From Bacteroidota bacterium (GTDB lineage: Bacteria > Bacteroidota > Bacteroidia > Flavobacteriales_E > Vicingaceae), in NCBI GenBank assembly GCA_013112545.1, contig JABFGJ010000010.1, positions 62,001 to 126,000 of the forward strand: 64,000 bases of DNA, read 5' to 3'. The notes beneath the pieces are model-generated. The model saw only the letters and a list, made by a program, of their open reading frames with translations, searched no databases and was not told where the DNA came from. Shown here one piece after another: positions 1 to 64,000 of the stretch. The position numbers and the translations under genes were made by a program. Within the stretch, counting starts at the first letter, position 1. Each line of letters starts with the position of its first letter.

Positions 1-264
1 GAAAGTGCTGAAAAAACTGCTAAAGCATTGAAAGATGCTAAAATCAGTGTTGGTGCTAAAGTTGGAGAAGCTGGAAAGAAAATTTTTGGTTCTGTAAATA
101 CCATTCAATTGGCAGATGCAATCAATGCCTTAGGTCATGAAGTGGATAAGAAAACAATCAAGATTTTAGGCTCTCAAATTAAAGAACTTGGAACATACCA
201 AGCAGAAATTAGATTGCATAGAGACATTACAGTTGCTATTGATTTTGAAGTTGTAGCTGAGTAA
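1..264 (+). CDS. rplI: 50S ribosomal protein L9, C-terminal part (5' end outside window)
   Basis: The frame is open from the first base and ends with TAA at 262-264, giving 87 residues. They match the C-terminal domain of ribosomal protein L9, which lies on the large ribosomal subunit and binds 23S rRNA with its missing N-terminal half. Recognisable features are the Gly/Lys-rich entry (KIFGSVNT), the helix LADAINALGHEVDKK and the terminal beta strands ending IDFEVVAE. The gene is cut by the window edge rather than broken. A rho-independent terminator follows at 20 nt, so it is the last gene of its operon, as is usual for rpsF-rpsR-rplI. Confidence 0.95.
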   Translation, partial: ESAEKTAKALKDAKISVGAKVGEAGKKIFGSVNTIQLADAINALGHEVDKKTIKILGSQIKELGTYQAEIRLHRDITVAIDFEVVAE

Positions 265-283
265 TATTAGATTAGATTAATTG

Positions 284-314
284 AAAAAGCCTTGAGTTAT
301 CAGGGCTTTTTTTT
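284..314 (+). terminator. rho-independent terminator of rplI
   Basis: The stem AAAAGCC (285-291) pairs with GGCTTTT (304-310) around a 12-nt loop and runs into a T tract to 314. It sits 20 nt after the rplI stop codon on the same strand. Confidence 0.8.
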
Positions 315-352
315 GTGCTATACTTTTTAAGCTTTAGCGTTTTTTTAATGTA

Positions 353-404
353 ATACCAATGTGAATACTAAGTTAGTCTATAATTTAGTATTCTTACTGT
401 GGTA
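353..404. repeat. imperfect inverted repeat with perfect 9-bp core
   Basis: GAATACTAA (363-371) is perfectly complementary to TTAGTATTC (385-393). Pairing extends imperfectly outward to TACCA (353-357) and TGGTA (400-404). There is no T tract, so it is not an obvious terminator. Confidence 0.55.
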
Positions 405-480
405 TATGCCGATGAATACAATTAACAGTATAATGAGGAGACATCAGATATTAGACTGTATAATTGTTCATTTCGGTATA
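405..480. repeat. long imperfect inverted repeat
   Basis: The arms 405-433 and 451-480 can pair over about 29 bp with several mismatches and one bulge. Each arm begins TATGCCGA or TATACCGA and ends near ACAGTATAA or ACAGTCTAA when read inward. The loop is 17 nt. It resembles a REP or hairpin-type mobile repeat more than a terminator, but no family can be named. Confidence 0.55.
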
Positions 481-516
481 AACTTATCTCAGGAAGGTAC
501 AAAGAAGAGTAAAATT

Positions 517-556
517 TACAAACCCTCAGAGCGTTGAAACGCTCTGAGGGTTTGTA
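517..556. repeat. perfect 18-bp palindrome with 4-nt loop
   Basis: Bases 517-534 are the exact reverse complement of 539-556, with loop TGAA (535-538). The stem core is CCCTCAGAGCG, GC-rich against the background. No long T tract follows on either strand, so it looks more like a dispersed palindromic repeat than a simple terminator, although it would also stop or stabilise transcripts. Confidence 0.8.
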
Positions 557-565
557 GAAAACCCC

Positions 566-595
566 AAAAACCGCTAGCTAGTACTATCGGTTTTT
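566..595. terminator. probable bidirectional terminator
   Basis: AAAAACCG (566-573) pairs with CGGTTTTT (588-595) around a 14-nt loop, giving a T run on the + strand and an A/T-flanked stem on the - strand. It lies between convergent genes and is the nearest such structure after the permease stop at 692. Confidence 0.55.
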
Positions 596-691
596 ATCTA
601 TTTTATAAATCTTAAAACTTTTGGGTGAGATCAGCGATAATAACAGATTGTATATACGCTAGGCTAAACTTGAGATAGCCACAAGAACTAT

Positions 692-1933
692 CTACTCATA
701 TCTCAAAGCCTCTATTGGGTCTAAGTTCGAAGCTTTGTAAGCCGGATATATTCCCGAAAGTAAACCAACGATAAAACAAAGTGCTACGCCAAGTCCTATC
801 CAATCCCAAGGGATGATAAATCCACTGCCCATAAACATTCCAATCATATTGCCAATTGCTATTCCCAATATAATTCCCAAAATTCCACCCAATTGACAAA
901 TAATAATCGCTTCAATTAGAAACTGATTACGAATTATTTTTGCACTTGCTCCAATTGCTTTTCTAACTCCTATCTCTTGAGTTCGCTCGGTTACAGAAAC
1001 TAGCATGATATTCATTAAGCCAATGGCTGCACCTAACAGTGTAATTAATCCAATAACAGTAGCAAAAATGGTAACCATGCTTAAATTGTCAATCAGCATT
1101 TCGGACAAACTATCGCTTCTAGAAATTTCAAAACTATCTTCTTGACCTAGTTTATCACCTCGTATTGTTCTAAACATTCCAGTTGCTTCGCCTACTGCAC
1201 GGTCAATCTGTTCAGGACTGTCGGCCATTACATTAATTAAGAATGTGGGGTTTGCAGTAGAAAAATATTGCCTAGCATTGGTCAGCGGAATAAATGCGTT
1301 TTTGTCGGCGCTGTTACCCATAGAACTTCCCTTTTCGGCTAAAACGCCTATTACCTTGTATTTTCCGCTGCCTATAGATATGAGTTTATCAATTGGGTTT
1401 TGATTATTAGGAAACAAAGTTTTGGCAATTTCATGCCCGATAATTGCAGTGTGTGAACCAAATTGTATATCGTGTTCCGAAAAGTTCCTTCCTTTTTTTA
1501 ACTCATAACCAGAAGTAATTAAGTAGTTTTCATCTATGCCAAATACAAAAATGTTAGGATTTGTTTTTAGCGATTCAAATTTTAAAGTAGCTAAAGCAGA
1601 AGCCCTCGTTGAAACAGAACTTAGTGCAGGGAAATCGTAGCGTTTTTTAAAAGTAATAGCCTGATCGTAAGTAATACGAGGGAAAACCTTCTCTTTTTTT
1701 CCACGCTTGCCGACATGTATATTCATTCCTCTGTTTCTAATCGAGAAACTATTGGCGCCCATATTGCTGAAATTATCACTGATAGAACTTTTCATAGCAT
1801 CAATAGAAGTTAAAATGCCAACCAAGGCCATTATGCCAACTGCAATAATTAGCACAGTTAAGGTTGTTCTCAGCAATTGACTGCGAACAGACTTCAAGGC
1901 TTCTTTGATATTTTCTTTAATCAGATTAGTCAC
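692..1933 (-). CDS. ABC transporter permease, MacB/FtsX type
   Basis: A 413-residue inner-membrane permease of the MacB/LolC/FtsX superfamily. One N-terminal membrane helix (about residues 22-45) is followed by a large periplasmic MacB_PCD domain of about 230 residues. A C-terminal FtsX domain then carries three membrane helices. The ending [18 protein letters not shown] is the usual C-terminal signature of this family. Such permeases work with a separate ATPase in mechanotransmission or efflux of peptides, drugs or lipoproteins; no ATPase is adjacent, so the substrate is unknown. It is transcribed divergently from aconitase with a 122-bp gap. The ATG at 1933 gives a normal N-terminus, [17 protein letters not shown]. 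Confidence 0.9.
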
Positions 1934-1986
1934 AACACAATGTTACTAAATGTGATGATAGTTCTTATTCAAAATTGGATAAACGG

Positions 1987-2017
1987 TTTACAAAAACAAG
2001 TAAAAAGATTAACTTCG
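1987..2017 (+). promoter_or_regulatory. predicted promoter of aconitase
   Basis: TTTA (1987-1990), then 19 nt, then TAACTTCG (2010-2017) fits the Bacteroidota -33/-7 pattern (TTTG, N19-21, TAnnTTTG) with conservative changes. It is 38 nt before the ATG at 2056 and lies inside the longer open frame starting at 1975, which supports the downstream start. Confidence 0.5.
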
Positions 2018-2055
2018 CATTCCTAAATAGAAATATAAACCATAAAATACTGGAT

Positions 2056-4317
2056 ATGGCATTTGACATTGATATGATAAAAGCAGTTTACGAAAGATAC
2101 CCCGAAAGAGTAGCTGCGGCAAGAGCGATTTTGAAAAAACCAATGACGCTTTCTGAAAAAATTCTTTATACCCATTTATGGGACGGTAAAGCGACTGAAG
2201 TTTTAGAGCGAGGAAAGTCTTACGTTGATTTTGCACCCGACCGAGTGGCCATGCAAGATGCAACTGCTCAAATGGCTTTATTGCAGTTTATGCAAGCTGG
2301 TAAAAAGAAAGTCGCTGTTCCTTCTACTGCTCATGCCGATCATTTGATTTTGGCTAAGGTAGGTGCAGATAAAGACTTACAAGATTCTATCAATAAAAAC
2401 AACGAAGTATTTAACTTTTTAAGTTCAGTTTGCGATAAATATGGGATTGGTTTTTGGAAACCAGGCTCAGGAATTATTCATCAAGTAGTTTTAGAAAACT
2501 ATGCATTCCCTGGGGGAATGATGATTGGAACTGATTCTCACACAGTGAATGCAGGAGGCCTAGGGATGGTTGCTGTTGGAGTTGGTGGTGCTGATGCCGT
2601 TGATGTAATGGCCGATATGCCATGGGAGTTAAAATTTCCTAAGCTAATTGGAGTTAAGTTAACTGGAAAATTAAACGGTTGGACTTCAGCAAAAGATGTG
2701 ATTTTAAAAGTTGCAGGAATCTTAACCGTAAAAGGTGGAACAGGTTGTATTGTTGAGTATTTTGGAGAAGGTGCAAAATCATTATCTGCCACTGGAAAAG
2801 GAACAATTTGCAACATGGGTGCAGAAATTGGAGCTACAACATCCACTTTCGGGTACGATGATTCTATGAGAAGGTATTTGAATGCAACTGACCGAGCAGA
2901 CATAGTAAAATTAGCTGACGAAGTTGCTGAGCATTTAACAGGAGACGATGAAGTTTACGCAAACCCTGAAAAGTATTTCGACCAAGTGATTGAAATTGAT
3001 TTATCATCGTTAACGCCACATTTAAACGGCCCATTTACTCCAGACTTAGCTACTCCAGTTTCTGAAATGAAAGAAAAAGCTGCAGCTAATGATTGGCCAA
3101 CTGATATTGAGTGGGCATTGATAGGATCTTGTACCAACTCATCTTATGAAGATTTAACAAGAGCAGCTTCCATTGTAGAAGATGCTTTTAATAAGGGTGT
3201 TAAACCAGTTTCAAAATTGGGAATAAATCCAGGTTCTGAACAAGTAAGATATACAGCCGAAAGAGATGGTTTGATGGATATATTTAATAAGTTCCCTTCA
3301 GTAACTATTTTTACTAATGCTTGTGGACCATGTATCGGTCAATGGGATAGAGAAGGAGCTGAGAAGAAAGAAAAGAACTCCATAGTACATTCCTTTAATA
3401 GAAATTTCTCGAAACGAGCAGATGGAAACCCTAATACACATGCTTTTGTAACATCACCAGAAATGGTTGCAGCAATTGCCATTAGTGGGAAATTAGATTT
3501 TAACCCAATTACTGACTCATTGATAAACGACAAAGGTGAGAAGGTGAAATTAGCGGAACCAAAAGGTATGGAATTGCCAAGCCTGGGCTTTGCAGTTGAA
3601 GACAATGGATTTCAAGCTCCGTCAGAAGATGGTAGCAACATTGTTGTTAAAGTGAATCCAGATTCAAATCGTTTGCAATTATTAGAGCCTTTCCCAGCTT
3701 GGGATGGTAAAAATATCATGGGAGCAAAACTGCTAATTAAGGCGTTTGGAAAATGTACAACAGATCATATTTCTATGGCTGGTCCATGGTTGAGGTTTAG
3801 AGGTCACCTAGATAATATTTCGGACAATTGTTTAATTGGAGCTGTAAATGCTTTTGGAAAAGCAACAAACGAGGTAGTTAATCAACTTACTGGAGAAAAA
3901 GGGCCTGTGCCTGCAACAGCAAGAGCCTATAAGGCTGCTGGTGTTCCATCAGTAGTTATTGGAGATCATAATTATGGCGAAGGTTCTTCTAGAGAGCATG
4001 CAGCAATGGAACCACGATTTTTAGGTGTGAAAGCTGTAATTGTAAAATCTTTTGCAAGAATCCACGAAACAAACTTGAAAAAACAAGGCATGTTGGGTTT
4101 AACATTTGCTAATGAAAGTGATTACGATTTAATTCGAGAAGATGATACATTTAACTTTATTGATTTAGTTGATTTTGCTGCAAATAAGCAATTAACCTTA
4201 CAATTAGCTCATGCTGATGGTACTGAAGACACAATAAAACTAAATCATACCTATAATGAGCAACAAATTGACTGGTTTAGAGCGGGTTCTGCCTTGAACT
4301 TAATTAGTCAGCAATAG
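2056..4317 (+). CDS. acnA: aconitate hydratase
   Basis: A 753-residue aconitase that interconverts citrate and isocitrate in the cytoplasmic TCA cycle. The [4Fe-4S] ligands are visible as C359 in GSCTNSS and C423/C426 in NACGPC. The C-terminal swivel domain has the [19 protein letters not shown] substrate loop. Length and N-terminus ([19 protein letters not shown]) are those of the mitochondrial-type aconitase common in Bacteroidota. The frame is open upstream to 1975, but those 27 residues are not family-like and a promoter sits inside them, so 2056 is chosen. It stands alone between a divergent permease and a strong terminator. Confidence 0.96.
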
Positions 4318-4334
4318 CATCTATAAAACCATAG

Positions 4335-4387
4335 ACCCTTCTTTTGTCTATCTTCATTCTTGAAGATAACTTGAGAAGGGTTTTTAT
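4335..4387 (+). terminator. terminator of aconitase
   Basis: The outer stem ACCCTTCT (4335-4342) pairs with AGAAGGGT (4374-4381). It encloses a second perfect hairpin, TATCTTCA (4349-4356) with TGAAGATA (4361-4368). A T-rich tract follows. Confidence 0.8.
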
Positions 4388-4418
4388 TTTACGTTCTTAA
4401 ATAAAATTTATAACTTCG
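4388..4418 (+). promoter_or_regulatory. predicted promoter of OmpA-paralogue operon
   Basis: TTTA (4388-4391), 19 nt, TAACTTCG (4411-4418): the same two boxes and the same spacing as the candidate aconitase promoter. The ATG of the next gene is 36 nt downstream. Confidence 0.5.
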
Positions 4419-4453
4419 GAACAATCTTTGGAAAAGAGCAAAAAAATTATTTT

Positions 4454-5644
4454 ATGAAAAAATTTAACATATTATTCGGAATCCTATTTTTTGGAATCAA
4501 TTTAAATGCACAAGATAACTTAGTCCCAAATCCAAGTTTTGAAGAAGTAAATGGAAGAATCAAAGAGGGTGGTTTAATTGAAATGGCATTTCCTTGGAAA
4601 TCGGTTACTATGAATCCAGTTGATTTGTATTCTGAATCCGCAAAATCAGATGATTTTGCTGTGCCAGAAAATGCATACGGAGTTGAAAAAGCAAATACTG
4701 GATCAAATTATGCGGGTGTTTCTTTCTTTGGATTTGCAGGAAGAATGCCGAGAACTTATTTAGGAACCCCACTTACTAAACCACTAGAAGCTGGTAAATC
4801 ATATTGCATGAAATTCCATGTTAGCATGGCCGATTACTCTAAATATGCTGTAAATAATTTAGGAATTTATGTTACTAAAGAAGAGTTAACTGAAAAGACT
4901 GATGGAATATTAGAATTTGTGCCTCAGATTAAAAGCTTGAAAAACGAAGCTTTTGATAAACAATTTCTATGGACAGCAATATGCGGCATATTTGAAGCAG
5001 AGGGTGGAGAACAGTTTATAACCATTGGCAACTTTAATACAGACGCAAGTACTCAACAAGAAAAAGTTAGACTTTCACGAGAGTTTATGGGAAAACGTCA
5101 GCAAAACAATGCCTATTATTACATAGATGATGTTTCTGTTGTTGAATTGACAGAAAAAACTAAAGCAGATTGCTTATGCGATAAAATTGCTGGTGGAGTG
5201 ATGAAAACAGAATTCAAATCATTTGGCACCGATAAAGATAAAAGAGCTGCAGCAAAGAAGACTTATATTGTAAACTCTGATGGAACTAAAGCAACTGAAG
5301 GGGTTAAGAAAACAGAACCTGAAGCATTTAGTTTAGGTACAGCTATTTTGTATTTCGACTATAAAGCGGATGAGCCAAATGCAGCTTCTCAAAAAGTATT
5401 GGAGCAAATAGTTGCTGCAATGTCAGAAGATGTAACAACTAAAATAATGATTACAGGGCATATAGATGCATCTGAATCTGGAGTGAGCTTATTAGCTAAA
5501 AAGCGCGCTTTTAATATTCGAAAAATGTTGAGAGCCATGGGCATTGACGATACACGATTGGCGCATGAATCAAAAGAAGCTACCATGCCTAAGGATAAAG
5601 AAAAACCTGAATTAAATAGAAGAGTAACCATCAATTTGAAATAG
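4454..5644 (+). CDS. OmpA-family outer-membrane/periplasmic protein (paralogue 1)
   Basis: A 396-residue exported protein with a signal peptide (residues 1 to about 19, ending LNAQ). The mature part opens with DNLVPNPSFEEV, a start typical of galactose-binding-like beta-sandwich domains. That domain reaches YYIDDVSVVEL near residue 235. From about residue 290 an OmpA C-terminal peptidoglycan-binding domain follows (ILYFDYKADEPN, MITGHIDASESG, LNRRVTINLK). It probably anchors a surface domain to the cell wall. The next gene is a paralogue in the same frame directly after the stop codon. The ligand is unknown. Confidence 0.85.
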   Translation: MKKFNILFGILFFGINLNAQDNLVPNPSFEEVNGRIKEGGLIEMAFPWKSVTMNPVDLYSESAKSDDFAVPENAYGVEKANTGSNYAGVSFFGFAGRMPRTYLGTPLTKPLEAGKSYCMKFHVSMADYSKYAVNNLGIYVTKEELTEKTDGILEFVPQIKSLKNEAFDKQFLWTAICGIFEAEGGEQFITIGNFNTDASTQQEKVRLSREFMGKRQQNNAYYYIDDVSVVELTEKTKADCLCDKIAGGVMKTEFKSFGTDKDKRAAAKKTYIVNSDGTKATEGVKKTEPEAFSLGTAILYFDYKADEPNAASQKVLEQIVAAMSEDVTTKIMITGHIDASESGVSLLAKKRAFNIRKMLRAMGIDDTRLAHESKEATMPKDKEKPELNRRVTINLK

Positions 5645-6667
5645 TTGAGAAGAGCTCTCTTTTTATTTTTATACTTTTCTATTTACAATACTTTTTCTCA
5701 AAATTTAATTCCCAATGGACAATTAGAATCTTTTCAAGATTGTCCTAGCGGTTTAAGGCAATTGCATAAAATCAATGATTGGTTTTCGGCAAGCGCAGGA
5801 ACACCCGAATATTACAATACCTGTGGATTTCCTGCCAATGTAAACCCCAAGCAAGGCAATGGTCTAATCGGTTTAATACTATATTCTGATTATTATATAG
5901 ACATTGAATATGTTGGAGTGATGTTGAAAGATACCTTAGAAAGAGGGCAAACATATCTCTTGGAATTCTATGTTTATGTTGATGAAAATGCACCATTTTC
6001 TATTGATAAAATCGGTGCTTTTTTTAGTTCAAGCAAAGTTAAGTTGGCTCATTGGAGTCCCATTGTAGAAAAACCACAAGTTTTTGCAAAGCAGATAATC
6101 GAACCCAGTCGTTGGGTAAAATTTGAAGAATTTTTTGTAGCTAACGGTGGTGAGCAATTTATGACAGTGGGTAATTTTTTTGAAAAGGATGAAGTGAAGA
6201 TTAAGCGAAATTCACACAAACATACAGCAGGCTGGTATTCTTACTTTTATTTTGATGATTTTTCGCTGAAAAAAGTGAGGACTGATGAATTGAAAAGCAA
6301 TTCAAAAAGTGATTCTAAAAGTAGCTTTACAAACAGTTTTCAAAAAAAACACATCGTTTATTTTGAAAGTGATGAATTTGATTTATCTTTAGACGAACTT
6401 AACAGGTTGAAAAACTTTGTAGTTCAAATTCCTGAGAATGATAAAATACAGTTTGAGCTTACTGGTTTTACAGATTCTGATGCGAGCAAGGCTTACAATT
6501 TAGAGTTGTCGAAAAATAGAGTTGAATCGGTATCCAAAATTGTTAAAGAACAATTCTCGTGGAATTTAATAAAACTGTGGAAGGGAGAAGAGTCACCACT
6601 TAATGAAAATAAAAATGAATTTGATAAATCTCAAAATAGGAGGGTTGAAATTTCAATTTTTCCATAA
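5645..6667 (+). CDS. OmpA-family outer-membrane/periplasmic protein (paralogue 2)
   Basis: A 340-residue paralogue of the preceding gene with the same order: signal peptide (RRALFLFLYFSIYNTFSQ), LIPNGQLESF beta-sandwich domain ending YFYFDDFSLKKV, a Ser/Lys-rich linker near 220-235, and an OmpA C-terminal domain (IVYFESDEFDLS, ELTGFTDSDASK, QNRRVEISIF). The start must lie after the TAG at 5642-5644. The TTG at 5645 gives a complete signal peptide and no in-frame ATG is suitable, so a TTG start with zero spacing from the upstream stop is inferred, probably by termination-reinitiation. The 3' end overlaps the next gene. Confidence 0.82.
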   Translation: MRRALFLFLYFSIYNTFSQNLIPNGQLESFQDCPSGLRQLHKINDWFSASAGTPEYYNTCGFPANVNPKQGNGLIGLILYSDYYIDIEYVGVMLKDTLERGQTYLLEFYVYVDENAPFSIDKIGAFFSSSKVKLAHWSPIVEKPQVFAKQIIEPSRWVKFEEFFVANGGEQFMTVGNFFEKDEVKIKRNSHKHTAGWYSYFYFDDFSLKKVRTDELKSNSKSDSKSSFTNSFQKKHIVYFESDEFDLSLDELNRLKNFVVQIPENDKIQFELTGFTDSDASKAYNLELSKNRVESVSKIVKEQFSWNLIKLWKGEESPLNENKNEFDKSQNRRVEISIFP

Positions 6668-8981
6668 AGTTAGTTGGATTTTCATTCTTGCTTTGTTTTT
6701 AGGTTTAAAGACAACAAATGGGCAAGAAATTGATCAAGCGAATCTTGAAAGTTTACTGTTCGAGTCTATTAATTCGTATAGAACAACCCAAAATTTAGAA
6801 CCGTTTACTCAGAATGAAATTTTAAATGCTGTTGCTTTTGACCAAAGTAGTTATATTCTTAAATCTGGAAAACTAAGCCATGAACAAGATAATAAGAAGA
6901 AAGCTAAACTGCTTGACCGCATCTTGTTTTACGAAGGGTTGAATGCACAGGCTGGTGAAAATATTGCTGAGATTGGATTCAATTCGAAAGTAGAGATAGA
7001 ACTCGGAAAACCTAAGCAAACAGCTGACACTGAAGATAAATTAGTTGCTGCTGTGATTACTTCTTGGCTAAAGGAATCGGAAGGACTTTCCAATTTGATG
7101 GATCCAAATTTTAGAAACTGCGGACTATCTGTTTTAGAAAAAGGAGATAAAAATTTTGTCTTTGTTTTGGTTTTAGCAAGCGAACCTTATCTAATTCCTC
7201 CTGGTGAAAAAATCAGTTTTAATCAACATGGTATAAATCCATTTAATAAAGATGTCTGTAAACCTTTACTAGAAAAGCATCCTACTTTATCTCAATTGTT
7301 TTCTGATGCACTATACATTGAGCAGAATAAAATTTATTTCCAATTTCATAACCTAGCCCTCTTCAATGAAATTATTAGCAATTCGGGCGATGGCATTGCA
7401 ATTGACATTATAGAGCGCAAACAATTTAATTGCAAAGAGTCGAATCGTTTATTCCCTGGCGAAATTCAAAATGGATTTTTAATGAATCCTTATAAGAAAG
7501 CTAAATTGGCTAGTTTAAATCAAAAAGCTGCACAAAACGCAGTGAAGATAGAAATGGGAGAGCTTCCAGATTACTTTAAAGGAAAAGAAATTGAGTTAAA
7601 TGGGTTGATTATAAAAGATGGAAATTATTGCGAAACTATTCCATACAATGAAATAGAAACTGAAAATGTTCGAAATCTATCTACTCCATTTCTTTATGCC
7701 AAATCTTCACAAATTGCTTTGAAATCCATAAGTGATACAAGTAATTTCAATTTTCCTTTAACAGACTTAAAAAGTGAGTTGAATGTTATTAAAGACAAGC
7801 TTTTGGCTTTGAATTATTTGGTTTATGAACTGCAATTTGATGTTAAAATTTCACCCATTAACGAGATAACTCAAGCAAGTTTTATAGAAGAAATTAAACC
7901 CATTTTTACCCAACTTGGACTACATGATAATGAGGTTAAAGTCAATTTTAAAGTTGATTGGGATTCTTATAATGCCTTTAAGAAAGGGACGTATTACCAA
8001 ATTGACACCGAAGGTAAATCACAGGATGAAGAAATAAAATACCTAAAAAGAACTGCGCCAAAAGATGAGGAACTAAAAACAGCCTTAAATCAATTTAATC
8101 AGATTGACTTAAAATTGTTTGGCACATTACAATTAGACGACTCCTTAACTTTTGATGAAAAATTGCGCATGTTTTCATTTTTGGTTTCATTAGACAAAAT
8201 AGATTTGGCACTTTTTTATCAAAACAAATTGATTTCGAGTGCAAAAACACCTGAGCAACTGAAAAAAACAGTGTTGAGAAAAGAAGATCAGGTTAAGTCA
8301 AAGCTATCAATAATAAACAATCAAATTGTTGCACAAGAGGCCATGAATCAAAAGCAATTTGATGGAAATCCTATACATACGGCTTTTTTAGAATTGTATT
8401 TAATCGACCCGAAGAATGAAGTGTTGGCTTATAATTACCATTTAGCTTTGTTAAACTTTTGGGCTAAGTCGAATAAGAATGTATTTCAAATCGAAAAATG
8501 GAAAAAATCCTTTGAAAGTCTAAAAGGGAAATCAATTCCAAATGATGCGTATGCCAAAGTGTATTTGAATTATCAAGTCATTGCAGCAGATTATTATTAT
8601 GAAAAAGGGGAGTTTGATAAACGAAAAAAGGCATTTGACGAATTGTTGAAATGGGTTAGTCCAGCAAAATTAAATGCTCAAGAATTGCTTTTAGTAGCAA
8701 AATTTCTTTGTCATCAAGATCAATTTCCGAGGGCTGTTAAAATGCTTTTGCCAGAAGTTACCCAAGAAAAAGTAGATAAGGATTTGCTGTATTACTTTCT
8801 TCAAATCGCTATTTATGACCGAGATCAAGTAAGCGAGGAGCTTTATTTAAAGTTAATTCAAAAAGCTCAATCCGATTTTCCTGATTCATTTTGTAAGCTT
8901 TTTTCTAAAGAAAAAATGGGAATTCAGAATCTAGAAAACCAAGAAATAAAAAAAGTATATTGCAGCCATTGTGCTAAATAG
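6603..8981 (+). CDS. exported CAP (SCP/PR1)-domain protein with helical C-terminal region
   Basis: A protein of up to 792 residues. A hydrophobic export segment (SWIFILALFLGLKTTNG) precedes a CAP domain at about residues 45-200, with INSYRTTQNLEPFTQN, the conserved His in GKLSHEQ, and AGENIAEIG. CAP proteins are secreted and bind lipids or act in cell-wall settings. The remaining 550 residues are unfamiliar; the last third (from about 570) looks like TPR-type helices. The start is uncertain: ATG 6603 and ATG 6615 give a long N-terminus overlapping the upstream gene, while TTG 6645 would give a normal signal peptide. It is probably co-transcribed with the two OmpA paralogues. Confidence 0.78.
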   Translation: MKIKMNLINLKIGGLKFQFFHKVSWIFILALFLGLKTTNGQEIDQANLESLLFESINSYRTTQNLEPFTQNEILNAVAFDQSSYILKSGKLSHEQDNKKKAKLLDRILFYEGLNAQAGENIAEIGFNSKVEIELGKPKQTADTEDKLVAAVITSWLKESEGLSNLMDPNFRNCGLSVLEKGDKNFVFVLVLASEPYLIPPGEKISFNQHGINPFNKDVCKPLLEKHPTLSQLFSDALYIEQNKIYFQFHNLALFNEIISNSGDGIAIDIIERKQFNCKESNRLFPGEIQNGFLMNPYKKAKLASLNQKAAQNAVKIEMGELPDYFKGKEIELNGLIIKDGNYCETIPYNEIETENVRNLSTPFLYAKSSQIALKSISDTSNFNFPLTDLKSELNVIKDKLLALNYLVYELQFDVKISPINEITQASFIEEIKPIFTQLGLHDNEVKVNFKVDWDSYNAFKKGTYYQIDTEGKSQDEEIKYLKRTAPKDEELKTALNQFNQIDLKLFGTLQLDDSLTFDEKLRMFSFLVSLDKIDLALFYQNKLISSAKTPEQLKKTVLRKEDQVKSKLSIINNQIVAQEAMNQKQFDGNPIHTAFLELYLIDPKNEVLAYNYHLALLNFWAKSNKNVFQIEKWKKSFESLKGKSIPNDAYAKVYLNYQVIAADYYYEKGEFDKRKKAFDELLKWVSPAKLNAQELLLVAKFLCHQDQFPRAVKMLLPEVTQEKVDKDLLYYFLQIAIYDRDQVSEELYLKLIQKAQSDFPDSFCKLFSKEKMGIQNLENQEIKKVYCSHCAK

Positions 8982-8998
8982 TACTTTAAATTTGTTTC

Positions 8999-10297
8999 AT
9001 GCTAAAAAAAGGAAATCGTAGAATTATCAATGCTTGGGCTTTTTATGATTGGGCCAATTCTGTATATCCATTAGTCATTACAACGGCTATTTTTCCCATG
9101 TTTTATGAAGCATATACAACAAGTACAAACCCCGATGGCACATTAAATGACAGTGTTTTGTTTTTTGGTTTTCACCTAAAAAATACAGAATTATATTCTT
9201 ATGTTATTTCTTTTTCCTTTTTAATCGTTTCGATTATTTCGCCCATCTTATCGGGTATTGCCGACTATTCTGACAGCAAAAAAAGTTTTTTGAAATTTTT
9301 CTGTTATTTAGGAGCTTTATCTTGTGCCTCGCTTTATTTCTTTGATATTGCTCACTTGGAATTGAGTATGATTTCAGTCTTACTCGCTAGTGTTGGCTTT
9401 TGGGGAAGTATTGTTTTTTACAATGCTTATTTGCCTGAAATTGCAGAACCCAAAGACCATGATCGCATTTCCGCAAAAGGTTACTCATTGGGGTATATAG
9501 GCAGTTCTATACTCTTAATTATAAATTTGATTATGATTATGGTATTTGATATCGATGCTCGGGTTTCCTTTCTGACAGTTGCGGTTTGGTGGATAGGATT
9601 TAGCCAAATTACTTATGCACGTTTGCCCAATCAAACTTTTACGGCAAAACCAAAAATGGAAAATAAATTTACAAGAGGCTGGAAAGAGTTAAAGAAAGTG
9701 TGGTTTCAATTGAATGAAATGCCGGAGTTGAAAAGGTATTTAGCTTCGTTTTTCGTTTATAGCATGGGCGTTCAAACAGTGATGATAATGGCTACACTTT
9801 TTGCAGCTAAAGAAATTAATTGGGAAGGTGATGGAGCAAAAACAGGCTTAATTGTTTCGGTATTGATTATACAATTTATCGCCATTGCTGGGGCTTATCT
9901 TTTTTCTTGGCTCTCGCTAAAATGGGGAAATATAAAAGCTTTAGCCTTGAGTTTGGTGATATGGATAGGGATTTGTATCGCAGCATATTACATTCGCGAA
10001 CCCATCGAGTTTTACATTATTGCCGCCATTGTTGGTTTGGTTATGGGTGGCATACAATCTTTATCGCGCTCTACCTATTCAAAAATTTTACCTGTTACAA
10101 AAGATCATGCTTCTTTTTTTAGTTTTTACGATGTGTTGGAAAAAATGGGAATTGTAATCGGTACTTTATCTTACGGCTTAATTGAAGGAATAACTGGAAG
10201 CATGCGAAATTCTATACTTGCTTTAATTCTCTTTTTCGTTGTTGGTTTGGGCTTGCTTTTCTTTGTTCCCAAGCGAAAAGAATTGGCTGGTTTGTAA
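8999..10297 (+). CDS. MFS transporter, UMF1/Atg22-like family
   Basis: A 432-residue inner-membrane protein with about 12 hydrophobic segments. The N-terminus INAWAFYDWANSVYPLVI is characteristic of the UMF1 (Atg22-like) branch of the major facilitator superfamily, common in Bacteroidota. Other family features are GIADYSDSKKSFLKF after helix 2-3 and GGIQSLSRSTYSKILP in the C-terminal half. The substrate cannot be read from sequence; Atg22 in yeast exports amino acids from the vacuole. The ATG at 8999 is 17 nt after the previous gene, and lhgO starts 5 nt after its stop, so the two are probably one transcript. Confidence 0.85.
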   Translation: MLKKGNRRIINAWAFYDWANSVYPLVITTAIFPMFYEAYTTSTNPDGTLNDSVLFFGFHLKNTELYSYVISFSFLIVSIISPILSGIADYSDSKKSFLKFFCYLGALSCASLYFFDIAHLELSMISVLLASVGFWGSIVFYNAYLPEIAEPKDHDRISAKGYSLGYIGSSILLIINLIMIMVFDIDARVSFLTVAVWWIGFSQITYARLPNQTFTAKPKMENKFTRGWKELKKVWFQLNEMPELKRYLASFFVYSMGVQTVMIMATLFAAKEINWEGDGAKTGLIVSVLIIQFIAIAGAYLFSWLSLKWGNIKALALSLVIWIGICIAAYYIREPIEFYIIAAIVGLVMGGIQSLSRSTYSKILPVTKDHASFFSFYDVLEKMGIVIGTLSYGLIEGITGSMRNSILALILFFVVGLGLLFFVPKRKELAGL

Positions 10298-10302
10298 GTT
10301 AA

Positions 10303-11556
10303 TTGATTAAATTTGAAGCCTCAAAAATTAAAGGCTTGGAAGAAGATAAAATCTATGATATAACCATCATTGGCGGTGGTATAGTTGGAGCAGCAACTTT
10401 ATATCGTTTGCAAAATAAATACCCCTACAGTAAAATACTTTTAATCGAAAAAGAAGAGCGTTTGGCACCACACCAAACAGGAAATAACTCTGGCGTTATT
10501 CATTCGGGTTTGTATTATAAGCCAGGTTCTAAAAAGGCCGATACTTGTGTTCGAGGGCGACATGCATTGGTTCAGTTTTCTAAAGAATATAAGGTAAATC
10601 ACGATGTATGCGGAAAGGTGGTTGTTGCAACCGATGAATCGGAATTACCTTTTATGGAAAAGATTTTTAATAACGGAATCGCCAATAATACGGAAGGAAT
10701 ACGAAAGATTACTGGCGATGAAGTGAGAGAAATTGAGCCAGAATGTGTGGGAATTGCTGGAATTCATGTGCCATGCACTGGGATTATCAATTTTGTGCAG
10801 GCCACCAATCGTTTTGCAGAGCTTGCCATTGCTAAGCAAGCTGAAAGCAAGGTTGTTTTAGGCGAAACGTATAAAGAAATTATCCACGGAGATTTTGTAA
10901 GCACGGTAATTACGGATAAAAATAAATACCGAAGCAAGTATTTTATATTTTGTGGAGGTTTGCAATCCGATCGATTGGCACAAAACGATGGTGTAAAAAC
11001 CGACATGCAAATCGTTGGCTTTAGAGGCGATTATTACGATTTAACAGACCAAGCGATGCACAAGGTTAAGAACCTTATTTATCCTGTGCCTAATCCTGCT
11101 TTTCCTTTCTTAGGCGTTCACTTTACCAGAATGGTAGAAGGGGGAGTAGAATGTGGGCCCAATGCTGTTTTTACATTTAAGCGAGAAGGATATGGCAAAA
11201 CTGATTTTGATTTAAAAGACACCATGGATGCTTTGAGTTATGGTGGGACTTGGAAATTATTTGCCAAACACTGGAAGTTTGGTTTAGATGAATACAAAAG
11301 AGCATTTAGCAAGAAGTTGTTTTTGAAAACTCTGCAACGATTAATACCTTCATTGACTATGGAGGATTTAAAGCCGGGAAGAGCCGGAGTAAGAGCAATG
11401 GCACTAGGCGAAGATGGGGAAATGATAGAAGATTTTAAAATTGAATACGGGCAAAACAGCATACATGTGTTGAACGCCCCATCGCCAGCTGCAACAGCTT
11501 GCATGGCCATTGGCGATGACATTGTAGCTATGGCTGAGGAAAGGTTTAATTTGTAG
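10303..11556 (+). CDS. lhgO: L-2-hydroxyglutarate oxidase
   Basis: A 417-residue FAD-dependent oxidoreductase of the DAO/LhgO family that oxidises L-2-hydroxyglutarate to 2-oxoglutarate at the membrane face. The dinucleotide-binding motif is DITIIGGGIVGAATLYRL near residues 19-36. The HQTGNNSGVIHSGLYYKPGS segment is nearly diagnostic of LhgO, and the C-terminus has GRAGVRAMAL. The TTG at 10303 is taken as start because no in-frame ATG precedes the FAD motif. A 334-bp gene-free spacer follows and marks the start of the accessory block. Confidence 0.92.
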   Translation: MIKFEASKIKGLEEDKIYDITIIGGGIVGAATLYRLQNKYPYSKILLIEKEERLAPHQTGNNSGVIHSGLYYKPGSKKADTCVRGRHALVQFSKEYKVNHDVCGKVVVATDESELPFMEKIFNNGIANNTEGIRKITGDEVREIEPECVGIAGIHVPCTGIINFVQATNRFAELAIAKQAESKVVLGETYKEIIHGDFVSTVITDKNKYRSKYFIFCGGLQSDRLAQNDGVKTDMQIVGFRGDYYDLTDQAMHKVKNLIYPVPNPAFPFLGVHFTRMVEGGVECGPNAVFTFKREGYGKTDFDLKDTMDALSYGGTWKLFAKHWKFGLDEYKRAFSKKLFLKTLQRLIPSLTMEDLKPGRAGVRAMALGEDGEMIEDFKIEYGQNSIHVLNAPSPAATACMAIGDDIVAMAEERFNL

Positions 11557-11751
11557 GGTAGGTTATGTTTGTAGTTGAAACATACCGAACTCTATTGAAG
11601 TTATTGTTTGAGAGAGAGCAAAAATTATCAGTTAGGCATTTAAAATCCGCTAGATAGCTTATATTTGGAATTAAAATAAAACATTTGGACAAAAGGGGAA
11701 TAAACGTACCTTTCGCTTTATTTGGATGTTGTGTTTCATGCTAAGAGAGAC

Positions 11752-11855
11752 CGTGCAACAAATGCCAACGCACATTTGGCACATTTGCAAGCCCTAACCC
11801 ACAAGCTGATGCTTCAGCTTGCAAAAGAGCCAAATTTTTGCCGACGCACTTTGAT
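11752..11855. repeat. structured spacer element with nested stems and a direct repeat
   Basis: The arm 11776-11791 (TTGGCACATTTGCAAG) pairs with 11818-11833 at 14 of 16 positions. A competing perfect hairpin is CAAGCTGA (11802-11809) with TCAGCTTG (11814-11821). TGCCAACGCACATTTG (11763-11778) recurs as TGCCGACGCACTTTG (11839-11853). Similar words (ACGCACAT, TTGCTTAAAGAGC) occur after the 1287-residue gene at 16.2 kb, so the element seems to bracket that module. Confidence 0.55.
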
Positions 11856-11867
11856 TCGATATATTTG
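11837..11867 (+). promoter_or_regulatory. predicted promoter of the 4-TM/1287-aa operon
   Basis: TTTG (11837-11840), exactly 19 nt, TATATTTG (11860-11867), a full match to the Bacteroidota -33/-7 consensus, 23 nt before the ATG at 11891. The -33 box lies inside the structured spacer. The boxes and the flanking TTTTGCC and TATATTTGA are shared with the parDE promoter. Confidence 0.65.
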
Positions 11868-11890
11868 AATAATATGATACAGGAAAATAA

Positions 11891-12295
11891 ATGGAAAAGA
11901 AAAGTAGATTTTTAGTTTGGTTAATATTTGGTTTACTTCTCTCGATATTACCAATTACAGCCTCAATATTTTATTTAATAGGTCTTGACACTACAGGTAT
12001 GACTTGGGGACAAGCTTTTTATAAAGTTATATCAAAAGGTGAATTATTATTAGTTTGCTTTTCAATTCTAGGTGCAAATGTTGCAGATTTACTAAATAGT
12101 GAATGTTCAAATAGTTTAGCTCAAAAGACCTTAATAGGTTTTTCTCTCTTCCTTTGTTTTGCAATGATTTTTCTGTTTCCTGTAATAAGCACCAATCAAA
12201 CATTTGATAAGGATATTTCATTTAATGTATCATGGATATTCTTGGTTCTTAGTACCGTAATGTGTTCAATTTCCTTATTAACTGAAAGAAAATAA
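11891..12295 (+). CDS. small four-helix membrane protein of unknown function
   Basis: 134 residues with four clear hydrophobic segments at about 7-30, 48-67, 78-100 and 108-129, short loops and a charged N-terminus (MEKKSR) and C-terminus (TERK). No family is recognised. It begins 23 nt after a consensus promoter, and its stop is one base before the ATG of the 1287-residue gene. The two are therefore almost certainly co-expressed and may act together at the inner membrane. Small multi-helix membrane proteins paired with large cytoplasmic proteins are common in defence modules, where they act as membrane effectors; that role is only an inference here. Confidence 0.75.
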   Translation: MEKKSRFLVWLIFGLLLSILPITASIFYLIGLDTTGMTWGQAFYKVISKGELLLVCFSILGANVADLLNSECSNSLAQKTLIGFSLFLCFAMIFLFPVISTNQTFDKDISFNVSWIFLVLSTVMCSISLLTERK

Positions 12296-12296
12296 C

Positions 12297-15200
12297 ATGG
12301 TAGAATTAATAACAATCATATCAATCATAGTCACAATTATTGGTGCCTTCATTGGGGTTTATACAATATTTATTGATAAAAGAAAGAAGAAAAAAGAAAA
12401 GGAAGAAACAGAAGCTTACCTTAATAATCGGGAAGTAATACCTTTAATAAATTGGGCAAAACAAAAAAATATTGAAAAAGATTTTTTCTTGCTAATAAAA
12501 CGATTGATTTCTTTATCACCAAATATTGAGATACTAGATGTTGAGGCCTTTGATTTAATCGTCAAATCAGAAAAACAAGATAAATATATTCCGAGTGGAA
12601 TTTCTTGTTGGGAATTAAATACCTCTTTCCCAGAAAATATAAATTTAGAACTAATTAAAAATTGCATAAAAAGAAACATCTCTGAAAATTCTCAAGATAT
12701 TACATTTGTTTTCGTATCACCTTTCTTAATTGACAATAAAGAAAATTTAACTAAAAAAATTGATAAAGGAAATTGGAAGGAAATAATAATATACGATGCG
12801 AAAGATATAACAGATTGGCTTCAAACAGAACCTGCTATTTCTGTATGGTTTGAAATAAAACACCTAGACAATACTTTTGAAGGAGTAGTTTTTCCAGATG
12901 AATATTGGGAAGAGTGGTCAACTGGAACAAATTTTAATTTAAATGCTTCATTAATTCTAGGAGGACGAGAGAAAGAAACATCTCAAATTATCAAAACAAT
13001 ACAAACACCTTCTATTATTGCAATACAAAGCTCCTCTCGTGAAGAATCATTAGCATTTACATTGTCTTGTTTTATTAACCAACCTAGTGAAAAAGATAAA
13101 CTATTATCAAAATGCTTTATTATTGATAGTCCTAGTTCTTTTAGAAAACTAATTGATAAGAATGACCAGTTAATTCTAATACCTAGGTTTGAAGAATCAG
13201 AAATAATAAATCTTGCCTTAAAAAAAGGACACACGGTAATCATCCCAATAGGCTTAGACAACACCATAAATTGGGAGTTAAAAATTGTTTTACCACCGCT
13301 AGACAGGGATATATTTGTTAATTCATTAGTAGAATCGGGCTTTGATAAAAATCAATCAGAAAAGTTATCAATTGAATCAGCAAGGAATATTACAATTCTT
13401 AGGAGACAACTTAAACTTTCTAGAACAATTCCTCAATGGGCAAGTTCAGAAAATGTCAGAGATATTATACCTGCTTTAATTGCTGGAAGGTGGAGTGATG
13501 GTTCCAAAAACGATAGAGAACTAATTTCGAAATTATCGGGAGTGGAATATGAAGAATACATTTTTAAGTTGAAAAAATGGTTGTTAACTTCTGATTCACC
13601 AATTGTTAAAATAGATAATTTTTGGAGGTTAACTTCTCCTTTAGATGCATGGACAAATGCATCTCATTTTTTAATTAATTCTGATTTTGAAAAACTTGGC
13701 GATGCATTTCTAAAAGTTTTATCTGAAAAGAATCCTTCTTTTGAAATTCCAGCAAAGGAAAGAATGTTTATGACGAAAGATGGAGAAGTTTTCTCATCAT
13801 GGATAAAGGAAGGTTTAACACAATCTCTGATTTTAGTTGCTGTTTATGGTGATAAGCTAAAAGTTGATTTACCAGTATCATCTCAACTATGGGTTGATAA
13901 GCTTGTTACTGAATTACTATCCAATGACAACGAATTAATTTGGAAATCTTTTGAAAGACTTTTACCTCAATTAGCAGAAGCATCGCCCAATGCATTTTTA
14001 GAGACAGTTGAAAGACATTTGAATTCTGATAACTCTGTTGTTTTTAGTCTCTTTAAAGAAGAGGAAGGTTTTATTACTCCTTCCAGTTACCACACTGGCT
14101 TACTGTGGGGATTAGAAAATATAGCATGGACTCCAGAATTCTTTGCAAGAGCCTCAATTATTTTAGCAAAACTTGCTGTAATTGACCCAGGAGGTAATCT
14201 GTCAAATCGACCTAAAAATAGCTTAATTGAAATCTTTAAGCCATGGCATTTCCAAACTTTGGCAAGCTACAATGATAGAATGGACGTTTTAGCTTTAATA
14301 TGTAAAGAAGAACCTGAAATTGCGTGGGCTCTTCTTTGCTCTATGCTTCCTGATAACCATTCAGTTGGTATGCCTACACATAAAATGAGATGGCGACTAT
14401 TTGATGAAAAACTAGAAAAGCCAATTACATATGATGAAATCTGGAAAACTCATTCAAGAGTCGTTGAATTATTGATTTCTATTTTTGATGATAGTGAAGA
14501 AAAACTAGCAAAACTCATTGAAGAATCCTCTAATAAAACTCTTTCTCCAAAGGATAGGAATGTTATGATAGATTTCCTTAATTCTAGGCTGGATAATGTT
14601 AAACAAAGCAGTTTTGTCGCTTGGTCTAAATTAAGGGAGATTCTTTCAAGACATAGGTCTCATTCCGATACAGACTGGGCATTACCAGAAGATGATTTGA
14701 AAAAATATGAAGAATTTTATGCACGATTAACTCCTAAAGATGAAATAAATCAAACTTTGTGGCTTTTTGATGACCATCATCCAAATTTACCACAAGGTTT
14801 CAAATACCCAGAAGTGCCTTTTGAGAAACAAAGTCAAGTAATTGATGAGACAAGAACTGAAGCTTTAAAGAAGTTATATTTTAAAGTTGGAATCGAAAAA
14901 ATTATAGAGTTAAAATCAAAAATAAAACAACCGTGGATATATGGTGATATACTCGCTAGATTTTTAGATGAAGAAGAAGCTGTGTTAAAGGTTTGTGAAG
15001 AACTAAAACTTGAAAAAAAAGAATTAGGTTTTGTACAATCCTTTTTTAGTAGAAAATATTATTTAAAGGGGATTGACTGGATTTTTAAATTATTTAACCA
15101 GTTAAAAGAACTATCATATGACAATGAATCTCTTGCAAACCTACTTTTGTCAATTGAGCAAAATCAAGTTTTATGGGATAAACTTGAAACACTTGATAAT

Positions 15201-16160
15201 GGAATAAAAAATCATTATTGGTTAAATATTCACCATCGCTTTTATGGTATGCCTACTGAGCAGTTGGAATATGGTCTCAAAAAACTTATCGAATATAAAA
15301 GATATTACTCAGCAATTGATGCTTCATCTCATAATGTTGACAAGATTTCTCCTGAATTATTAGTGTTAATATTAGAGAAAGCTGCTACAGATGAAGCTTC
15401 CGAAGAAGTAAGAATAGACGGTTATGAGATTAATAGAATTTTTGAAACTCTTGATAAACAAGACAATATTAACAGAGATACTTTGATAAAATTAGAATGG
15501 TTTTATCTTCCATTGTTAGCATCGTACGGCAATAGAAGAAATCCAAAAATTCTTCATGAAGAGTTGGCAACTAATACTGATTTCTTTATAGATATTTTAA
15601 AATGCTTATACAAATCAAAAGATGAATCAATTGCTGAACAAGAAAGTAAAGACGTTGATGAATCTCAAGCACAAAATAGGGCGAGGCAAGCGTATGAACT
15701 ATTAAATGGTTGGAAAAAAATACCTGGAATTGACGAGCAAAACAACATTAATAAAGAGATATTAACTTCTTGGATTAAGGATGTACGAAAAAAGGCAGAT
15801 GAGTGCGGTCGTTTGGATGTTGCAGACATGCACATAGGAAAAATTTTAGCTCAATATCCAGAAGAAAGTGAAAACTGGCCACCTGAAGAAATTGGCGAAA
15901 TAATTGAACAGATAAACACTGATAGTTTAAAGAATAATTTCTCTTCCGCATTATTTAACAAAAGAGGTTCTTCGACAAGAGGAGCTTTTGATGGAGGTGA
16001 TATAGAGCGAGGTCATGCAAAATATTTCGAAAACCTAGCAGAGAATAACAAGAATAAATTTCCAAGAGTTTCTGCAATTTTCAGTAGATTAGCTAAAGGA
16101 TATTATGAAGATGCTAAACGAATGGATAATAGAGCTAAAATAGATAGATTAAATTATTAA
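12297..16160 (+). CDS. large membrane-anchored protein with degenerate P-loop-like region and helical repeats
   Basis: A 1287-residue protein I cannot name. Residues 5-27 form one membrane helix followed by KRKKKKEKEE, which places the rest in the cytoplasm. Residues about 45-215 look like a compact alpha/beta domain with YIPSGISCWELNTS (near 97-109), recalling predicted nuclease-like domains in large accessory proteins, but no complete catalytic set is evident. From about 219 (LILGGREKE) there is a STAND/AAA-like arrangement: a P-loop position reading SSSREES (near 244-250) without the GK[ST] of an active Walker A, then LILIPRF (292-298) and GHTVIIPIG (311-319). About 900 mainly helical residues follow, probably HEAT/ARM-type repeats. 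It is coupled to the 4-TM gene (1-nt gap) and lies between related spacers. Confidence 0.7.
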   Translation: MVELITIISIIVTIIGAFIGVYTIFIDKRKKKKEKEETEAYLNNREVIPLINWAKQKNIEKDFFLLIKRLISLSPNIEILDVEAFDLIVKSEKQDKYIPSGISCWELNTSFPENINLELIKNCIKRNISENSQDITFVFVSPFLIDNKENLTKKIDKGNWKEIIIYDAKDITDWLQTEPAISVWFEIKHLDNTFEGVVFPDEYWEEWSTGTNFNLNASLILGGREKETSQIIKTIQTPSIIAIQSSSREESLAFTLSCFINQPSEKDKLLSKCFIIDSPSSFRKLIDKNDQLILIPRFEESEIINLALKKGHTVIIPIGLDNTINWELKIVLPPLDRDIFVNSLVESGFDKNQSEKLSIESARNITILRRQLKLSRTIPQWASSENVRDIIPALIAGRWSDGSKNDRELISKLSGVEYEEYIFKLKKWLLTSDSPIVKIDNFWRLTSPLDAWTNASHFLINSDFEKLGDAFLKVLSEKNPSFEIPAKERMFMTKDGEVFSSWIKEGLTQSLILVAVYGDKLKVDLPVSSQLWVDKLVTELLSNDNELIWKSFERLLPQLAEASPNAFLETVERHLNSDNSVVFSLFKEEEGFITPSSYHTGLLWGLENIAWTPEFFARASIILAKLAVIDPGGNLSNRPKNSLIEIFKPWHFQTLASYNDRMDVLALICKEEPEIAWALLCSMLPDNHSVGMPTHKMRWRLFDEKLEKPITYDEIWKTHSRVVELLISIFDDSEEKLAKLIEESSNKTLSPKDRNVMIDFLNSRLDNVKQSSFVAWSKLREILSRHRSHSDTDWALPEDDLKKYEEFYARLTPKDEINQTLWLFDDHHPNLPQGFKYPEVPFEKQSQVIDETRTEALKKLYFKVGIEKIIELKSKIKQPWIYGDILARFLDEEEAVLKVCEELKLEKKELGFVQSFFSRKYYLKGIDWIFKLFNQLKELSYDNESLANLLLSIEQNQVLWDKLETLDNGIKNHYWLNIHHRFYGMPTEQLEYGLKKLIEYKRYYSAIDASSHNVDKISPELLVLILEKAATDEASEEVRIDGYEINRIFETLDKQDNINRDTLIKLEWFYLPLLASYGNRRNPKILHEELATNTDFFIDILKCLYKSKDESIAEQESKDVDESQAQNRARQAYELLNGWKKIPGIDEQNNINKEILTSWIKDVRKKADECGRLDVADMHIGKILAQYPEESENWPPEEIGEIIEQINTDSLKNNFSSALFNKRGSSTRGAFDGGDIERGHAKYFENLAENNKNKFPRVSAIFSRLAKGYYEDAKRMDNRAKIDRLNY

Positions 16161-16183
16161 CCAGCCTCTGGAGCCATGCACAT

Positions 16184-16224
16184 TAAGCAAACGCACATAT
16201 CAACCGCACGACCAAATTTGCTTA
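16184..16224. repeat. stem-loop in spacer after the 1287-aa gene
   Basis: TAAGCAAA (16184-16191) is the perfect complement of TTTGCTTA (16217-16224). The loop and flanks contain ACGCACAT, CCGCACGACC and AAAGAGCATG, resembling words of the 11752-11855 element upstream of the same gene pair. Confidence 0.5.
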
Positions 16225-16275
16225 AAGAGCATGTCTCTCCTACGCACGGATTGACAAACAGAATAAAGCACGAAA

Positions 16276-16406
16276 ACACAACAATGTGTATAGTGCATGC
16301 GGGATTTAGTGGTTTTCAGGCGTTTCTGGCTCGTAAAAAAAGTTTGTGTAACTTGATAGGAAATCGTCTCTTAATCCCGCACGACACCATACACTCAACG
16401 TTGGGC
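16276..16406. repeat. attC-like imperfect inverted repeat A
   Basis: The left end ACACAAC (16276-16282) and right end GTTGGGC (16400-16406) are placed like the R'' and R' boxes of an integron attC site; GTTGGGC fits GTTRRRY exactly. Between them the arms pair over about 38 positions with small bulges: TGTAT with ATACA and TGCGGGATT with AATCCCGCA (16372-16380). Bulged bases on one arm are also typical of attC. The ACACAAC box deviates from RYYYAAC at its third base. Assignment as attC is an inference that needs a covariance-model test. Confidence 0.5.
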
Positions 16407-16419
16407 AATTTGAGAAAAT

Positions 16420-16450
16420 TTTGCCATAATACCAATTTTTGGTATATTTG
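16420..16450 (+). promoter_or_regulatory. parDE promoter with embedded operator palindrome
   Basis: TTTG (16420-16423), 19 nt, TATATTTG (16443-16450) matches the Bacteroidota consensus exactly. A perfect 7-bp palindrome, ATACCAA/TTGGTAT (16429-16435 and 16439-16445), lies between and over the two boxes. It is 22 nt before parD, where a ParD dimer binding it would block transcription. Autoregulation is the rule for ParD antitoxins; the operator role is inferred. Confidence 0.65.
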
Positions 16451-16466
16451 AGTAAATTTATTTCAA

Positions 16467-16718
16467 ATGAACAAAAACACATCAATATCACTCGGAAATT
16501 ATTTTGACCAATTCGTTCAAAGCCGAATAAGTGAAGGCAGGTTTAAGAACGTAAGTGAAGTCATACGTGCAGGACTTAGACTATTGGAAGAAGAAGAAAG
16601 TAAAGTCATAGCCTTAAAAAATGCAATACAAGAAGGAATCGACAGTAGAATTGCTCACGATTTTGACCCAAAAAAGCATTTGGAATCTTTGAAGGCGCAA
16701 AAACACTCGAATGGCTGA
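16467..16718 (+). CDS. parD: ParD-family antitoxin (ribbon-helix-helix)
   Basis: 83 residues. The N-terminal ribbon-helix-helix DNA-binding part (NTSISLGNYFDQFVQSRI) is followed by EGRFKNVSEVIRAGLRLLEE, which is nearly diagnostic of ParD antitoxins. An acidic, flexible C-terminal tail (residues about 55-83) would wrap the toxin. ParD neutralises ParE and represses the operon. The gene overlaps parE by 8 nt and has its own consensus promoter with an operator-like palindrome. The pair lies between two attC-like repeats, which suggests arrival as a mobile cassette. Confidence 0.92.
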   Translation: MNKNTSISLGNYFDQFVQSRISEGRFKNVSEVIRAGLRLLEEEESKVIALKNAIQEGIDSRIAHDFDPKKHLESLKAQKHSNG

Positions 16719-17010
16719 ATATAAACTGACCAACAGAGCTGTTGAGGATTTATCGAAGATTTGGGATTATACATTTGAGGTTTGGTCAGAAAAACAAGCT
16801 GACAAATATTACGATGGACTAATTTCTAACTTTGAGGAAATTGTGGAAAACCCAGATTTAGGAAAAAACTACGAAGGGATATCTAAGCAACTTCTCGGAA
16901 TTAAAGCATACCGACACATAATATTCTACAGAACGTTGGATAAAAATTATGTGGAAATAACGAGAATATTGCACGAAAGAATGGATTTAAAGAAAAGAAT
17001 AACCTCATAA
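16711..17010 (+). CDS. parE: ParE/RelE-superfamily toxin
   Basis: A 99-residue toxin of the ParE branch. It shows AVEDLSKIWDYTFEVWSEKQADKYY at the N-terminus, LGKNYEGISKQLLGIKAYRHIIFYR in the core strands, and EITRILHERMDLKKRI at the C-terminus; the HERMD ending is typical of ParE. Known ParE proteins poison DNA gyrase, whereas RelE relatives cut mRNA. The ParD partner and the sequence favour ParE. Its start lies inside parD (8-nt overlap), and its stop is 7 nt before attC-like repeat B. Confidence 0.92.
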   Translation: MAEYKLTNRAVEDLSKIWDYTFEVWSEKQADKYYDGLISNFEEIVENPDLGKNYEGISKQLLGIKAYRHIIFYRTLDKNYVEITRILHERMDLKKRITS

Positions 17011-17017
17011 AAACTGC

Positions 17018-17147
17018 ACACAACTATGTACAAAAATAATAGTTGAAATAGCTGTAATTTCAAGGGTTGCAGCCCGCTACGGCTTTTTCGCATGTTGAAA
17101 AGTTCGCAATCCGCAGTCGGCTACTATTCTTGTACCAAACGTTATGG
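17018..17147. repeat. attC-like imperfect inverted repeat B
   Basis: The left box ACACAAC (17018-17024) is identical to that of repeat A, and the right end AACGTTATGG (17138-17147) has the same AACGTT core. The arms pair less well than in A, mainly GTACAA (17028-17033) with TTGTAC (17130-17135) and ATAGT with ACTAT. Length is 130 nt against 131 nt. GTTATGG departs from GTTRRRY at two positions, so this copy is weaker evidence alone. Confidence 0.42.
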
Positions 17148-17293
17148 GTAATTCCCCACATTAAGAAATCTCAATTAATTTCTATCGCTAACGCCAAATT
17201 TTTTGAGACCGAAAAGGGGTAAATTAGAAGTTTTTTAAAACATAACTAATTGAATTTTAATAACTAAATTGAGTGTTAGTCAGAATTAAACAA

Positions 17294-17731
17294 ATGAGAC
17301 TTATTTTTCTAATTTTTTTCTGTGTTTTTATTTCCTCTCTTCAGGCTCAAGATGAACCAGAAAAGTTCGTGCTAATTGGAAATATGCCAGTACATAAAGG
17401 TTGTGCGAAAATCAAATCAAAATTAGAAAAGCAAAAATGCACGGAAGAAAAGTTAACTGAGTATGAAAAGAAGAACACAGTTTATCCAAGCGGGGCTGAA
17501 ACTGCGAAGTATAATGGATATGTAGATGTAGAATTTGTTATCGGAGAAGATGGTTCGATTATTAAAGACATGACTAAAGTGTTAGCAGGTTTTTCAGGGG
17601 AAGATTCAGACTTATTTAATCAAGAGGCAATTAGAGTTGTAAATAGTTTACCAACTTTAATTCCTGCTTTCACAGATGACCAATTTCATAGGGTAAAGTT
17701 TACTCGTTCAGTTTATTTTAATAGAAAATAA
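17294..17731 (+). CDS. secreted TonB C-terminal-domain-like protein
   Basis: 145 residues from the ATG at 17294. The frame can extend to a GTG at 17273, but MRLIFLIFFCVFISSLQAQ is a clean signal peptide. The mature part has NMPVHKGCAKIK and then GYVDVEFVIGEDGSIIKDMTKVLAG and EAIRVVNSLPTLIPA, the core of a TonB_C domain. There is no proline-rich spanning region, so it is not a complete TonB; short stand-alone proteins of this kind are frequent in Bacteroidota with unclear roles. A conserved-looking Cys pair (near 42 and 55) may form a disulfide. It follows the second attC-like repeat; no further repeat is seen after it. Confidence 0.75.
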   Translation: MRLIFLIFFCVFISSLQAQDEPEKFVLIGNMPVHKGCAKIKSKLEKQKCTEEKLTEYEKKNTVYPSGAETAKYNGYVDVEFVIGEDGSIIKDMTKVLAGFSGEDSDLFNQEAIRVVNSLPTLIPAFTDDQFHRVKFTRSVYFNRK

Positions 17732-17806
17732 AAACGAATTACAAGCATTAGATGAAAACAGTATAAACCGAAATAATCAAATGCCCATTCTAAAATGCTG
17801 CAATAG

Positions 17807-18352
17807 TTACTCTACGATTTGATAGTTTTCCTTAGTGCTAGCCCAGTTGAATAAAAACAATGCCATGGCTTCATCCAATCTTTTCAAAAATAATGGATTG
17901 GGAGAGTTCATGTTTTTAAAATACTCTTCTTGATATTGCCCCAATTCATATTTGTAGAAAAGTGCTTTTGACATAGCATACAAATTATTGTTGGAAGGAA
18001 GGTTTACCCGACTTAAATAACTTTGATAATCCCTTAATATCCCTTCTAGTTTATCAAATGACACATCAAACACTCCTGATAGCTTAGTAATGATCGAATT
18101 GATAACCCTGTTGTCTTGGTGAGCCGGAAGATATTTTGGAATTTCTTTGAGGTTGGCTGCTATTACGATGAGCATAAATTTACTATCGTCCGATGGGTCA
18201 ATGTTAGGACTTACAATAAATTCTGGTGATTCTTTTATTAGTCCAACTATGTCGGTAAAACTTTCCTCAACCGCTTGTAGTGTGGCGTTGACAAATATGT
18301 TTGAGAGTTTATCCTCTTTTAGCTTCTTCTTTCCGAAGATTTTTGTAAACAT
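17807..18352 (-). CDS. hypothetical soluble protein
   Basis: 181 residues, no signal peptide or membrane helix, and a Lys-rich N-terminus (MFTKIFGKKKLKED). The rest is predominantly helical with an AMSKALFYKYELGQYQEEYF segment near residues 126-145. I do not recognise a family. It stands alone on the minus strand with a 163-bp gap to corA downstream, so it is probably its own transcript. The frame is well formed and codon use resembles its neighbours. Confidence 0.65.
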   Translation of the reverse strand: MFTKIFGKKKLKEDKLSNIFVNATLQAVEESFTDIVGLIKESPEFIVSPNIDPSDDSKFMLIVIAANLKEIPKYLPAHQDNRVINSIITKLSGVFDVSFDKLEGILRDYQSYLSRVNLPSNNNLYAMSKALFYKYELGQYQEEYFKNMNSPNPLFLKRLDEAMALFLFNWASTKENYQIVE

Positions 18353-18464
18353 AATGTTATGAAACGGTTTTTAAAATGTTATCACCAAAAGTAGAAGTTA
18401 AGCTTTCTCATGTTTAAAGCATTGGGAAATGCTTATTAACAAAGTTGTCAACACTTTTTGTGAA

Positions 18465-18492
18465 ATGTTAATAAAGTTGATGTTAATAAAGT
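18465..18492. repeat. short direct repeat, 2 x 13 bp
   Basis: ATGTTAATAAAGT occurs at 18465-18477 and again at 18480-18492. GCTTATTA at 18431 and 18493 flanks them. The repeat lies in the gap between corA and the hypothetical gene. A binding site or replication slippage are both possible. Confidence 0.4.
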
Positions 18493-18515
18493 GCTTATTA
18501 GAAATTGCCTTTGGC

Positions 18516-19631
18516 TTAAAGCCATTTTTTGCGTTTAAAAAGCAATAACATAATGATTGCAATAAGAATCATGAGTATCCATACTGCAGCATAGCCCCAA
18601 TGATATCCTAATTCAGGAATGTATTCGAAGTTCATGCCGTAAATGCCTGCAATAAAGGTGAGTGGTATAAATATGGTTGACATAATTGTCAGCACTTTCA
18701 TGATTTCATTCATTTTATTGCTAACCGAGTTCATGTATAAATCCATGATACCACTTAAAAGTTCGCGATAGGTATCTAAGGACTCTATAACGTGTATGGT
18801 GTGGTCATAAACATCGCTAAAATATCGCTCAGTTTCTTTTCGCATCAAAGGCGATTCATTTTTCATGAGCGAATTAATGGATTCTCTCAAAGGATAAACA
18901 GACCTTCGTAAATAAATTAATTCTTTTCTAATTCCTTGTAGTTTTTGCAAAGTCTGAGTGCTTGGATTTTCCATGACTTCATCTTCTAGCTGTTCTATTT
19001 TTTCAGCAAAACTGTCTAAAACAAAATAATAGTGGTCAACTATGGTGTCAATTAAGCGATAAAAAAGATAGTCAGTTTGTTTTTGCCGCATCTTGCCAAT
19101 GGAGTTTCTGAGTCGATCTCGTATGACATTGAATAAGTCTTCTGGCTTTTCTTGAAACGAAATAATGATGCCTTTTCCCAAGGCAAAACTGACGTGTTCG
19201 TAGCTAATCCCATGCTCTTCGGTTTGATGGAACATTTTAATGGTAAAAAATAAGAACTTATCAAACTCCTCGTATTTTGGTCTTTGATCAACATTTAGAA
19301 CATCTTCTAAAAGTAGGGGATGAAGGTTGAATTCTTCTCCAATTTCATTGATTGTTTTTATCTGATGCAGCCCATTGATGTTTACCCAATTTACATTTCC
19401 ATCTTGAATAATATCCTTGCAAGCCCCTATGTTTGGACCGGCTTTTTCTTCTATGCTTTTTTCATTGTAGCTAAAAACTTCAACACTTACTTTTCCATCC
19501 GTTTTTTTACCGGTATAAATCAAAGTTCCAGGAGATTGCCCTAAGGTTTGTTTAACCTGATCTGGATGAGCAGCTCTTCTTATACTAACTTTTGGAATAG
19601 GTGGTATTTTAATTTTCAACTTTTTTGCCAT
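18516..19631 (-). CDS. corA: magnesium/cobalt transporter CorA
   Basis: A 371-residue CorA-family Mg2+/Co2+ channel of the inner membrane. The long cytoplasmic N-terminal domain contains NINGLHQIKTINEIGEEFNLHPLLLEDVLN. The two C-terminal membrane helices are linked by the family signature IYGMNFEYIPEL (GMN motif at the pore mouth), and the C-terminus is basic (KRKKWL). It is the last gene of an apparent four-gene set with two MscS channels and a P-loop-like protein; its start overlaps the end of the upstream mscS gene by 23 nt. Confidence 0.95.
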   Translation of the reverse strand: MAKKLKIKIPPIPKVSIRRAAHPDQVKQTLGQSPGTLIYTGKKTDGKVSVEVFSYNEKSIEEKAGPNIGACKDIIQDGNVNWVNINGLHQIKTINEIGEEFNLHPLLLEDVLNVDQRPKYEEFDKFLFFTIKMFHQTEEHGISYEHVSFALGKGIIISFQEKPEDLFNVIRDRLRNSIGKMRQKQTDYLFYRLIDTIVDHYYFVLDSFAEKIEQLEDEVMENPSTQTLQKLQGIRKELIYLRRSVYPLRESINSLMKNESPLMRKETERYFSDVYDHTIHVIESLDTYRELLSGIMDLYMNSVSNKMNEIMKVLTIMSTIFIPLTFIAGIYGMNFEYIPELGYHWGYAAVWILMILIAIIMLLLFKRKKWL

Positions 19632-20508
19632 GCTTATATTCGATAGTTCTATGAGGGTAAGGAAGTTCTATTCCTTCTTGGTCGAAGCGTCTTTTTATGC
19701 TTTTTAATAATGCACCTTTTACCACAAAAGAAATCTGTGGGTCTCTTGTCCACACATAAGCCCTAATGGTTAATGATGAATCATTGATGCTAATTAATCG
19801 AGTGTGAACTTGTTCAGCACCACTTTCAATCTCATCTTTTGTTCTATTGTCAATCGTATCTGGATGGTTTATTGCTTCTTCTTGCATGATTTTCATGGCT
19901 AAGTCTATATCGCTTTCATATCCAATACTCATTTCTAAAAAAATACAAGTTTTAGGATCTTCAATAGAAGAATTTAAAATAATCTCTGAACTCATGGTAG
20001 AGTTTGGGATGATGTATCGTTGATTTTCAAAACTTCTTAAAACAGTGTGCCGGATGGTAATATTTTCTACTACTCCCCAATTCAGCGAACCAACCTTTAC
20101 CATATCATTAACCCTAAAAGGCTTGAAAATAACTATGAAAATGCCACCAATGATATTGGAAAATGCCTCTTGAGCAGCCAATCCCAAAATTGCAGCGAAT
20201 ATACCTGCACTTGCAAATAAAGTTAGACCTAAAGCTCTTAGAGAAGGTACGGTATAAAAGATTAAAATGGTAGCCAATAAAAAAATAATGAAATTGATAC
20301 CATTAATCATAAATAGATAATTGGTTTGGTCATTTAGCCCTAGGTTGCCATCTTTTTCAAAATAGCGTTTCAATAATCGTTTCAGAATTTTTGAAACAAG
20401 CGTAAATACAATTACTATAAATATGCAAATGATAATGTATTTTGAGTCAGCTAAAAGTTCGCGATAAGGTTCAAGCCATTGAGGTAAAAAAATGCTTAAA
20501 TACTCCAT
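19609..20508 (-). CDS. MscS-family mechanosensitive ion channel (second copy)
   Basis: A 299-residue inner-membrane channel. Three hydrophobic segments lie in residues 20-125. The pore-lining helix and beta-domain entry read GLAAQEAFSNIIGGIFIVIFKPFRVNDMVKVGS, typical of MscS, followed by NWGVVENITIRHTVLRS and the C-terminal alpha/beta cage. Such channels open under membrane tension and release solutes during osmotic downshock. It starts with a one-base overlap (TAATG) after the first mscS gene and overlaps corA, so all three should be translated together. Confidence 0.92.
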   Translation of the reverse strand: MEYLSIFLPQWLEPYRELLADSKYIIICIFIVIVFTLVSKILKRLLKRYFEKDGNLGLNDQTNYLFMINGINFIIFLLATILIFYTVPSLRALGLTLFASAGIFAAILGLAAQEAFSNIIGGIFIVIFKPFRVNDMVKVGSLNWGVVENITIRHTVLRSFENQRYIIPNSTMSSEIILNSSIEDPKTCIFLEMSIGYESDIDLAMKIMQEEAINHPDTIDNRTKDEIESGAEQVHTRLISINDSSLTIRAYVWTRDPQISFVVKGALLKSIKRRFDQEGIELPYPHRTIEYKHGKKVEN

Positions 20509-21557
20509 TACATTAATTCTTCTTTTTTAATTATTCCTTTTTTTACTAATTCACTGATGACAATTTCGGTCATATCACTCTGAAAGGCAAATTCATTTCT
20601 GATATCAGATACATAAGCTTTAAGTCTCATTTTCAAGAATGAACGCCTGTCTTTTACTTCATTAAAAAATAAGACAACTATCGGCTTGTTAAGGTAAATG
20701 TACCGAGATACTTGAGCAGCTTCTTTTGCAATTTGCCTAACCATGTCTGTATTAATATCTAGCGGCAAATAAATTTCGGCAACAACCTGGCAATTGGCTT
20801 CTCCAGCATTAGCATTTGAAACAGCTTTATTCACAACTTCTGCATTTGGCAAAGAAACCAAGGAGTCGTCTTTGGTGACAATTCGAGTTGAGCGCAAACC
20901 TATTTCTTTTACTTCTCCATAATAATCGCCCACTTCTATTTTATCGCCCACCTGAAAAGGACGATCAAAAATAATCATGATGCCTCCAAATATATTTTTA
21001 ATAATGTCTTGTGATGCAAATCCAATGGCAATACCAACAGAAGCCATAGCTGCAATAACAGTTGACATTGGAGGTTGAAAAATACCTTGTATGATTATAA
21101 TTGCTGCCAAAGTCCAACCAATTATTCGGATAATTGGAGAAATGCTTTTTAGCGTAATTCGATGATTGGTGCTTCTTTCGGCAAACCGCTCCACAATAAT
21201 AACCAGCAAGCGAATTAAAATATAGGCCAAAAGGCAAACGATGATAGACCAAAATATTTTACCAGGCGAAAATATTTTACTTAAATCTGGTTTATCAGAT
21301 TCTAAGGTTTCTTCAACAGTTTGTTCTACCGTTTCTTTAACGGTTTTCTTTTTAGCAAACTCATTCGATTTTGCCAATTCTACTACTCGAATGGTATCGT
21401 AAGTAATGACTTTTTGCGTGTCAAAAACTACACGTTTTTCTACGAGTACTTTTTTGATTTGAGTACTGGAGTCTTTTTGTGAAGAATCAATGTTATTTTT
21501 TTGAGCAACACTGTGTAAGCTCATCAAAACGAAGAAGTATAAGATTGCTTTTTTCAT
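20508..21557 (-). CDS. MscS-family mechanosensitive ion channel with periplasmic N-terminal extension (first copy)
   Basis: 349 residues. A signal-peptide-like N-terminus (MKKAILYFFVLMSLHSVAQK) is followed by a hydrophilic segment to about residue 100, rich in Glu, Lys and Val (KETVEQTVEETLES). The membrane region and the MscS core then read VGIAIGFASQDIIKNIFGGIMIIFDRPFQVGDKI and YYGEVKEIGLRSTRI. The N-terminal extension distinguishes it from the second copy. It starts with a TGATG overlap on the 1013-residue gene and ends with a TAATG overlap into the second mscS. Confidence 0.92.
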   Translation of the reverse strand: MKKAILYFFVLMSLHSVAQKNNIDSSQKDSSTQIKKVLVEKRVVFDTQKVITYDTIRVVELAKSNEFAKKKTVKETVEQTVEETLESDKPDLSKIFSPGKIFWSIIVCLLAYILIRLLVIIVERFAERSTNHRITLKSISPIIRIIGWTLAAIIIIQGIFQPPMSTVIAAMASVGIAIGFASQDIIKNIFGGIMIIFDRPFQVGDKIEVGDYYGEVKEIGLRSTRIVTKDDSLVSLPNAEVVNKAVSNANAGEANCQVVAEIYLPLDINTDMVRQIAKEAAQVSRYIYLNKPIVVLFFNEVKDRRSFLKMRLKAYVSDIRNEFAFQSDMTEIVISELVKKGIIKKEELM

Positions 21558-24500
21558 CAGTGAATTATATTTTTATTAATCAACACATTAACTACTTGGC
21601 GATACAATAAACGGTTAATGGAGTAACGGTCACCTGAGAGTTTTAATAGTCCATGGTCAACCAATACCATTAAGGTTCTTCTGCTATTTGTTTCTGATTG
21701 ATGAAAAACCAAAGCATGTTCTTCAACATTTAGGCTATTGTGAAGCAATAAAACATGTAAGGTAAAAATACTGTCGTTGCTCAACGTGTTTAAAAAATTA
21801 AAATTTAACGATCGAATTCGAGACATTACGATGGTATTTCCATCTACCGATTTGGTTGACCTTAACCAAAACAAGAGGGCCAAGCTGATGTTACTTTGAG
21901 CAAATTGGTTCAAGTTTGCAAAAAATAATTCTTTCAACAAGGCTTGTTTTTCTTGTGGCGATTTCATTTTTTGTTTTCGAATTTCCAAACCAGTTAAATC
22001 GCTAGCTTCAAATTCTAAATTATAACCACTCACTCGGTGGCGTTTCATGATCAAATTAATTATTTGTTGATTGCTTAACTCTTTCAGTTCAATGTTATAC
22101 CTAAAGTAGCGCTCAATTCCAATGGTTTTCTCAAGGTATTTGTAAGTGTAACTCGTGATTTCTACCAACCAAAACACATTTTCTGAACTGATAGAAATTA
22201 ATTCAAATAAGAGATTTATAGCTGTGAACCCTTCAATCTTTTTTAAGTAGAAATGTTGAAGATCTTCCAATATGATTACTTTCTTTTTTCCATTACAAAG
22301 CAATTGAACAACATCGTCGAAGCAATCTACTTTATCTACATTAAGTAGCGTTTTAAAAAAACTAAAAAAGTCCTCTTCTCTATAATAAGCTTTATCAAAC
22401 TTAAAGCGATAAATTTTAACTCCATTTAATTCTCGTTGAAACAGATTGACCAAACTACTTGCACCACTGCCTTTTTCACCGTGCATACAGGTGGAAGAAT
22501 AATTGCCTTTTTTCCAACTGTCATAAGCAGCATTTAATTTTTTTAATTCAGTCTCTCTGCCTTCAAAAAAGATTTCTTCTTCTAATGGTTTTATCTGATA
22601 AAGCCTTTTGTAAACATAGGGCAGCTTATCAATGGCTTTGTCGGTTTGTGCCAAATAATCAGAGAGTTCAGCAGTTAGTTTTTGTGGCTCATTTTTTAAA
22701 CCCACTTTTTTGAGCCCATCATCTACAATTGAAACAACTTGGTTGGCTTTTGATTTGATATATCGAAAAGCAATTGGTAAAAAGCCTTTAATATTTTCAA
22801 ATACTTTTTTCTTATACGCATCGGTTCGCTCTATGGCTTTTGCTTTGGCAATCTTGAGTCGAATTTGTGTAATATTCTCATTTTCTGTAAGACTGATAAC
22901 TTTGCTATTAAATTCAGTGATAGCCGATTGCAAAGTGGTATAAATGGTCTTTTCTATTTGACTTAATTTCTCGCGAACTTCTATGGTTTTTGATTTAGCT
23001 CTTAATAAGCCTTCATGTGTGATTCGAATGACTTCTTCAATGCTTTGATTGTCGTCGATAGAACTTATAGCTGCAACTAAATTATAGTCAGAAATGCCGC
23101 TCAAGTCATTAAGTTTTAGCTTTATGTCCTCAAGGTCGTTTATTATTTTTGATTTTAACTCCGCATTGATTTTTAAAAACTTGGGAAATATGTCGATTTC
23201 AACTAATTCTCTAGGATTAAAATGACTGAGCTCACTTTTGTTAATGGGTTTGTTGTATTTACTTTTAGAATAGATGATCCGTTTGATGTTCATCTTTTCT
23301 ATTTCACCTTTTATTTTAAACTCTAAACGGTCGAGTAGTTGGGGGAGGTTCTGGTTGTATAAAGCTTCTATCGCTTGAGGAATTAGCTCTTTTTCTAATT
23401 TTCTATTAAGTTTAAATTTTTCAGCTTCTAGATAAGGTTTAAGCTCATTCTTTTCAGCTTTTACCGAAAGATTCTCCTCTATTGCATCAAATTCCTTTTC
23501 AATTGCAATTATCTTATTTTCTATGGTGCTCTTTATTCTAGCATCACAACTTTTTTGAAGCAACTGAAATTGTTGTAAACCCCTATATTTAATGTGATAA
23601 AGCTCAAGGTCAACCTGAAAATCATCAATCTGGGCAAAGAAGGTATTTTTCCAGCCATTAAAAATTCGGTTGTACTTGTTGAGCAATTGATTGGCTTCGC
23701 TTATTAAATTCGATCCAGAAAATTTTTGCTCATTTAATTCTATGGTGTCAACTAAAGAAATGCAGGTGTTAAATTCAATGAGGAGTAAGTCAAGGTGCTT
23801 AGAGCTTTTATCTCTCCAGTATTCTAGCTTTTTATCTAAAATTTCATTGAGTTCAGCTACTTTTTTGCGTTTAGAAAACTCTTCAATTTGCTCTATAAAT
23901 CTAGCTCTATCATGCTCTTTGTTTTCAAGAAAAAGATTGAATTCTCGATTAATGTCTATGTCAATGTCAGTAACTAAATTTAGTGCTTGACATTTCAATT
24001 GCTGCATTTCTTCAAAAAATCCAAGGCACTCATTCGCAAAACGTTTTCCGAAATAATAAGTCGCAATTGCACGGTATGGTATTTTTTGCGACCAATATGG
24101 CGTTGCTTTTTTGTTGGTTCTAAATAGGTTTGCAGTTTTAGTCGGAACAATTGATAAATTGTAGCAAAATCTTTTTAGAGGTTTTAATAGTTTAAGTTTA
24201 AAGGAATCTTCAGGTAAACTGTAAAATCGATTCTTAGACTGCTCTATCTCTATTAATTCTGGTTGTGCATTTAAAAATGTATCGGAACTTTCTACAAATT
24301 CTTCAAATTCCTCACTAAAGTGTATTTCTCTACGCTCTGGAAATTCATTCTCAAGAATGGCATATAAAGTTGATTTTAGCCATTCCGTTTCATTGATGAA
24401 TTTACTGATTTCGTTTTTGCTTTCAATTCTAACAATACGTTCGTAATAAGATTGATAAGCTTGTTCAGTTTTGCTTAAAAGGCTCTTCTGTTTATCAACT

Positions 24501-24598
24501 TCGTGTTTAAGTCCGTCGATAAAAGGAGTTAGAAATACTTGATTTAATTCCTCTTTAGTTAATGGAGGTACCTGATTCATGCGCATAATTAATTGCAT
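21557..24598 (-). CDS. large cytoplasmic P-loop-like protein with long coiled-coil N-terminus
   Basis: 1013 residues, not assigned to a named family. About 640 residues are highly charged and helical, with coiled-coil character. A nucleotide-binding-type domain begins near 680 (YQIKPLEEEIFFEGRETELKKL). The Walker A position reads GEKGSGASS (about 707-715), where the usual Lys before Ser is Ala; the Walker B-like strand is VIILEDLQHF (about 770-779). The C-terminal 80 residues look like a winged helix. It may be a STAND/Orc-like regulator with weak or lost ATPase activity. The stop overlaps the start of the first mscS gene (TGATG), suggesting a joint role with the channels. Start at ATG 24598; ATGs at 24586 and 24580 are alternatives. 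Confidence 0.72.
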   Translation of the reverse strand: MQLIMRMNQVPPLTKEELNQVFLTPFIDGLKHEVDKQKSLLSKTEQAYQSYYERIVRIESKNEISKFINETEWLKSTLYAILENEFPERREIHFSEEFEEFVESSDTFLNAQPELIEIEQSKNRFYSLPEDSFKLKLLKPLKRFCYNLSIVPTKTANLFRTNKKATPYWSQKIPYRAIATYYFGKRFANECLGFFEEMQQLKCQALNLVTDIDIDINREFNLFLENKEHDRARFIEQIEEFSKRKKVAELNEILDKKLEYWRDKSSKHLDLLLIEFNTCISLVDTIELNEQKFSGSNLISEANQLLNKYNRIFNGWKNTFFAQIDDFQVDLELYHIKYRGLQQFQLLQKSCDARIKSTIENKIIAIEKEFDAIEENLSVKAEKNELKPYLEAEKFKLNRKLEKELIPQAIEALYNQNLPQLLDRLEFKIKGEIEKMNIKRIIYSKSKYNKPINKSELSHFNPRELVEIDIFPKFLKINAELKSKIINDLEDIKLKLNDLSGISDYNLVAAISSIDDNQSIEEVIRITHEGLLRAKSKTIEVREKLSQIEKTIYTTLQSAITEFNSKVISLTENENITQIRLKIAKAKAIERTDAYKKKVFENIKGFLPIAFRYIKSKANQVVSIVDDGLKKVGLKNEPQKLTAELSDYLAQTDKAIDKLPYVYKRLYQIKPLEEEIFFEGRETELKKLNAAYDSWKKGNYSSTCMHGEKGSGASSLVNLFQRELNGVKIYRFKFDKAYYREEDFFSFFKTLLNVDKVDCFDDVVQLLCNGKKKVIILEDLQHFYLKKIEGFTAINLLFELISISSENVFWLVEITSYTYKYLEKTIGIERYFRYNIELKELSNQQIINLIMKRHRVSGYNLEFEASDLTGLEIRKQKMKSPQEKQALLKELFFANLNQFAQSNISLALLFWLRSTKSVDGNTIVMSRIRSLNFNFLNTLSNDSIFTLHVLLLHNSLNVEEHALVFHQSETNSRRTLMVLVDHGLLKLSGDRYSINRLLYRQVVNVLINKNIIH

Positions 24599-24623
24599 GA
24601 AAGATAATTAAATATTGTGAATA

Positions 24624-25970
24624 TTAGAATAATTCTATCCCAGTATAATTAAAAGGACTAATTGCTTTTAGTTCTTGTTTTACCCTATCTGATACAGCTA
24701 AGCCATCAATAAATTCAGCAATAGATTGTTGAGTAATTTTTTCGTTTTTACGAGTCAATTCTTTTAATGCCTCATAGGGTTTATCATAGTTTTCTCTTCG
24801 CAATACAGTTTGAATTGCCTCGGCAACCACAGCCCAATTGTCATTCAAATCGGCTGCAATTTTATCTTTATTGATTAGCAATTTGCTAAAACCTTTTAAC
24901 ATGGATTTTATCGACAATAAAGTATGCGCTATTGGCACTCCAATATTTCTCAAAACGGTAGAATCTGTTAAATCTCTTTGCAAGCGGCTTACTGGTAATT
25001 TTGCTGCAAGATGCTCAAATAAGGCATTAGCTATGCCTAAGTTTCCTTCAGAGTTTTCAAAGTCGATTGGGTTTACTTTATGGGGCATAGCCGAAGAGCC
25101 AATTTCTCCTGCTTTGATTTTTTGTTTAAAGTAATCCATAGAAATATAAGTCCATAAATCTCTATTCAAATCAATCAATATGGTGTTGATGCGTTTCATG
25201 GCATCAAATAATCGCGCAAGATTGTCATAATGCTCAACCTGAGTTGTAGTTTGTGTGCGGTATAAACCCAAGGTGTCATTTACAAATTCATTGGAAAAAT
25301 CAACCCAATCAATTTCTGGATAAGCTACAAAGTGTGCATTAAAGTTGCCAGTTGCTCCACCAAACTTGGCAGAAAATGGCGTGTCGATTAAAGCATTATA
25401 TTGTTCTTTTAATCGCTCGGCATACACCATGATTTCTTTACCCAATCGAGTAGGAGAGGCAGGTTGACCGTGTGTTCTTGCAAGCATTGGAATGTCTTTC
25501 CATTCCATCGAAAAAGCATTTAATTCGCTAATGACTTCATTCAGTTCGGGCAGATAAACTTCTTCAACAGCATCTCTTAATGACAATGGAATGGCCGTGT
25601 TGTTAATGTCTTGAGAGGTTAATCCAAAATGAATAAATTCCAATTGTTTTTTTAACTCAGAGTTTTCTAATTTCTCTTTGATAAAATATTCAACTGCTTT
25701 CACATCATGATTAGTGATTTTCTCAATTTCTTTAACTCGAAGTGCATCTTCATCGCTAAAATCTATGTAAATCTTACGAAGCATGGAGTGATGTGACTCT
25801 TTTACAGTTTCCAATTGTTTTAATGGAATTTTGCAAAGCGAGATGTAATACTCTATTTCTACTCGAACTCTATATTTAATTAAAGCAGCTTCTGAAAAGT
25901 ATTTCGATAATTCAGAAACTTTAGAAAAATACCGGCCATCTATTGGCGAAATTGCATGAAGCGAACTCAT
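24624..25970 (-). CDS. purB: adenylosuccinate lyase
   Basis: A 448-residue enzyme of the fumarase/aspartase superfamily. It catalyses two purine steps: cleavage of SAICAR to AICAR, and of adenylosuccinate to AMP. Recognisable parts are the N-terminus ISPIDGRYFSKV, HFGLTSQDINNTA, MLARTHGQPASPT and the signature GSSAMPHKVNPIDFENSEGN. The length is that of the E. coli-type PurB. It lies 6 nt from the M3 peptidase gene upstream and 25 nt from the 1013-residue gene downstream, so read-through into the channel genes is likely. Confidence 0.96.
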   Translation of the reverse strand: MSSLHAISPIDGRYFSKVSELSKYFSEAALIKYRVRVEIEYYISLCKIPLKQLETVKESHHSMLRKIYIDFSDEDALRVKEIEKITNHDVKAVEYFIKEKLENSELKKQLEFIHFGLTSQDINNTAIPLSLRDAVEEVYLPELNEVISELNAFSMEWKDIPMLARTHGQPASPTRLGKEIMVYAERLKEQYNALIDTPFSAKFGGATGNFNAHFVAYPEIDWVDFSNEFVNDTLGLYRTQTTTQVEHYDNLARLFDAMKRINTILIDLNRDLWTYISMDYFKQKIKAGEIGSSAMPHKVNPIDFENSEGNLGIANALFEHLAAKLPVSRLQRDLTDSTVLRNIGVPIAHTLLSIKSMLKGFSKLLINKDKIAADLNDNWAVVAEAIQTVLRRENYDKPYEALKELTRKNEKITQQSIAEFIDGLAVSDRVKQELKAISPFNYTGIELF

Positions 25971-25976
25971 GTTTTT

Positions 25977-27692
25977 TTATTTAAATGTTTTATTAATCTC
26001 TTGATGTATAAAAGATGCCAATTCTTTCACGTATTCACTTGAAAAGTCGAATGATATTCCTGCTGTTTCATAGATTTCTCCAATTGACTTGGTATAACCT
26101 AATGATAGCGCATCTTTATATTGTTGTATTGTTTTTTCTGGATTTTCCCGAAAGTTTTTCCAGATTGCTATAGCTCCTAATTGAGCCATGCCATATTCGA
26201 TGTAATAAAAAGGAACTTCGTACAAATGAAGTTGTTTTTGCCACATGTTTTTTCGATCATCTTCATATCCAGTCCAATCGACAGTATTAGAGCCAAATTC
26301 ATTAAGTAAACTCAGCCAGTAATTTTCTCTATCTGCTACTGTGTGAGAAGGCTTGGTGTATATCCAATGTTGAAATTTATCAATACATGCAACCCAAGGT
26401 AAGGTGGATAAAATATCGAGTAATTGATCTCTTTTTGCTCGGGTTATATCTTCCTCATTATCGAAAAAAACATCCCAGTGATCCATGCTTATTAATTCCA
26501 TACTCATGGAAGCTAATTCAGCAATTTCAGAAGTGAGGTTTTTAAATTCTACCAGCTCTAGAGGGTGGCTCAAAACTGAATGAATGGCATGTCCGCCTTC
26601 ATGTACCATGGTGGTTATATCCCTAAAAGAGCCCACAGCATTCATGTATATAAACGGATATCCAGATTCGTAAAGTGGATAGTTAAACCCTCCTGGAGCT
26701 TTGCCCTTTTTAGACTCTAAATCCAAGTGCTTTTTTTCTTGCATTTGAATCAAGCAATTAGCGAAAAAAGGATCCAATTTAGAAAAACAGGCTATGGTTT
26801 TACTTAATAGTTCTTCTCCAGTTTCAAAGGGTTTTAAAGGGGCTTTGCCTTCAATATCAACAGCATTATCCCATGGTTTTAGCTTGTCTAATTGCAAAAG
26901 TTCTTTTCTTTTTAATTGGACTTCTTCCGCTAAAGGGACAACGTATTTTTTGATAGACTCGTGAAATTCAAAACAATCTTCTGGACTATAATCAAAGCGT
27001 GCCATAGCTTCGAATTTATAATCTCTATAGTTATCAAAACCCGCATTAATAGCAACTTGAGTTCTTAATTGAATTAATTGATTAAATAATTCATTCAAAG
27101 AATCTTTGTCTTGTAATCTTCTTTTTGAAATTAAATCAAAAACGCGCTCTCTGATAGTTCGATCTGTTTCTTTTAAAAATTTTGAAGCTTGCTGAATGGT
27201 GTATTCTTTCTCATTATAGTTGATACTCATTTCAGCAGAAATGGCTCCGTATTTTTGAGAATCCTCTTCTAATTTAGTTAAAAGGGGAATATTTTCCTCT
27301 CGATATAATTTGATTTGGTTTTCAACTGTTCTCAGTAAAATTTTAAATTCACTTTGATTTAAGTCTTTTTTATATTCTGAAGAAGATAATTTTTTGTTTA
27401 GTTGATCTTCAAAAGGAGCAATCTTCGGATTAATTTCTTGTACGAAATAGTGAAATTTTTTGGCTAATTCTTGATCTCTAGTGTCAATATTCATACGAAT
27501 ATATCGCCAAGCAAATTCTTCTTCTAGCGCAGCATCTAATTCACTTTTGTCTTTAAGCCATTGAATTAATTCAACAGTGTTTTTTATTTTTCGACTAATT
27601 AACTCTTCAAAATAAGGCGCAATATTTTCCCATAAGAATTCTAAATTCTTAGCAATATATTTCCGTTCCAAAGGTGGAAGTATGTGATTCAT
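25977..27692 (-). CDS. M3-family oligoendopeptidase
   Basis: A 571-residue zinc metallopeptidase of family M3 (oligoendopeptidase F/thimet type) that degrades short peptides in the cytoplasm. The zinc site is H364-E365-G-G-H368 in MVHEGGHAIHS, with the third ligand region following (NLTSEIAELASMSMELIS). The N-terminus PPLERKYIAKNLEF and the ARFDYSPEDCFEFHESIKKYV segment fit the family. There is no signal peptide. It sits between DUF5606 and purB with gaps of 5 and 6 nt, a compact operon. Confidence 0.92.
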   Translation of the reverse strand: MNHILPPLERKYIAKNLEFLWENIAPYFEELISRKIKNTVELIQWLKDKSELDAALEEEFAWRYIRMNIDTRDQELAKKFHYFVQEINPKIAPFEDQLNKKLSSSEYKKDLNQSEFKILLRTVENQIKLYREENIPLLTKLEEDSQKYGAISAEMSINYNEKEYTIQQASKFLKETDRTIRERVFDLISKRRLQDKDSLNELFNQLIQLRTQVAINAGFDNYRDYKFEAMARFDYSPEDCFEFHESIKKYVVPLAEEVQLKRKELLQLDKLKPWDNAVDIEGKAPLKPFETGEELLSKTIACFSKLDPFFANCLIQMQEKKHLDLESKKGKAPGGFNYPLYESGYPFIYMNAVGSFRDITTMVHEGGHAIHSVLSHPLELVEFKNLTSEIAELASMSMELISMDHWDVFFDNEEDITRAKRDQLLDILSTLPWVACIDKFQHWIYTKPSHTVADRENYWLSLLNEFGSNTVDWTGYEDDRKNMWQKQLHLYEVPFYYIEYGMAQLGAIAIWKNFRENPEKTIQQYKDALSLGYTKSIGEIYETAGISFDFSSEYVKELASFIHQEINKTFK

Positions 27693-27697
27693 AAATC

Positions 27698-28243
27698 TTA
27701 TTTTCCTCTGCCAGCAGATTTGGTAATTTTTGCTCCACCTTTTGCAGCTGTTGGCTTTTTAGGCGCAGCCTTTTTTGCTGTTGTCGCTTTTTTAGGCTTG
27801 GTTTCTTTTTTTGCTGTTGTTTGTTTTTTATCTTCTCCTTTTTCCTCTTTTTCTTCCTCTTCTATTTTTAACAAATCTTTGCCAAGCAATAAATTATACC
27901 ACTGAACTATCTTTTTTAAATCCGAATTGTAAACTCGTTCAGCATCATAATTTGGCAAAATTTCTTTGATGTAAGCTTTTAATTCTGCTTCACTAGTTTT
28001 ATGAGAAATGGCTTCTTTGCCTGCTTCTTTTTTATAAATTTTTTCAAAAACTTCACCTAAAAGTACATCTTCTTCATACGTGTAAATGCTGATATCATCC
28101 AAAGAACTCACACGTTGACTGCCTTGTACAGGAAATCGTTTTCCATCTATTAACGACTCTACGATGATTCCGTTTTTACTTTGTGTAACGATTTTTGATA
28201 AACCAGGCTTGCCAGCTATTGAGATTATTCCAGTTAATTTCAT
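27698..28243 (-). CDS. DUF5606 protein with basic Lys/Ala/Pro-rich tail
   Basis: 181 residues. The first about 130 (MKLTGIISIAGKPGLSKIV, FPVQGSQRVSSLDDISIYTY, YDAERVYNSDLKKIVQWYNLL) match the DUF5606 family as I remember it, a small conserved protein of Bacteroidota of unknown function. After an acidic stretch (EEEEKEEKGED) the last about 45 residues are a low-complexity Lys/Ala/Thr/Pro tail like those of histone H1-like proteins, so nucleic-acid binding is possible. It is first in the operon with the M3 peptidase and purB, and has a -7 box upstream. Confidence 0.82.
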   Translation of the reverse strand: MKLTGIISIAGKPGLSKIVTQSKNGIIVESLIDGKRFPVQGSQRVSSLDDISIYTYEEDVLLGEVFEKIYKKEAGKEAISHKTSEAELKAYIKEILPNYDAERVYNSDLKKIVQWYNLLLGKDLLKIEEEEKEEKGEDKKQTTAKKETKPKKATTAKKAAPKKPTAAKGGAKITKSAGRGK

Positions 28244-28270
28244 TTAAATAGTATTGTGATTTTAAGCCCT

Positions 28271-28278
28271 CAAATATA
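28271..28278 (-). promoter_or_regulatory. predicted -7 box for DUF5606 operon
   Basis: CAAATATA on the + strand reads TATATTTG on the minus strand, a full match to TAnnTTTG, 28 nt upstream of the ATG at 28243. No clear -33 box is seen. Confidence 0.5.
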
Positions 28279-28350
28279 CAGAATTGAAAAAATTTAGTAA
28301 TGAAAATTTATAAAAGATGATTTTAATATTTAACGTTAATATATTTATTG

Positions 28351-28358
28351 TATATTTG
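28351..28358 (+). promoter_or_regulatory. predicted -7 box for T9SS type-A protein gene
   Basis: TATATTTG matches TAnnTTTG and lies 29 nt before the ATG at 28388. The -33 region is only weakly matched. It is divergent from the DUF5606 promoter 72 bp away. Confidence 0.5.
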
Positions 28359-28387
28359 ATTCGTTATTAATTTAAAACTAGACAATT

Positions 28388-30394
28388 ATGAAAGCTAATC
28401 TAACAAACACAACCTTATTGCTAATCTTTTTATTTATTTCAAATTCTGTAAAAAGTCAATTTATCAAATCGTTTAATACCAATAAAGATCATAATCACTA
28501 TGGATTAAAAATTATTGATGATGATGCATTAATGGCAGGTACGGTTTACCCTATGAACTCCTTAACAAATACAGATATACATGTACAAAGAGTTGATAAA
28601 AATGGTGTGTTATTGTGGGAAAAATATATTGATATAGGGTCTTCTGAACGTTGTTTAGGAATTTCTCTTGTTGATGAAACTGCATTTGCTATTTCTGGAA
28701 CAATTAAAGATAAAAATATTTGGAAAACATTTATAATGAAAATCGATCCTTCCAATGGTAATGTTCTAGATTATGTAATTATAAATCCAAATTTCCAAGG
28801 TGGATATAATAACCAATTTGGAGTAGATATAGTTTATTCTAGTCATGCAAATCAATTTTTTTTGCTAGGTCATATACATAATGGAGTTGATGAAACTCTA
28901 AATATAACAGCATTAGATTTTAACCTAAATATTGTATGGTCTAAGAGGTTAGATCAATCTGCTGGGGGGCGAAGTCATACTATTATTGAAATAGAAGGTG
29001 CAGGTTTATATCTCCCTAATATAGGTCTTGCATTAGATTATACAGGTGCTTTATTATGGCAACTTGGTGGAGTTGGAAACTATGCATCCGCAATTTATGA
29101 TCCTTCAACTGACAAGATATTTGCTTTGTTTGAATATGCTGATTTTGTAGTTTATGAAATTTCGGATGCGTCACTACCCAGTGCTTTTATATCAAATTCT
29201 AAATTATATGATTATAATAAGCCTTTTATTAACAATTCAACAATATATACTTTCGAAGGGCAGACTAATGGCATCACAATTGACGCTCAGAGTAACTCTT
29301 TGGCAATTTTAGTTTATATAACTGAAGATGCATATAGAGGATATACTCAACATCCTATTATATTAACTCTTGATAAGAGTACACTTAATCCAATTTCGAT
29401 GCAGTTTATTGAAACTTTAAAATCAAAAATGTTTCTAAGTACAATGATAAATCATGATCAGGGTGCTTTTGGGCCCGGTGGACCAGGTTCTGTTAATTAT
29501 GCTTTAGTAAATACTCATTCAAATTCTTTAACTCCCTGGTTAGATGGTTTTGGGTATGTAGATTATCGTGCTTGGAATCCAACAGAACCCAATGCTGTGT
29601 TTGATGTTGAATTAGTTCAAACTGATGTTTTAGGTAAGACATATTCATCTTGTGAGATTGATTTAACACCTCAAGACTACCCAATTGCACTCAATGTTAC
29701 CTTAGAAATTACTTCTGAGTCTGATAATTATAATATAATTAGACCTAATTATGTATTGTCAACTTCCAACCATGAAGAAATTAGTGATTGTTTTGAATTT
29801 AATCCTTGCAGTATAGATGTAGAGTTATTTTCAACTACATATATAGATTGTTTTGAAAAATCTTTTTCCTTTCCATTTACATCTATTGGTGGAACATATA
29901 TTACAGGTTATACCGTTGATTGGGGTGATGGATCTCCTAATAGTACTGGTAGTGTACTTGGTAGTTATCCTATCCCTGAAAACCATCAATTCTTGGGTTC
30001 AAAATGTTCGTATGAAGTTTGTATCACAATTAGTGGTATAGGTATGGACGGTTTTACTTGTTCTGAAACTAGATGCCAAACAATTTTCATGTTAAATTAT
30101 GGTAGTTGTCCAGGTTGTTCTAATAATAGGTTGAAATTTAATGAAGAGATTAATTATACTGAAAATCAATTAGAAACTGTTATATACCCTAATCCTGCTT
30201 CTAATACAATAATGCTTATTTCTAGTGATAAAATAAATTGGGTTAATTTTTTTAGTATTAATGGAAAGCTAATAAAGCAAGAATTTATTGGTAATGATGA
30301 AATAATTGATGTTACATCTTTTAATTCAGGGATATACATAATAGAAATTCATACAGATTTTAAAGTAGAAAGAAAAAAATTAGTGATAAAATAA
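28388..30394 (+). CDS. secreted protein with T9SS type-A sorting domain
   Basis: 668 residues. A signal peptide (TLLLIFLFISNSVKSQ) is followed by about 450 residues that look like a beta-propeller or related repeat fold (recurring short strands, GVLLWEKYIDIGSSERCLGI). A Cys-containing PKD-like part follows near 480-590 (TVDWGDGSPNSTG). The last about 75 residues are a T9SS type-A sorting domain: VIYPNPASNTIMLIS, FFSINGKLIKQ, FNSGIYIIEIHTD, KKLVIK. It is exported across the outer membrane by the type IX system and probably attached to the surface or released. Substrate unknown. Confidence 0.85.
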   Translation: MKANLTNTTLLLIFLFISNSVKSQFIKSFNTNKDHNHYGLKIIDDDALMAGTVYPMNSLTNTDIHVQRVDKNGVLLWEKYIDIGSSERCLGISLVDETAFAISGTIKDKNIWKTFIMKIDPSNGNVLDYVIINPNFQGGYNNQFGVDIVYSSHANQFFLLGHIHNGVDETLNITALDFNLNIVWSKRLDQSAGGRSHTIIEIEGAGLYLPNIGLALDYTGALLWQLGGVGNYASAIYDPSTDKIFALFEYADFVVYEISDASLPSAFISNSKLYDYNKPFINNSTIYTFEGQTNGITIDAQSNSLAILVYITEDAYRGYTQHPIILTLDKSTLNPISMQFIETLKSKMFLSTMINHDQGAFGPGGPGSVNYALVNTHSNSLTPWLDGFGYVDYRAWNPTEPNAVFDVELVQTDVLGKTYSSCEIDLTPQDYPIALNVTLEITSESDNYNIIRPNYVLSTSNHEEISDCFEFNPCSIDVELFSTTYIDCFEKSFSFPFTSIGGTYITGYTVDWGDGSPNSTGSVLGSYPIPENHQFLGSKCSYEVCITISGIGMDGFTCSETRCQTIFMLNYGSCPGCSNNRLKFNEEINYTENQLETVIYPNPASNTIMLISSDKINWVNFFSINGKLIKQEFIGNDEIIDVTSFNSGIYIIEIHTDFKVERKKLVIK

Positions 30395-30517
30395 ATAGAA
30401 AATAATAAAATAGGAGAATATTATAGTAATTTAAAAACTTAGCAACTATTAAATAAAAAAACACGTCTTCATTTATTAGTTATATGCTTATTTTAGTGGA
30501 TTGATAAATACACATCG

Positions 30518-33500
30518 ATGTTTAAGAATTTTATATACGTTTTCTCTTTCTTTTTAGCCTTATCACTAGGCTTTTCAACCGAATCAAAAGCCACGCACAT
30601 TATGGGTGGTGAAATCACCTGGGAATGTAATGGCAGTGGTCAATACATTTTTTCATTTAGTGTTTACCGAGATTGTAGCGGAAATGATTTAAGTCCAGAT
30701 GGAAGAGGAGAGTTATATGTCCATAACTATCCCAGTGTAGGACAGCGTTTAAAATTGAAAGAAAACGCAGCTGATCCCGATACTGAGCCAAGTGTAATAG
30801 CGAATTGGAGAGGGACTGGTTCAAATTCGGCAATAGCTCCAGAGTGTAGAGGAGGCAGTCCTATAAATTGTAATTCAGGTGCTTTTCAGGATTTGGCGGT
30901 ATATGAATACAAACGTGTTACCCAACCTATCACTTTAGCTGGTACTCCTCCACCCCAAGGTTGGGTGATTACTTTTGATGATCTTGACCGAAATGCAACC
31001 GATAATTTACCTCAATCTGGTGTTACCTTTCGTGCTAAAATATTCCCACATTCTGGTTCTGTTGCTGGTCAATGTGTTGATAATTCTCCCAAATTTAGAG
31101 AGAAACCAACGAGTTTAATTTGTTTGAATCAAAATTTTACTTATAACCACAATGCTACAGATGATGAGTTAGATTCTCTAGATTATCGATGGGCACAACC
31201 ATTAGGTCAAGTAGGAAATGGGCCCAATAATGTTTTTATTGATGGGGTATATCCAGGTCCTCTTGTATTTACTAATGGGTATGCATTTAATAATCCATTT
31301 CCTGGGCCTGAAAGTTTAAATCGAAGAAATGGAGAAATTATTTTAAGTCCGAATGCAGCTGGAAAATACGTATCTGTAATTCGAGTAATCGCATATAAAT
31401 GTGGAGAGCCAGTAGCCGAAATTTATCGAGAATTGCAATCAGTTGTTTCTAGTAATTGTAATGTTAGCAACACTAAACCAACATTTACGCCACCATTTAA
31501 TGGAAACACAACATTTAAAGATACTGTTCGCGCAGGAGACTTAGTAACTTTTAACATTACTGCAGATGACTTTGCGAGCATAGACTTGTCAACTATCCCG
31601 CCTTATTTAGGAGATAGTTTAACTTTAGAAGCTTCTGGTTTGCAGTTTGGAACTAATTTTACAAACGCAAATTCAGGTTGTATCAATCCACCTTGTGCTA
31701 CTTTAACTAAATCATTACCTTATAAATCCAATTGGCAAATCAATGAAACCTTTAGGTGGCAAACGGATTGTAATCATGTATCATTTACAGATCAATGTGT
31801 AAGCGGCCAGAATACCTATACTTTTGTAATTACCGTAAAGGATGATAATTGCCCCATTCCAGCTTTAAACATTGCAACCATCTCCATTACTGTAGTTGGA
31901 GATTCGGTTATCCTTTCACCCAAATTAAATTGTGTGAATGTAAAAACAAATGGAGATGTAGAACTTGATTGGAATACAACTCCAAACATCAATAGCTCAT
32001 TTACTGCTTGGTTGATTTATTCTTCAACGGATAGAAATGGCCCCTTTACTTTAATTGATACGGTAAAGAATTACAATACCACAACCTATACTCATGTTGG
32101 TGCAGGGGCAAATACGCAACAACGTTTTTACCATGTTAGAAGTTTATCTGGTTGTAAGGGTGTTGTAACCAATGTCGCAAGAGACACCGTGGGAACTATT
32201 TTTGTTAATCCACAAACGGCCCCAACTGTTGTGAATGTCAATTGGACACCATTAAATACGCCAAATCCTGTTGGTTCGGCAAATCAATATCGAGTGTTTA
32301 GAGAATATCCTTTAGGTTCAGGATTGAATTTTTATCAGAATACGGCGAACACGACTCTTGCCGAAAATTTTACGCCTTGTGAAGACGATGTTAGATACAG
32401 AGTAGAATTAGTAAATGCCGCCGAGGGTTGTACATCCTCGTCAAATATTTCTGATTATCATTTCAAATTCCCAGATCCACAAACCAAATTTTCCTTTCCA
32501 GCGAATCCTTGTCCTGCACAAATTATAAACTTTAACAATCAAACAACAATTGCTGGTGGACCTATGTCTTTTTTATGGGATTTTGGAGATTTGACAACTT
32601 CAACCTTAACAAACCCAACACATGCATATGCAAATCCGGGTACTTATACTGTTAGTTTAACAGCCACTTCTAGTAAAGGCTGTGATTCTACCTATACACA
32701 ACAAATAACCATTACAAGACCTAATGCAAATGCTGGGCCTAATAAAGCCATTTGTCCGGGAGGATCTGTTACCATCGGAGGTTCTCCAACTTCTACTACA
32801 ACGGGTGTATCGTATGCCTGGTCTCCAGCATCAACTTTAAATAATCCGTCTAGTCCAAACCCTCTAGCTAGCCCTAATGTAACTACAATTTATACGGTAA
32901 CCGTTACTGATGGAAATGGATGTTCTCAAACATCAAGCATGACTGTTACTGTAAACCAACAACCGACAGCCGATGCTGGTTTGCCACAAACCATTTGCAA
33001 TGGAGCTTCTACTATTATTGGAGGTTCACCAACAGGTACTCCAGCCAACTCAACTTATTTGTGGAATAATGCAAGTACTTTAGATGATGCAACTGATCCA
33101 AACCCTATTGCAAGCCCAACCATTACAACCACTTATACGGTTACAGTTACAAGTGGAGTTAATTGTACGGCAACCGATCAAGTAACCATAACTGTAATTC
33201 CAGCACCAGGGGCAAATGCAGGTGCTGATAAAAATATCTGTCCTGGAAGTTCAGTACAAATTGGTGGTTCACCAACTACAACTTCGTCTAACGCAAGTTA
33301 TGCATGGAATAATGCAGCGACTTTAACTAATGCAAGCCTTGCGAACCCAGTAGCGAGCCCTACAGTAACAACTACTTATACCGTAACAGTTACAGGAACT
33401 AATGGCTGTACTAGTACAGATGATGTCATTGTTAATGTATATCCAACAGTAACTGCAGATGCTGGTTTAGCATCTTATCAACTTTGTAGAGGAAACTCGG

Positions 33501-36500
33501 TCGTAATTGGTGGGGTTTCTACTGGAACAGCACCATTAACTTACAATTGGAGTAATGGTGGTACGCTATCTAGTACAATTATTCAGAAACCAACAGCAAA
33601 CCCAACGTCAACTACAACTTATCGTTTAACAGTAACTGATGCTAATGGATGCTCTGGAATTGATCAAACAACTGTTATAGTTAATAATCTTCCTGTCGCT
33701 AATGCTGGAGCAGACGATGTGATTTGCGCAGGCGAAAGTTCACAATTGGGCGTTGCAACAAATCCATTATATAGCTATGCATGGAACAATGCAGGAAGTT
33801 TGAATAATGCAACAATATCCAACCCTATTGCTACACCGAACGTAACGACAACTTATACGGTTACCGTTACCGAAACATCAACGGGATGTACTAAAACCGA
33901 CCAAGTAACTGTAACTGTAAATCCACTTCCATTAGTTAATGCTGGCGCAGATGTCACCATATGTAATACTGGGGCAGCGCAATTGGGAACAGCAACAGTA
34001 GCTGGCTATACATATTCATGGAACAATGGAACGAGTTTAACAAGTTCTATAATTTCGAATCCAATAGCCACACCTTCAGTAACAACAACTTATACTGTAA
34101 CCGTTACCCAAACATCAACTGGATGTACCGCCACTGACCAAGTGACCGTGAGCGTAAATGCCTTGCCTAATTTAGCATGGACTTACGCAAACACCTGCTT
34201 AGGAAATGGGACTAAATTTACAAACACATCAACAGGAAGCACACAATACACTTGGGATTTTGGCGATGGAGTAGGAACTTCAAATCTTAAAAGCCCAACA
34301 TATACCTATGCTAACCCAGGAACTTATACAGTAAAATTAATAGCTGGTAATACAACCACAGCATGTAAAGATTCTTTATCTAAAACTGTCGTTATAAAGG
34401 CACTTCCAATAGCAAATGCTGGAGCCGATGTTACAATCTGTAATCGAGATAATATACTTATTGGAACAGCAACAACAGCAGGATATACTTACTTGTGGAA
34501 TAATGGCGCAAGTTTATCTAACACAACAATTTCTAATCCAATAGCTAACCCTGTAGTAACAACAACTTATACTGTAACCGTTACTGAAACAGCAACAGGG
34601 TGTTTTGCTACAGATGCGGTTACTATAACCGTTGACCCAGTTCCGGTTTCCAACTTTACGACTTCAAACTTATGCGTTGGAAGCTCTACTCAATTTAACA
34701 ATTCATCAACAGGAGGTTCAAGCTATTTATGGAATTTTGGAGATGGTACACCAACATCTAATTTGCAAAACCCAACACATGTATATGCTACAACAGGAAC
34801 TTATACTGTGAAATTAGTTGTCAGCAATAACAATGGCACAACGAATTGTAAAGACTCGATTTCAAAAACAATTATTATTAAAGCTCTTCCTGTCGCTAAT
34901 GCTGGAGCAGACGATGTGATTTGCGCTGGCGAAAGTTCACAATTGGGCGTAGCATCAAATCCATTATATAGCTATGCATGGAACAATTCAGGTAGTTTAA
35001 ATAATGCAGCAATATCCAACCCTATTGCTACACCGAACGTAACGACAACTTATACGGTTACCGTTACCGAAACATCAACTGGATGTACTAAAACCGACCA
35101 AGTAACTGTAACTGTAAATCCACTTCCATTGGTGGATGCTGGAGCAGATGTCACCATATGTAATACAGATTTTGCACAATTGGGAACAGCTAATGTAGTA
35201 GGATACACTTACCTATGGAACAATGGAGCGAGCCTAACAAGTACAGTAATATCCAATCCTATTGCAAATCCATCTGTAACAACAACTTATACGGTAGTTG
35301 TAACCCAGACAGCCACAGGATGTACCGCCACTGACCAAGTGACCGTAAGTGTAAATGCACTCCCTAACTTAGCTTGGACTTATGCTGATACTTGCTTGGG
35401 AGATGGAACAAGATTCACAAATACAACAACGGGAAGCTCACAATACACTTGGGATTTTGGCGACGGGGTTGGAACTTCAAACCTCCAAAACCCAACTTAT
35501 ACTTATGCCAATCCAGGGACATATACAGTAAAACTAATTGCTGGCGATGCTACAACCTCTTGTAGCGATTCCTTATCAAAAACCATCATAATAAAAGCAT
35601 TACCAATAGCAGATGCTGGAGCAGATGTAACCATTTGCGATCGAGATAATATAACGATAGGAACAGCAACAACCGCAGGATATACTTATCTGTGGGATAA
35701 TGGTGCTAGTTTATCAAGTACCATAATTTCTAATCCAATAGCTAACCCTGCAGTAACGACAACTTATACTGTAACCGTTACTGAAACAGCAACAGGATGT
35801 TTTGCTACAGATGCTATTACTATAACCGTTGACCCAGTTCCAGTAGCCAACTTCTCAGTATCTGATACTTGTGTAGGAAGTTCTACTCAATTTAACAATA
35901 CATCAACAGGAGGTTCAAGCTATTTATGGAATTTTGGAGATGGGACTGCAACATCAAACTTGCAAAACCCAACACATGTATATGCTGCAACAGGGATTTA
36001 TACTGTAAAATTAGTTGTCAGCAATAACAATGGAACAACGAATTGTAAAGACTCGATTTCAAAAACGATAGAAATTAAAGCCTTACCAGTTGCCGATGCT
36101 GGAGCAGACGATGTAATTTGCGCAGGAGAAAGTTCACAATTGGGCGTTGCAACAAATCCATTATATAGCTATGCATGGAACAATGCAGGTAGTTTAAATA
36201 ATGCAGCAATTTCTAACCCTATTGCTACACCAGCTATTACTACAACATATACAGTTACCGTTACCGAAACATCAACTGGATGTACAAACACCGACCAAGT
36301 AACAATTACAGTAGATCCGCTTCCATTGGTTGATGCCGGAGCAGATGTCACCATATGTAATACAGATTCTGCACAATTGGGAACAGCAACAACGGCAGGC
36401 TATACTTATTTGTGGGACAATGCAGCGACACTAAACTTTAACACCATATCTAACCCTAAAGCAGGGCCATCGATTACGACAACCTATACAGTTACAGTAA

Positions 36501-39500
36501 CTGAAACAGCCACAGGATGTACTGCCACTGACCAAGTAATAGTTAATGTGAATGGCTTACCAAATGTAAACTTTACCTACGTTGACACTTGTTTTGGAGG
36601 TTTTACTCAATTCACAAATACTTCAACAAATGGAAATAGTTTTGAATGGGATTTTGGTGATGGAGTTGGTACTTCAACACTTCCAAGCCCTTCTTACCAA
36701 TACAGTACTATTGGATTCTTCAATGTGAAGTTAATTGTAACTTCAGGTTTGGGCTGCTTAGATTCTATAACAAAAACGATAGAGATAAAAGCATTGCCAA
36801 TTGCTGATGCTGGAGTAGATGGCACAATTTGCGCTAGAGATACCATACAAATCGGAGTGGCATCAAATCCATTATATTCCTATGCTTGGGATAATGTAGC
36901 TAGTTTAACTAATGCCGCAAGCTCAAACCCCAAAGCATTTCCTTTATCAACGACTACATATACGGTAACAGTTACAGAAGTTTCAACCGGTTGTGCAGCG
37001 ACGGACAATGTATTAATAACTGTAGATCCAGTTCCTGTAGCAGATTTTTCAACAAGTTTGACTTGTATTAATGAAAAAGCTCAGTTTAGTGATTTAAGTA
37101 CAATTACAACAGGCGCAATACAGAGTTGGAATTGGGATTTTGGTGATGGAATTGGTACTTCTATTCTTCAAAATCCAACATATCAATACTTAGGTGTTGG
37201 AACTTATACAGTTAAATTAGTTGTTGAAAGTGCATTAGGCTGCAAAGATTCAATATCAAAAAGTGTTACGATAAATCCATTGCCAATACCTGACTTTTCT
37301 TTTACATCAGCTTGTTTGAACGAAGCAGCACAATTTACTGATTTGAGTACTATTCCAACAGGAACAATACAAGGTTGGACATGGGACTTTGGTGATGGAG
37401 TTGGAACTTCCATTCTTCAAAATCCGAGTTATCAATATACAGCTGCTGGAGTTTATGCTGTTAGATTAATTGTTGAAAGTGCATTAGGATGCAAGGATAC
37501 TATTACTAAAAACATTACCATTGATCCGCTACCTATTGTAGATTTTTCTTTCGATGCTACTTGTGCTAATGAATTAACAAGCTTTACTGATTTAAGTACT
37601 TTGGCAAGTGGAACTATTTCAGGATGGAAATGGGACTTTGGTGATGGAGTTGGAACTTCAATTTTACAAAATCCTACATATCAATATACTTCAGTAGGAA
37701 CTTATACCGTGAAATTAGTTGTAGAAACAGCTTTAGGATGTAAAGACTCCTTGACTAAAAATATAACGATAGACCCAGTTCCTACTCCTAATTTTAGATT
37801 TGTAAATACTTGTTTTAATAATTTGACTCAGTTTACTGATATGTCTAGTATTTCTGCAGGTACGATACAAAGTTGGACTTGGGATTTTGGTGATGGAGTA
37901 GGAGTATCATCTCAACAAAACCCGACATATACTTATCTAAGTGTAGGTGTTTACCAAGTAAAATTAGTGGTAGAAAGCACCTTTGGATGTAAAGATTCTA
38001 TTATAAAAGGAATAACTATATCTCCTTTGCCTCATGCTGATGCTGGTTCTGATTTAACTATCTGTGCAAGAGATACGATAACAATAGGCGGAAGTCCAAC
38101 TTCTACAAGTACAAATGTTACCTATTTATGGGACAATGCAGCTAGTTTGGTTGACGCTACTATTGCAAACCCTAAAGCATTTCCATTAATTACAACTATT
38201 TATACCGTTACCGTTACTGATGTAAGAGGATGTGAGGAAGTTAGCTCCATGACGGTTTTTGTTAATCCAGTACCTAGTGCAACATTTACAGCTACTAAAG
38301 TTTGTGAAGGATTCCAAACTCAATTTACCGACCAATCGACAATAAGCACAGGATTTTCTATCGTTGATTGGGCTTGGGATTTTGGTGATGGAGCAGGTAC
38401 TTCAAATTTCCAAAACCCAACTTATCAATATGCAAGTTCAGGTAATTATAACGTTAAGTTAGTTGTAACCTCTGATGTTGGCTGTAAAGACTCTATAACA
38501 AGTATTGTAGTTGTAGATACTCTTCCTATTGCTAATGCAGGTTTAGACCAAGTAATTTGTCAAAACGACACGGCTATTTTAGGAAAAGCAGTTGTTATAG
38601 GTGAAACTTATCTATGGGATAATGCTGGAAGTTTAGATGATAACACGATTGCGCAACCTAAGGCTTTCCCTTCAACTACAACAACTTATTCTGTAACTGT
38701 AACTAATTCGAATGGATGTACGAATACCGATCAGGTTTTGGTAACTGTAAACCTTGCTCCGAATATTGATGCAGGCATTGATGTAACTATCTGCAACAAG
38801 GATACAGTTATACTTGGCGGAAGCCCAACTTCAACAACACCTGGAGCAACATATCTATGGGATAATGCAGCCAGTTTAAATGATGCTACTTTAGCAAATC
38901 CAAAAGCATTTCCTAGTACAACTACAACTTATACATTAATTGTAAGCGACCCTATAGGGTGTACCGCCACTGAGCAAGTGACCATTACAGTAAACCCTTT
39001 ACCTCAAGTTGACTTTAAAGTAGATGAACTTTGCTTTAACAATTTTGCAGCATTCACCGATTTAAGTACAATCAGTGTAGGTAGCAATCAAAGTTGGGCA
39101 TGGGACTTTGGCGATGGAGTAGGAACTTCTATTCTTCAAAACCCAGGCTATCAATTTGGAGCTCCAGGGACATATAATGTAAAATTAGAAGTTACATCAG
39201 CACTTGGTTGTAAAGACACCATAACAAAGAGTGTCACCATTTATCCATTGCCAATTGCTGATGCTGGAGCTGACGTTGACTTATGTTTTGGGGACTCTGT
39301 AGTATTAGGTGGAAACCCAACAGGCCCAAGTGGAGCTTCGTTTGCTTGGAGTCCAAATTTCGACTTGTCAAGTGTAGATGTTTCCAATCCAATAGCGACT
39401 CCATTATCCACAACAACATATTATTTAACAGTGACGGATTTAAATGGATGTATCAATTACGATACGGTAAATGTTACGGTTAATCCACTTCCTATAGTTG

Positions 39501-40468
39501 TTGCAAGTCCTGATACTTCGCTATGTGTAGGTCAGCCAATACAATTGAATGCAACAGGTGCGGCAACTTATGTATGGACCCCTGCAAAATGGTTGAATAA
39601 TCCATTAATCGCCAACCCAATTGCAACATCTACTGAAAATGTAGAATACGTTGTATTTGGAACGGATGTAAATGGATGTATTAGTTCTGATACGATAAAT
39701 ATCGAAGTGTTTAATTTGAACTTTACACCATTTGATACTTCCATTTGTTATGGTGATAGCGTGAAGTTGTCGCCATTAATTCAAGGAAATGAAACTGGAA
39801 TGTTGTATTCTTGGAGCCCTTCATTGGGTCTAAGTGCAACTAATATTAAGGAACCTATGGCTTCACCATTAGTGAACCAACAATATTTCTTAAGAATTCA
39901 AAATGCACTTGGTTGTTCGGACATTGATAGCTTTACAGTGAATATTGATGAAACGCCTATTGCTAGCTTTGAGTTTGTTAATTCTCCTAGATGTTCAGGA
40001 TCTGTTCTTGAGATAAAGAATACATCGAGTAATACTTCTACGTATCAATGGTATGTAAATGATGAATATGTTAGTGATGAATATCAGCCAGAATTTGGAT
40101 TGGACAACACGGTTCAAAATGAAGTGATGTTGGTGGGTGTTACTGCAAATTGTTCTGATACAATTCGACATATTATACCAGCGCAACCGCTGAAAGAGCT
40201 ATTGCAATTAAAATATGCAAATGTTTTTACACCTAATGGAGACGGCAAAAACGATTTATTTGACTTGGGCTTTACAGGAGAATTTATAGGTTGTGCCAAC
40301 TTTAAAGTTTACGATCGTTGGGGAGATAAAGTATTCGACACCAACATTGGAAAATACGGATGGGATGGAAGAACCATGAGAGGAGAGCAATGCGCAGTAG
40401 GTGTTTATTATTATGTAGTAACCATTGGAACTGAAATCATCAAAGGCTCAGTCTATTTAAGTAGGTAA
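30518..40468 (+). CDS. giant T9SS type-B surface adhesin with PKD and Ig-like repeats
   Basis: 3316 residues. After a signal peptide (about 1-26, ending SKATH) comes a Cys-rich N-terminal region of about 650 residues beginning IMGGEITWECNGSGQYIFSF, a start common in Bacteroidota gliding-associated proteins. The repeat region has 12 PKD modules (each with W[DN]FGDG or a close variant) and 17-18 modules beginning like ADAGADVTIC and ending TTTYTVTVT. The C-terminus is the CHU_C/type-B sorting domain: VFTPNGDGKNDLFDLG, FKVYDRWGDKVFDT, YGWDGR, GVYYYVV. It is probably a surface adhesin or gliding/biofilm protein. Internal DNA repeats of exact period suggest recent amplification. A terminator shared with the convergent gene follows. 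Confidence 0.92.
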   Translation: MFKNFIYVFSFFLALSLGFSTESKATHIMGGEITWECNGSGQYIFSFSVYRDCSGNDLSPDGRGELYVHNYPSVGQRLKLKENAADPDTEPSVIANWRGTGSNSAIAPECRGGSPINCNSGAFQDLAVYEYKRVTQPITLAGTPPPQGWVITFDDLDRNATDNLPQSGVTFRAKIFPHSGSVAGQCVDNSPKFREKPTSLICLNQNFTYNHNATDDELDSLDYRWAQPLGQVGNGPNNVFIDGVYPGPLVFTNGYAFNNPFPGPESLNRRNGEIILSPNAAGKYVSVIRVIAYKCGEPVAEIYRELQSVVSSNCNVSNTKPTFTPPFNGNTTFKDTVRAGDLVTFNITADDFASIDLSTIPPYLGDSLTLEASGLQFGTNFTNANSGCINPPCATLTKSLPYKSNWQINETFRWQTDCNHVSFTDQCVSGQNTYTFVITVKDDNCPIPALNIATISITVVGDSVILSPKLNCVNVKTNGDVELDWNTTPNINSSFTAWLIYSSTDRNGPFTLIDTVKNYNTTTYTHVGAGANTQQRFYHVRSLSGCKGVVTNVARDTVGTIFVNPQTAPTVVNVNWTPLNTPNPVGSANQYRVFREYPLGSGLNFYQNTANTTLAENFTPCEDDVRYRVELVNAAEGCTSSSNISDYHFKFPDPQTKFSFPANPCPAQIINFNNQTTIAGGPMSFLWDFGDLTTSTLTNPTHAYANPGTYTVSLTATSSKGCDSTYTQQITITRPNANAGPNKAICPGGSVTIGGSPTSTTTGVSYAWSPASTLNNPSSPNPLASPNVTTIYTVTVTDGNGCSQTSSMTVTVNQQPTADAGLPQTICNGASTIIGGSPTGTPANSTYLWNNASTLDDATDPNPIASPTITTTYTVTVTSGVNCTATDQVTITVIPAPGANAGADKNICPGSSVQIGGSPTTTSSNASYAWNNAATLTNASLANPVASPTVTTTYTVTVTGTNGCTSTDDVIVNVYPTVTADAGLASYQLCRGNSVVIGGVSTGTAPLTYNWSNGGTLSSTIIQKPTANPTSTTTYRLTVTDANGCSGIDQTTVIVNNLPVANAGADDVICAGESSQLGVATNPLYSYAWNNAGSLNNATISNPIATPNVTTTYTVTVTETSTGCTKTDQVTVTVNPLPLVNAGADVTICNTGAAQLGTATVAGYTYSWNNGTSLTSSIISNPIATPSVTTTYTVTVTQTSTGCTATDQVTVSVNALPNLAWTYANTCLGNGTKFTNTSTGSTQYTWDFGDGVGTSNLKSPTYTYANPGTYTVKLIAGNTTTACKDSLSKTVVIKALPIANAGADVTICNRDNILIGTATTAGYTYLWNNGASLSNTTISNPIANPVVTTTYTVTVTETATGCFATDAVTITVDPVPVSNFTTSNLCVGSSTQFNNSSTGGSSYLWNFGDGTPTSNLQNPTHVYATTGTYTVKLVVSNNNGTTNCKDSISKTIIIKALPVANAGADDVICAGESSQLGVASNPLYSYAWNNSGSLNNAAISNPIATPNVTTTYTVTVTETSTGCTKTDQVTVTVNPLPLVDAGADVTICNTDFAQLGTANVVGYTYLWNNGASLTSTVISNPIANPSVTTTYTVVVTQTATGCTATDQVTVSVNALPNLAWTYADTCLGDGTRFTNTTTGSSQYTWDFGDGVGTSNLQNPTYTYANPGTYTVKLIAGDATTSCSDSLSKTIIIKALPIADAGADVTICDRDNITIGTATTAGYTYLWDNGASLSSTIISNPIANPAVTTTYTVTVTETATGCFATDAITITVDPVPVANFSVSDTCVGSSTQFNNTSTGGSSYLWNFGDGTATSNLQNPTHVYAATGIYTVKLVVSNNNGTTNCKDSISKTIEIKALPVADAGADDVICAGESSQLGVATNPLYSYAWNNAGSLNNAAISNPIATPAITTTYTVTVTETSTGCTNTDQVTITVDPLPLVDAGADVTICNTDSAQLGTATTAGYTYLWDNAATLNFNTISNPKAGPSITTTYTVTVTETATGCTATDQVIVNVNGLPNVNFTYVDTCFGGFTQFTNTSTNGNSFEWDFGDGVGTSTLPSPSYQYSTIGFFNVKLIVTSGLGCLDSITKTIEIKALPIADAGVDGTICARDTIQIGVASNPLYSYAWDNVASLTNAASSNPKAFPLSTTTYTVTVTEVSTGCAATDNVLITVDPVPVADFSTSLTCINEKAQFSDLSTITTGAIQSWNWDFGDGIGTSILQNPTYQYLGVGTYTVKLVVESALGCKDSISKSVTINPLPIPDFSFTSACLNEAAQFTDLSTIPTGTIQGWTWDFGDGVGTSILQNPSYQYTAAGVYAVRLIVESALGCKDTITKNITIDPLPIVDFSFDATCANELTSFTDLSTLASGTISGWKWDFGDGVGTSILQNPTYQYTSVGTYTVKLVVETALGCKDSLTKNITIDPVPTPNFRFVNTCFNNLTQFTDMSSISAGTIQSWTWDFGDGVGVSSQQNPTYTYLSVGVYQVKLVVESTFGCKDSIIKGITISPLPHADAGSDLTICARDTITIGGSPTSTSTNVTYLWDNAASLVDATIANPKAFPLITTIYTVTVTDVRGCEEVSSMTVFVNPVPSATFTATKVCEGFQTQFTDQSTISTGFSIVDWAWDFGDGAGTSNFQNPTYQYASSGNYNVKLVVTSDVGCKDSITSIVVVDTLPIANAGLDQVICQNDTAILGKAVVIGETYLWDNAGSLDDNTIAQPKAFPSTTTTYSVTVTNSNGCTNTDQVLVTVNLAPNIDAGIDVTICNKDTVILGGSPTSTTPGATYLWDNAASLNDATLANPKAFPSTTTTYTLIVSDPIGCTATEQVTITVNPLPQVDFKVDELCFNNFAAFTDLSTISVGSNQSWAWDFGDGVGTSILQNPGYQFGAPGTYNVKLEVTSALGCKDTITKSVTIYPLPIADAGADVDLCFGDSVVLGGNPTGPSGASFAWSPNFDLSSVDVSNPIATPLSTTTYYLTVTDLNGCINYDTVNVTVNPLPIVVASPDTSLCVGQPIQLNATGAATYVWTPAKWLNNPLIANPIATSTENVEYVVFGTDVNGCISSDTINIEVFNLNFTPFDTSICYGDSVKLSPLIQGNETGMLYSWSPSLGLSATNIKEPMASPLVNQQYFLRIQNALGCSDIDSFTVNIDETPIASFEFVNSPRCSGSVLEIKNTSSNTSTYQWYVNDEYVSDEYQPEFGLDNTVQNEVMLVGVTANCSDTIRHIIPAQPLKELLQLKYANVFTPNGDGKNDLFDLGFTGEFIGCANFKVYDRWGDKVFDTNIGKYGWDGRTMRGEQCAVGVYYYVVTIGTEIIKGSVYLSR
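33704..36560 (+). repeat. higher-order tandem repeat, 1197-bp period, in adhesin gene
   Basis: The word GCTGGAGCAGACGATGT starts at 33704, 34901 and 36098, spaced exactly 1197 bp (399 codons). Each unit contains five modules in fixed order: AGADDVICAGES, AGADVTICN, PKD (NLAWTY), AGADVTIC[ND]RDN, PKD (W-N-FGDGT). Units 33704-34900 and 34901-36097 are complete and very similar at DNA level. The third keeps two modules closely and then diverges. Confidence 0.88.
37028..38023 (+). repeat. four tandem PKD modules with exact 249-bp period
   Basis: The inter-module proline codons (VPVADF, LPIPDF, LPIVDF, VPTPNF, LPHAD) start at 37028, 37277, 37526, 37775 and 38024, each 249 bp (83 codons) apart. 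Each unit carries one WDFGDG[IV]G motif. The units are more diverged at DNA level than the 1197-bp repeat. Confidence 0.85.
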
Positions 40469-40486
40469 TAAGAGAGAAAATAAAAC

Positions 40487-40526
40487 AACAAAGCAGGCAA
40501 TTCATTCTTGAATTGCCTGCTTTGTT
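40487..40526. terminator. bidirectional terminator between convergent genes
   Basis: A perfect 18-bp stem, 40487-40504 with 40509-40526, loop TTCT. The core is GCAGGCAATTCA. A/T flanks on both sides suit termination of the adhesin gene (+) and the PorE-like gene (-). Confidence 0.85.
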
Positions 40527-40536
40527 TATAAATCAA

Positions 40537-42534
40537 TTAAAGTCCAATGATCTTAAACTCTGTCCTTCTGTTTTGAGCTCTACCTGTTTCATTGTCGTTG
40601 CTTGAAATGGGTTTAGATGACCCAAAGCCAACAGATTCTAATCGTGATAATTCGATGCCTTTTTGAACTAAATAGCTCTGAACGCTTTTTGCACGATTAT
40701 CCGATAAAACTAAGTTCGCATCTTTATTACCAACAGTATCTGTATGCCCACTAACTTCAATTTTTAGATTGGGATTAGCTTTTAGAAAATCGACAAGTTT
40801 GTTTAATTCAACAAGTGATTGTGGTTTTAATTCGAATTTACCAGTCTCAAAAAATATGTTTTTCAAAACAATAGTTTCACCCACTTTAATCTTTTGCATG
40901 GGCACATTTTTGATTAAGGCTTTTTCATTCTTTTTATTACTTAAAGAAAAATTCTCTGAATAAAACAAGTAATCCTTTTTTGAAGCATTTAATGCATAAT
41001 CCTTGCCTGTTGGTAATGAAATAAGAAATTCTCCATTTCCTGGATTTGAGTATGATTCTACTACTAAATTTCCAGTTTCTAAGTCTATTAATTCAAATTT
41101 AGCATTCAAGGATTCTTTAGTGTCTCGGTCAAATATTCTTCCTTTAAAATAACTAACAGGGTTTGGTTTTAGATTTTCAGGTAATTCAAATTTATATAAA
41201 TCAAGATCTCCAAAGCCACCTTCTCGGTCAGAAGCAAAGTAAGCGGAATTTCCATCTGCAGATACCAATAAACTATTCTCGTTTTTATGTGTGTTTATTG
41301 GATATCCTAAATTGATGGGTTTAGACCAAGTGCCATCATCTTGTTTAACGGTTTTAAAAATATCTAATCCCCCCATGCCAATGTGCCCATCAGATGAAAA
41401 GTATAATGTTTTTCCATCAGGGTGAATAAACACAGACTCTTCATTTTGACTAGTATTAATCATTGGACTCAATAAAGATGGGGTTTTCCAATACCCATCT
41501 TCGCCAAGTTCTGTAACGTAAATATCACCTGTTCTACTTCCACTTCTTGTTCTTTTACCACGTATAAAATAGAGTGTTTTTCCATCAGCAGAAAAAGAAG
41601 GTTGGGTTTCCCAATGCGGACTATTTAATGTTTTTCCAACATTGCTAGGTTGTTCCCAATTGTCTCCATTTTTTAAAGTGTAAAATAAGTCACAACTGCC
41701 GAATCCTTTTCTACCACCACCATAATCTCCGTATAATTCGCAAGCTGTGAAAAAAAGCAATTGCCCATCAGCAGAGAGGGAAGGAGCACCTTCATTATTT
41801 TCGGTATTTATTGGTTTTCCAAGATTTTTAGCTAATGTCCATTCGTTTGTTTTAGATTTAGTTGAAACGTAAAAATCTTCGTTAAATCCCTGAGGAGAAT
41901 TAGGAAATGGAAGTCTTCGTGTAAATAAAATCAAATCTTCATCCACAGTCAGACATGGGAAATATTCGGCATGTTCACTATTGATTTCAGCCCCTAAATT
42001 TATAGGATTAAATGGAACTGGATTATTCATGCTTTCGATTCCAAATTCACAAATGGCTAAGTTTTTATCTGTTCTTTCAGAAATAGAAGGGTCTCTTGGA
42101 TTAGTGCTTATAAATTGTGTTAAATGTTTTTTTGCTTTAGCATATTCTCCTTCTTTTAATTCTAATTCTGCTAAAAAAAACAAGTTATTTGGAATTAGAA
42201 GTGCATTAACCTGACAAGCATTTTCAAAGGCAGTTTTAGCCGATTCGTATTTCCCTTGATCTAAATAGATATAGGCAATTAATGTGTGAGCCTCAACAAA
42301 TCGAGGGTCTTTTTCTATCGCTTTTTTTAAGTTTTCCTCAGCTTCTGCTAATTGATGTTTATCGTAATTCTCTTTTGCAGCTTCAAATAACTTGATTGCT
42401 TTTTTGTCTTCACTAGAAAAACTTTGAGCTAATGTCTTGTTGCAAGAAACGAAGAGAAACAAACTCGCAATTAGGGTAATCGCTCCTTTTAAGGTATATT
42501 GATGTATTTGTGACTTTGAATGCTTAAATTCCAT
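40537..42534 (-). CDS. PorE-like OmpA-family lipoprotein (TPR, PD40 propeller, regulatory domain, OmpA)
   Basis: 665 residues. The lipoprotein signal has a lipobox LFVSC (Cys about 31). Next come TPR helices (about 45-150), a PD40/WD40-like propeller (about 175-450, with repeated SADGxxLYF such as PSFSADGKTLYFIRG and HPDGKTLYFSSDG), a carboxypeptidase-regulatory-like domain (KGRIFDRDTKESLNAKF), and an OmpA peptidoglycan-binding domain (ISGHTDTVGNKDAN, LVLSDNRAKSVQSYL, QNRRTEFKI). This order matches P. gingivalis PorE (PG1058), an outer-membrane lipoprotein of the type IX secretion system; many Bacteroidota carry several such proteins, so strict orthology is not claimed. Its position next to T9SS cargo genes fits. 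The 5' end overlaps queE by 46 nt. Confidence 0.86.
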   Translation of the reverse strand: MEFKHSKSQIHQYTLKGAITLIASLFLFVSCNKTLAQSFSSEDKKAIKLFEAAKENYDKHQLAEAEENLKKAIEKDPRFVEAHTLIAYIYLDQGKYESAKTAFENACQVNALLIPNNLFFLAELELKEGEYAKAKKHLTQFISTNPRDPSISERTDKNLAICEFGIESMNNPVPFNPINLGAEINSEHAEYFPCLTVDEDLILFTRRLPFPNSPQGFNEDFYVSTKSKTNEWTLAKNLGKPINTENNEGAPSLSADGQLLFFTACELYGDYGGGRKGFGSCDLFYTLKNGDNWEQPSNVGKTLNSPHWETQPSFSADGKTLYFIRGKRTRSGSRTGDIYVTELGEDGYWKTPSLLSPMINTSQNEESVFIHPDGKTLYFSSDGHIGMGGLDIFKTVKQDDGTWSKPINLGYPINTHKNENSLLVSADGNSAYFASDREGGFGDLDLYKFELPENLKPNPVSYFKGRIFDRDTKESLNAKFELIDLETGNLVVESYSNPGNGEFLISLPTGKDYALNASKKDYLFYSENFSLSNKKNEKALIKNVPMQKIKVGETIVLKNIFFETGKFELKPQSLVELNKLVDFLKANPNLKIEVSGHTDTVGNKDANLVLSDNRAKSVQSYLVQKGIELSRLESVGFGSSKPISSNDNETGRAQNRRTEFKIIGL

Positions 42535-43100
42535 TTTGGGTGTTGTTTTATATATGTAATCAATAGAGGTGTGATTTTGTCCCTAACTGACCATTCTGCT
42601 TGTAAATATAGTTTACAGTTTTTATTTATTTTGGAGGCATGCTCTTCTGCCCACTTCAAATCTGATTTATTGTAAATGACTACTTTTAATTCATTCGCTT
42701 TTTCGTAATACTCTGCTTGTGGGGGTTTGGTTTTTTTAGGAGAAAGGCAAATCCAATGCCAAGTACCAGTTAAAGGATATGCACCAGATGTCTCTATGGC
42801 TAAATAATATTTTTCTTTAGCAAAGCTTGTTGTTAATTCATTTAACTCATACATGACGGGCTCGCCACCAGTAATTACAATAAAGTTTGATTGCACTTCA
42901 TGGGCTTCTTTTATTAATTGATCTATAGTTTTTGTTGGGTGCAAATCTTTATTCCAACTTTCTTTTACATCGCACCAATGACACCCCACATCGCAACCAG
43001 CTATTCTTATAAAATAAGCTGCTTTTCCGTGATGATATCCTTCACCTTGCAAGGTGTAAAATGATTCCATGATTGGGAATCTATCTATTTGTTCTTTCAA
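42489..43100 (-). CDS. queE: 7-carboxy-7-deazaguanine synthase
   Basis: A 203-residue radical-SAM enzyme that converts 6-carboxytetrahydropterin to 7-carboxy-7-deazaguanine on the route to queuosine. The N-terminus SFYTLQGEGYHHGKAAYFIR and the cluster motif GCDVGCHWCDVKESWN (CxxxCxxC) are diagnostic, followed by VITGGEPVMY. Start: ATG 43100 is used; the ATG at 43070 (MESFYTL) is also possible. Its stop lies inside the following OmpA gene, so the two are translationally linked, although the functions look unrelated. Confidence 0.94.
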   Translation of the reverse strand: MKEQIDRFPIMESFYTLQGEGYHHGKAAYFIRIAGCDVGCHWCDVKESWNKDLHPTKTIDQLIKEAHEVQSNFIVITGGEPVMYELNELTTSFAKEKYYLAIETSGAYPLTGTWHWICLSPKKTKPPQAEYYEKANELKVVIYNKSDLKWAEEHASKINKNCKLYLQAEWSVRDKITPLLITYIKQHPKWNLSIQSHKYINIP

Positions 43101-43142
43101 CTATCTTTTAGTTTATTGCAAAAGTAACCATATCATTGAGCT

Positions 43143-43181
43143 GAATATAAAAAAAGTCGCCTCGATAAATCAAGGCGACTT
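43143..43181 (-). terminator. terminator of the S8 peptidase gene
   Basis: AAGTCGCCT (43154-43162) pairs perfectly with AGGCGACTT (43173-43181). On the minus strand the stem is followed by a T run (the A run at about 43147-43155). It lies just after the stop at 43204. Confidence 0.8.
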
Positions 43182-43203
43182 GCTATACAAATATGGTTGT
43201 GAT

Positions 43204-46200
43204 TTAATAAATAATTATTTTTTCTTTTCTTTCTATCCCTTCTATATTTAAGAAGTAGATTCCTTTACTTAAATGAGATAAGTCTATCTGTATTGTAGAA
43301 GATTTTGCTTTTGCACTAAATACATTTTGACCGCTCATGTTAAATACTTGAATAAGGTTGTTATTCACTTTATCAAATCTTAGATTAAACAAACCAGTAT
43401 TCGGATTAGGATAAACGCTAAAATTTGTTTTTTGCACTTCATTTATTCCTATACTATTGTCGATAATGCTAATGTCATCTAGCGCTAAATCGCTTTCAAA
43501 TCCACCTCCGGTAACAACTCTAAATCGTATTGTAATCTTGCCATTGTTATAGGCACTTAAATTAATTTTTTGTTCTTGCCAGCTATTTCCTTTATTTCCA
43601 AAAATAGGAGTTATTATATTGTTAATCCAAGATCCATTGTATAGTACATCAACACGTAAGATTCCCATATCTCCACCATACATGTGATACCAAAAACTTA
43701 ATTCAGGACTAATGGTTCCTCTTAAATCAAAACATGGACTTAGGACAATTGATTCCTGATTTGAACAACTCCCTGATGCTTCAGAATAAATATATTTACC
43801 TGTACCAGTTCCGGGGTTATGGTCAGTTGTTGGACCTGTATTATTAGAAGGGGTAGAACCTGAATTGGTTCGCATATCATATACGTCTTCACTGCCATTT
43901 ACTAAATTCACCCATCCACCGTTTAAATTACAGGTAGTTGCACCGCAATTATTAGAGGTACCACATAGACTAAAGCTTTCAAAATCATTGGAGTAGGGAA
44001 TGGTAAAAACCTGACTGCCAATTACATTTGTTGTTATTGAAATAGAGTCATTAGATGAGTTCTCATCGGTAATTAAGTCATTAACAACACTAATGTTTAA
44101 TGTACCAGTGTTTAGCGGAATTGAATCTTTAAATGTAAAGAAGTGAAAAGAACGAGACGCTATTGGACCAGGCATTGTGTCATGATAAGTAACATTATTT
44201 GCAATCAACCTCATTGGAATATTTGACAATACAGAATCTCCGTTATTGTTGATGGTAATTTTAATAGGCAATTTATTGAAGCTACAACTAGAAACAGTTG
44301 CGCTATTAGGTGAATTAAATTGAGTGATATTAAAATCATATCCAATCGGGCAATTTAAAATAGTTTTAGGTAACATGGTAGCAGTTGCTCTTCTTCCTAC
44401 AATTCCTAAGCTAGGGTTTAGTGCTTTTACACTAATCCAATTGTCGTTTAATAAATTTAGATTACGAATTATATATGAATTACTAGTTGTTCTTCCAATA
44501 GAATCCATGTGTTTAGCTCCAAGCATACTAATTTCATATTCACTAACATTTGGAATACTTGGCCAAGATAATTTTACAGAATCAGAACACACATATTGAA
44601 TTGAATAATTTGGAAGCGGAACTATAGTAAAAGGGTTTGCAGATTGCCCAGTTTTTGATCCGCGAGTTACACGAATTAAAGCAGAACCAGTGATTACATT
44701 TGGTACAGTCCAATCTCTATAACGCAAACTTCCTGAAACTCCACTTGCAATAGTATTCCAAGTGTTTCCTGCGTTTACACTATATTGAATTGTGAAAGTA
44801 CCTGAATTATCAGTTGCATCCCAACGAATGGTTTCTTGTTCACCAGGAACAAAAGGCTCTCCACCAGCTGGGTATGTTACTTGTATATCGTCAGTGAGTT
44901 CTTCCCATAATAAAAAATAATCTTGTGGACCTTGAGGAATAGAGGTTCCATTTATTAATATGGTATAGGTTCCAGCAGTAGCTCCATCAATTGTAACTTG
45001 CTCTACATTGTTCAAATTATCTACTCCACGAACGGCATTTCTAGATAAGTTTGTTGGATTTGGTGTTGGATCTAAAACCCATGGTAATAAAGTATCGCCA
45101 TTTGGTTTTACTACTCTCAAGTCAATGTTATTAACTAAATCCTGGCTTGCATTTGTTGATGCTTCAAAATCAGTCCAATAAATCATTAACTTTAATTGCT
45201 CAATACCCGATGTTAAAGTGACTGTATGTGTATTACTAGCACCTTGAGAAATATTGGATTTGAGATACCTGTTTTCTTCAATTAATTTCATGGCTCTATG
45301 AGCATTAACTCTTCCCCAACCGTAGAAAAAGTCTGGGCCTGGATTACCTATGTCATGTGCTGTATTTAACATAGCAGATTTAATTAAACCTGATTCAGGG
45401 TTTGCGCCACCATTTAATTGGCGATAGCCATCATACATTTGTACAGCTAAACCCGCTATGCCAGGTGCTGCTGCAGAAGTTCCACCTCCTGGAGCGTAAG
45501 AGTTGTTGGGGTCAGTACTCATTTGGTTAGTTCCATTTGAGCAAATATCTGGTTTTATTCTTCCATCCGTTGCTGGACCTCTACTGCTTGAAGCTGTTAA
45601 AATGCCTTTATAATCAAGATTTCCAGTAGCGATAACAGCTTTTCCTTGTTTTCTACCACCTGTAATTGTTCCCCAAGTGCTTCCTGTAGTGTAGCCACAA
45701 CTCGACCCGGCACTATTACCAGCAGAAAATACATGAAGTATGGATGGGTATTGTCTTGTTTGTTGGTCAACCTGACGAGTAGTAGATGTATAACCTGCAT
45801 TACAGCCTTCGCTATAAGAAGTTGAAGTTACAACAACTCCTCTGCTAGTGAAATTAGAAATTGCTTGTCCTATATGTGGATATCCACCAATGCTATAATA
45901 ATACAAGAAAGCATCGGTAGCCATTCCTCTATATCTCGGGTCTAAATTTCCTGCACCCATTGTGATTCCTGTAGTCATATCTCCATGAGAACCTACAGAA
46001 GGAGCTGCAAAAGAATTAACTCTTCCTTTAGTATCGATATGAGGGCCAATTTCACCATCATCTGCAATGGCAACACTTACTCCTGATCCATCATATTTTT
46101 TCCCAAGTGGGTGATCTGAGTCTAGTAAATTTCCACGATGAAGTGATCTCGCTCTAGTATCATCTTTTTCAGGTGGTGCAGGAATAAAATCGACAAATTT

Positions 46201-46773
46201 TACTTCCGCTATCTCGAGTAGTTTATCAATATTATTTTTTTGAATCCGAATTTCATAATATTCATCATTAGATGACTTGCTTAAAATTTCAATGCCTAAA
46301 AGGTTAAATTTAGATTCTAATATAGCATTGTCAGCATTTAAATGTTTTTCAACTAATAAGTCAACATGCTGATTTTCTTGAATTGTCCAATGTGGAAAAA
46401 TACCTTGCTTTAATTCCACTTCTGATTTTAATTCTACAGTATAAGGGATAATAGTTCGAATGTTAAGTTTGCTAATTTCAATTTCACTAGGGTTTGAAGA
46501 ATAGGCTATAAACGCCTGGTGAGGAATATATTCCAATAATTGAACGCCATTGATTTTAACTTTTTCTTTTTCTTCATTTGTTGGCGTTTCATTGAATTGT
46601 ATAATGACATAATGGTCACTTGATTCATTGAAAAGGGTATTTAAATGGATAGAAGATTCTATAGCTACAGGTGATAATTTACCTGACTTTAACATTAAAT
46701 CGGTGTTTTTTCCTATTGTAGTAATGCTAAAAAATAGCAAATAAAAAAATACAGATTTCGTTAGTAGTTTCAT
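43204..46773 (-). CDS. subtilisin-like S8 serine peptidase with T9SS type-A sorting domain
   Basis: 1189 residues from the ATG at 46773. The frame is open to 46872, but that would overlap the upstream gene, while MKLLTKSVFFYLLFFSITTIGK is a proper signal peptide. A prodomain of about 200 residues precedes the S8 catalytic domain: D238 in VAIADDGE, H263 in GSHGDMTTG, S433 in GGGTSAAAPGIAG. Then come a proprotein-convertase-type beta domain, FN3/CARDB-like segments and a MAM/jelly-roll-like part (FESDLALDDISII). The end is a T9SS type-A domain (FSVYPNPNTGLFNLRF, LSKGIYFLNI). It is a secreted or surface protease exported by T9SS. Confidence 0.92.
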   Translation of the reverse strand: MKLLTKSVFFYLLFFSITTIGKNTDLMLKSGKLSPVAIESSIHLNTLFNESSDHYVIIQFNETPTNEEKEKVKINGVQLLEYIPHQAFIAYSSNPSEIEISKLNIRTIIPYTVELKSEVELKQGIFPHWTIQENQHVDLLVEKHLNADNAILESKFNLLGIEILSKSSNDEYYEIRIQKNNIDKLLEIAEVKFVDFIPAPPEKDDTRARSLHRGNLLDSDHPLGKKYDGSGVSVAIADDGEIGPHIDTKGRVNSFAAPSVGSHGDMTTGITMGAGNLDPRYRGMATDAFLYYYSIGGYPHIGQAISNFTSRGVVVTSTSYSEGCNAGYTSTTRQVDQQTRQYPSILHVFSAGNSAGSSCGYTTGSTWGTITGGRKQGKAVIATGNLDYKGILTASSSRGPATDGRIKPDICSNGTNQMSTDPNNSYAPGGGTSAAAPGIAGLAVQMYDGYRQLNGGANPESGLIKSAMLNTAHDIGNPGPDFFYGWGRVNAHRAMKLIEENRYLKSNISQGASNTHTVTLTSGIEQLKLMIYWTDFEASTNASQDLVNNIDLRVVKPNGDTLLPWVLDPTPNPTNLSRNAVRGVDNLNNVEQVTIDGATAGTYTILINGTSIPQGPQDYFLLWEELTDDIQVTYPAGGEPFVPGEQETIRWDATDNSGTFTIQYSVNAGNTWNTIASGVSGSLRYRDWTVPNVITGSALIRVTRGSKTGQSANPFTIVPLPNYSIQYVCSDSVKLSWPSIPNVSEYEISMLGAKHMDSIGRTTSNSYIIRNLNLLNDNWISVKALNPSLGIVGRRATATMLPKTILNCPIGYDFNITQFNSPNSATVSSCSFNKLPIKITINNNGDSVLSNIPMRLIANNVTYHDTMPGPIASRSFHFFTFKDSIPLNTGTLNISVVNDLITDENSSNDSISITTNVIGSQVFTIPYSNDFESFSLCGTSNNCGATTCNLNGGWVNLVNGSEDVYDMRTNSGSTPSNNTGPTTDHNPGTGTGKYIYSEASGSCSNQESIVLSPCFDLRGTISPELSFWYHMYGGDMGILRVDVLYNGSWINNIITPIFGNKGNSWQEQKINLSAYNNGKITIRFRVVTGGGFESDLALDDISIIDNSIGINEVQKTNFSVYPNPNTGLFNLRFDKVNNNLIQVFNMSGQNVFSAKAKSSTIQIDLSHLSKGIYFLNIEGIERKEKIIIY

Positions 46774-46849
46774 ATACATAATTTTTGTGTGGGATAAAAT
46801 TACGAATTCACATTTAGAAATGAGTATTTTAAAAATACTGATTGGTAAA

Positions 46850-47068
46850 TTACCTCTTTTTGAAAACCACAACCACTTTATAAATCAAGTATATCCATGG
46901 TGCTCCGTGAAACAGTAAATCAAACCAGTCAATGGCTTGCATGCCGACAGCACCACCTGAAATCCATTTTAATTTAGACCATATATGCGGCTCAGGAAAA
47001 AATGGAGCTAAGCCTAAAGTGAGACATATTAATATTGGAAGTCCTAATTCTTTGTATTTTGAATCCAT
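46850..47068 (-). CDS. small conserved membrane protein
   Basis: 72 residues with two hydrophobic segments (LGLPILICLTLGLAPFF and APWIYLIYKVVVVF) around a loop with FPEPHIWSKLKWISGGAVGM. Very similar short proteins are widespread in Bacteroidota and are sometimes labelled RND transporter; a protein of this size cannot be one, and I would call it a hypothetical. It starts 3 nt after the stop of the rhodanese lipoprotein gene, in an operon with two rhodaneses. Confidence 0.72.
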   Translation of the reverse strand: MDSKYKELGLPILICLTLGLAPFFPEPHIWSKLKWISGGAVGMQAIDWFDLLFHGAPWIYLIYKVVVVFKKR

Positions 47069-47071
47069 ATT

Positions 47072-47461
47072 TTATTTTTGAGACCAACTCGTGTAGCCTC
47101 CTTTTAAGTCATAAACTACATTGAATCCATTTTCTATCAGGATGTTGGCTGCAGTATTGCTTCTTCCACCTTTAGCGCAAAATACAAGTACAGGCTTTTC
47201 TTTGTCTAGTGAATTCAACTCTTTTTCAAAAGTTCCATCCAACAAATCCATGTTTTTTGAACCAGCAATAGTACCAGATTCAAATTCTCTTTTAGTACGG
47301 ACATCTATTAATTGATAACCTTCTAAATCGTTCATCTTTTGCTGAAATTCAACTTTGTCAATGACTTTAAGAGTTGAGTTTTGCTCATTTTGTCCTGAGC
47401 TTTGGCAAGCACTTAATGTGATTGCTAAAAATAATACGATACTTTTAAATAATATTTTCAT
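47072..47461 (-). CDS. rhodanese-domain lipoprotein
   Basis: 129 residues. A lipoprotein signal with lipobox LSAC (Cys about 19) is followed by one rhodanese domain. The active-site loop is VFCAKGGRS with the catalytic Cys, preceded by the family's LIDVRTKREFESGTIAGSKN. Single-domain rhodaneses move sulfane sulfur from thiosulfate or persulfides; this one would act in the periplasm or at a membrane surface. It directly follows a cytoplasmic rhodanese gene (2-nt gap), so the pair may handle sulfur on both sides of the inner membrane. Confidence 0.9.
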   Translation of the reverse strand: MKILFKSIVLFLAITLSACQSSGQNEQNSTLKVIDKVEFQQKMNDLEGYQLIDVRTKREFESGTIAGSKNMDLLDGTFEKELNSLDKEKPVLVFCAKGGRSNTAANILIENGFNVVYDLKGGYTSWSQK

Positions 47462-47463
47462 GT

Positions 47464-47763
47464 CTAACTAATTTGATTCCAAGCCATTATTCCGCCTTCA
47501 ACATTGATTGCATTTAAGCCTAATTTTTCCATATACATACAAGCAGATGCACTTCTGCCACCGCTCCTACAATATACGTAATAACATTTAGATTTATCAA
47601 GATCCATCACTTTGGCTGGAAACGATGGTTCCATGATGTTTATCCGCAGTGAATTTTCTATGATTCCTTCAACTTCTTCTTCGGGTGATCTAACATCAAC
47701 TATAATTGCATCTTTATCAGTTTCAATTTTAGCTTTAAACTCATAAATACTAATACTCTTCAT
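47464..47763 (-). CDS. cytoplasmic rhodanese-like protein
   Basis: 99 residues from the ATG at 47763; the longer open frame to 47859 would run deep into the DUF983 gene and is rejected. It shows IIVDVRSPEEEVEGIIENS and the active-site loop YVYCRSGGRSASAC with the catalytic Cys. No signal peptide is present, so it is cytoplasmic. It overlaps the upstream DUF983 gene by 14 nt and is followed by the periplasmic rhodanese lipoprotein. Confidence 0.88.
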   Translation of the reverse strand: MKSISIYEFKAKIETDKDAIIVDVRSPEEEVEGIIENSLRINIMEPSFPAKVMDLDKSKCYYVYCRSGGRSASACMYMEKLGLNAINVEGGIMAWNQIS

Positions 47764-48136
47764 TGTTTTTAATTTTATAATGAAAAAATAGGTTAGCCCA
47801 AATAATTTTGGAAAGTGCGTAATAAAGTGGAGTAAGCAGAACAAGACTAATTCCAACAATGATTATGAAATTCCAAAATTCGACGTCTAAACCTAAAATA
47901 AATTTAACCATCCAAAAAGTTAAAGCATGGGCACAGCCTAAACCATATGAAACATACATAGCTCCATAATAAAAGCCTGGTTCCATAGTCAATCGTTCAT
48001 TACAATTTGGACATCTTTTGTGTGTGATAGACATGCTTTTTAAGTCATAAGGATTCCTAGAAATGAAAAACTCTCCTTCTTGACAATGTGGGCACTTAAA
48101 TTTTAAAATACTATATAATTTACTGCCCTTTTTCAT
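47750..48136 (-). CDS. DUF983 family membrane protein
   Basis: 128 residues. An N-terminal zinc-ribbon-like pair of Cys motifs (KCPHC at about 14-18 and RCPNC at about 42-46) precedes two membrane helices (about 62-82 and 88-110), ending in a charged tail. This matches DUF983, a family common in Bacteroidota and Alphaproteobacteria with no established function. It is the first gene of the run with the two rhodaneses and the 72-residue protein. Confidence 0.85.
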   Translation of the reverse strand: MKKGSKLYSILKFKCPHCQEGEFFISRNPYDLKSMSITHKRCPNCNERLTMEPGFYYGAMYVSYGLGCAHALTFWMVKFILGLDVEFWNFIIIVGISLVLLTPLYYALSKIIWANLFFHYKIKNNEEY

Positions 48137-48231
48137 ATTGCTGCAAAATTAACTAAACAATGCATGAGGTTTTGTAACTTGAGTAACAATTGAAAACTTG
48201 TATGGTTCTGATTTTATACAGTTGCGATTTA

Positions 48232-49569
48232 TTATAATAAATCGTTTGCAACATTAGCTAACTCAGATCTTTCGCCTTTTTCTAATGCAATGTGAGCATA
48301 TAACTTATGGCCTTTCACTCGGTCGATTAAATAAGACAATCCATTACTATGTTCATCCAAGTAAGGCGTATCTATTTGGTTAATATCGCCTGTAAAAATC
48401 ATTTTCGTGTTTTCGCCTGCTCTTGTAATAATTGTTTTTACTTCATGTGGTGTTAGATTTTGAGCCTCATCAACAATAAAAATAATATCTGACAAACTTC
48501 TACCTCTGATATATGCTAAAGGAGTTATGATAATTTTTTCATTTTTCTGCATATCAAGAATCTGTTTATGGTTTTTGTCCATTTCGCTAAACTGATTTTT
48601 GATAAACTTGAGATTATCCCATAAAGGTTCCATATAAGGATTGATTTTATCTTTGATATCTCCTGGTAAAAATCCAATGTCTTTATTACTTAAAGGAACA
48701 ATTGGGCGAGCAAGAATAATTTGCTTGAAATTTCTTCTTTGTTCTATGGCACCAGCTAAAGCCAATAGCGTTTTACCTGTTCCAGCAACTCCTTGAATGG
48801 TGACAAGTTTAACATCGGGGTTTAATATAGCATGTAGTGCAAATGCTTGTTCTGCATTACGTGGAACTATTCCATAAGCATTTATTTTTTCTATGCGATC
48901 TAATCTATCTTCAATAGGATTGTAAAAAGCAAGACTCGATGCTTTTCCATTTTTTAATATATAAAAGTGGTTGTTTTGTGGCTTACCGCTTAAAAAATCA
49001 TAGTTATCTAAATACCCCTTTTCATAAATTTCTTTAATTACCTCACTTTCTAGGTTGTCAATTTTATCTTTCCCCAAATAAATGTCGGATACATCTTTTA
49101 CTTTTCCTGTATTGTAATCCTCTGCTTGAAGATTTAATGCTTTGGCTTTAATTCTAAGGTTTATATCTTTAGAAACAAGTATAACTTTTCTATCTTTTTC
49201 TGATTCTTTTAGAGATAGTGCAGCATTTAGAATTTTATGATCTCCCTTTTTATCGTCAAAAATTAACTCAGCATTTTGTTTTAAATGTTGGTTTGAAAAA
49301 ATAATTTTAAAAAAACTGTTTTTTGATTTTCCTAAAGGAATCCAATCTTGCAAGGTGTGTTCTGCAGATAATTTATCTACAATTCTTGTAAATTCTCTAG
49401 CTTCAAAGTTTTTGGTATCATTCCCCTTTTTAAAATTGTCCAATTCTTCCAATACCGTTATCGGAATTGCAATATCATTATCTTCAAAATTTAAAAATGA
49501 ATTGTGATCGTGAATAATAACCGATGTGTCTAATACATAGATTTTGCTAGTTCTTTTCTTTTTTGACAT
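48232..49569 (-). CDS. PhoH-family ATPase with N-terminal PIN domain
   Basis: 445 residues. A PIN nuclease domain (KIYVLDTSVIIHDHNSFLNF, ITVLEELDNFKKG, and later acidic residues in NAELIFDDKKGDHKIL) is followed by a PhoH-like helicase/ATPase domain from about 230. Walker A is GVAGTGKTLLAL, with ARPIVPLSNKDIGFLPG, Walker B DIIFIVDEAQNLTPHE and MIFTGDINQID. PIN-PhoH proteins are thought to unwind and cut RNA. It stands alone with gaps of 95 and 114 bp. Confidence 0.93.
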   Translation of the reverse strand: MSKKKRTSKIYVLDTSVIIHDHNSFLNFEDNDIAIPITVLEELDNFKKGNDTKNFEAREFTRIVDKLSAEHTLQDWIPLGKSKNSFFKIIFSNQHLKQNAELIFDDKKGDHKILNAALSLKESEKDRKVILVSKDINLRIKAKALNLQAEDYNTGKVKDVSDIYLGKDKIDNLESEVIKEIYEKGYLDNYDFLSGKPQNNHFYILKNGKASSLAFYNPIEDRLDRIEKINAYGIVPRNAEQAFALHAILNPDVKLVTIQGVAGTGKTLLALAGAIEQRRNFKQIILARPIVPLSNKDIGFLPGDIKDKINPYMEPLWDNLKFIKNQFSEMDKNHKQILDMQKNEKIIITPLAYIRGRSLSDIIFIVDEAQNLTPHEVKTIITRAGENTKMIFTGDINQIDTPYLDEHSNGLSYLIDRVKGHKLYAHIALEKGERSELANVANDLL

Positions 49570-49683
49570 TCTGCTAAATGTTTTTGATACTTAGTAAATG
49601 TATTATTCATTTATTCATAAAAATCTTAGAACTAATAAAGTAATTAACCTTGGTTTCTTGAAAAGTAAAAACTTAAAAAAGCA

Positions 49684-50922
49684 TTAATAAATTAGCGTGT
49701 TGTTTATTTTTTCAATAATTTTTTCAGCAGAACCAGAATTTCCAATAACATAATTTTTGGCAGCACTCCCTGCTTTTTGTTGAAAATAATTATCATTCAA
49801 AAAGCGATCTATTAATGATTTAAACTCATTGTAATTCGCGAAAGAAAAAGCTGCTTCTAGTTGAACTAAGTCTTTTGCTTCTTGAAATTTTTGATAATTA
49901 GGACCAAAAATAATTGGACTTCCGTAAGCAGCCGCTTCTAATGTATTATGAATACCGGAGCCAAATCCGCCTCCAATTACACTTAGATAAGCAAAACGAT
50001 ACAACTTAGATAGTAATCCTATTTTGTCTATGATTAGGATTTGATAATGCTCAATTTTTGACAATGCGTCAACTTCAGACCATAAAATTGCATTTTTTCC
50101 AAGTGTATTTTTCAAAAGTTCAATCTCGTTTGGCTTTATTTCATGTGGGGCTATTATAAATTTATTGTTGGGTTTTTCTTTTAGGTATTTCTCTACAAAG
50201 CGATTCTCTTTTGCCCATGAGCTTCCAATTACTACTACTTTTTCATTGCTTGTAAAAGACTCAATCAATTCATTGTGATATGGTTGTTTTGCAATTTCAA
50301 GCACTCGGTCAAACCTGGTGTCTCCTGCAATTTCTAGGTTAGAAAAGCCAATTTTTTCCAATAAAGCCTTAGAGGAATTATTTTGAACAAAAAAGTAATT
50401 AAAGGCTTTCAATTGATTTTTAAACCAAGATCCTAGTGGATGAAAAAACAATTGGTTTTTTCTAAAAATCCCAGCTACTAAAAAACAGGGTATTTGCTTG
50501 ATTTTAATTTGATTTAAGTAATTGAACCAGAATTCATATTTGATAAAAATTGCCAAATCGGGCTTTGCTAAATCAAGGAATTTTTTTGCATTTCGAACAG
50601 TATCGATTGGCAGGTAGCAAATAAAATCAGCTAAAGGGTAGTTTTTTCGATTTTCGTAACCTGATGGAGAAAAAAAAGTTGCAAGAATATAAAAATCAGT
50701 TTCCTTTTTTAGCTTTTCTATAATAGGGATAGCTTGTTCAAATTCACCTAAAGAGGCACTGTGAATCCATACAACTTTTCTCTTTTCAGGATTTATTTTA
50801 GCTAGTTTGTCAAAAACATCTTTTCGACCAATTATCCATTTCTTGGCTTTTTCATTGAATAAAGAAAAAAGGAGAATAAGTTTTGAATATACAAGAATTG
50901 AGAAACTATATACTATTCTCAT
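49684..50922 (-). CDS. waaA: 3-deoxy-D-manno-octulosonic acid transferase
   Basis: A 412-residue inner-membrane-associated GT30 glycosyltransferase that adds Kdo to the lipid A precursor. An N-terminal hydrophobic segment precedes VWIHSASLGEFEQAIPII, the family's conserved acceptor region with the catalytic Glu. AGDTRFDRV and GGGFGSGIHNTLEAAAYGSPIIFGP in the C-terminal domain bind CMP-Kdo. It shows the bacterium makes Kdo-containing LPS. It follows the barrel-protein gene by 6 nt. Confidence 0.95.
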   Translation of the reverse strand: MRIVYSFSILVYSKLILLFSLFNEKAKKWIIGRKDVFDKLAKINPEKRKVVWIHSASLGEFEQAIPIIEKLKKETDFYILATFFSPSGYENRKNYPLADFICYLPIDTVRNAKKFLDLAKPDLAIFIKYEFWFNYLNQIKIKQIPCFLVAGIFRKNQLFFHPLGSWFKNQLKAFNYFFVQNNSSKALLEKIGFSNLEIAGDTRFDRVLEIAKQPYHNELIESFTSNEKVVVIGSSWAKENRFVEKYLKEKPNNKFIIAPHEIKPNEIELLKNTLGKNAILWSEVDALSKIEHYQILIIDKIGLLSKLYRFAYLSVIGGGFGSGIHNTLEAAAYGSPIIFGPNYQKFQEAKDLVQLEAAFSFANYNEFKSLIDRFLNDNYFQQKAGSAAKNYVIGNSGSAEKIIEKINNTLIY

Positions 50923-50928
50923 AAAGGT

Positions 50929-51690
50929 TTAATAATAATAATATTCTTCGGAGGCTCTTTTTCTTATTGGAATAATCCATCCGGCACGAAAACCATAAAG
51001 GAAATCATGTTTTAAATCCGTATCAAATTCACGAGTATCGTAGTTATATTCTCTTTTGTTTTTTGTATAGCCTTGCATCAATTCAAAGCCTAAGTAAAAA
51101 TTTAAAAGATTCCTTTTTCCAAAATATTGATAGCCCACAAACTGTTTGATAGCTATTCCACTAGATAGGTGGTCGTAACCTTTTAGCATGTCCTCGCTGA
51201 GTTGATAAACGATACCATCGCGGTAATCTACTTTAATGTTGTGTCTTAAAAAACCAATTCCTGCTTGTGTGATTATCCCTGAATTTGGGTTTGAACCAAA
51301 AACCGAAAAAACTTTTCCGACTTGAAAAAACAGTGATAAGCCTCGTTGTTCATAAGTCACTTTTACAAGTTCTCCATCTGCATCAGTTGCATCACCAGCT
51401 TCATTTATAATGTCATTCAATAATCCATTTGTGATTACTTTATTGCTGAAATGTGCAGCAGCATTAACCCCAAACTGCCAATTTGAAGCAGTCTTGAAGC
51501 CTATTGACCCTCCTGCGGCATTAGAATTTGGAAATCGGTTTTCAAAATCTCCAGCTGTGTTATAATATCCATATTCAAATCGAACAAAAAAGATTGACTG
51601 TGCAGAGTCCTTTTTTGTTTGAGCAAATAAAGAACTAGTCGAAATGCTGAGAATAGTAAGAAATATTGTGATGTATTGCTTTTTAAACAT
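50929..51690 (-). CDS. outer-membrane beta-barrel-like protein
   Basis: 253 residues with a signal peptide (ITIFLTILSISTSSLFAQ) and then alternating hydrophobic/aromatic strands (IFFVRFEYGYYNT, WQFGVNAAAHFS, GLSLFFQVGKVF, NLLNFYLGFELM, FLYGFRAGWIIPI) consistent with a small porin-like or OmpW-like barrel. No named family is recognised. It is 6 nt upstream of waaA, so the two are probably one transcript, divergent from the nucleotide-sugar operon. Confidence 0.72.
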   Translation of the reverse strand: MFKKQYITIFLTILSISTSSLFAQTKKDSAQSIFFVRFEYGYYNTAGDFENRFPNSNAAGGSIGFKTASNWQFGVNAAAHFSNKVITNGLLNDIINEAGDATDADGELVKVTYEQRGLSLFFQVGKVFSVFGSNPNSGIITQAGIGFLRHNIKVDYRDGIVYQLSEDMLKGYDHLSSGIAIKQFVGYQYFGKRNLLNFYLGFELMQGYTKNKREYNYDTREFDTDLKHDFLYGFRAGWIIPIRKRASEEYYYY

Positions 51691-51738
51691 AAATCAAAAT
51701 TACAAATTGTTTTTCAGGCAGTTTTTGTCTAAAAACAC

Positions 51739-51746
51739 TATCTTCG
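51739..51746 (+). promoter_or_regulatory. possible -7 box of the nucleotide-sugar operon
   Basis: TATCTTCG (TAnnTTCG form) lies 20 nt before the ATG at 51767. No -33 box is seen at the usual distance. Confidence 0.35.
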
Positions 51747-51766
51747 CAGCCCTTTAATTGATGCAT

Positions 51767-52897
51767 ATGCAAAATATCCAAATGGTTGACCTAGTGGGTC
51801 AATATGAAAAAATAAAAGACTTAGTAAATCCTAGGATTCAACAAGTTATTGAGACAGCTGCCTTTATCAATGGGCCAGAAGTAAAAAGGTTTCAAGAAGA
51901 GTTAGAAAGTTATTTAGGTGTAAAACATGTTATTCCATGTGCAAACGGAACGGATGCGCTTCAAATTGCCATGATGGCATTAGGTTTAAAACCTGGGGAT
52001 GAAGTGATTACAACTACATTTACATTTGTTGCAACTGCTGAAGTAATAGCTATTTTAGGCTTAACTCCTGTTTTAGTGGATTGCGATGAAGATACTTTTT
52101 TAATTTCTACAGACGCAGTAAAAGAAGCAATAACAGAAAAAACAAAAGCTATCATTCCAGTACATCTTTTTGGGCAATGTGCCAACATGGATGAAATTAT
52201 GGAAATTGCAAAAGCACATCAATTAAAAGTGATAGAAGATGGGGCACAGTCGATAGGAGCAGACTTTTATTTTAAAAATGGAAGTGTAAAAAAATCTGGA
52301 ACTATTGGAGATTTTGGATGTACGTCTTTTTTTCCATCTAAGAATTTAGGTTGTTATGGTGATGGAGGTGCATTATTCACAAATAATGACCAGTTGGCAG
52401 AAAAAGCGAGGATGATTGTTAATCATGGAATGAAAGTAAGGTATTATCACGATGAAATTGGAGTAAACTCTAGATTAGATAGTATTCAGGCGGCTGTATT
52501 AAGCGTAAAGTTAGAACGATTAGATGATTACTGTAACGCTCGAAGAAAAGCTGCCGATTATTATGATGCTGCTTTTAAAAGTATTGATGCAATTTCTACC
52601 CCAAAACGTGTGGAAAACTCAAGTCATGTTTTCCATCAATATACCTTGAAAATTAAAGGAGTAAACCGTGAAGAGCTTCAAAAGTTTCTGTCTGATAATG
52701 GCATTCCTGCTATGATTTATTATCCTGTACCATTGCATCAGCAAAAAGCATATCGAGATGAGCGATATTTAGATGGTCATTTTCCAATTGCAGAAAAATT
52801 ATCTAAAGCTGTTTTGTCTCTACCGATGCACACTGAATTGACTGAAGGACAATTGAAATATATTACAGATAAAGTTAAAGAATTTATAAAAAAATAA
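51767..52897 (+). CDS. DegT/DnrJ/EryC1/StrS sugar aminotransferase, WbpE/WlbC-like
   Basis: 376 residues from the ATG at 51767 (MQNIQMVDLVGQYEKIKDLV); an in-frame ATG at 51761 is possible. It is a PLP-dependent aminotransferase of nucleotide sugars: PCANGTDALQIAMMAL, TTTFTFVATAEVI, VIEDGAQSIGA, and the PLP Lys (K192) in SFFPSKNLGCYGDGG, then VNHGM and HQYTLK. It is closest to enzymes that aminate UDP-3-keto-GlcNAcA in di-acetamido uronic acid synthesis. The WbpD-like acetyltransferase four genes on is its natural partner. First gene of the operon. Confidence 0.9.
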   Translation: MQNIQMVDLVGQYEKIKDLVNPRIQQVIETAAFINGPEVKRFQEELESYLGVKHVIPCANGTDALQIAMMALGLKPGDEVITTTFTFVATAEVIAILGLTPVLVDCDEDTFLISTDAVKEAITEKTKAIIPVHLFGQCANMDEIMEIAKAHQLKVIEDGAQSIGADFYFKNGSVKKSGTIGDFGCTSFFPSKNLGCYGDGGALFTNNDQLAEKARMIVNHGMKVRYYHDEIGVNSRLDSIQAAVLSVKLERLDDYCNARRKAADYYDAAFKSIDAISTPKRVENSSHVFHQYTLKIKGVNREELQKFLSDNGIPAMIYYPVPLHQQKAYRDERYLDGHFPIAEKLSKAVLSLPMHTELTEGQLKYITDKVKEFIKK

Positions 52898-52900
52898 AGA

Positions 52901-54220
52901 ATGAAGATTGCAGTAGTTGGAACAGGTTATGTTGGATTAGTAACAGGAACTTGTTTAGCAGAAACCGGAAATGATGTCATTTGTGTTGATATAGATGCTA
53001 ATAAAGTACAAAAAATGAAAAATGGGATTGTTCCCATTTATGAGCCGCATCTAGATGTATTATTTGAACGAAATATAAAGCAAAACAGATTAAGTTTTAC
53101 AACTGATTTGGCAAGTGCTGTAAAAGATGCAAAGATTATATTTTTAGCATTGCCAACTCCGCCAGGAGAAGATGGCTCTGCTGATTTATCTTATGTTATT
53201 GGTGTTGCTAAAGAGCTTGGGAAAATTATAACAGACTATAAAATTATAATAGATAAAAGTACTGTACCAGTTGGCACTGCAGAAAAAGTACATGCTGCTG
53301 TTGCAGAACATGCTAAAGTAGAATTTGATGTGGTTTCAAATCCAGAGTTTTTAAGAGAAGGATATGCGGTTGATGATTTTTTAAAACCTGATCGTGTAGT
53401 TATTGGAACTGAATCTCCAAGAGCGATAAAAGTTTTAACTGAACTATACAAGCCATATGTTAGACAGGGAAATCCTATCATTTTTATGGACGAAAAATCT
53501 GCTGAGTTAACAAAGTATGCTGCAAATGCATTCTTAGCCACGAAGATAACATTCATGAATGAAATAGCTAATTTCTGCGAAAAAGTAGGAGCAGATGTTG
53601 ATTCAGTAAGAGCTGGAATTGGTTCAGATTCTAGAATTGGTAAGCGCTTTTTGTTTCCAGGTATTGGTTACGGTGGAAGTTGCTTTCCAAAAGATGTTCA
53701 AGCATTGGCAAAATCTGGAATTGAAGAAGGGTATGAGTTTCAAATTTTAGAGGCCGTAATGGCAGTAAATCAGAATCAAAAAACATCTTTAATACCTAAG
53801 ATAAAAAGCTATTTCAACCAAGATTTATCAGGCAAAAAAGTGGCTTTGTGGGGTTTAGCTTTTAAACCTGACACAGATGATATTAGAGAGGCTCCAGCAT
53901 TGTATTTAATTGAAGAATTATTAGCTGCAGGTGCTTCTGTTTCAGCTTATGATCCAGAAGCTATGTCCAATGTGCAAGAAAAAATTGGAGATAAAATCCA
54001 TTATGCAATGGATATTTACGATGCATGCAAAGGGGCTGATTTTTTGGTGATAGCTACTGAATGGTCTGCATTTAGACAACCAAATTTTGAAAAAGTGTCT
54101 GCTAATTTAAAAAACAAAATTATTTTCGATGGTAGAAATCTTTTTGATTTACCGCAAATGGAAAGTGAAGGGTTTGACTATATAAGCATTGGTAGAAACA
54201 AAGTATTAGCAAAAAAATGA
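52901..54220 (+). CDS. UDP-glucose 6-dehydrogenase
   Basis: 439 residues, UDP-glucose/GDP-mannose dehydrogenase family. The NAD motif [17 protein letters not shown] is at the N-terminus. PLPTPP-type [19 protein letters not shown] and KSTVPVGTA follow, and the catalytic Cys (C261) is in [14 protein letters not shown]. It makes UDP-glucuronate from UDP-glucose, the substrate of the decarboxylase encoded next (4-nt ATGA overlap). It is clearly distinct from the second dehydrogenase in the operon, which has the VGGHCIGVDPYYL signature. Confidence 0.94.
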
Positions 54221-55203
54221 AAAGAGTTTTAATAACAGGTGCAGCTGGCTTTTTAGGCTCTCATTTATGCGATCGCTTTATTAAAGAAGGTTATGCAGTT
54301 GTTGCAATGGACAATCTGATAACTGGAAACATTCGAAACCTTGAGCACCTTTTTCCTTTAGAGAATTTTGAGTTTTACAATCATGATGTATCCAATTTTG
54401 TTCACGTCGCTGGGGATTTAGATTATATTTTGCATTTTGCATCACCTGCAAGTCCTATTGATTATTTAAAAATACCTATCCAAACGCTTAAAGTTAGCTC
54501 ATTAGGAACACATAATTTATTAGGATTAGCAAAAGCTAAAAAAGCTAAAATAATAGTTGCTTCTACGTCCGAAGTTTATGGAGACCCGTTGGTTCATCCT
54601 CAAACTGAAGAGTATTGGGGAAATGTAAATCCGATAGGACCAAGAGGTGTTTATGATGAGGCCAAAAGATTTCAAGAAGCTATAACAATGGCTTATCATA
54701 CTTTTCATCAAGTAGAAATCGCCATCGTTAGAATATTTAATACTTATGGTCCAAGGATGAGGCTGAATGATGGTCGGGTTTTACCAGCATTTATAGGGCA
54801 GGCACTTAGAGGTGAAGATTTGACTGTGTTCGGAGATGGAACTCAAACGAGGTCTTTCTGCTATGTTGACGATTTAGTTGAAGGAATATATCGACTATTA
54901 ATGAGTGATTATGCTCAGCCTGTTAATATTGGCAATCCAGATGAAATTACTATTGGTGAATTTGCTGAAGAAATCATCAAATTAACAGGAACCACTCAGA
55001 AAGTGATTTATAAAGATTTGCCACAAGACGATCCAATGCAAAGACAACCTGATATAACTAAGGCTCGGTCTATTCTAAATTGGGAACCTAAAGTCTCTCG
55101 TAAAGAAGGCTTAAAAATTACATATGATTATTTTAAGTCTTTAAGTGAAGACGAGCTTTATAAAAAAGAGCACAATGATTTTACTAAATACATTAAAAAA
55201 TGA
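54217..55203 (+). CDS. UDP-glucuronate decarboxylase (UDP-xylose synthase type)
   Basis: A 328-residue extended short-chain dehydrogenase. It has the NAD motif [52 protein letters not shown], the catalytic STSEVYGDP and YDEAKRFQE, and [15 protein letters not shown] with YDEAKR is typical of UDP-xylose synthases. With the preceding dehydrogenase it would produce UDP-xylose (or the 4-keto-pentose) for surface glycans. Start and stop overlap both neighbours by 4 nt. Confidence 0.93.
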
Positions 55204-55769
55204 CATATTTCTCACATGAAACAGCCATCATTGATGACAATTGTAAAATTGGGAGTGGTACAAAAATTTGGCACTTCAGTCACATCATGTCTAATTGCAT
55301 CATAGGAGAGAATTGTAATATTGGTCAGAATTGTGTCATATCGCCTGATGTTATATTAGGTAATCAGGTTAAAGTTCAAAACAATGTTTCAATTTATACA
55401 GGGGTGATTTGTGAAGATGATGTTTTTTTAGGGCCATCTATGGTATTTACCAATGTTATGAACCCTAGATCTGCAATTAATAGACGAGATCAATATTTAA
55501 AAACCCGTGTTAAAGTTGGTGCTTCTATTGGAGCTAACGCAACGATTGTTTGTGGTAATGATTTAGGGCGATATTGTTTTATTGGGGCTGGAGCTGTTAT
55601 TACGAAAGAAGTAAAAGATTATGCTCTTATGGTTGGAAATCCTGCCAAACAAATAGGATGGATGAGTGAATACGGCCATCGATTAGATTTTGATGAAAAC
55701 GGTATTGCACTATGCCCAGAATCTAAAGATAAATATGAATTAAAAAACGAAAACGTAAAGAAGATATAA
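55200..55769 (+). CDS. left-handed beta-helix N-acetyltransferase, WbpD/WlbB-like
   Basis: 189 residues of hexapeptide-repeat protein ([53 protein letters not shown]) ending in [19 protein letters not shown], characteristic of the WbpD/WlbB acetyltransferases that N-acetylate UDP-3-amino-GlcNAcA. With the aminotransferase gene it indicates a 2,3-diacetamido-uronic acid. The WbpB-type 3-dehydrogenase that should precede the aminotransferase is not in the window. It overlaps the previous gene by 4 nt. Confidence 0.9.
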
Positions 55770-55770
55770 T

Positions 55771-57066
55771 ATGTCAATTTATAACAAACTACTTTCAAAA
55801 GAAGAAAAAATAGCCGTAATCGGACTTGGATATGTTGGATTGCCAATAGCATTAGAATTTGCAAAAAAGATAAGTGTTATTGGATTTGATATCAGTGAGT
55901 CTAGGGTTGAAATGATGAAAAATCACGAAGACCCAAGTGAAGAATTAGAATCTTCTGCTTTTGAAAATTCAGATATACATTTTACTTCAAAATTAGAGGA
56001 TTTAAAAGATGCTACTTTTTATGTAGTTGCTGTTCCAACACCGATAGACCAACATAAATTGCCAGATTTAAAGCCACTTTTATCTGCTTCAAAAACAGTG
56101 GGGAAAGTGCTTAAAAAAGGAGACTATGTAGTTTTTGAATCAACTGTTTATCCAGGTTGTACTGAAGATGATTGTATTCCTGTTTTAGAAAAGATTAGTG
56201 GATTAAAATTTAAAACTGATTTTCACGTGGGATATTCTCCTGAAAGAATAAACCCAGGAGATACTGAACATACTTTGCAGAATGTTGTAAAAGTTGTTTC
56301 AGGTGACGATGCTGAATCATTAGAAGAAATTGCAAAAACTTATGAATTAGTAGTTGGAGCAGGAGTGCATAGAGCTAGTTCTATAAAAGTAGCGGAAGCA
56401 GCAAAAATTATTGAAAACACGCAAAGAGATGTTAACATAGCTTTAATTAATGAGCTTTCAATCATTTTTGATAAAATGAAAATCAATACATACGAAGTAT
56501 TAGAAGCTGCCGGAACCAAATGGAATTTCTTGAAGTTTTTCCCAGGATTAGTAGGGGGACATTGCATTGGGGTTGATCCTTATTATTTAACATATAAAGC
56601 AAAAGAATTTGGATACCACGCACAAATTATAAATTCAGGAAGGGCAGTCAATGATGGTATGGGTAGCTTTATAGCTGGAAGAATTTTTAAAGAAATTGTT
56701 GCTTCAAAAAAATCAAGTAACGGTGCTAAGGTCTTAGTAATGGGAGCAACCTTTAAAGAAAATGTTTCTGATATCCGCAATTCTAAAGTAGTTGATGTGA
56801 TAAATGAACTTAATTCTTTTGGACTTGTTGTGGATGTTACTGACCCTCATGCTTCATCTAAAGATTTAAAACATGAATATGGTTTTTCATTAACAGATCG
56901 TTTGTCTAATGATTATGACGCTATTTTAATAGCCGTGAATCATGATGAATACATGAACTATGATGAAGCTAAACTGAAAAAAATGATGAATCCTAATGGG
57001 TTTATTTTTGACGTGAAAGGCACATTCAAGAAAAAGATAAAAGATACAAAATACCTTAGTCTATAA
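55771..57066 (+). CDS. nucleotide-sugar dehydrogenase, TviB/WbpO-like
   Basis: 431 residues, UDP-sugar 6-dehydrogenase: VIGLGYVGLPIALEFAKK, VVAVPTPIDQHKLPDL, ESTVYPGCTEDDC, and the catalytic Cys (C265) in FPGLVGGHCIGVDPYYLTYK. This form is typical of UDP-GlcNAc/UDP-GalNAc 6-dehydrogenases (TviB, WbpO, WbpA), not of UDP-glucose dehydrogenase. It would give UDP-GlcNAcA or UDP-GalNAcA, the precursor for the aminotransferase and acetyltransferase route or for direct use with the epimerase gene downstream. It overlaps rfbB by one base (TAATG). Confidence 0.92.
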   Translation: MSIYNKLLSKEEKIAVIGLGYVGLPIALEFAKKISVIGFDISESRVEMMKNHEDPSEELESSAFENSDIHFTSKLEDLKDATFYVVAVPTPIDQHKLPDLKPLLSASKTVGKVLKKGDYVVFESTVYPGCTEDDCIPVLEKISGLKFKTDFHVGYSPERINPGDTEHTLQNVVKVVSGDDAESLEEIAKTYELVVGAGVHRASSIKVAEAAKIIENTQRDVNIALINELSIIFDKMKINTYEVLEAAGTKWNFLKFFPGLVGGHCIGVDPYYLTYKAKEFGYHAQIINSGRAVNDGMGSFIAGRIFKEIVASKKSSNGAKVLVMGATFKENVSDIRNSKVVDVINELNSFGLVVDVTDPHASSKDLKHEYGFSLTDRLSNDYDAILIAVNHDEYMNYDEAKLKKMMNPNGFIFDVKGTFKKKIKDTKYLSL

Positions 57067-58124
57067 TGAACAAAAAAAATATATTAATCACAGGAGGAGC
57101 TGGTTTTATAGGCTCTCATGTAGTTCGTTTATTTGTAAATAAATACCCCAGCACTCACATAGTTAATTACGACAAATTAACCTATGCCGGCAATTTGGAA
57201 AATCTGGAAGATGTTTCTGAGGCTAAAAATTATTCTTTTGTTAAAGGAGATATTTTAGATGAAGCCCTATTAAAAGCAACTTTTGAGAAGTTTGATATTG
57301 ATTCAGTTATCCATTTGGCTGCAGAATCTCATGTTGACCGATCTATTTCAAATCCTTTGGAATTTGTTCAAACCAATGTGATAGGAACTGCTTGCCTAAT
57401 GAACGCAGCAAAAGAATACTGGGGTGAAGATTTTTCCAATAAACTTTTTTACCATGTTTCTACTGATGAGGTTTATGGTTCTTTAGGCGAAACAGGATAT
57501 TTTACAGAAGACACTCCTTATGATCCAAGAAGTCCATATTCTGCTTCAAAAGCAAGTTCAGACCATTTAGTTAGAGCTTATTACCATACCTACAACTTTC
57601 CAATTGTAATTTCCAATTGTTCAAATAATTACGGTGCGAATCAGTTTCCCGAGAAGTTAATTCCTTTGTTTATTAACAACATTCGAAACAGAAAACCATT
57701 ACCAGTTTATGGAGCAGGAGATAATGTTAGAGATTGGTTATGGGTTAATGATCATGCCATAGCCATTGATGTCATCTTTAATGATGGAAAACTGGGAGAA
57801 ACTTACAATATTGGTGGTCACAATGAATGGAAAAATCTTGATTTAATAAAAGAATTGTGTCGTATTTTGGATGAGAAACTTGGTCGGGAAAAAGGAGAAT
57901 CTGAAAAGCTAATTGCTTTTGTTAAAGATAGAAGCGGTCATGATAAACGCTATGCCATTGATGCTACTAAGATAAAAGATGAATTAGGTTGGGTGCCGTC
58001 AATTCAATTTGAACAAGGATTAGAAAAAACAATTCAATGGTATTTAGATAATGAAATTTGGTTAAACAATGTAACCTCGGGTGATTATCAAAAATATTAC
58101 GAAACACAGTACGTTAAAAGATAA
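57066..58124 (+). CDS. rfbB: dTDP-glucose 4,6-dehydratase
   Basis: A 352-residue SDR enzyme that converts dTDP-glucose to dTDP-4-keto-6-deoxyglucose, the entry to rhamnose and other deoxysugars. The N-terminus is ILITGGAGFIGSHVVRLFV, then NYDKLTYAGNLENLEDV, HLAAESHVDRSI and VSTDEVYGSLG; SPYSASKASSDHLVRAY has the catalytic Tyr and Lys, and NCSNNYGANQFPEKLIPL follows. The other rhamnose genes (rfbA, rfbC, rfbD) are not in this window. Confidence 0.95.
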   Translation: MNKKNILITGGAGFIGSHVVRLFVNKYPSTHIVNYDKLTYAGNLENLEDVSEAKNYSFVKGDILDEALLKATFEKFDIDSVIHLAAESHVDRSISNPLEFVQTNVIGTACLMNAAKEYWGEDFSNKLFYHVSTDEVYGSLGETGYFTEDTPYDPRSPYSASKASSDHLVRAYYHTYNFPIVISNCSNNYGANQFPEKLIPLFINNIRNRKPLPVYGAGDNVRDWLWVNDHAIAIDVIFNDGKLGETYNIGGHNEWKNLDLIKELCRILDEKLGREKGESEKLIAFVKDRSGHDKRYAIDATKIKDELGWVPSIQFEQGLEKTIQWYLDNEIWLNNVTSGDYQKYYETQYVKR

Positions 58125-58125
58125 A

Positions 58126-59127
58126 ATGTATAAAACTAATTTTCATCAAACTGATATTTCAAACTTTACATTTTTAGTAACTGGAGGGGCGGGGTTTATA
58201 GGTTCAAACATCGTTGAGTATTTGTTGACTTTTGGTGCTAAAAAGGTAATTGTTCTGGACAATCTAGAAACAGGAAATATCGAGAATGTTGAATTGTTTC
58301 AATCTCATCCTAATTATACTTTTATTAAAGGAGATATCAGCGATTATGAAACGTGCATAGAGGCAACCAAAGGAGTGGACTTTATAAGCCATCAAGCAGC
58401 CTTAGGTTCTGTGCCGCGTTCATTAAAAAACCCTGTTGCTACAAATAGAGCAAATGTAGATGGCTTTTTAAATGTACTTACTGCTGCAAGAGAAAATGGT
58501 GTGAAACGCATGGTGTTTGCCAGCTCTTCTTCTGTGTATGGAGATAGCCCAGTTCTACCTAAAGTAGAGCACGAAATTGGAAATCCTTTATCACCTTATG
58601 CTGTCAGTAAAGTTACCAATGAATTATACGCTAGAGTTAGTTATTTGAACTACGGCCAAAAGGTAATGGGCTTAAGGTATTTTAATGTTTTCGGACCACG
58701 CCAAAGCCCCAAAGGTGCTTATGCTGCCGTAATACCGTTGTTTATTGATGCACTATCAAAAAATGAATCTCCGTTTATCAATGGAGATGGTGAGCAAACA
58801 AGAGATTTTACTTTTGTTGAAAATGCCGTTCAAGCCAATATTAGAGCCCTTTTTACGAAAGATGAAAAAGCTTTTGGAGAGGTATTTAATGTAGCACTTG
58901 GCGATCGTTTTACTTTAAAAGACCTTTTTAATACCATAAAAGAGATTACAAAATCAAACTCGGTTGCTATTCATAGAGAAGAACGCGCAGGAGATATTAG
59001 AGATTCATTGGCAAACATTAGTAAAAGTGAAAAGTTATTAGGTTACAAGCCTCAAATAAAATTTAAAGAAGGGCTTGAAAAAACAGTGAAATGGTTTTTG
59101 TCGGACGATAATAAGTTTAAAATTTAA
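58126..59127 (+). CDS. NAD-dependent epimerase, WbpP/TviC-like
   Basis: 333 residues from the ATG at 58126, one base after the rfbB stop; the frame is open to 58081, but that part only overlaps rfbB. It is an SDR epimerase with FLVTGGAGFIGSNIVEYLL, DNLETGNIENVELF, SHQAALGSVPRSL, FASSSSVYGDSP, PYAVSKVTNELYA and LRYFNVFGPRQSP. The ALGSVPRS segment is typical of UDP-GlcNAc/UDP-GlcNAcA 4-epimerases such as WbpP, TviC and Gne. With the TviB/WbpO-like dehydrogenase it could form UDP-GalNAcA as in Vi antigen. It overlaps the next gene by one base. Confidence 0.9.
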   Translation: MYKTNFHQTDISNFTFLVTGGAGFIGSNIVEYLLTFGAKKVIVLDNLETGNIENVELFQSHPNYTFIKGDISDYETCIEATKGVDFISHQAALGSVPRSLKNPVATNRANVDGFLNVLTAARENGVKRMVFASSSSVYGDSPVLPKVEHEIGNPLSPYAVSKVTNELYARVSYLNYGQKVMGLRYFNVFGPRQSPKGAYAAVIPLFIDALSKNESPFINGDGEQTRDFTFVENAVQANIRALFTKDEKAFGEVFNVALGDRFTLKDLFNTIKEITKSNSVAIHREERAGDIRDSLANISKSEKLLGYKPQIKFKEGLEKTVKWFLSDDNKFKI

Positions 59128-59873
59128 TGGGATTTTTTAGTAGAATTTTCAGAAATGAACCTAGGTTAGAGCCAGCTGACTTGTCTATTTTAAAGTCAGA
59201 CATGCACTCTCACCTAATCCCTGCAATAGATGACGGCTCAAAAGATATGGAAGATTCCATATCTATGATTCGAAGGTTGAAGGAAATCGGATTTTCAAAA
59301 ATTATTACTACACCACATGTTATGAGTGATTTTTATAAAAACACTCCCGACACAATTCTAGGTGGACTAAAACATGTTCAAGAAGAATTAAAAAAGAATA
59401 ATATTTCAATCGAGACACATGCTGCAGCTGAGTATTATTTAGACGAGACTTTAATTGAAAAGATTCAAAATAAAGAATTATTGACTTTGGGCGATAATTA
59501 TGTGCTTTTTGAATTGCCTTTTATGGCTGAACCACCGAACTTAGCATTGGCTATTTTTGAAATGCAAACCAATGGATACAAACCAATTTTGGCTCATCCT
59601 GAAAGATATGGTTATTGGTATAATGATTTTGAGAAATACCAAGAATTAAAAGATAAAGGAGTTCACTTACAGTTAAATATTTTGTCACTGATTGGGCATT
59701 ACTCTCCAGAAACTAAAAAGATTGCGGAAAAACTAATCGATTCTAATTTGATTTCTTTTTTAGGTACCGATTGCCACAACCATGGTCACATTAACTTGAT
59801 AGAAATAGCTAGAACTAAAAAACATTTACACCAACTTTTATCTAGTGGCTATTTGCTAAATCACACTTTATGA
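59127..59873 (+). CDS. CpsB/CapC-type PHP-family tyrosine-protein phosphatase
   Basis: 248 residues of a metal-dependent PHP-fold phosphatase. Metal ligands are seen in SDMHSHLIPAIDDGSKDMEDS, TTPHVM, ILAHPERY and LGTDCHNHGH. Relatives (CpsB, Wzb of Gram-positives, YwqE) dephosphorylate the tyrosine kinase that controls capsule or exopolysaccharide chain length. The kinase/Wzc gene is not in the window. It ends the nucleotide-sugar operon; murB converges from the other side 9 bp later, with no obvious terminator between. Confidence 0.9.
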   Translation: MGFFSRIFRNEPRLEPADLSILKSDMHSHLIPAIDDGSKDMEDSISMIRRLKEIGFSKIITTPHVMSDFYKNTPDTILGGLKHVQEELKKNNISIETHAAAEYYLDETLIEKIQNKELLTLGDNYVLFELPFMAEPPNLALAIFEMQTNGYKPILAHPERYGYWYNDFEKYQELKDKGVHLQLNILSLIGHYSPETKKIAEKLIDSNLISFLGTDCHNHGHINLIEIARTKKHLHQLLSSGYLLNHTL

Positions 59874-59882
59874 TTTAGCAAA

Positions 59883-60905
59883 CTAAATAATGTTAACTTC
59901 TCTTTCTAATTCCACTCCAAAACGCCTTCTTATATCTCTAACAATTCTTTCTGAAAGGTTATAAATTAATTTTCCTGAAGCACCACCATAATTGACTAAA
60001 ACTAAAGCCTGATTTTTATGCACGCCATAATTACCATCAGTATATCCTTTCCAACCTGCCTTTTCAATTAACCAACCAGCTGCTAATTTATATCCTCCAA
60101 TAGGTAATTCATATGCTGGCATATCTTTATAAACAGCCTTTAATTCTTTAAAAGTAGCTTCGTCAACAACTGGATTTTTAAAAAAACTTCCAGAATTTCC
60201 TATTTTCTTAGGGTCTGGCAATTTACTTTGTCTAATTGCAATTACAGCTTCTGAAACGGCCTTTATGCTTAATTTATTAGCAGTTACTCCTTGCTTTTCT
60301 AATTCTTTTTCAATAGCTCCATAGCTAACATTAAAAACTGGTTTTTTAGAAAGCTTAAATTTAACTGAGCAAATCAAATACTGATTTTTATGAGTGGTTT
60401 TAAATATACTAGATCGATAATCAAAAGCACAATCAGCGTTTTGGAAAACGGTCACTTTGCCATCGTTCAAAGCAATAGTCTCAACTGATTCTATTAAGTC
60501 TTTCACTTCTACACCATAAGCACCTATGTTTTGCATTGGGCTTGCGCCAACACAACCTGGAATTAATGATAGGTTTTCAACACCACAATAGTTGTTGTCA
60601 ATACAATACATAACAAACTCATGCCAATTCTCACCTGCGCCAACCTCTAATACAACCGAATCATCTGTGCTTTTGCATACTTTTATTCCCTTTATGTTGT
60701 TTTTAATGATTAGTCCTTCAAAATTTTCTGTGAGCAAGATGTTACTTCCTCCCCCTAAAATTAAGTGTTTCAGGTTAGTCAGATTTTGTTCTTTTATGAG
60801 TGTAATGGCCTCTTCTCTTGAGTTTATTTCAACAAATTGATTGGCCTTAGCTTCAATACCAAATGTATTAAATGGCTTTAAATCTACGTTTTCAGCGAAT
60901 TTCAT
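59883..60905 (-). CDS. murB: UDP-N-acetylenolpyruvoylglucosamine reductase
   Basis: A 340-residue FAD enzyme that reduces UDP-GlcNAc-enolpyruvate to UDP-MurNAc in peptidoglycan synthesis. It shows NTFGIEAKANQFVEI at the N-terminus, LILGGGSNILLTENFEG (FAD site), IPGCVGASPMQNIGAYGVEV, FDYRSSIFK, IGNSGSFFKNPVV and AGWLIEKAGWKG. Length and motifs fit type I MurB. It lies alone on the minus strand within the surface-polysaccharide region. Confidence 0.95.
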   Translation of the reverse strand: MKFAENVDLKPFNTFGIEAKANQFVEINSREEAITLIKEQNLTNLKHLILGGGSNILLTENFEGLIIKNNIKGIKVCKSTDDSVVLEVGAGENWHEFVMYCIDNNYCGVENLSLIPGCVGASPMQNIGAYGVEVKDLIESVETIALNDGKVTVFQNADCAFDYRSSIFKTTHKNQYLICSVKFKLSKKPVFNVSYGAIEKELEKQGVTANKLSIKAVSEAVIAIRQSKLPDPKKIGNSGSFFKNPVVDEATFKELKAVYKDMPAYELPIGGYKLAAGWLIEKAGWKGYTDGNYGVHKNQALVLVNYGGASGKLIYNLSERIVRDIRRRFGVELEREVNII

Positions 60906-60921
60906 ATTTTTTATCTTAGGG

Positions 60922-60929
60922 CAAAGATA
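60922..60929 (-). promoter_or_regulatory. predicted -7 box of murB
   Basis: CAAAGATA on the + strand reads TATCTTTG on the minus strand (TAnnTTTG), 17 nt upstream of the ATG at 60905. No good -33 box is seen at the standard spacing. Confidence 0.5.
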
Positions 60930-60949
60930 GATTTCTAATATTAAAATAA

Positions 60950-62062
60950 ATGCTCATTTTCGCTATGGTGACAAAACAAAAAAAAATAATTGTTTCAGTA
61001 ACGAATGATTTATGTACTGATCAGCGTGTTCATAAGGTTTGTACAAGTTTACAATCAAATGGATATCGAGTTTTATTGCTAGGCAGAAAACTAAGTTCAA
61101 GCCCCGAAATAGAAAACAGAACTTATACTACAAGACGCTTTTCTTTATTGTTTCATAAAGGTCCTTTGTTTTACTTGAATTACAACCTGCGATTATTGCT
61201 TTATTTGATATTTAATTCCTTTGATATTTTATTATCCAATGATTTAGATACGCTGACTGCTAATTTCATCGCTTCAAAAATTAAAAATAAACCTTTGGTT
61301 TACGATAGTCATGAATATTTTACTGAAGTACCAGAATTAATTGATCGTAAACGGGTTCAACAAATTTGGGAAAAGCTAGAAGCATGGATGTTGCCAAAAG
61401 TTAAACATAGTTATACTGTTAGTGCTAAAATTGCTGCGGTTTATCATCAAAAATATAGTATTGATATGGAGGTTATACGAAACTTTCCAAGTAAAAAAAC
61501 TATTATTTCCAATAAAGAAGATCAGAAAATTATTGTTTATCAAGGAGCATTAAATATCGGGCGAGGGCTAGAGGAGTTAATAGAAGCTATGCAATTTGTT
61601 GAAGATGCGAAATTGAAAATTGCAGGGGATGGAGATATTGCCTTGGAGCTAAAATCCTTGCTTGCTAAATATAATCTAGAAGATAAGGTGAGCTTTTTAG
61701 GTCGATTGAGTATTTTAAAGTTGCATGAATTAACCCAGAAAGCGAGTTTAGGAGTATCACTAGAAAAAGAGCTTGGATTAAATTATAAATATGCAGTTCC
61801 CAATAAAATTTTCGATTATATTCAGGCGGGTGTTCCGGTGTTGTATTCACCATTAGTGGAAGTTGTTTCCTTATTAAACAATTATTTGGTTGGTGAACAG
61901 TTAATGAGTCATGAGCCGATATCGATTGCTCGACAAATTAATGAAATGCTTATTTCTGATAAAAGAGAATTGTGGAAAAGCGAGTGTTTAAGAGCAGCAT
62001 CAATATATAATTGGGAAGAAGAAGAAAAGAAGTTGTTGAATTTATTTGGTCGAATTGGGTAA
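60950..62062 (+). CDS. glycosyltransferase, GT4-like
   Basis: 370 residues with a GT-B architecture. The N-terminal half has IIVSVTNDLCTDQRVHKVC, where the DxRV pattern is common in GT4-like enzymes of Bacteroidota, and KPLVYDSHEYFTEVPEL. The C-terminal donor-binding half has VYQGALNIGRGLEELIEAM, LKIAGDGDI, VSFLGRL and the acidic/Gly region GVSLEKELGLNYKYAVPNKIFDYIQAGVP. The donor is probably a nucleotide sugar from the neighbouring operon. ATG 60950 or ATG 60965 (MVTKQKK) can be the start. The next gene overlaps its end. Confidence 0.85.
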   Translation: MLIFAMVTKQKKIIVSVTNDLCTDQRVHKVCTSLQSNGYRVLLLGRKLSSSPEIENRTYTTRRFSLLFHKGPLFYLNYNLRLLLYLIFNSFDILLSNDLDTLTANFIASKIKNKPLVYDSHEYFTEVPELIDRKRVQQIWEKLEAWMLPKVKHSYTVSAKIAAVYHQKYSIDMEVIRNFPSKKTIISNKEDQKIIVYQGALNIGRGLEELIEAMQFVEDAKLKIAGDGDIALELKSLLAKYNLEDKVSFLGRLSILKLHELTQKASLGVSLEKELGLNYKYAVPNKIFDYIQAGVPVLYSPLVEVVSLLNNYLVGEQLMSHEPISIARQINEMLISDKRELWKSECLRAASIYNWEEEEKKLLNLFGRIG

Positions 62063-63170
62063 AATAGATTTACATATTGTCAGTTTTGATGTGCCATTTC
62101 CTGCAGATTATGGAGGTGTTATTGATGTGTATTACAAACTGAAAGCCCTACACGGTATTGGAGTTAAAATCCATTTGCATTGCTTTGAATATGGAAGAAA
62201 ACGTGCATTAGAATTAAATCAATTCTGCCAAAAAATATCCTACTATAAAAGAGACACCTCATTTACAAATGTTTTTAGCAAGGTTCCATATATTGTTAAG
62301 TCAAGAATGAATTATGAGTTATTGAATAATTTATTGATAGACCAACATCCCATACTTTTTGAAGGCCTACATTGCTGTGGGTTTTTAGCAAACGATGAAT
62401 TGAAAAATCGATTTAAAATTGTAAGAACTCACAATGTTGAGCACTTTTATTACCTTGGATTAGCACAAGCCGAATTGGGGTTGATAAAACAACAGTATTT
62501 TAACTTAGAATCTCAGAAGTTAGAAAGGTTTGAATCTGTCTTAAGCAATGCAAGTGTAATAATGCCCTTATCAATAAGTGATAAATTGTATTTCGAAAAA
62601 TATCAAACGAAAGTACAATACTTGCCTCCCTTTGTTGAGCAATTTGAACTAGTTAACAATGAACAGACTATCGATTTCTGCATTTATCATGGTAATCTAA
62701 GTGTGGCCGAAAACATAAAAGCAGTATTCTTTTTACTGGAGGTTTTTTCGAGTCTGAAGTATAAATTAATTATTGCTGGCAAAAACCCAAATGCGAAAAT
62801 GAAGCAAAGAATTAGTCATTTCAAAAATGTAGAATTGATTGAAAATCCGGGTGATATTGAGTTAAACCATTTAATTCAATCTGCTAAATTAAACTGTTTG
62901 CCAACTTTTCAAGCCACAGGAATTAAGCTAAAGTTGATAAAATCTTTAATGCTTGGCAATGATGTATTAGTTAATCACGAAATGCTTGAAGGGAATAATT
63001 TGGAACAATACTGCATAGTAGCAAAAACTAAGAATCAATGGCAACAAAAAATCAAAGAAGTTTTTGCTAGCAAGCCTAATTCAATCGAGTTGAAAAAAAG
63101 AAGATTGGCTGTATCAATTGAATTTGATAATCTAAGAAATGCTAAACTCCTGAAGGAATTGTTGGCTTAG
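62046..63170 (+). CDS. glycosyltransferase-like protein
   Basis: 374 residues with a GT-B-like outline: FDVPFPADYGGVIDVYYKLKAL (the GG loop near the N-terminus), IVRTHNVEHFYYLG and IYHGNLSVAENIKAVFFLL. LIIAGKNPNAKMKQRI and LPTFQATGIKLKLIKSLMLGNDVLVNHEM are equivalent to the donor site. It is diverged from typical GT4 enzymes. No ATG precedes the conserved start, so TTG 62046 or TTG 62055 within the end of the previous gene is inferred. The 3' end overlaps the convergent ABC gene by 29 bp. Confidence 0.78.
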   Translation: MVELGKIDLHIVSFDVPFPADYGGVIDVYYKLKALHGIGVKIHLHCFEYGRKRALELNQFCQKISYYKRDTSFTNVFSKVPYIVKSRMNYELLNNLLIDQHPILFEGLHCCGFLANDELKNRFKIVRTHNVEHFYYLGLAQAELGLIKQQYFNLESQKLERFESVLSNASVIMPLSISDKLYFEKYQTKVQYLPPFVEQFELVNNEQTIDFCIYHGNLSVAENIKAVFFLLEVFSSLKYKLIIAGKNPNAKMKQRISHFKNVELIENPGDIELNHLIQSAKLNCLPTFQATGIKLKLIKSLMLGNDVLVNHEMLEGNNLEQYCIVAKTKNQWQQKIKEVFASKPNSIELKKRRLAVSIEFDNLRNAKLLKELLA

Positions 63171-63837
63171 GCTCGGTAATAGTCCCATTTTCAAATTGCA
63201 AAATTCGACCAGGGAATTTGCGAATTAATTCATAATCATGTGTTGCAATTAATACAGCTTTGTTGTTTTGACTTATCGAAACCAATAGTTTCATAATTTC
63301 AATTGACGTTTCAGGGTCAAGGTTTCCTGTAGGTTCATCGGCTAAGATAATTTCTGGATCATTTAATAATGCTCTAGCTATAGCAACTCGTTGTTGTTCT
63401 CCTCCCGAAAGTTCATGAGGCATTTTGAAACCCTTGGTGCCAATTCCTACTTTGTCTAATACAATCTGGATGCCCTCTTCAATTTCTTTTTTCTTTTTCC
63501 AGCCTGTTGCTTTCATTACAAATTTGAGGTTGTCGTTGATAGTTCGGTCAGACAATAACTGAAAATCTTGGAAAACAATGCCAATCTTTCTTCTCAAAAA
63601 TGGTATTTTCTTACGCTTTAATTCTTTTAAATTAAAGCCAGCCACATTACCTTCGCCTTGCTTTAATTCCAATTCCGCATATAAAATTTTTAGAAAACTA
63701 CTTTTTCCACTTCCATTTTTACCAACTAAATAAACAATTTCCCCTTTTTCTATTCTTAAGCCAAGGTTTGATAACACTAAATGTTTTTTCTGAAAAACAT
63801 TTACACTATTTAATTCGATGATAGCTGTTCCAGGCAT
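63142..63837 (-). CDS. ftsE: ABC transporter ATP-binding protein, FtsE-like
   Basis: 231 residues from the ATG at 63837 ([16 protein letters not shown]); the frame is open to 63927, but that N-terminus is unlike the family. Walker A is [16 protein letters not shown], the Q-loop [11 protein letters not shown], the signature [16 protein letters not shown], Walker [16 protein letters not shown] and the switch His IATHDYELI. The FQDF/LLSDRT region and the small size match FtsE, which with FtsX couples peptidoglycan hydrolysis to division. FtsX is not in the window, so another small ABC ATPase is possible. Confidence 0.8.
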
Positions 63838-63852
63838 TTCTACGTTTTTGTG

Positions 63853-63860
63853 CAAATATA
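63853..63860 (-). promoter_or_regulatory. predicted -7 box of ftsE-like gene
   Basis: CAAATATA on the + strand reads TATATTTG on the minus strand, 16 nt upstream of the ATG at 63837. A possible -33 box is CAAA (63883-63886), at 22 nt spacing. It supports 63837 over the longer frame. Confidence 0.5.
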
Positions 63861-63898
63861 TTAATAAGGATAATAGACATTTCAAATAGAAGCACATT

Positions 63899-63923
63899 GT
63901 TCTACTTATTAAGAAAGTAGAAC
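63899..63923. repeat. inverted repeat in the right-end gap
   Basis: GTTCTACT (63899-63906) is the perfect complement of AGTAGAAC (63916-63923), with partial extension outward (ATT/CAAT). No T tract follows. It may be an operator for a gene beyond the window. Nothing else is seen in 63861-64000. Confidence 0.4.
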
Positions 63924-64000
63924 ACAATTCTATTAACAGAAATGCGTTGAAAACTAATCGTTATGTTTTATTGAAACCCATGCGATAAAGCTATTTTTAA

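What the first reader, a model, noticed from the sequence alone, without database searches (positions are those of the whole stretch)
16276..17147. Two attC-like sites flank a ParDE toxin-antitoxin pair with no integrase in sight
Both repeats start with the identical box ACACAAC, end in an AACGTT core (GTTGGGC, GTTATGG) and are 131 and 130 nt long. They fold into imperfect arms with bulged bases, strongly in A and weakly in B. The parE stop is 7 nt before repeat B and the pair has its own promoter, exactly the layout of an integron toxin-antitoxin cassette. Known: attC sites have RYYYAAC and GTTRRRY boxes, and TA cassettes are frequent in sedentary integrons. Inferred: this is a Bacteroidota cassette lacking a nearby integrase, with a slightly altered R'' box.
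Basis: partly seen in the sequence, partly recalled or inferred. Interest (0 to 1): 0.72.

Follow-up and report, generated by a model that had tools for sequence, protein, structure and literature searches.

The report
A second integron system in Bacteroidota
The toxin-antitoxin gene pair sits in a decayed copy of a gene-shuffling machine that works like an integron but uses a different kind of recombinase and a different DNA hairpin; it occurs in over half of the sampled Bacteroidota genomes and seems to have carried at least one antibiotic-resistance gene, tet(X3).

Summary
Both repeats are real, far above chance, and belong to a large hairpin family. A covariance model trained only on a Persicobacter plasmid finds exactly these two sites in the window (85.3 and 64.7 bits; best unrelated match 17). 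parDE is a cassette between them. An integrase is in sight after all: window 11618-11731 is 95.7% identical to the 3' tail plus attI of an intact tyrosine-recombinase gene elsewhere in this genome. The locus is a beheaded array (integrase tail, attI, 4.7-kb cassette, site A, parDE cassette, site B, third cassette); 13 relatives have 7-236 bp there instead of 6,250. Such sites occur in 112 of 198 Bacteroidota genomes, in arrays of up to about 130, pointing away from the recombinase. Each cassette's 3' box is complementary to its own 5' end over about 14 nt; the bottom strand folds better in 151 of 159 rebuilt sites. The recombinase lacks the IntI additional domain, and the classical attC model misses the window's sites. 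It works like an integron but fails tested defining features of the IntI/attC type. Recombination itself is inferred, not assayed. The same system appears to carry tet(X3).

The parts
11618..11679 (+). Decayed 3' tail of the integron integrase gene (rest deleted)
   Evidence: 110/115 identity over 11618-11731 with the intact integrase 3' end + attI on contig C13
11680..11734 (+). attI-like site; crossover predicted at G^TT, position 11728
   Evidence: 52/53 identical to the sequence after the intact integrase gene on C13 (L080:10369-10421); further copies on C7 and in relatives
11728..16399 (+). Cassette 1 (attI-proximal, 4.7 kb)
   Evidence: 5' end GTTGTGTTT-CA-TGCT pairs with its own 3' box AGCA-CGA-AAACACAAC
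11891..12295 (+). 134-aa predicted membrane protein, cassette 1 cargo
   Evidence: ORF; no Pfam, NCBIfam or PADLOC family
12297..16160 (+). 1287-aa protein of unknown function, cassette 1 cargo
   Evidence: ORF; no family found, one insignificant PADLOC match
16276..16406 (+). Site A: attC-like hairpin ending cassette 1
   Evidence: R1 98.7 bits, R2 (blind) 85.3 bits; homologs on C3 and C7 and in relatives
16400..17140 (+). Cassette 2: parDE toxin-antitoxin cassette; its 5' box looks damaged (2 of 7 match to its own 3' box)
16467..16718 (+). parD antitoxin
   Evidence: PF03693 E 1.9e-23; TIGR02606
16711..17010 (+). parE toxin
   Evidence: PF05016 E 1.1e-16
17018..17147 (+). Site B: attC-like hairpin ending the parDE cassette
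   Evidence: R1 83.4 bits, R2 (blind) 64.7 bits; 77% identical over 137 bp to sites in Persicobacter plasmid pPP2
17141..17731 (+). Cassette 3, last one, no recognisable attC at its 3' end; TonB-C-like protein (likely start 17294)
   Evidence: 17137-17294 is 91% identical to the sequence after the last attC of the array on C3; PF03544 E 6.6e-8
11557..17806 (.). Whole inserted segment, absent from the same place in relatives
   Evidence: lhgO to gene-17807 gap is 7-236 bp in 13 relatives, 6,250 bp here

Best explanation
The locus is a beheaded integron-type array of a Bacteroidota system that runs in parallel to classical IntI integrons. Shown by sequence: a tyrosine recombinase of XerA/IntI type without the IntI additional domain sits at the head of cassette arrays. 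Cassettes end in ~130-nt attC-like sites, and each cassette's 3' box is complementary to its own 5' end. Two fixed positions in the arms (and one in the outer box) are A.C mismatches on the top strand and G.T pairs on the bottom strand, so the bottom strand folds better. Inferred: a cassette excises as a circle; the recombinase cuts the folded bottom strand at G^TT and inserts it at attI, as IntI does. In the window a duplicated or transferred copy of the integron lost its integrase gene except for the last ~60 bp, leaving attI, cassette 1, the parDE cassette and a third cassette; any new movement would need the intact recombinase on contig C13. parDE probably stabilises the array against loss (inference from what is proposed for other integrons).
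For: Blind model hits. Covariation in 33 sites: 86% of cells paired against 28-39% when slid, 169 double changes against 52 in shuffles. Own-end complementarity: mean 6.3 and 5.4 of 7 nt, shuffled 2.6 and 2.4; only 0 and 1 perfect matches to the preceding site. G.T-on-bottom to G.T-on-top mismatches 135:16; bottom strand more stable in 151/159. About 130-site, 100-kb array with a recombinase gene at its head in pPP2. Recombinase at the array head in G078, G086, G221. 65 sites at 80 recombinase loci: none in about 43 non-Bacteroidota loci, all pointing away from the recombinase. Integrase tail + attI in the window; empty site in 13 relatives. Own-genome sites carry a group II intron at the R'' position used by group IIC-attC introns (PMC7923331). 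tet(X3) occurs behind an attI-like stretch in one plasmid and behind an attC-like site in another, with breakpoints at GTT.
Against: No recombination was observed; strand choice is judged only from sequence and folding energies. The parDE cassette's own 5' box matches its 3' box poorly (2/7), so this cassette may be immobile. About 16 of the ~37 Bacteroidota recombinase loci showed no site (many are contig ends), and array-bearing recombinases are not one clade. Some genomes also hold a true IntI, so cross-recognition there is not excluded.
Confidence: 0.86

Rival explanations
1. A classical integron cluster lacking its integrase (CALIN): ordinary attC sites moved by a true IntI that was lost or lies elsewhere.
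For: Same overall layout; true IntI over the curated cut-off occurs in 57 of 198 Bacteroidota genomes.
Against: No true IntI in the own genome or 40 relatives; in the own class IntI occurs in 1 of 49 sampled genomes, the sites in 38 of 49. The classical model finds nothing in the window. Of 20 true-IntI loci only one (G045, which holds a separate array) has strong matches to the new model.
Confidence: 0.06
2. The repeats are a non-autonomous transposon or REP/MITE-like repeat that happens to flank genes.
For: Repeats are dispersed, palindromic and conserved in the centre.
Against: Repeat units alternate with genes in one orientation, about 130 times in pPP2; boxes match across the gene, not across the repeat; a recombinase gene sits at array heads.
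Confidence: 0.03
3. The sites are transcription terminators or RNA elements at gene ends and the recombinase link is coincidental.
For: They lie just behind genes and fold; [quoted passage not shown]
Against: The bottom strand, opposite to the transcript of the cassette, is favoured; no Rfam family matches; own-end complementarity across whole genes has no use in a terminator.
Confidence: 0.03

Closest known systems
Classical integron (IntI integrase, attI, attC cassettes; CALIN when the integrase is missing)
   Same: Tyrosine recombinase at the head of an array; attI; small cassettes, here with a toxin-antitoxin pair; hairpin sites with AAC/GTT ends and predicted G^TT crossover; bottom strand favoured
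   Different: Recombinase lacks the IntI additional domain; R boxes are NNNYAAC / GTTR(N)6 with ~14-nt own-end pairing; strand asymmetry largely from fixed G.T pairs; site models hardly cross-recognise; in some members the recombinase is co-oriented with the cassettes and has an extra ~90-aa N-terminal domain
VchIntIA (Vibrio cholerae integron integrase, PDB 2A3V)
   Same: Same fold (Z 19.3, rmsd 3.6 over 253 residues) and conserved tyrosine-recombinase residues
   Different: Residues 180-246 of VchIntIA have no counterpart of that length (24 residues between the aligned blocks in the G221 protein)
XerA-type recombinases (NCBIfam NF040815, PDB 5HXY, 4A8E)
   Same: Best sequence and structure matches
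   Different: XerA is known as an archaeal Xer recombinase, not as a cassette-array enzyme; these genes sit at array heads
Group IIC-attC introns
   Same: Here too a group II intron lies in R'' of attC-like sites on the bottom strand, opposite to the cassettes (PMC7923331)
   Different: The IIC subclass was not established; target letters are TTGT at two of the four 5' junctions, ATGT and GTGT at the others

Membership tests
Classical integron | IntI integrase with the IntI-specific additional domain near patch III (PMC9668308) | tested here: not met
   TIGR02249 scores 191-203 against a cut-off of 265, with model positions 180-238 unmatched; 67 residues of 2A3V face 24 here
Classical integron | Array of cassettes with one recombination site each, all in one orientation, behind an attI next to the integrase gene | tested here: met
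   pPP2, G086, G221, G078 and own C13; in the window only a remnant of the integrase gene
Classical integron | Precise insertion of cassettes by recombination | tested here: inconclusive
   tet(X3) with breakpoints at GTT in two contexts; empty locus in relatives; no assay
attC site | R''/R' consensus RYYYAAC ... GTTRRRY | tested here: not met
   232 sites: YAAC / GTTR nearly invariant, but position 5 of R' is T in 48%; site A R'' is ACACAAC
attC site | Imperfect palindrome, bottom strand favoured for folding | tested here: met
   Covariation; bottom strand favoured in 151 of 159
attC site | Hit by a covariance model of classical attC | tested here: not met
   R3, 18 classical sites as a stand-in for the IntegronFinder model, which was not available: no window match at E<=10; finds held-out classical sites
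attC site | Recombined as a single strand by its integrase | not testable with these tools
   needs a bench assay
ParDE toxin-antitoxin | Adjacent ParD antitoxin and ParE toxin genes | tested here: met
   PF03693 and PF05016 over their cut-offs, overlapping ORFs
Group IIC-attC intron | Group II intron in R'' of attC on the bottom strand at TTGT/T | tested here: inconclusive
   Intron RNA (RF02001) and RT (TIGR04416, 382 bits) on C13; four identical 5' junctions in R'' of four sites; subclass not determined

The most novel reading that the evidence does not exclude
Bacteroidota carry a second class of integron, independent of IntI: a XerA-like recombinase without the IntI additional domain recombines hairpins whose strand identity is encoded by fixed G.T pairs and whose ends are matched by ~14-nt pairing across the circular cassette. 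It is phylum-wide, builds arrays of 100 kb, and has exported resistance genes such as tet(X3), whose neighbouring 'xerD' is its own truncated integrase.
Probability: 0.75. Interest if true: 0.93.

Novelty: new variant of a known kind. Interest (0 to 1): 0.87.

Why it matters
The additional domain is regarded as a defining and necessary part of an integron integrase (PMC9668308); a large array system without it makes that testable. It would mean that cassette content of a whole phylum may have been missed by tools tuned to IntI/attC, and it offers a source and route for tet(X3), a tigecycline-resistance gene with an unexplained 'xerD' beside it. No paper describing it was found in the open-access library searched (10 searches, no preprints held), so priority is not certain.

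Tried and rejected
Rfam gave nothing in the window. An IUPAC pattern for site A found nothing in the own genome, being too narrow. A first guess that TIGR02249 matches in relatives might be IntI was dropped: all are below cut-off and split. A first impression that Bacteroidota have no true IntI was wrong: 57 of 198 have one; this was turned into a control. Model R1 contains A and B among its seeds, so R2 without them or any own-genome site was built. The PADLOC match of the 1287-aa protein is insignificant. The N-terminal domain of the recombinase has no significant Pfam match; a HARP match at E 0.087 is only a lead, and the structure search barely tested that part. tet(X4) and tet(X6) contexts showed no R1 site.

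Full report
What is there. The window is part of a 3.27-Mb genome in 24 contigs, of the phylum Bacteroidota by its relatives. Site A has close homologs on contigs C3 and C7 and in several genera of the family. Site B is 77% identical over 137 bp to repeats of a Persicobacter psychrovividus plasmid, pPP2.

The repeat family. In pPP2 these repeats form an array of about 130 sites over about 100 kb, all on one strand, nearly all behind a short gene. The gene at its head is missing from the record's table because it crosses the record's origin; read across it, it is a tyrosine recombinase of about 380 aa. An alignment of 33 sites shows strong covariation: 86.4% of cells paired, against 28-39% with partners slid; 169 double changes against 51.7 in shuffles. 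Two positions in the arms are almost never standard pairs on the top strand (29 and 31 of 33); the letters are mostly A and C, which is G.T on the bottom strand. Over 60 distinct pPP2 sites, mismatches that are G.T on the bottom outnumber the opposite 135 to 16.

Blind test. Model R1 (with A and B among its seeds) finds only A (98.7 bits) and B (83.4) in the window. Model R2, built only from 26 pPP2 sites, gives A 85.3 bits (E 2.6e-19) and B 64.7 (E 3.7e-14); the next unrelated place scores 17. In the own genome R1 finds 13 sites at E<=5e-5, and in 112 of 198 sampled Bacteroidota genomes, 68 of 103 genera, at least one (only 17 candidates per genome were scored, so numbers per genome are lower bounds).

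Cassette logic. For 51 distinct pPP2 cassettes, the seven letters after GTT at the 5' end match the reverse complement of the same cassette's 3' box at 6.3 of 7, and the box of the preceding site at 2.5; shuffled pairings give 2.6. For 70 cassettes of other genomes the figures are 5.4, 2.7 and 2.4. Agreement runs over about 14 nt, broken at position 11, where the 5' end mostly has A and the partner G, again a G.T pair on the bottom strand. This is expected if the two ends meet in a circular cassette. Rebuilt circular sites fold better on the bottom strand in 151 of 159 cases (mean 3.6 kcal/mol), and better than the integrated form in 144 of 159.

The recombinase. The own genome has an intact gene on C13 (L080:9206-10366). 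In G086, G221 and G078 the gene lies at the head of the array and is divergent from it; in the own genome and pPP2 it has the cassettes' orientation. Eleven such proteins share the residues expected of the active site (R240, K265, H329, R332, H355, Y364 of the own protein). They pass or nearly pass NF040815 (XerA; 219-226 against 220) and fail TIGR02249 (integron integrase; 191-203 against 265), with model positions 180-238 unmatched (four proteins scored). Against VchIntIA, 67 residues of 2A3V face 24 here: the IntI additional domain is absent. The predicted structure fits XerA-type recombinases and VchIntIA over residues 108-361. A scan of genome contigs returned 80 loci; R1 found 65 sites there, in 21 of about 37 Bacteroidota loci and in none of about 43 others, every one pointing away from the recombinase.

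Controls against the classical system. True IntI is present in 57 of 198 Bacteroidota genomes. In the own class it occurs in 1 of 49, whereas R1 sites occur in 38 of 49 (counted from the printed rows). Twenty regions with true IntI were read; many carry classical attC sites (RYYYAAC-AAGCG...) and, apart from one with a separate array (G045), none has a strong R1 match. A model of 18 classical sites, R3, finds nothing in the window at E<=10, two borderline matches in the R1 arrays, and held-out classical sites in L221, L226 and L227. R1 finds nothing in class 1 integron regions of plasmids. The two systems are distinct and sometimes share a genome. R3 is a stand-in; the IntegronFinder model itself was not available.

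The window locus. Positions 11618-11731 match the 3' end of the C13 integrase gene and its attI at 110 of 115 positions. Cassette 1 starts at 11728, ends at 16399 and carries two ORFs; its ends are complementary. The parDE cassette follows, 16400-17140; its 5' box matches its own 3' box at only 2 of 7, which I read as damage. After B, 17137-17294 is 91% identical to what follows the last site on C3, so a third cassette probably starts there; no attC was found behind it. In 13 relatives lhgO and the gene at 17807 are 7-236 bp apart, against 6,250 bp here. So the segment was probably gained in this lineage and its integrase gene then lost, or it arrived beheaded.

Independent support. Contigs C1, C8, C15 and C18 end in the same 118-nt sequence joined to an attC-like site at R'', and C13 ends in a group II intron with its reverse transcriptase. 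That the 118-nt sequence is the 5' end of that intron is my reading of its GTGTG start and joining point, not a tool result. Group IIC-attC introns are known to insert at this place on the attC bottom strand (PMC7923331).

tet(X3). The 'xerD' beside tet(X3) in Acinetobacter plasmids (PMC7530245) is a 5'-truncated member of this recombinase family, nested among Bacteroidota proteins (98% SH-aLRT). tet(X3) begins at GTTATGTGCC, behind an attI-like stretch there and behind an attC-like site in an Empedobacter plasmid; the two copies share 97.5% over 1,283 bp from that box on. In Empedobacter, R1 finds a site on each side (37.8 and 23.5 bits). This suggests, but does not prove, that tet(X3) travelled as a cassette.

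Shown and inferred. Shown: sites, arrays, own-end pairing, strand asymmetry in sequence and computed energy, recombinase at the heads, absence of the additional domain, integrase remnant, empty locus in relatives. Inferred: circular intermediates, single-strand recombination, G^TT crossover, stabilising role of parDE. Literature: integrons are reported from Bacteroidetes/Bacteroidota (PMC8618304, PMC9668308), with Salinibacter ruber as the complete case named by IntegronFinder 2.0 (PMC9024848); none of the papers found describes this system, but preprints and subscription papers were not searched.

Noticed in passing
L180:6052-8101 (Acinetobacter baumannii NZ_CP104348.1) and L186:512-2033 (Empedobacter brevis NZ_CP043635.1): tet(X3) looks like a cassette of this system: truncated Bacteroidota-type integrase and attI-like junction in Acinetobacter, attC-like sites on both sides in Empedobacter, breakpoints at GTT.
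   Followed up: partly
L050-L053 (NZ_AP025294.1, about 302500-404592 and 1-700): A 100-kb array of about 130 cassettes in Persicobacter plasmid pPP2; its recombinase gene is absent from the distributed gene table because it crosses the record's origin.
   Followed up: yes
L080:11353-12986; ends of L081, L084, L085, L087: A multi-copy group II intron in R'' of attC-like sites breaks the assembly at five contig ends, so the own genome probably has a larger array than the draft shows.
   Followed up: partly
L086:1005-1136 (own contig C7): Another copy of the integrase tail plus attI (88.6%), with an attC-like site about 8 kb downstream: probably a second beheaded array.
   Followed up: partly
window 16160-16276 and 11745-11850; also before sites in L003 and L006: A second recurring, hairpin-like element (GCCATACACATTxGCAA...TTGCxAAAGAGxATGGC) lies just before some attC-like sites and near the start of cassette 1; role unknown.
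   Followed up: no
L221 (G045:C1:1201000-1220999): A new-type array and a true IntI with a classical attC site lie within 10 kb of each other.
   Followed up: partly
L080 integrase residues 13-88: Extra N-terminal domain (strand-strand-helix-strand-strand-helix-strand) in co-oriented recombinases; only a weak HARP lead (E 0.087).
   Followed up: partly
L082:10969-11855: A MerT-like gene followed by a heavy-metal-type domain (by eye) sits in a cassette on own contig C3.
   Followed up: no
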